This document shows, one piece after another, positions 1-11,577 of a stretch of 11,577 nucleotides of DNA (its first letter is position 1; each line of letters begins with the position of its first letter). The notes below the pieces were generated by a model. That model was given only the letters and a program-made list of their open reading frames with translations. It was not told the DNA's origin and searched no databases. Origin of the DNA: Anaerolineales bacterium (lineage in GTDB: Bacteria > Chloroflexota > Anaerolineae > 4572-78 > NAK82); NCBI GenBank assembly GCA_024643945.1, contig JAHELX010000136.1, positions 1 through 11,577 of the forward strand. The letters run 5' to 3'. The position numbers were made by a program, and so were the translations under genes.

Positions 1-1
1 G

Positions 2-859
2 GCGATTGGGCTCCTCCAGGCTACACCGGACCATGTAGATCTTGCGTTTAAGCTCAAGCCCGGCGACCGCCACCTCAACTACGTACCCCCGTTCGACGGC
101 ACAAGCTGTCGCCAGGGTGGAAACAAATGACACCCCAAATCCGGCTGTGACCGTCCGCACGATAGCCTCGGCATTGCCCAACTCTAAAAAAACATTCAGA
201 TCATCCAGCGTGATATCGTGTTTGGCCAGCTCAGTCAGCATGACCCGCCTTGTCCCAGAGGCAGGTTCGCGAACGATCATCGGTTCTTCCACGAGCTCCC
301 AGGGTTCGATACCTGCTCGAGAAGCCCAGGGATGACCGTGTGGCACGATCAAGGTAATCGAATCCTTGAAAAACTCTTGACACTCGAGCCCGTTTGTACA
401 GATGTCATAACTGCTGACGACACCCAGATTCGCCTCGCCTTCCAGCAAGCGGGGGACAACATGCTCTGGCGTGCAGGTCAGAATGCTGACCTGAATCCCA
501 GGATATCGCCGGCAGAAGCGAGCGGCCAGTAGAGGCAAAATATACTTGCCGGCCGTTGTGCTGCAAGCGAGTCTGAGATGGCCGGCGACCCCCTGCTGTA
601 GTGATGCCATCATTTCTTGTATCTCAATCGCCTGGTGGATGACTTTGCGCGCCCGCGGCAATAGCAGGCGACCGGCCTCGGTTAATTTGAGATTGGATCC
701 AGAACGGACAAACAACGCCACGCCCAGCTCTCTCTCCAGCGTTTTGATATGATGGCTGATCGTTGGCTGGGTGAGGTGCATATGGTTGGCGGCATCAGAA
801 AAGCTCAAGTTTTCAGCCGCGTGCAGAAATGACTTGAGTTTAATAAGGTCGGTCACCAT
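2..859 (-). CDS. LysR-type transcriptional regulator, C-terminus cut by window edge
   Basis: Reading from ATG at 859 gives 286 residues with no stop before the window edge. LysR proteins are usually 290-310 residues, so only the last few are missing. The N-terminal 60 residues form the winged helix-turn-helix (FLHAAENLSFSDAANHMHL, then TQPTISHHIKTLERELG, then LFVRSGSNLKLTEAG), followed by a linker helix and a periplasmic-binding-protein-like effector domain starting near GHLRLACSTTAGKYILP. The start is well supported by GGAGG five to six bases upstream (AAGGAGGCAAAAAATG). The effector domain is of the CysB/CbbR kind, but the ligand cannot be read from sequence. LysR regulators often control a divergent neighbour, but here all upstream DNA is remnant genes in the same direction, so the target is either beyond position 1 or the remnants themselves. 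Family assignment is sure; target and ligand are unknown. Confidence 0.93.
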   Translation of the reverse strand, partial: MVTDLIKLKSFLHAAENLSFSDAANHMHLTQPTISHHIKTLERELGVALFVRSGSNLKLTEAGRLLLPRARKVIHQAIEIQEMMASLQQGVAGHLRLACSTTAGKYILPLLAARFCRRYPGIQVSILTCTPEHVVPRLLEGEANLGVVSSYDICTNGLECQEFFKDSITLIVPHGHPWASRAGIEPWELVEEPMIVREPASGTRRVMLTELAKHDITLDDLNVFLELGNAEAIVRTVTAGFGVSFVSTLATACAVERGYVVEVAVAGLELKRKIYMVRCSLEEPNR

Positions 860-870
860 TTTTTGCCTCC

Positions 871-975
871 TTAACTTAGTGCAAACATACCCTCGCGCGT
901 CTCCAATACCAGGGACATATCATTGCGATAGGGGTCGGGCTGCCAACCGTCACCATCAGGTACAAAACTCAACAC
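871..975 (-). pseudogene. MBL-fold hydrolase fragment (remnant)
   Basis: A short minus-strand reading frame of 34 residues (possible GTG at 975, TAA at 871) encodes DGWQPDPYRNDMSLVLETRE followed by GMFALS. This resembles the internal segment of MBL-fold metallohydrolases of the dihydropterin/MptE-like group, in which a DPF-xx-D-x-ALV-xxT-x-GLVVL stretch precedes the GCSH/GCAH metal-binding motif. Here the frame stops exactly where that motif should begin, and neither the N-terminal HxHxDH site nor the C-terminus is present. The open frame extends slightly upstream to a TGA near 1010. It ends just before the LysR ribosome binding site. I infer a decayed fragment rather than a working small gene. 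The similarity was recognised by eye over about 25 residues, so it is tentative. Confidence 0.42.
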
Positions 976-994
976 ATTCCTGACCTCCGCCCGG

Positions 995-1253
995 TCACGC
1001 CGGCTTCAGGCCAAGGACCGGTGTGCCGTCGATGGCGTCCAGAGCCCGCACCCGTAACACGTTCCCCTCCACCGACACCAGGTCCATCACCGTTACGCCG
1101 CTGGGATTGGGGCGTCGCGGGCTGCGCAGGCCAAAGACCCCTTTTCTTGGGTTGTTGGCACGCTCAATAACCACGGGTGTGTAGATCGCCCGCGTCGGCG
1201 ATCTCGATCACAGCGTTTGGCTGTTCCAATTTTTCAAGAACCCAAGCTCGCAT
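995..1253 (-). pseudogene. Truncated, frameshifted TrmO/TsaA (UPF0066) methyltransferase remnant
   Basis: The minus-strand frame ending in TGA at 995 encodes IYTPVVIERANNPRKGVFG, LRSPRRPNPSGVTVMDLVSV, then VLRVRALDAIDGTPVLGLKP and a final A. This is the signature C-terminal half of TrmO/TsaA (YaeB) proteins, SAM-dependent enzymes that methylate N6-threonylcarbamoyladenosine at tRNA position 37: the GVFATRSPxRPNPIGL block and the LDxLDGTPVLDIKP block. Only about 65 residues are present, against 120-160 or more in the family. That frame is closed by a TGA upstream. The nearest good start, ATG at 1253 (GGGGGG upstream, 9 bases after the preceding stop), lies in a different frame and stops at 1164 after 29 codons. 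The gene therefore has both a large deletion and a frameshift. Those 29 codons begin MRAWVLEK, like zinc alcohol dehydrogenases. Confidence 0.72.
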
Positions 1254-1262
1254 TTTTCCCCC

Positions 1263-2837
1263 CTATACCACGTGGGCGCCGGCGTAACGGTCCCTGAGGG
1301 TTTCGTTCAGACCTTCCCGGTCCATCCTGACCGCCAGAGGCAGGTAGTCGAGTATATCCTGGGCTGTTATGCCATCTTCCCCTTTGTCCTGGGCTGCCAG
1401 GTCTCCGGAGAGGCCGTGAATAAAAACACCCTTCCTGACCCCATCTTGAACAGACAAACCCAGGCCGAACATGGCAGCAATCGTACCCGTCAGGACATCG
1501 CCTGACCCGGCTGTGGCCATACCGGAATTGCCGCTCATGTTAACAAATACCCTCTCATCGGGATATCCAATCAGTGAATGAGCGCCTTTCAGAACGACGA
1601 TGGCGTTCAGATCACTGGCAGTACGCTGCAGGACATCGACTTTGTGGGTATCTATGTCGCGAACACTTTTAGCTGTGAGTCTGGACATCTCGCCCAGGTG
1701 AGGCGTGAGAATCGTCTCCACCTGCCGCTCTCTCAAAATCTGCAAATCCGCACACAACGCGGTGATGCCATCACCGTCTATCAGCAGCGGTTTGCTTATC
1801 TCCCGTGCCAATTCCCTGGCGAGTTGCTGCGTCTCCTCGGCCAGAGACAAACCTGGACCCAGGACCACCATATCCATTTTCTCTGATAGCCCCAGCAGGG
1901 CGCCCTTGTTCTTCAGGGCGATGCTACCCGACGAGGTTTCTTCCTGAGGCACGAAGACGATCTCGCTCCCTTTCGTGGCGATAAAGGGCGTAACGGATTT
2001 GGGAGCGGCCAAACGAGAATAGCCGCCACCTGCCTTGAGAAAAGACAACGCAGAATAATAGGGCGCGCCAAAGTAGCTGGCAGCTCCGCCGATAAACAGG
2101 ACCTGGCCAAAATCCCCTTTGTGTCCCTTCTTGTGCCTGGGGGGCAGATCTGGGGTATGATTGATTTCCACCTTCAACGAGTCCGCGTTGTAAATCGAGG
2201 GTGGAAAAGATATGTGGGACACGTAAAGCTTACCGCATAGGTCGAATCCGGGGTAAAGTATATTGCCTATCTTGGGCAGGCCGAAGGTTACCGTGTAATC
2301 CGCCTTCACCGCTGTCCCCATTACTTGACCCGTATCGCCGTGGACACCTGAGGGGATGTCGATACTGAATACCATTTTTCGGCTTTGATTGATCCGTTCG
2401 ACGACGTCGCAGTACAGCCCTTCAACATCGCGGGTGAGTCCCGTGCCGAAGATAGCGTCTACGATGGCGTCACACTGGGTGATATCTGTTTCTATCGCCT
2501 CGACAGACTCAAGCCGTTGCACTTCTACGGGCAATCGGGACATGACATCGAGGTTGATTTTCGCCGCACCTTTGAACTTAGCTGGGTCGCCTAAGATGAA
2601 AACCTTAACGCCCCCCCCATTTGAGTGGATCTTTCTGGCAACGACAAAGCCGTCACCTCCGTTGTTGCCGATGCCACAGAAAACGAGAAATGCTCTGTCT
2701 TCGATGCCGAACTCGTTTCGGATAACGGAGTATACGGCAAGCCCTGCATTCTCCATTAAGAGCTCTTCGACTATGCCGAATTTCTCTATGGCGGTCCTAT
2801 CCAATCCTCTCATCTCGGAGACCCGGCTGACTTTCAT
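1263..2837 (-). CDS. nnr: Bifunctional NAD(P)H-hydrate epimerase / ADP-dependent dehydratase
   Basis: This 524-residue protein repairs hydrated NADH and NADPH (NADHX/NADPHX) in the cytoplasm. The N-terminal domain (about 1-215, YjeF_N) equilibrates the S and R epimers and shows LMENAG, GIGNNGGDGFVVARKI, DAIFGTG and SIDIPSGVHGDTG. The C-terminal domain (about 225-515, ribokinase-like YjeF/NnrD) dehydrates the hydrate using ADP and shows KGHKGDFGQVLFIGG, VLGPGLS, LLIDGDG, LTPHLGEMSRL, VVLKGAHSLI and ATAGSGDVLTG, the last being the nucleotide-binding and catalytic loop. Length and domain order match the bacterial Nnr fusion. The ATG at 2837 has a strong GGAGGGGG Shine-Dalgarno sequence. A G8 run within the codons for Asn-Gly-Gly-Gly (plus-strand C8, 2611-2618) is a slippage-prone site but the frame is intact. 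This is a housekeeping gene, and its position says little about the neighbouring system. Confidence 0.97.
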   Translation of the reverse strand: MKVSRVSEMRGLDRTAIEKFGIVEELLMENAGLAVYSVIRNEFGIEDRAFLVFCGIGNNGGDGFVVARKIHSNGGGVKVFILGDPAKFKGAAKINLDVMSRLPVEVQRLESVEAIETDITQCDAIVDAIFGTGLTRDVEGLYCDVVERINQSRKMVFSIDIPSGVHGDTGQVMGTAVKADYTVTFGLPKIGNILYPGFDLCGKLYVSHISFPPSIYNADSLKVEINHTPDLPPRHKKGHKGDFGQVLFIGGAASYFGAPYYSALSFLKAGGGYSRLAAPKSVTPFIATKGSEIVFVPQEETSSGSIALKNKGALLGLSEKMDMVVLGPGLSLAEETQQLARELAREISKPLLIDGDGITALCADLQILRERQVETILTPHLGEMSRLTAKSVRDIDTHKVDVLQRTASDLNAIVVLKGAHSLIGYPDERVFVNMSGNSGMATAGSGDVLTGTIAAMFGLGLSVQDGVRKGVFIHGLSGDLAAQDKGEDGITAQDILDYLPLAVRMDREGLNETLRDRYAGAHVV

Positions 2838-2868
2838 CTACCCCCTCCTTCCAAGGTATTATTTCGTT

Positions 2869-2898
2869 TTATGAAGCTTCCATCCGCTCACTGTTCAT
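2869..2898 (-). other. Nine-codon mini-ORF with strong ribosome binding site
   Basis: The 127-bp gap between the FmdB gene and the NAD(P)HX repair gene holds GGAGGTGA, six bases, then ATG at 2898 and the codons for MNSERMEAS before TAA at 2869. The Shine-Dalgarno sequence is better than those of several full genes here. It could be a leader peptide, the surviving 5' end of a deleted gene, or chance. The rest of the gap shows nothing I can name apart from a short GCCG/CGGC inverted repeat near 2931-2943. Confidence 0.25.
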
Positions 2899-2964
2899 CT
2901 CTTCTCACCTCCCTCATCCAGCAATCATCGCCGAGCGCCGGCTGGGAACTTGGGCTAGAGATGC

Positions 2965-3162
2965 TTAACGCCTCGGCATGCAGGTAGGACAGATAGGCTC
3001 ACTGGCGGAGCCAGAGGTCCGAAGCCCAAAGGCTGAGAGAAGCTTCTCGACCTTCCGCCCGCCGCATTTAGGGCACTCTATTTCTTGCAGGGAGTTTATG
3101 GAACGCACGAGCTTCTCGAACTTCTCCCCGCACTCCAAACACTGATATTCGTAGATGGGCAT
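2965..3162 (-). CDS. FmdB-family zinc-ribbon protein
   Basis: The 65-residue protein begins MPIYEYQCLECGEKFEKLV, the hallmark of the FmdB/CxxC_CxxC_SSSS putative regulatory family (first named from formamidase operons). Cysteines at 8, 11, 30 and 33 form the two CxxC knuckles of a zinc ribbon. Further cysteines at 58 and 61 (CPTC) lie near the C-terminus, where many members have a similar tail. Length is normal for the family. I chose ATG at 3162 because all members start at this Met-Pro-Ile-Tyr. An in-frame GTG at 3171 abuts the AGGAGG-like sequence too closely to be used. Function is not established for the family; binding of nucleic acid or a regulatory role is assumed. It lies between the ene-reductase and nnr, possibly with its own promoter. 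Confidence 0.9.
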   Translation of the reverse strand: MPIYEYQCLECGEKFEKLVRSINSLQEIECPKCGGRKVEKLLSAFGLRTSGSASEPICPTCMPRR

Positions 3163-3199
3163 TTGTCTCACCTTCCTCCGTGCAGATTTTCAAGTCGAG

Positions 3200-3234
3200 G
3201 CTATCGGGGCGTTTCCATCTCACGTCAAGACGTG
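3200..3234 (-). promoter_or_regulatory. Possible sigma-70-type promoter overlapping a palindrome
   Basis: On the minus strand, TTGACG (3228-3223) is followed after 17 bases by GATAGC (3205-3200), a good -35 with a weak -10 (3 of 6). The -35 sits inside the inverted repeat CACGTC-TT-GACGTG (3221-3234), six bases each side of a two-base centre, which could be an operator. It lies about 40 bases before the FmdB start, so it could start transcription of the FmdB gene and nnr independently of the ene-reductase. This is based on pattern only. Confidence 0.3.
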
Positions 3235-3257
3235 CCTGGGGAACCCCCCTACCAGGC
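3234..3257 (-). repeat. Inverted repeat directly after the ene-reductase stop
   Basis: On the minus strand GCCTGG and CCAGGC flank a G-rich centre, and the arm begins at the base after the TAG stop codon. It could fold into a six-pair hairpin or a slightly longer imperfect one. There is no U-tract after it, so a classical intrinsic terminator is not supported; transcript 3'-end protection or chance are alternatives. Confidence 0.3.
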
Positions 3258-5240
3258 CTACACCGTCCGCCCGACCTCGAACCCCTCGTAAACGGCATCT
3301 AGCACCTCGCGCGGTTCCACACAGTCGCCGATGGTGTAAACATCCGGCCGGCCTGCCAGGGCATCGGCCAGGGAGCGGTCGGCGCGCAGTCCCAGGGCGA
3401 TGATCACTGTCTCGGCCGGGAAGCGGAGTTCAGGAGCTTCCTCCTGCCGGGGCCAGGGTTGGGCGACGACGGTGGTCTGACCTTGCTCGTCTGTCTCGAA
3501 GCGAACCACCTCCACACCAGTGCGCACTTCTACGCCAAGGGACTCCAGCCGGCGTAGGAGGAGTGCCCACGCCAACGGATCCAGTTTCCTGCCGATTTCA
3601 GGCCGGCGTTTGACCACAATGCACCGTATCCCGCGCCCGGCCAGGTATTCGGCCACCTCCATTCCCGCCGTCCCCGCGCCCACGATAAAAGCTGTCCGAG
3701 TAGAGACTTCGGCCCGACCGTCCAGCAGGTCGTAGGCCGTCATCCAGCGGGTCTCTTTCAGCCCCGGGAAGGGGGGTACGATGGGCTGAGCACCGGTCGC
3801 TATCACCACCGTGTCCGGCTTCTCGGTGGCGATCGTCTCCGGGGTGACCTGGGTGTTCAAGTGCACCTCCACACCGCTGCGCTGGAGTTGCACCTGCTGG
3901 TAGCGGATCAGATCAGCGAACTCCTCTTTGTACGGCACCTGAGCCGCCTGGCGGAAACGCCCACCGAGCCGGTCATCCCTTTCGTACAGGGTGATGTGGT
4001 GGCCCCGTTGGGCAGCGATGATGGCCGCCTCCATCCCCGCTGGCCCGCCACCCGCCACCGTCACCTGGCGCGGTTGTTCGGCCGGCGTGATCTGAACCTC
4101 GGACTCGCGTCCGGTGAGCGGGTTGAACAGGCACGACGTGCCGTGCCCCTTGCGCAGTTCGGTCAGACAGCCCTGATGGCAAGCCGCACAGCGCAGGATG
4201 GCCACCTCATCGCCGGCTTCCGTCTTACTTACCCAATCGGGGTCGGCCAGGAAAGGGCGTCCCAGCCCGATCCAGTCGGCCTGTCCCAGAGCCAACGCCT
4301 CGCGGGCCACGTCGGGGGTGCGGATACGCCCGGCCACCGCCACCGGAATGGAAACGCGGCTGCGGATGCGGGCGGACAACGGCAACAGGTGGGCCTTCGG
4401 GGTGCCAATAGGATAGAGGCAATAGGCCACCGATTCGCACATCGTGCCAGAGGTGACACTCAGCGCATTCACTCCGATTCTTTCTAGGATGGGAGCTATT
4501 ACCTCCGCATCCTCGATAGTCAGGCCACCTTCCACATGGTCTTGAGCGTTCATGCGCACGACGATGGGGAAATTGATCCCTACTGCCTCTCGCACAGCGG
4601 CGATGACTTCCCGCCCAAAACGCATCCGGTTCCCCAATGAGCCGCCGTATTCGTCGTCGCGGCGGTTGGTGTGGGGGGAGAGGAACTGGTGAATCAAATA
4701 GCCGTGGCTGAAGGGGATCTCGATAGCGTCGAATCCCGCTTCACGGACGCGGCGGGCAGCCTCGGCGAAGCAGCGAACGTAGGTGGGGATCCCCTCCAGG
4801 GTCAACGAACGGGGAATAACCTTATTGGCCGCGCAGAGCACTTCAGAGGCGGAGACGCGCTCGCCTTCCGGCACCAGCGTGGGGTTAGCAACCCGGCCGG
4901 CGTGGTTGATGTGTGCCATGATAAGTCCGCCAGCCTCGTGCACCGCATCGGTTAAGTGCCGCAGCCCCGGGACGAGTTCGTCATTGTGAATCCCCATCTG
5001 GGTGGGGATCTCTCGGCCATTGGGGTGGATATACAGTGGCTCCGTGGCAATAAGCCCCACACCACCCGCCGCCCGACGCACGTAGAAGGCAATGTGCCGC
5101 TTCGTCACCTCGCCCTGGGGGGTGCCATAGCCCAGTTTGATGGTTGTCATCAGCACACGATTGGGCAACTTCAAGCTCGCTATAGTCAGCGGTTGAAACA
5201 GCATTTCCGTGTTCATCTCTCTAGCAGCATGCTCGGTCAT
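3258..5240 (-). CDS. Old Yellow Enzyme / 2,4-dienoyl-CoA reductase-type FMN, FAD, [4Fe-4S] oxidoreductase
   Basis: This 660-residue protein has the three-part layout of the 2,4-dienoyl-CoA reductase, 2-enoate reductase and trimethylamine dehydrogenase family. An FMN-binding TIM barrel (about 12-345) includes HGYLIHQFLSPHTNRRDDEY, with Tyr181 at the place of the catalytic tyrosine, and GLGRPF near 325. A [4Fe-4S] motif C351-x2-C354-x3-C358-x11-C370 follows, then an FAD domain (GGGPAG at 397-402) and an NAD(P)-binding Rossmann segment (GAGTAG at 521-526). The family passes hydride from NAD(P)H through FAD and the cluster to FMN and reduces an activated C=C bond. The substrate cannot be told. 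The flavin-linking cysteine region of trimethylamine dehydrogenase is not evident. ATG at 5240 follows GGGGGTGAGGG and overlaps the upstream methyltransferase stop as ATGA, implying translational coupling. The gene is GC-rich. Confidence 0.93.
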   Translation of the reverse strand: MTEHAAREMNTEMLFQPLTIASLKLPNRVLMTTIKLGYGTPQGEVTKRHIAFYVRRAAGGVGLIATEPLYIHPNGREIPTQMGIHNDELVPGLRHLTDAVHEAGGLIMAHINHAGRVANPTLVPEGERVSASEVLCAANKVIPRSLTLEGIPTYVRCFAEAARRVREAGFDAIEIPFSHGYLIHQFLSPHTNRRDDEYGGSLGNRMRFGREVIAAVREAVGINFPIVVRMNAQDHVEGGLTIEDAEVIAPILERIGVNALSVTSGTMCESVAYCLYPIGTPKAHLLPLSARIRSRVSIPVAVAGRIRTPDVAREALALGQADWIGLGRPFLADPDWVSKTEAGDEVAILRCAACHQGCLTELRKGHGTSCLFNPLTGRESEVQITPAEQPRQVTVAGGGPAGMEAAIIAAQRGHHITLYERDDRLGGRFRQAAQVPYKEEFADLIRYQQVQLQRSGVEVHLNTQVTPETIATEKPDTVVIATGAQPIVPPFPGLKETRWMTAYDLLDGRAEVSTRTAFIVGAGTAGMEVAEYLAGRGIRCIVVKRRPEIGRKLDPLAWALLLRRLESLGVEVRTGVEVVRFETDEQGQTTVVAQPWPRQEEAPELRFPAETVIIALGLRADRSLADALAGRPDVYTIGDCVEPREVLDAVYEGFEVGRTV

Positions 5241-5932
5241 CCCTCACCCCCTATCTCCAACTTCTCCGCCCCCAGCAACCGCACATAGCCAAAGTAATAG
5301 CGGTGAGCCTGGAAATCACCGAAGCCCTGCTTCCGCAAGACCGCCCTCCAGTCCCGCCGCACAAAGTCGGTCGCCAGAGGGCATTCTAAATGACGAAAAG
5401 CAAAGCGCACGGGCCAGGACGATTGCTCCGGCTCAAACTCGTTGTAGTCCAAGACGAGAAACTGCCCGCCGGGCCGGAGCGCCCGGTAGACGTTTTCGAT
5501 GATGCGCAGCCGATCCTCCTGGATAAAGCCGTGCAGAACGAAGGAGATAAAGACCTTGTCAAATTCCTCGCGGTAGGACAAGGTTTCCTCAATACGCTGC
5601 TTCTCCATCGTAACGTTCGGCAGATGGCGGCATCGCCGCCGGGCCTGCGCCAGCATCTCCTCGCCGATGTCCAGCCCCACGATCCGTCCCTGGTCGGAGA
5701 GATAGCGGGCCATCAAGCAGGCGTTGCGCCCGCTGCCCGATCCCAGATCAAGGATGGCGTCTCTTGGCTGGATCGCCATATCCCGCACGACCCGGCGGAT
5801 GAAAAAGGGATAGGTGCCGGCCGTGATGAGGTTCATCAGCAGGTCGTAGTGACGGGCTTCGAAGCCCTCAACCTTAACCTTGGAATCTGAACGGTCGTAA
5901 GTCTGGTTCAAACTAATACCCCGCTTTTCCAA
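5237..5932 (-). CDS. Class I SAM-dependent methyltransferase (UbiE/Methyltransf_11-like)
   Basis: The 231-residue protein has the class I fold motifs: motif I ILDLGSGSGRNACLMARYL, the acidic end of strand 2 in VGLDIGEEML, and the post-strand-4 segment LRPGGQFLVLDYNEF. The N-terminal stretch GFEARHYDLLMNLITAGTYP belongs to a family of small soluble methyltransferases of anaerobes with unknown substrate. Its tight ATGA coupling with the ene-reductase suggests that both act on one small molecule, perhaps a lipid or quinone-like compound; that is inference. The start is uncertain. The longest frame begins with TTG at 5932, directly beside the hairpin at 5933-5965 and without a clear Shine-Dalgarno. 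TTG at 5911, seven bases after GCGGGG, is an alternative, and no ATG occurs before residue 33, which is already inside conserved sequence. A stop lies within the 3' overlap. Confidence 0.88.
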   Translation of the reverse strand: MEKRGISLNQTYDRSDSKVKVEGFEARHYDLLMNLITAGTYPFFIRRVVRDMAIQPRDAILDLGSGSGRNACLMARYLSDQGRIVGLDIGEEMLAQARRRCRHLPNVTMEKQRIEETLSYREEFDKVFISFVLHGFIQEDRLRIIENVYRALRPGGQFLVLDYNEFEPEQSSWPVRFAFRHLECPLATDFVRRDWRAVLRKQGFGDFQAHRYYFGYVRLLGAEKLEIGGEG

Positions 5933-5965
5933 AGACCCTAAAGGTTTCCCAAACCTTTAGGGTCT
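5933..5965. repeat. Perfect 15-bp inverted repeat with 3-nt loop
   Basis: AGACCCTAAAGGTTT at 5933-5947, a CCC loop, then its exact complement at 5951-5965. The stop codon of the transporter (TAG, 5938-5940) is inside the downstream arm on the minus strand, so the last residues of the transporter (DPKGLGNL) are encoded by the repeat. The methyltransferase's TTG start directly follows. The hairpin is strong, but the following minus-strand sequence (TTGGAAAAG) has no U-tract. It may be a mobile palindromic (REP-like) element, an attenuator or an mRNA stabiliser. It somewhat resembles palindromes I associate with Chloroflexota intergenic regions. Confidence 0.85.
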
Positions 5966-7308
5966 GGCAGACGCCGCGTCAACAGCGCCCCCACACCGAT
6001 AAACGACGCGGCGATGAGAAACAGCGCCGGGTACGACCAGCGTTGCAATAACGCGCCGGCTGCCAGTGATAGAAACGCCACCGGCAGGATCAGCACGGCG
6101 TTCAGCGCGGCGTAAGTGGGACGCTCGGCGGCAGGGGCCAACTCCAGCAATGCGCTGGAAAAGCCTACGTCGCGTCCGTTGAAAGTGGCCCCGCCCAGGA
6201 AGATCACCGGCAGCAGCCCGGCCCATCCCAGACGCCCCAGTAGAATCGCCGACAGCGGTGTCAACATTGAGGTGACAGCGCAGGTGGCGAGCATACGACG
6301 GCTTCCATACCGGTCTACCAGCCGCGCCCAGACCAGGTTAGCCAACACGCCGCCCAGCACCTGAGCCAGCACGAACCAGCCGATGGCCCCCGGCGGCGCG
6401 CCCAGCTCTTGCCGGGCGTAGACAATGTAAAACGGTAGCACCATCAAGCTGAAGCCGGTGAGAAACTGCACGCCGATCAACGTCCGCAGGCGATGCGCCG
6501 ATTTCAGAAGTTGCTCGCGATACACCCGCCACGATGGAACCTTCCCATCGGCGTCGGCGCGAGGCGGCTCGCGGATGAGCCAGAAGCCCAGCGAGGCCAC
6601 GAGCAGCGAGAGCGCCGCCAACCCAAAGAGCAGCGCATAGTTGGTCGGATAGGCCATACGCACCAGAACTCGCTGCGCCAACAGCGCCGCGCCCACGGCC
6701 AGCGGCCCGGCCAAAGCCTGCCGCCCACCAAAGAAAGCGCCGCGTCGCTCCTGCGGGATGACCTTGCCGATGATGTCGGTGTAGGGAACGCCGCCCAACC
6801 CGCCGCCGGCGTAAAAGACGGCCAGCAGCCCCACCAGCACCCAGGCCAACACCCGAGGGCGGCTGGCCCCGATGGCATAGGTCAGCCCGGCCAGCGCGCC
6901 CCAACTGGCCACACGCAGGTAGATGGCTAACATCAAGTAAGGCATCTTGTACGGGCGCGGTTCGATCCAGCGGGCGACGAAGAGCTGCGGCAGCGCCCCG
7001 GCCACCATGAGCACCGTCGCAAGACCGCCCACCCAGATCGTCGAGCCGGTCAGGTCGGCGACGAAAGCTGCGACGACCGTCGCCGGCTGGGTGAGAGCCG
7101 TCCCCAGGGCCAGGAACGCGCCGTGCCACAGCGCACTGAAAAAGTTGCGCCGCTCCAACGGAGTCAAGCTCGTACTCACAACCCCGGCATCCTCAACAAA
7201 AGCCGCAAGCAGTCGGGGCGCAGGTTGAACATCGACGCATGCCGCCGGGACTCCCGACAAACCTCCCCGGACTTGGCCGCCGGTTCCTCCATCAGTTGAC
7301 TTTTGCAT
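5938..7308 (-). CDS. Major facilitator superfamily transporter
   Basis: A very hydrophobic protein of 456 residues from the longest start, with about 12 predicted membrane segments arranged in two halves. They are separated by the charged loop REPPRADADGKVPSWRVYRE near the middle. The loop after helix 2 carries ARWIEPRPYKMPY, in the place of the MFS motif A region, and a second motif A-like site is LVDRYGSRRMLAT. It would move a small solute across the cytoplasmic membrane by proton coupling; the substrate is unknown. The ATG at 7308 overlaps the upstream gene by 17 bases and yields a polar 43-residue leader that the family lacks. GTG at codon 44 (position 7179) gives a normal 413-residue protein (VSTSLTPLERRNFF), so that start may be the true one. 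The C-terminus lies inside the inverted repeat. This is the most GC-rich gene of the window. Confidence 0.9.
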   Translation of the reverse strand: MQKSTDGGTGGQVRGGLSGVPAACVDVQPAPRLLAAFVEDAGVVSTSLTPLERRNFFSALWHGAFLALGTALTQPATVVAAFVADLTGSTIWVGGLATVLMVAGALPQLFVARWIEPRPYKMPYLMLAIYLRVASWGALAGLTYAIGASRPRVLAWVLVGLLAVFYAGGGLGGVPYTDIIGKVIPQERRGAFFGGRQALAGPLAVGAALLAQRVLVRMAYPTNYALLFGLAALSLLVASLGFWLIREPPRADADGKVPSWRVYREQLLKSAHRLRTLIGVQFLTGFSLMVLPFYIVYARQELGAPPGAIGWFVLAQVLGGVLANLVWARLVDRYGSRRMLATCAVTSMLTPLSAILLGRLGWAGLLPVIFLGGATFNGRDVGFSSALLELAPAAERPTYAALNAVLILPVAFLSLAAGALLQRWSYPALFLIAASFIGVGALLTRRLPDPKGLGNL

Positions 7309-7999
7309 CTCCGCTATCCCGAAGCGTCTCTACACCAGCCGGAGAAAGACTGTCTATCAGCAGCCCCTTGAAGCGGTCAAGGGTGATGGGGTGGAATTCC
7401 ACCTCCAGGCCCGTCCAGTCGAACAGTTCCAGGATCTCTTCGCCGTGTTGGATCAAATACTCCTCGGCGATATCGAGGCCGTCCACGACGACGATCTTGT
7501 CGTAGAACCCCGGAAAGTTCGCGTTGGCGTCGGCGTTATCCCAGCCGAAATATCTCTGATAGACCGCCTTCCAGCTCTTAAGCCAGCCCGGTGTGAACCA
7601 GAGGATCTTGTCTTGCCTACCCCCGCCGATGCACTGCCGATCCTCGAAACCGGCCAGCATGTCGTAGCCGTACTCTCCCTGCACCCTGACGATCCCCTGG
7701 CCATGGGCGTGTAAGATCGAATCCAACCGCTTGAGCGGATCATCGGTGTTGACGTAGCACTTCTTCCCATACACGACGATGATCCTATGTTCGGGGCACC
7801 ATGCCCGGGCCTGCGTCAGCCTCCTGAGAAGGTGCTCCTCCAGTTTGTGCGGCAGGGCGTGCAGTCCCGGCGGCGTGAAAAGAACCCGGCGTGGATTCAA
7901 GAAGCCGGTCTGCATCAGGTGGCTTATCTCCGGGTGCAACATGCCGCAAGATATGATGCAGCGGTCCTCAAATGTTGTGAGACGGAGCATCCCAGCCAT
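7292..7999 (-). CDS. DUF1638 protein
   Basis: A 235-residue soluble protein. The DUF1638 pattern is visible as ISCGMLHPEI near 16-25, a PPGLHALP segment near 43-50, VVYGKKC at 75-81, GYDMLAGF near 111-118 and WFTPGWLKSW at 134-143, with a C-terminal part holding VEFHPITLDRF. Conserved cysteines (18, 81, 123) and His22 could bind a metal or cofactor, which is inference. DUF1638 genes are often found beside methylamine or corrinoid methyltransferases in anaerobic bacteria and methanogens, but the biochemical role is not established. ATG at 7999 has a strong GGAGG eight bases upstream. The longer frame to 8023 begins with TTG lying before that ribosome binding site and is unlikely. The gene ends inside the annotated 5' end of the transporter. 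It stands 40 bases after cooT and probably belongs to the same transcript. Confidence 0.82.
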   Translation of the reverse strand: MAGMLRLTTFEDRCIISCGMLHPEISHLMQTGFLNPRRVLFTPPGLHALPHKLEEHLLRRLTQARAWCPEHRIIVVYGKKCYVNTDDPLKRLDSILHAHGQGIVRVQGEYGYDMLAGFEDRQCIGGGRQDKILWFTPGWLKSWKAVYQRYFGWDNADANANFPGFYDKIVVVDGLDIAEEYLIQHGEEILELFDWTGLEVEFHPITLDRFKGLLIDSLSPAGVETLRDSGDAKVN

Positions 8000-8021
8000 C
8001 CCTCTTTCCTCCCTCCCTGGC

Positions 8022-8039
8022 AATCGGCCTTCGCCGATT
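8022..8039 (-). repeat. Small hairpin between cooT and the DUF1638 gene
   Basis: AATCGGC and GCCGATT flank a four-base loop, and the first base of the arm is adjacent to the cooT stop codon. On the transcript the loop is GAAG. No U-tract follows, and the DUF1638 ribosome binding site starts a few bases later. It may tune expression of the downstream gene or protect the upstream mRNA rather than terminate. Confidence 0.4.
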
Positions 8040-8273
8040 TCAGGCAGGCTCGCCCTTTTGTCTTGTCTTTTGGTATGAATCAGTGGCCACCTTTTCTAGA
8101 ATGATCGAACCGTTCACTAGATCGATGCTCTTAATGTTGGCCTGAAACAGCCTGCTTTCCCCCATAAGCGTGATCAACTGAAGCCCGTGGCTTCCAGGCT
8201 TGATCCAGGCCACATCATGCATCACCTCTTCTTTTTGGCCATTGTGGTCAACGTAGACAGTAGCTAAACACAT
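8040..8273 (-). CDS. cooT: CooT-family nickel-binding protein
   Basis: A 77-residue protein starting MCLATVYVDHNGQKEEVMHD, typical of the CooT family (annotated earlier as a predicted RNA-binding protein). In Rhodospirillum rubrum CooT is a small homodimer that binds nickel, with Cys2 involved, and helps mature carbon monoxide dehydrogenase. Here Cys2 is present, followed by VAWIKPGSHGLQLITLMGES and an IKSIDLVNGSIILE strand segment, matching the family fold. Two ATG codons are adjacent (8276 and 8273). I choose the second because it puts cysteine at position 2 and gives five bases after AGGAGG instead of two. The upstream CooC-like gene's TAG stop is part of the ribosome binding site TAGGAGG, so the two are tightly coupled. 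A direct role for this protein in nickel delivery here is inferred from the family and the CooC neighbour. Confidence 0.88.
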   Translation of the reverse strand: MCLATVYVDHNGQKEEVMHDVAWIKPGSHGLQLITLMGESRLFQANIKSIDLVNGSIILEKVATDSYQKTRQKGEPA

Positions 8274-8282
8274 CATCGCCTC

Positions 8283-9053
8283 CTAGAGCAACCGATCCCA
8301 TATCCTCCCGATGTTCCCTTCCACCTTGTCGCTACAGATTGGACGCCCTTCCAGGCCTGCCTGAAAAATCTCTGGTTCGTAGCCGATGGATCCGATGACA
8401 GGTATGCCCTTCTCCTCCAATTTTCCTCTTAATCTCAAAGCGATCTCCTCCGACGTAATCTTGTTGAGGATAGCCCAAGCGCTCTCTATGCCAACCTCGG
8501 TAGCAAGGGTTTTGATCTTCTCGGTAAGCTCTAATGAATCGAAGGAGGGTTCCGTCACGATAAGCACACTGTCCACACTTGTCTCAACGCCTCTGCCAAA
8601 ATGCTCTACACCGGCCTCCATGTCGACGAGGGCCACTTCATCCTCCTGCAAGGAGAGCCTCTTCAGAAACTCACGGCTCAGGGCGCCCATGGGGCAGGCA
8701 CAGCCTTCAAGCGATTGGAGGATCTTGCCTATACAAACCAACCTGATGCGATCCTTCTCCACCACGTATGGGAGGGGAAGTTCTCTCGTTTGGATCTTAT
8801 CCCGCGTCAGGACACTCTCTGGGGACTCCGAGTCCTTGGAGAAGGCTTGAAACACCTCCTTTTTCCCCCCAACGAGCTCCAGCAACGGTTTGGGTCTATC
8901 TTCGAAGCCAAGTATTCGATAAAGCCCTGGATTCGACTCATCGGAGTCAACGACTAATATTCGGTACCCTATCTTTCGTAAGCCATTTGCCAGGAGAGTG
9001 ACGATAGAACTCTTCCCACTGCCACCCTTCCCGCAGACTGCAATCTTTTTCAT
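8283..9053 (-). CDS. cooC: CooC/AcsF-like nickel-insertion ATPase
   Basis: From ATG at 9053 this is a 256-residue MinD/ParA-superfamily ATPase beginning MKKIAVCGKGGSGKSSIVTL with the deviant Walker A at 8-15, and VDSDESNPGLYRILGF next. The CxC motif C118-A-C120 in EGCACPMGALSREFL and VDMEAGVEHFGRG at about 142-154 are signatures of CooC and AcsF. These are dimeric enzymes that use ATP hydrolysis to load nickel into carbon monoxide dehydrogenase or acetyl-CoA synthase, with the CxC pair binding the metal at the dimer interface. The reading frame is open 53 codons further upstream, but this extra part overlaps the decayed adenosyltransferase fragment and is not family-like. AAGGGG stands six bases before the chosen ATG. 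Coupling with cooT supports nickel work; the target enzyme is not in the window. This gene is noticeably less GC-rich than its neighbours. Confidence 0.9.
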   Translation of the reverse strand: MKKIAVCGKGGSGKSSIVTLLANGLRKIGYRILVVDSDESNPGLYRILGFEDRPKPLLELVGGKKEVFQAFSKDSESPESVLTRDKIQTRELPLPYVVEKDRIRLVCIGKILQSLEGCACPMGALSREFLKRLSLQEDEVALVDMEAGVEHFGRGVETSVDSVLIVTEPSFDSLELTEKIKTLATEVGIESAWAILNKITSEEIALRLRGKLEEKGIPVIGSIGYEPEIFQAGLEGRPICSDKVEGNIGRIWDRLL

Positions 9054-9150
9054 GCCAAGCCCCTTTCCATTGTTGCCTGAGTCCTCCTCGGCCGCATCTT
9101 CCCTGCCGATAACCTGAATGCGTTCGAGTGCAAACACAAGGCCAGGTATG

Positions 9151-9256
9151 CATTCCGTGTCCCGCCGCACGCAGGGCCAGGCCCAAGGCAGCCGTTGTTT
9201 TTCCCTTGCCATCGCCCGTGTAGACCCTTAGAAAGTCGCTGACGGCCCATGTTCAT
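9151..9256 (-). pseudogene. Cob(I)alamin adenosyltransferase (CobO/BtuR) N-terminal fragment
   Basis: On the minus strand, 9225-9151 encodes 25 residues, VYTGDGKGKTTAALG then LALRAAGHGM. This is the P-loop start of CobO/CobA/BtuR corrinoid adenosyltransferases, which make adenosylcobalamin from cob(I)alamin and ATP. Functional members are about 170-200 residues; similarity here ends after residue HGM. The only plausible start, ATG at 9256 (MNMGRQRLSK), is in another frame and would need a one-base shift at the GG before GTC to join. Upstream in the P-loop frame there is a TGA. No ribosome binding site of note is seen. So both a frameshift and loss of the last five-sixths are present. The rest of the gap to the cooC start at 9053 holds no gene I recognise; it reads through in the cooC frame. 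Confidence 0.7.
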
Positions 9257-9258
9257 GT

Positions 9259-10272
9259 TTATTGCCCATCACGAGGGTAAAGGGTCCACATTCGAGCCAG
9301 TTCGTCTTCCTCGCAGCGGATCTCCGCGTAATGCATTGCCTGGCCGTCCCGCAGCACGCGTACGCCACCACCCTCTGTGACACGACCCGCGAAGGCGAAA
9401 GGCGTCGCCAACTCTTCCAGGGCCTTGCTCACGTCTTCTGCTCGCTCCGGCGGAACGGTGACTGCCAGCGTTCCAGAGGAGATCATCCGCAGCGGGTCGA
9501 ACCGGAACGCCTGGGCGAAGCGAGAGACGACGGAGGGAATCGGCAGTCGAGAAAACTCCACTTCGATACCAACCTCCGATAGATAGGCAATTTCCAGCAG
9601 CGTTTCCAGGATTCCACCGCGGGTCACGTCGTGCATGGCTGTCACACCTTTTGAGGCTAGTACCAATGCCTCCGGAATAACACTGACCCCGGCCATCACG
9701 CGCCGGGCTTCCTCTAACTCCTCCTCACTCAAGCCGAGCGTGCGCCCTACATCGGCGAAATCCTGCGCCAGAATAGCTGTCCCTTCCAGTGCAATCCCCT
9801 TGGTGACCAGCACCTGATCACCTACCCTGGCTCCGCGGGTCAACACCGGCTCACGGCCCGACGCCGTCCCCAGTGCTGTTACGGCGACCAGCGGCCGGGA
9901 GAGTCCTGCTGAATAACCGGTATGCCCTCCGATGATAGACACCCCGATTTCTCTAGCTGCACGACTGGCATCGCGCATAATTTTCTCCAACAGATCGACT
10001 TCTTCCATCCGGGGCACCAGCACCAGTAACTGGAGCCAGCGAGGTTGGATACCACTGGCCGCGACGTCGTTACAGGCCACGTGCACGGCCAGCCAGCCGA
10101 TGTCCCCGATGGCGCCGACGATGGGGTCCACGTGGGAGACAAGGATGTCGCCTCCGACCCGCGTCAGCGCCACGTCCTCGCCGAAAGCGGCACCCAGAAT
10201 GATGTCAGGATGATTGGCCTGGGCGAAGGGGAAGACACACCTCTGCAGGACATCTAGTGAGAACTTTGACAT
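9259..10272 (-). CDS. HypE-like AIR-synthase-family protein
   Basis: A 337-residue protein of the AIR synthase / PurM superfamily (HypE, ThiL, SelD, PurM), which use ATP to activate a carbonyl or carboxyl group. The N-terminal half shows FGEDVALTRVGGDILVSHVD, the aspartate-containing nucleotide/metal region, and WLAVHVACNDVAASGIQPRW, which matches HypE-type sequences. IIGGHTGYS and AMHDVTRGGILETLLE are further superfamily motifs. It lacks the conserved C-terminal Pro-Arg-Ile-Cys of true HypE, the site that carries the cyano precursor, ending PRDGQ instead, so it is unlikely to make hydrogenase cyanide ligands. ATG at 10272 is preceded by AGGAGGTGACG. A GTG six bases upstream is inside the ribosome binding site. 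Its place between the MinD-ferredoxin ATPase and cooC suggests a role in cofactor or metalloenzyme assembly, but the substrate is unknown. Confidence 0.87.
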   Translation of the reverse strand: MSKFSLDVLQRCVFPFAQANHPDIILGAAFGEDVALTRVGGDILVSHVDPIVGAIGDIGWLAVHVACNDVAASGIQPRWLQLLVLVPRMEEVDLLEKIMRDASRAAREIGVSIIGGHTGYSAGLSRPLVAVTALGTASGREPVLTRGARVGDQVLVTKGIALEGTAILAQDFADVGRTLGLSEEELEEARRVMAGVSVIPEALVLASKGVTAMHDVTRGGILETLLEIAYLSEVGIEVEFSRLPIPSVVSRFAQAFRFDPLRMISSGTLAVTVPPERAEDVSKALEELATPFAFAGRVTEGGGVRVLRDGQAMHYAEIRCEEDELARMWTLYPRDGQ

Positions 10273-10310
10273 CGTCACCTCCTAAGGACGCACCCTTCGG
10301 CGACTCTGAA

Positions 10311-11195
10311 TCACGTGACTAAGAAGGTGTCCGTGATATACGTCCATACCTCCCTCAGCGCCTCTGTCACCGGGCCATCGGTGTAGGCGGTGACGGGCAG
10401 GCCGCTTACCATTGCGTCCGTCACCACGGTATCGTAGGGAATGCGGCCCACGACTTCTACATTCCGTCGCCTGCAGAAGTCGATGATCTCACGGGAACGG
10501 GCTGAGTTCAGGTCCGCTTTGTTGATGATCACTAAGGACGGCACTCCAAAGTGATCAGTGGTTGCCATAATGCGATCCAGGTCGTGCACACCAGAGACAG
10601 TGGGCTCCACCACGTGGAGTGCCACGTCCGCACCGGCACACGCAGAGATAACCGGACAGCCGATACCGGGAGGCCCGTCCACCAGCAACAAGGCCGCCTC
10701 CGTGTCTTCCGCAAGGAGTCGAGCCTGCTGCTTGACCAGCGTGACCAGTTTACCGGAGTTCTCCCGGCCAGCGAAAAGTCGCGCATGGAAGAGGGGGCCG
10801 AAGCGGGTGTCGGAGCGAAACCACTGTCCGTCCCGCTGTTCCTTCATATGGATAGCCGCTACCGGGCACTGGTAGTGGCAGGCAGCGCATCCCTCGCAGG
10901 CCAACGTGTCAACCCGGTACACATCGTCGCCCGGAATGATCGCCTCAAACCGGCACACCTGATAACAGGTACCGCATGCGGTGCACTTTGCCGGGTCAAT
11001 CACCGCTACCTTGCCACCTGCAAAGTCCTGTGCCTCTTGCTGGCTGGGAGCGAGCACAAGTTCCAGGTTGGCCGCGTCCACATCGGCGTCGGCCAGGACG
11101 AGACGCAGTTCCCGCGAGGCCAGATGGGCTAGCGCCGCCGCCACGCTTGTCTTGCCGGTGCCTCCCTTGCCGCTGAGAATTACCAATTGCTTCAT
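10311..11195 (-). CDS. MinD-superfamily P-loop ATPase with inserted ferredoxin domain
   Basis: This 294-residue protein starts MKQLVILSGKGGTGKTSVAA with the deviant Walker A of MinD/NifH-like ATPases, then LADADVDAANLELVL. A two-cluster ferredoxin domain is inserted: C71-x2-C74-x2-C77-x3-C81 and C100-x2-C103-x2-C106-x3-C110-Pro. The MinD core resumes with LLLVDGPPGIGCPVI and VVEPTVSGVHDLDRIM. This family (COG1149) occurs in pairs in anaerobes, and a second copy ends upstream at 11448. The exact role is not established; coupling of ATP hydrolysis to electron transfer or to Fe-S protein assembly is plausible. ATG at 11195 matches the family start; GTG at 11201 is better spaced from AAGGA and adds two residues. 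It is separated from the ferredoxin gene by 44 bases and followed by the AIR-synthase-family gene after 38. Confidence 0.93.
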   Translation of the reverse strand: MKQLVILSGKGGTGKTSVAAALAHLASRELRLVLADADVDAANLELVLAPSQQEAQDFAGGKVAVIDPAKCTACGTCYQVCRFEAIIPGDDVYRVDTLACEGCAACHYQCPVAAIHMKEQRDGQWFRSDTRFGPLFHARLFAGRENSGKLVTLVKQQARLLAEDTEAALLLVDGPPGIGCPVISACAGADVALHVVEPTVSGVHDLDRIMATTDHFGVPSLVIINKADLNSARSREIIDFCRRRNVEVVGRIPYDTVVTDAMVSGLPVTAYTDGPVTEALREVWTYITDTFLVT

Positions 11196-11239
11196 GTGCA
11201 CCGATTTCCTTTGTGTCCGTAGCAGTACAGAGCGGGCCG

Positions 11240-11464
11240 CTAGGCTTGGAGTTGGATGGCCTCAACCGCACAGATGCAGGCTGCCGTCCTAACACACTCC
11301 ACCAGCTCATCAGGTACCTGTCCAATCTCAGGGTCGCCATCAATCCGGAAGGCCGGTAGGATGCGGCAGGTGCCGTCTATTTCATCGTCTTCAAAAACCT
11401 CGGCGCAGGCGATGCTACATGACCCGCAACCGATACACTTCTCTTGATCAATCATCACTTTCAT
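11240..11464 (-). CDS. Small ferredoxin, probably single [4Fe-4S]
   Basis: A 74-residue electron carrier. The N-terminal motif C10-IG-C13-GS-C16-SIA-C20-AEVFEDDE belongs to the monocluster ferredoxin type (Fer4_13/15), and the C-terminal half has CVRTAACICAVEAI with cysteines at 57, 63 and 65. The usual Cys-Pro before the last helix is here Cys-Ala, and the total of eight cysteines (also C33) is more than a single cluster needs, so a second or altered cluster cannot be excluded. It lies between two MinD-type ATPases and is likely their electron partner. ATG at 11464 is chosen (AGAGGAAG upstream); a TTG at 11491 adds nine non-conserved residues. It overlaps the stop of the upstream ATPase by 17 bases, which points to one transcript. 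Confidence 0.9.
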   Translation of the reverse strand: MKVMIDQEKCIGCGSCSIACAEVFEDDEIDGTCRILPAFRIDGDPEIGQVPDELVECVRTAACICAVEAIQLQA

Positions 11465-11576
11465 TCGACTTACTTCCTCTGCCGTGTACAAGCTCCTCCA
11501 GACGCTGCCAGAGGGTTGAAAAGTTTGCGCGATAGCCTGGCAGTGCGTCCACCAGCGGCACTCCTTCCGAGTATGC
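11448..11576 (-). CDS. C-terminus of a second MinD-superfamily ATPase (partial)
   Basis: The last 42 codons read AYSEGVPLVDALPGYRANFS, then TLWQRLEELVHGRG and SKSNESDD before TGA at 11448. A YAEGxPLVEALPEY-like segment followed by a final helix with LWxRL is the usual end of the MinD-family ATPases that accompany the ferredoxin-containing type. The rest of the gene lies beyond 11577. The identification rests on a short C-terminal stretch plus the known pairing of these genes, so it is fair rather than certain. It overlaps the ferredoxin gene by 17 bases. Confidence 0.7.
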   Translation of the reverse strand, partial: AYSEGVPLVDALPGYRANFSTLWQRLEELVHGRGSKSNESDD

Positions 11577-11577
11577 T

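Follow-up and report, generated by a model that had tools for sequence, protein, structure and literature searches.

Which enzyme, if any, do the metal-handling genes gathered at one end of this contig serve together? The first-pass annotation of the window (the whole stretch of 11,577 nucleotides) had described 7292..11577 as a metalloenzyme-activation unit of seven genes on one strand with short gaps or overlaps. Sequence and Pfam matches place every gene of this set on the minus strand, in the order COG1149-type ATPase tail, ferredoxin, MinD-type ATPase, AIR-synthase/HypE-like protein, CooC, CooT and DUF1638 (Table 1). The intergenic distances in that order are -17, 44, 38, 205, 6 and 40 bp: the common strand is as described, but the HypE-like and cooC genes are 205 bp apart. 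Of the two MinD-type ATPases in that description, the first is represented only by its last 42 codons, at the window edge. The cooC stop codon does fall within the cooT ribosome binding site, its TAG opening the TAGGAGG ahead of cooT. The same-strand run extends past the DUF1638 gene into genes for an MFS protein (overlap of 17 bp), a methyltransferase (gap of 5 bp) and an OYE-type oxidoreductase (overlap of 4 bp), and beyond these into FmdB, NnrDE and a TrmO remnant.

Table 1. Features of the window, in the order in which they are read on the minus strand.
Feature	Position	Strand	Basis
First COG1149-type ATPase, C-terminal tail, 42 codons, cut by the window edge	11448..11577	-	Translation, stop at 11448
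Small single-cluster ferredoxin between the two COG1149-type ATPases	11240..11464	-	PF13459, 42.4 bits
COG1149-type ATPase with inserted 2x[4Fe-4S] domain, second of the pair	10311..11195	-	CbiA + Fer4
AIR-synthase-superfamily (HypE-like) protein	9259..10272	-	PF00586/PF02769
Remnant of cobO corrinoid adenosyltransferase, 30 matching residues	9103..9252	-	PF02572, 47.6 bits, profile 4-33 of 172
CooC_w, MinD/CooC-type P-loop ATPase, 256 aa	8283..9053	-	Pfam CbiA
CooT, small nickel-binding-type protein, MCLA start	8040..8276	-	PF10133, 61.4 bits, cut-off 27
DUF1638w, divergent DUF1638 subfamily, 235 aa	7292..7999	-	PF07796, 58.8 bits
OYE/2,4-dienoyl-CoA-reductase-type flavo-Fe-S oxidoreductase, 660 aa, looser companion, candidate client	3258..5240	-	PF00724 + Pyr_redox

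The identities of the cooC, cooT and DUF1638 genes are clear. The CooC-type protein, CooC_w, has both sequence hallmarks of a CooC, a MinD-type P-loop with the signature lysine (KGGSGKS) and a CxC metal motif (GCACPMG), and aligns with CooC1 (3kje) over 238 residues (E 1.2e-15) with both CxC cysteines matched. The genetic hallmark, a CODH gene (cooS/cdhA) encoded alongside, was found neither in the window nor in the DUF1638w loci of 12 relatives. Together with five relatives, CooC_w forms a clade of its own with 67-76% identity. CooT scores above its family cut-off and has a cysteine at position 2; its second ATG (8273) yields the canonical Met-Cys start, and it matches CooT 6fan with Cys2 aligned. 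DUF1638w belongs to the DUF1638 family, clearing the PF07796 gathering score by 58.8 to 27 bits, and it stands apart within it: in a PF07796 search five DUF1638w members scored 65-69 bits, below the 75-176 bits reached by 95 of the 100 other matches. The subfamily is rare, occurring in 7 of the 396 genomes from one class, and its Cys14, Cys18, Cys68 and Cys81 are invariant, as judged from a 51-row alignment. Homologues 96-97% identical to DUF1638w are encoded on long metagenome contigs, one of them (P0004) on a contig of up to 36.6 kb. A structure model of DUF1638w gave no confident fold match; a class II chelatase (CbiK/SirB) fold was considered as a candidate.

Upstream, the second MinD-type ATPase combines CbiA at residues 4-268 with Fer4 around 64-117, the domain arrangement of the family we take to be COG1149, and is 72-75% identical to homologues in loci L003, L004 and L009. 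In the same three loci, the upstream COG1149 gene ends in a tail that is 51-57% identical to the one at the window edge. The ferredoxin gene, for which the longer open frame 11240-11575 was used in the Pfam search, overlaps the upstream ATPase gene by 17 bp.

The HypE-like protein shares a fold family with HypE, ThiL and SelD, and its best PDB match is HypE (2z1t, 81 bits). HypE proteins have a C-terminal cysteine that accepts the carbamoyl group. The window protein differs in scoring below the HypE and ThiL cut-offs (107.5 bits against 251.6 for HypE), and no cysteine occurs in the last 15 residues of any of 12 aligned sequences; we therefore reject its assignment as HypE. Ortholog scarcity and the comparison of loci also exclude it from the conserved core. 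Nothing above 39% identity was found in 80 genomes, and 400 genomes of the phylum, a set partly overlapping the 80, hold one orthologue (60%, E up to 1e-80) in G249, where it sits with Mrp, ZIP, an Ala_racemase_N-type protein and a radical SAM gene. The protein collection contains at least 120 homologues among the matches listed, with 76-93% identity and without gene context. The cobO remnant lies inside the 205-bp gap between the HypE-like and CooC genes, and no comparable cobO-like match is present in the loci of 12 relatives.

What does recur is the grouping of CooC_w, CooT and DUF1638w. Both CooC_w and CooT directly precede DUF1638w in the window, G001 and G002, all from Chloroflexota. In G748, from another phylum, the trio is contiguous apart from one 107-aa ORF, with a DUF1638w frame broken across three frames; in G004 its members are ~4 kb apart; and in G010, again from another phylum, CooC_w lies 1.5 kb from DUF1638w at a contig end, with no CooT found. 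Among 13 DUF1638w loci, the window included, CooC_w occurs in 6, CooT in 7 and COG1149 in 5, against 0, 4 and 0 of 16 control loci (acs, CooT, RACo and HypE loci) that we chose by hand, four of which hold CooT because they were picked for it. The queries had been drawn from these same DUF1638w loci; when only queries from other loci are counted, these three figures do not change, whereas the counts become 0 for FlpD, HypE_w and MetV, 1 for TrmO, 2 for NifX and 4 for MFS (the MFS gene in the window being lost), and the other families stay as they were. Genes of the relatives were called with our own codon-usage script and named through clustering, some members being checked with Pfam and others by eye, and the contig comparison behind the DUF1638w and CooT matches was done by eye. 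Thirteen further loci were tabulated separately, outside the main count: 11 hold at least one of the families (L104, L105, L107, L109, L114, L127, L128, L130, L132, L133 and L139) and two hold none (L100 and L102); L112 was left out as it shares a contig with L009.

The full seven-gene set is complete in none of the 12 relatives' DUF1638w loci, and the set as a conserved unit is ruled out. The activation unit suggested in the first-pass annotation is supported in reduced form, for CooC-CooT-DUF1638, which the COG1149 pair accompanies more loosely; the HypE-like protein does not travel with it. The resemblance to CooC and CooT and the recurring grouping with DUF1638w suggest a small nickel-enzyme activation kit.

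The distribution of these genes among genomes points the same way for CooC_w. At 67% identity or more it is present in 4 of 11 DUF1638w genomes and in 0 of 69 others (Fisher p 2e-4, kinship ignored), the remaining 7 of the 11 being without it, and among 80 genomes none was seen outside those with DUF1638w. CooT is found in 9 of the 11 and 18 of the 69 (p 7e-4, kinship ignored), and in 5 of the 11 it lies no more than 5 kb from DUF1638w. CooC-like proteins at 29-34% identity, and CooT proteins, occur in further contexts too. All p values ignore relatedness and draft completeness. The 69 negatives are G011-G080 minus G068, of one class, with G249 used for G080 in the CooC_w count; 6 of the 11 positives (G002, G004, G006, G007, G008 and G010) lie outside the first 199-genome sample, and G748, a twelfth DUF1638w genome found later, is absent from all 11-versus-69 counts.

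The first-pass annotation had left the client as a nickel or corrinoid enzyme. Ordinary DUF1638 is a corrinoid-side protein, and its neighbours are unlike those of DUF1638w. A B12 protein is encoded at 20 of 30 ordinary DUF1638 loci (the best 30 of 105 matches, with shorter flanks) and at 0 of 13 DUF1638w loci, and CooC_w and CooT at 0 of the 30. Pterin methyltransferase and MttB are likewise found at 0 of 13 DUF1638w loci; each of these three families was sought with one query protein, by which distant members can be missed, as happened with the URO-D protein of G748. In the window DUF1638w has neither a corrinoid protein/methyltransferase nor RamA/RACo adjacent to it, the neighbours that would mark it for corrinoid reactivation. 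The absence of the B12 protein and the presence of CooC_w and CooT favour nickel handling over corrinoid reactivation, which narrows the earlier choice between the two metals.

It is nevertheless conceivable, though improbable, that DUF1638w helps a RACo/RamA-type ATPase to reduce a Co(II) corrinoid, for example that of the corrinoid Fe-S protein, and that CooC and CooT co-occur with it since the same pathway needs nickel. Such pairs are known from Phaeobacter and marine bacteria. In Phaeobacter inhibens, a DUF1638 gene reportedly shows co-fitness with both a RamA-like gene and a split methionine synthase, a genetic phenotype in B12-dependent methionine synthesis, and the same paper makes no specific proposal for what the protein does (PMC5764234). 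In R. pomeroyi, DUF1638 and RamA reportedly increase together (PMC12478193). The window shares the Pfam family with these pairs but differs in its divergent subfamily and in having CooC and CooT in place of corrinoid-protein neighbours. Of the 13 loci, 1 encodes RACo: in G068 it lies at a distance of 1.2 kb from DUF1638w, and proteins 70% and 55% identical to this RACo are present in G006 and G010. RACo occurs in 11 of 11 DUF1638w genomes and in 53 of 69 others (p 0.07), a URO-D protein is encoded ~7 kb from DUF1638w in G748, and the window itself contains the cobO remnant. Against this reading stand the locus counts for the B12 protein, pterin methyltransferase and MttB, and the absence of CooC_w and CooT from the 30 ordinary loci.

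Returning to nickel, we propose, tentatively and at somewhat less than even confidence, that CooC_w, CooT and DUF1638w together make up a compact module for delivering nickel to a client Ni-Fe-S enzyme and activating it, the client being most likely CODH/ACS encoded elsewhere. CooC_w, through its ATPase and CxC metal site, and CooT, through Cys2, would pass nickel to the apo-enzyme in an ATP-dependent manner, with DUF1638w as the putative client-side partner. The COG1149 pair and the ferredoxin may supply Fe-S clusters or low-potential electrons, as may Mrp, a NifX-like protein and a RACo paralogue in other genomes. A close precedent is Rhodospirillum rubrum, whose cooC, cooT and cooJ mutants reportedly require added nickel (PMC6006190). 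Its cooCTJ genes also set a CooC-type ATPase with CxC beside a CooT with Cys2, but they belong to a CODH operon, whereas here a CODH is found at 0 of 13 loci and DUF1638 is added.

The flanking CODH/ACS genes that the first-pass annotation had suggested looking for did not appear: neither a CODH nor an ACS gene is present at any of the 13 DUF1638w loci. Its view that the set is unlike a standard CODH/ACS cluster holds. The acs loci of nine relatives, with the order FTHFS-CODH-ACS-CdhD-CdhE-RACo-CooC-AcsE-FolD in L095, likewise hold RACo (called in 5 of 9) and CooC (3 of 9), but three acs-operon CooC proteins are only 22-27% identical to CooC_w, and CooT and DUF1638w occur in 0 of 9. Wood-Ljungdahl-type neighbours are found at three DUF1638w loci, under names that we in part presume: FlpD and a molybdopterin oxidoreductase in L006, a MetV-type domain in L010 and RACo in L093. 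At the genome level, an ACS gene is present in 10 of 11 DUF1638w genomes and 39 of 69 others (p 0.03, kinship ignored); this association is weak and loses significance when contig-edge fragments are removed (9 of 11 against 38 of 69, p 0.09). PF03598 (ACS) has no match in the trio-bearing G748 or in G006, genomes whose completeness is not stated.

The G748 genome, with a trio and no ACS match, speaks for a non-classical Ni or Ni-Fe-S client other than CODH/ACS, such as the nearby OYE-type oxidoreductase or an uncharacterised protein, a reading we hold to be rather unlikely. The oxidoreductase belongs to the same run in the window, and L008 and L009 encode homologues (76-81%) at most 1.5 kb from DUF1638w; all three proteins share eight conserved cysteines, of which four show the spacing of a 4Fe-4S motif. 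However, it is encoded at only 3 of the 13 DUF1638w loci, none was found in the examined stretches of the G748 contig, and we know of no nickel binding in OYE-family enzymes. A precedent for nickel chaperones serving such a client is the isoprene reductase IsrA, for which HypA/HypB have been proposed (PMC10134865); IsrA itself, 901 aa long, carries a glutamate-synthase-type annotation and is not an OYE. The genes might also have no joint function, anaerobe metal-handling genes simply gathering in a modular neighbourhood and shuffling freely, each with its own client. Each of the 13 DUF1638w loci has a gene set of its own, L104, L109 and L114 show clusters of CooT, Mrp, COG1149 and radical SAM genes without DUF1638w, and the HypE-like gene of G249 is accompanied by Mrp, ZIP and radical SAM. 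We nonetheless hold this reading to be improbable: the CooC_w-CooT order beside DUF1638w is retained across two phyla with CooC identities of 68-76%, and CooC_w was never seen without DUF1638w among 80 genomes.

A further reading, which we regard as quite improbable, places the origin of DUF1638w on the corrinoid side: together with a dedicated CooC/CooT pair, and with a RACo paralogue in some genomes, it would have been recruited into a machine that inserts nickel reductively at a Ni centre other than that of CODH/ACS. If true, anaerobic genomes of Chloroflexota and of the Poribacteria type would encode an unrecognised class of nickel enzyme or of nickel-cofactor assembly. In the literature covered, with most subscription papers and all preprints outside its scope, we found no mention of DUF1638/PF07796 joined with CooC or CooT. 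A DUF1638 subfamily with nickel chaperones in place of corrinoid neighbours provides a natural contrast, and comparison of the two branches could reveal what DUF1638 does to a metal centre.

The window's divergent DUF1638 (PF07796) subfamily, DUF1638w, the type of CooC beside it (CooC_w) and CooT form a recurrent three-gene putative nickel-handling core in a loose neighbourhood. A GTDB contig scan recovered 10 DUF1638w loci in 10 genomes. A profile search detected DUF1638w in 7 of 396 genomes of the class (one new, G068), and searching 84 genomes from G010's phylum (record label Poribacteria) gave 2 (one new, G748). The order CooC-CooT-DUF1638w is uninterrupted in the window and in relatives G001 and G002; in G748 a single 107-aa ORF separates CooC from CooT, and in G004 the CooC/CooT pair lies ~4 kb from DUF1638w, with two COG1149 genes in between. 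CooT directly follows DUF1638w in G009 and is ~5 kb from it in G007. G010 has CooC_w 1.5 kb from DUF1638w, at a contig end; CooT was not found in this genome. Neither CooC_w nor CooT occurs in the fetched DUF1638w loci of G003, G005, G006, G008 and G068. CooC_w at the 67-76% identity level is present in 4 of 11 DUF1638w genomes versus 0 of 69 others. The G748 DUF1638w (L138, L143) is broken over three frames, on a contig with many sugar-isomerase-like or unannotated paralogues close to a URO-D protein.

The window CooC aligns with crystallised CooC1 across 238 residues, the CxC included, and is 67-76% identical to its CooC_w clade. CooT matches 6fan with Cys2 aligned, and translation from its second ATG begins with the Met-Cys that CooT proteins typically have. 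The window DUF1638 scores 58.8 bits against PF07796; among 199 genomes of one class, 5 of 105 DUF1638 matches are of its kind (65-69 bits), and 95 of the remaining 100 score 75-176 bits. Four Cys are invariant across 51 aligned sequences. The HypE-like protein belongs to the AIR-synthase family, scores under the HypE and ThiL cut-offs, and lacks Cys in the last 15 residues in 12 aligned sequences. Among the relatives listed, the nearest to the window DUF1638 and HypE-like proteins are metagenomic, and the few with an organism name are Chloroflexota/Anaerolineae.

The first-pass annotation had described seven closely spaced co-directional genes forming a metalloenzyme-assembly module. All seven are represented on the minus strand, the first MinD-type ATPase only as a 42-codon tail; the supposed short gap between HypE-like and CooC genes is a 205-bp spacer containing a cobO remnant. 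Matches to this remnant in 12 relatives' loci were at chance level. The cooC stop codon does lie within the cooT ribosome binding site, as proposed, forming part of the Shine-Dalgarno TAGGAGG. The minus-strand run extends down to position 995 through MFS, class I methyltransferase, OYE-type oxidoreductase, FmdB, NnrDE and a TrmO remnant. In L004, a relative's locus, a 143-aa TrmO comes after NnrDE.

Coordinates of features in the window and in loci of DUF1638w genomes
Feature	Location	Strand	Remarks
LysR regulator	2-859	-	235.8 bits vs selenium-metabolism LysR model NF040786 (cut-off 250); crosses window edge
TrmO C-terminal remnant	995-1189	-	PF01980 profile positions 56-110; after NnrDE
cobO/btuR corrinoid adenosyltransferase remnant	9103-9252	-	PF02572, 30 residues, 47.6 bits; between HypE-like and cooC
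RACo subtype	L093:6555-8231		G068
RACo subtype	L127:951-2597
RACo subtype	L128:1589-3514
Further CooT	L105:9862-10074
Further CooT	L107:506-703

Neighbours were counted in 13 DUF1638w loci, window included, of 5-21 kb each: CooT 7; CooC_w and YKOF-like 6; COG1149, methyltransferase B and MFS 5; Mrp, FmdB and radical SAM 4; NifX, DUF1847, ZIP, OYE, methyltransferase A and MBL 3; NnrDE and TrmO 2; RACo, HypE_w (the window's HypE-like family), FlpD and MetV 1. When only matches to proteins of other loci are counted, MFS falls to 4, NifX to 2, TrmO to 1 and HypE_w, FlpD and MetV to 0, the remaining families being unchanged. The 16 hand-picked control loci gave CooT 4 (in controls picked for holding it), RACo 9, FlpD 1, MetV 1 and 0 for every other family. 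The surroundings of DUF1638w are a mix-and-match Fe-S and metal neighbourhood, which is also seen without DUF1638w: L104 holds CooT, Mrp, COG1149, radical SAM, MBL and FmdB, L109 CooT and COG1149, and L114 HypE-like, Mrp, ZIP and radical SAM. In L001, L002, L004, L006 and L093, DUF1638w is followed by a small YKOF/thiamine-binding-like protein and a SAM methyltransferase, both absent from the window.

DUF1638 has been linked to RamA and B12 reactivation genetically (PMC5764234) and by proteomics (PMC12478193). Among ordinary DUF1638 loci, the 30 with the highest scores (flanks up to 1.5 kb) have a B12-binding protein next to DUF1638 in 20 cases, a pterin-binding methyltransferase in 8, the reductive activator RACo in 5, a URO-D like the query in 3 and MttB in 2; 23 have at least one of these, and none has CooC_w or CooT. 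Identical queries against the 13 DUF1638w loci matched only RACo, once. Each family was queried with one protein, so distant members may escape; a G748 URO-D protein ~7 kb from DUF1638w was missed by the URO-D query. Despite this, the neighbours of the two branches are almost completely different. A RACo subtype occurs in three DUF1638w genomes; those of G006 and G010 are 70% and 55% identical to that of G068, where it lies 1.2 kb from DUF1638w, and in G006 it adjoins DUF1847, FmdB and FlpD.

The most probable candidate client of the trio is CODH/ACS. Published studies of cooC/cooT concern CODH nickel loading, and a review (PMC6006190) cites CODH in 85 of 111 CooT-containing proteomes. In a CODH operon survey (PMC13056359), 16% of clade E operons and 6.1% of those in clade F are reported to include CooT; the word DUF1638 is absent from the survey's main text. 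ACS was found in 10 of 11 DUF1638w genomes versus 39 of 69 others; once contig-edge fragments are excluded, the counts are 9 of 11 versus 38 of 69 and significance is lost. Against CODH/ACS as the client, no CODH or ACS gene lies within the 13 DUF1638w loci, and G748 has the trio without an ACS match (4 of 80 genomes searched in its phylum have one). Among acs loci fetched from nine DUF1638w genomes, the fullest (L095) reads FTHFS-CODH-ACS-CdhD-CdhE-RACo-CooC-AcsE-FolD; the gene calls include RACo in 5 of 9 loci and CooC in 3. This standard operon differs from the window module: its CooC proteins (three) are just 22-27% identical to the window CooC, and CooT and DUF1638w occur in 0 of 9. In L006, FlpD lies near DUF1638w together with a molybdopterin oxidoreductase; in L010, a MetV-type domain is close to it. 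A precedent for an unexpected client of nickel chaperones is provided by the Acetobacterium isr operon, as described in PMC10134865. Further CooT genes lie near a hyp-like gene set in G007 and a CbiM-like transporter gene in G009, these neighbours being named by eye, so CooT is not bound to a CODH operon there.

We demonstrate what the genes are and which metal motifs their products carry, together with their synteny and co-occurrence. In the mechanism we propose, CooT would buffer Ni, CooC_w would hand it onward using ATP, DUF1638w may present or remodel the site on the client, and clusters or electrons might come from the COG1149-ferredoxin group. DUF1638w is a putatively re-deployed branch of DUF1638, and the core is a variation on the CooC/CooT maturation theme, with CODH/ACS as a candidate client only.
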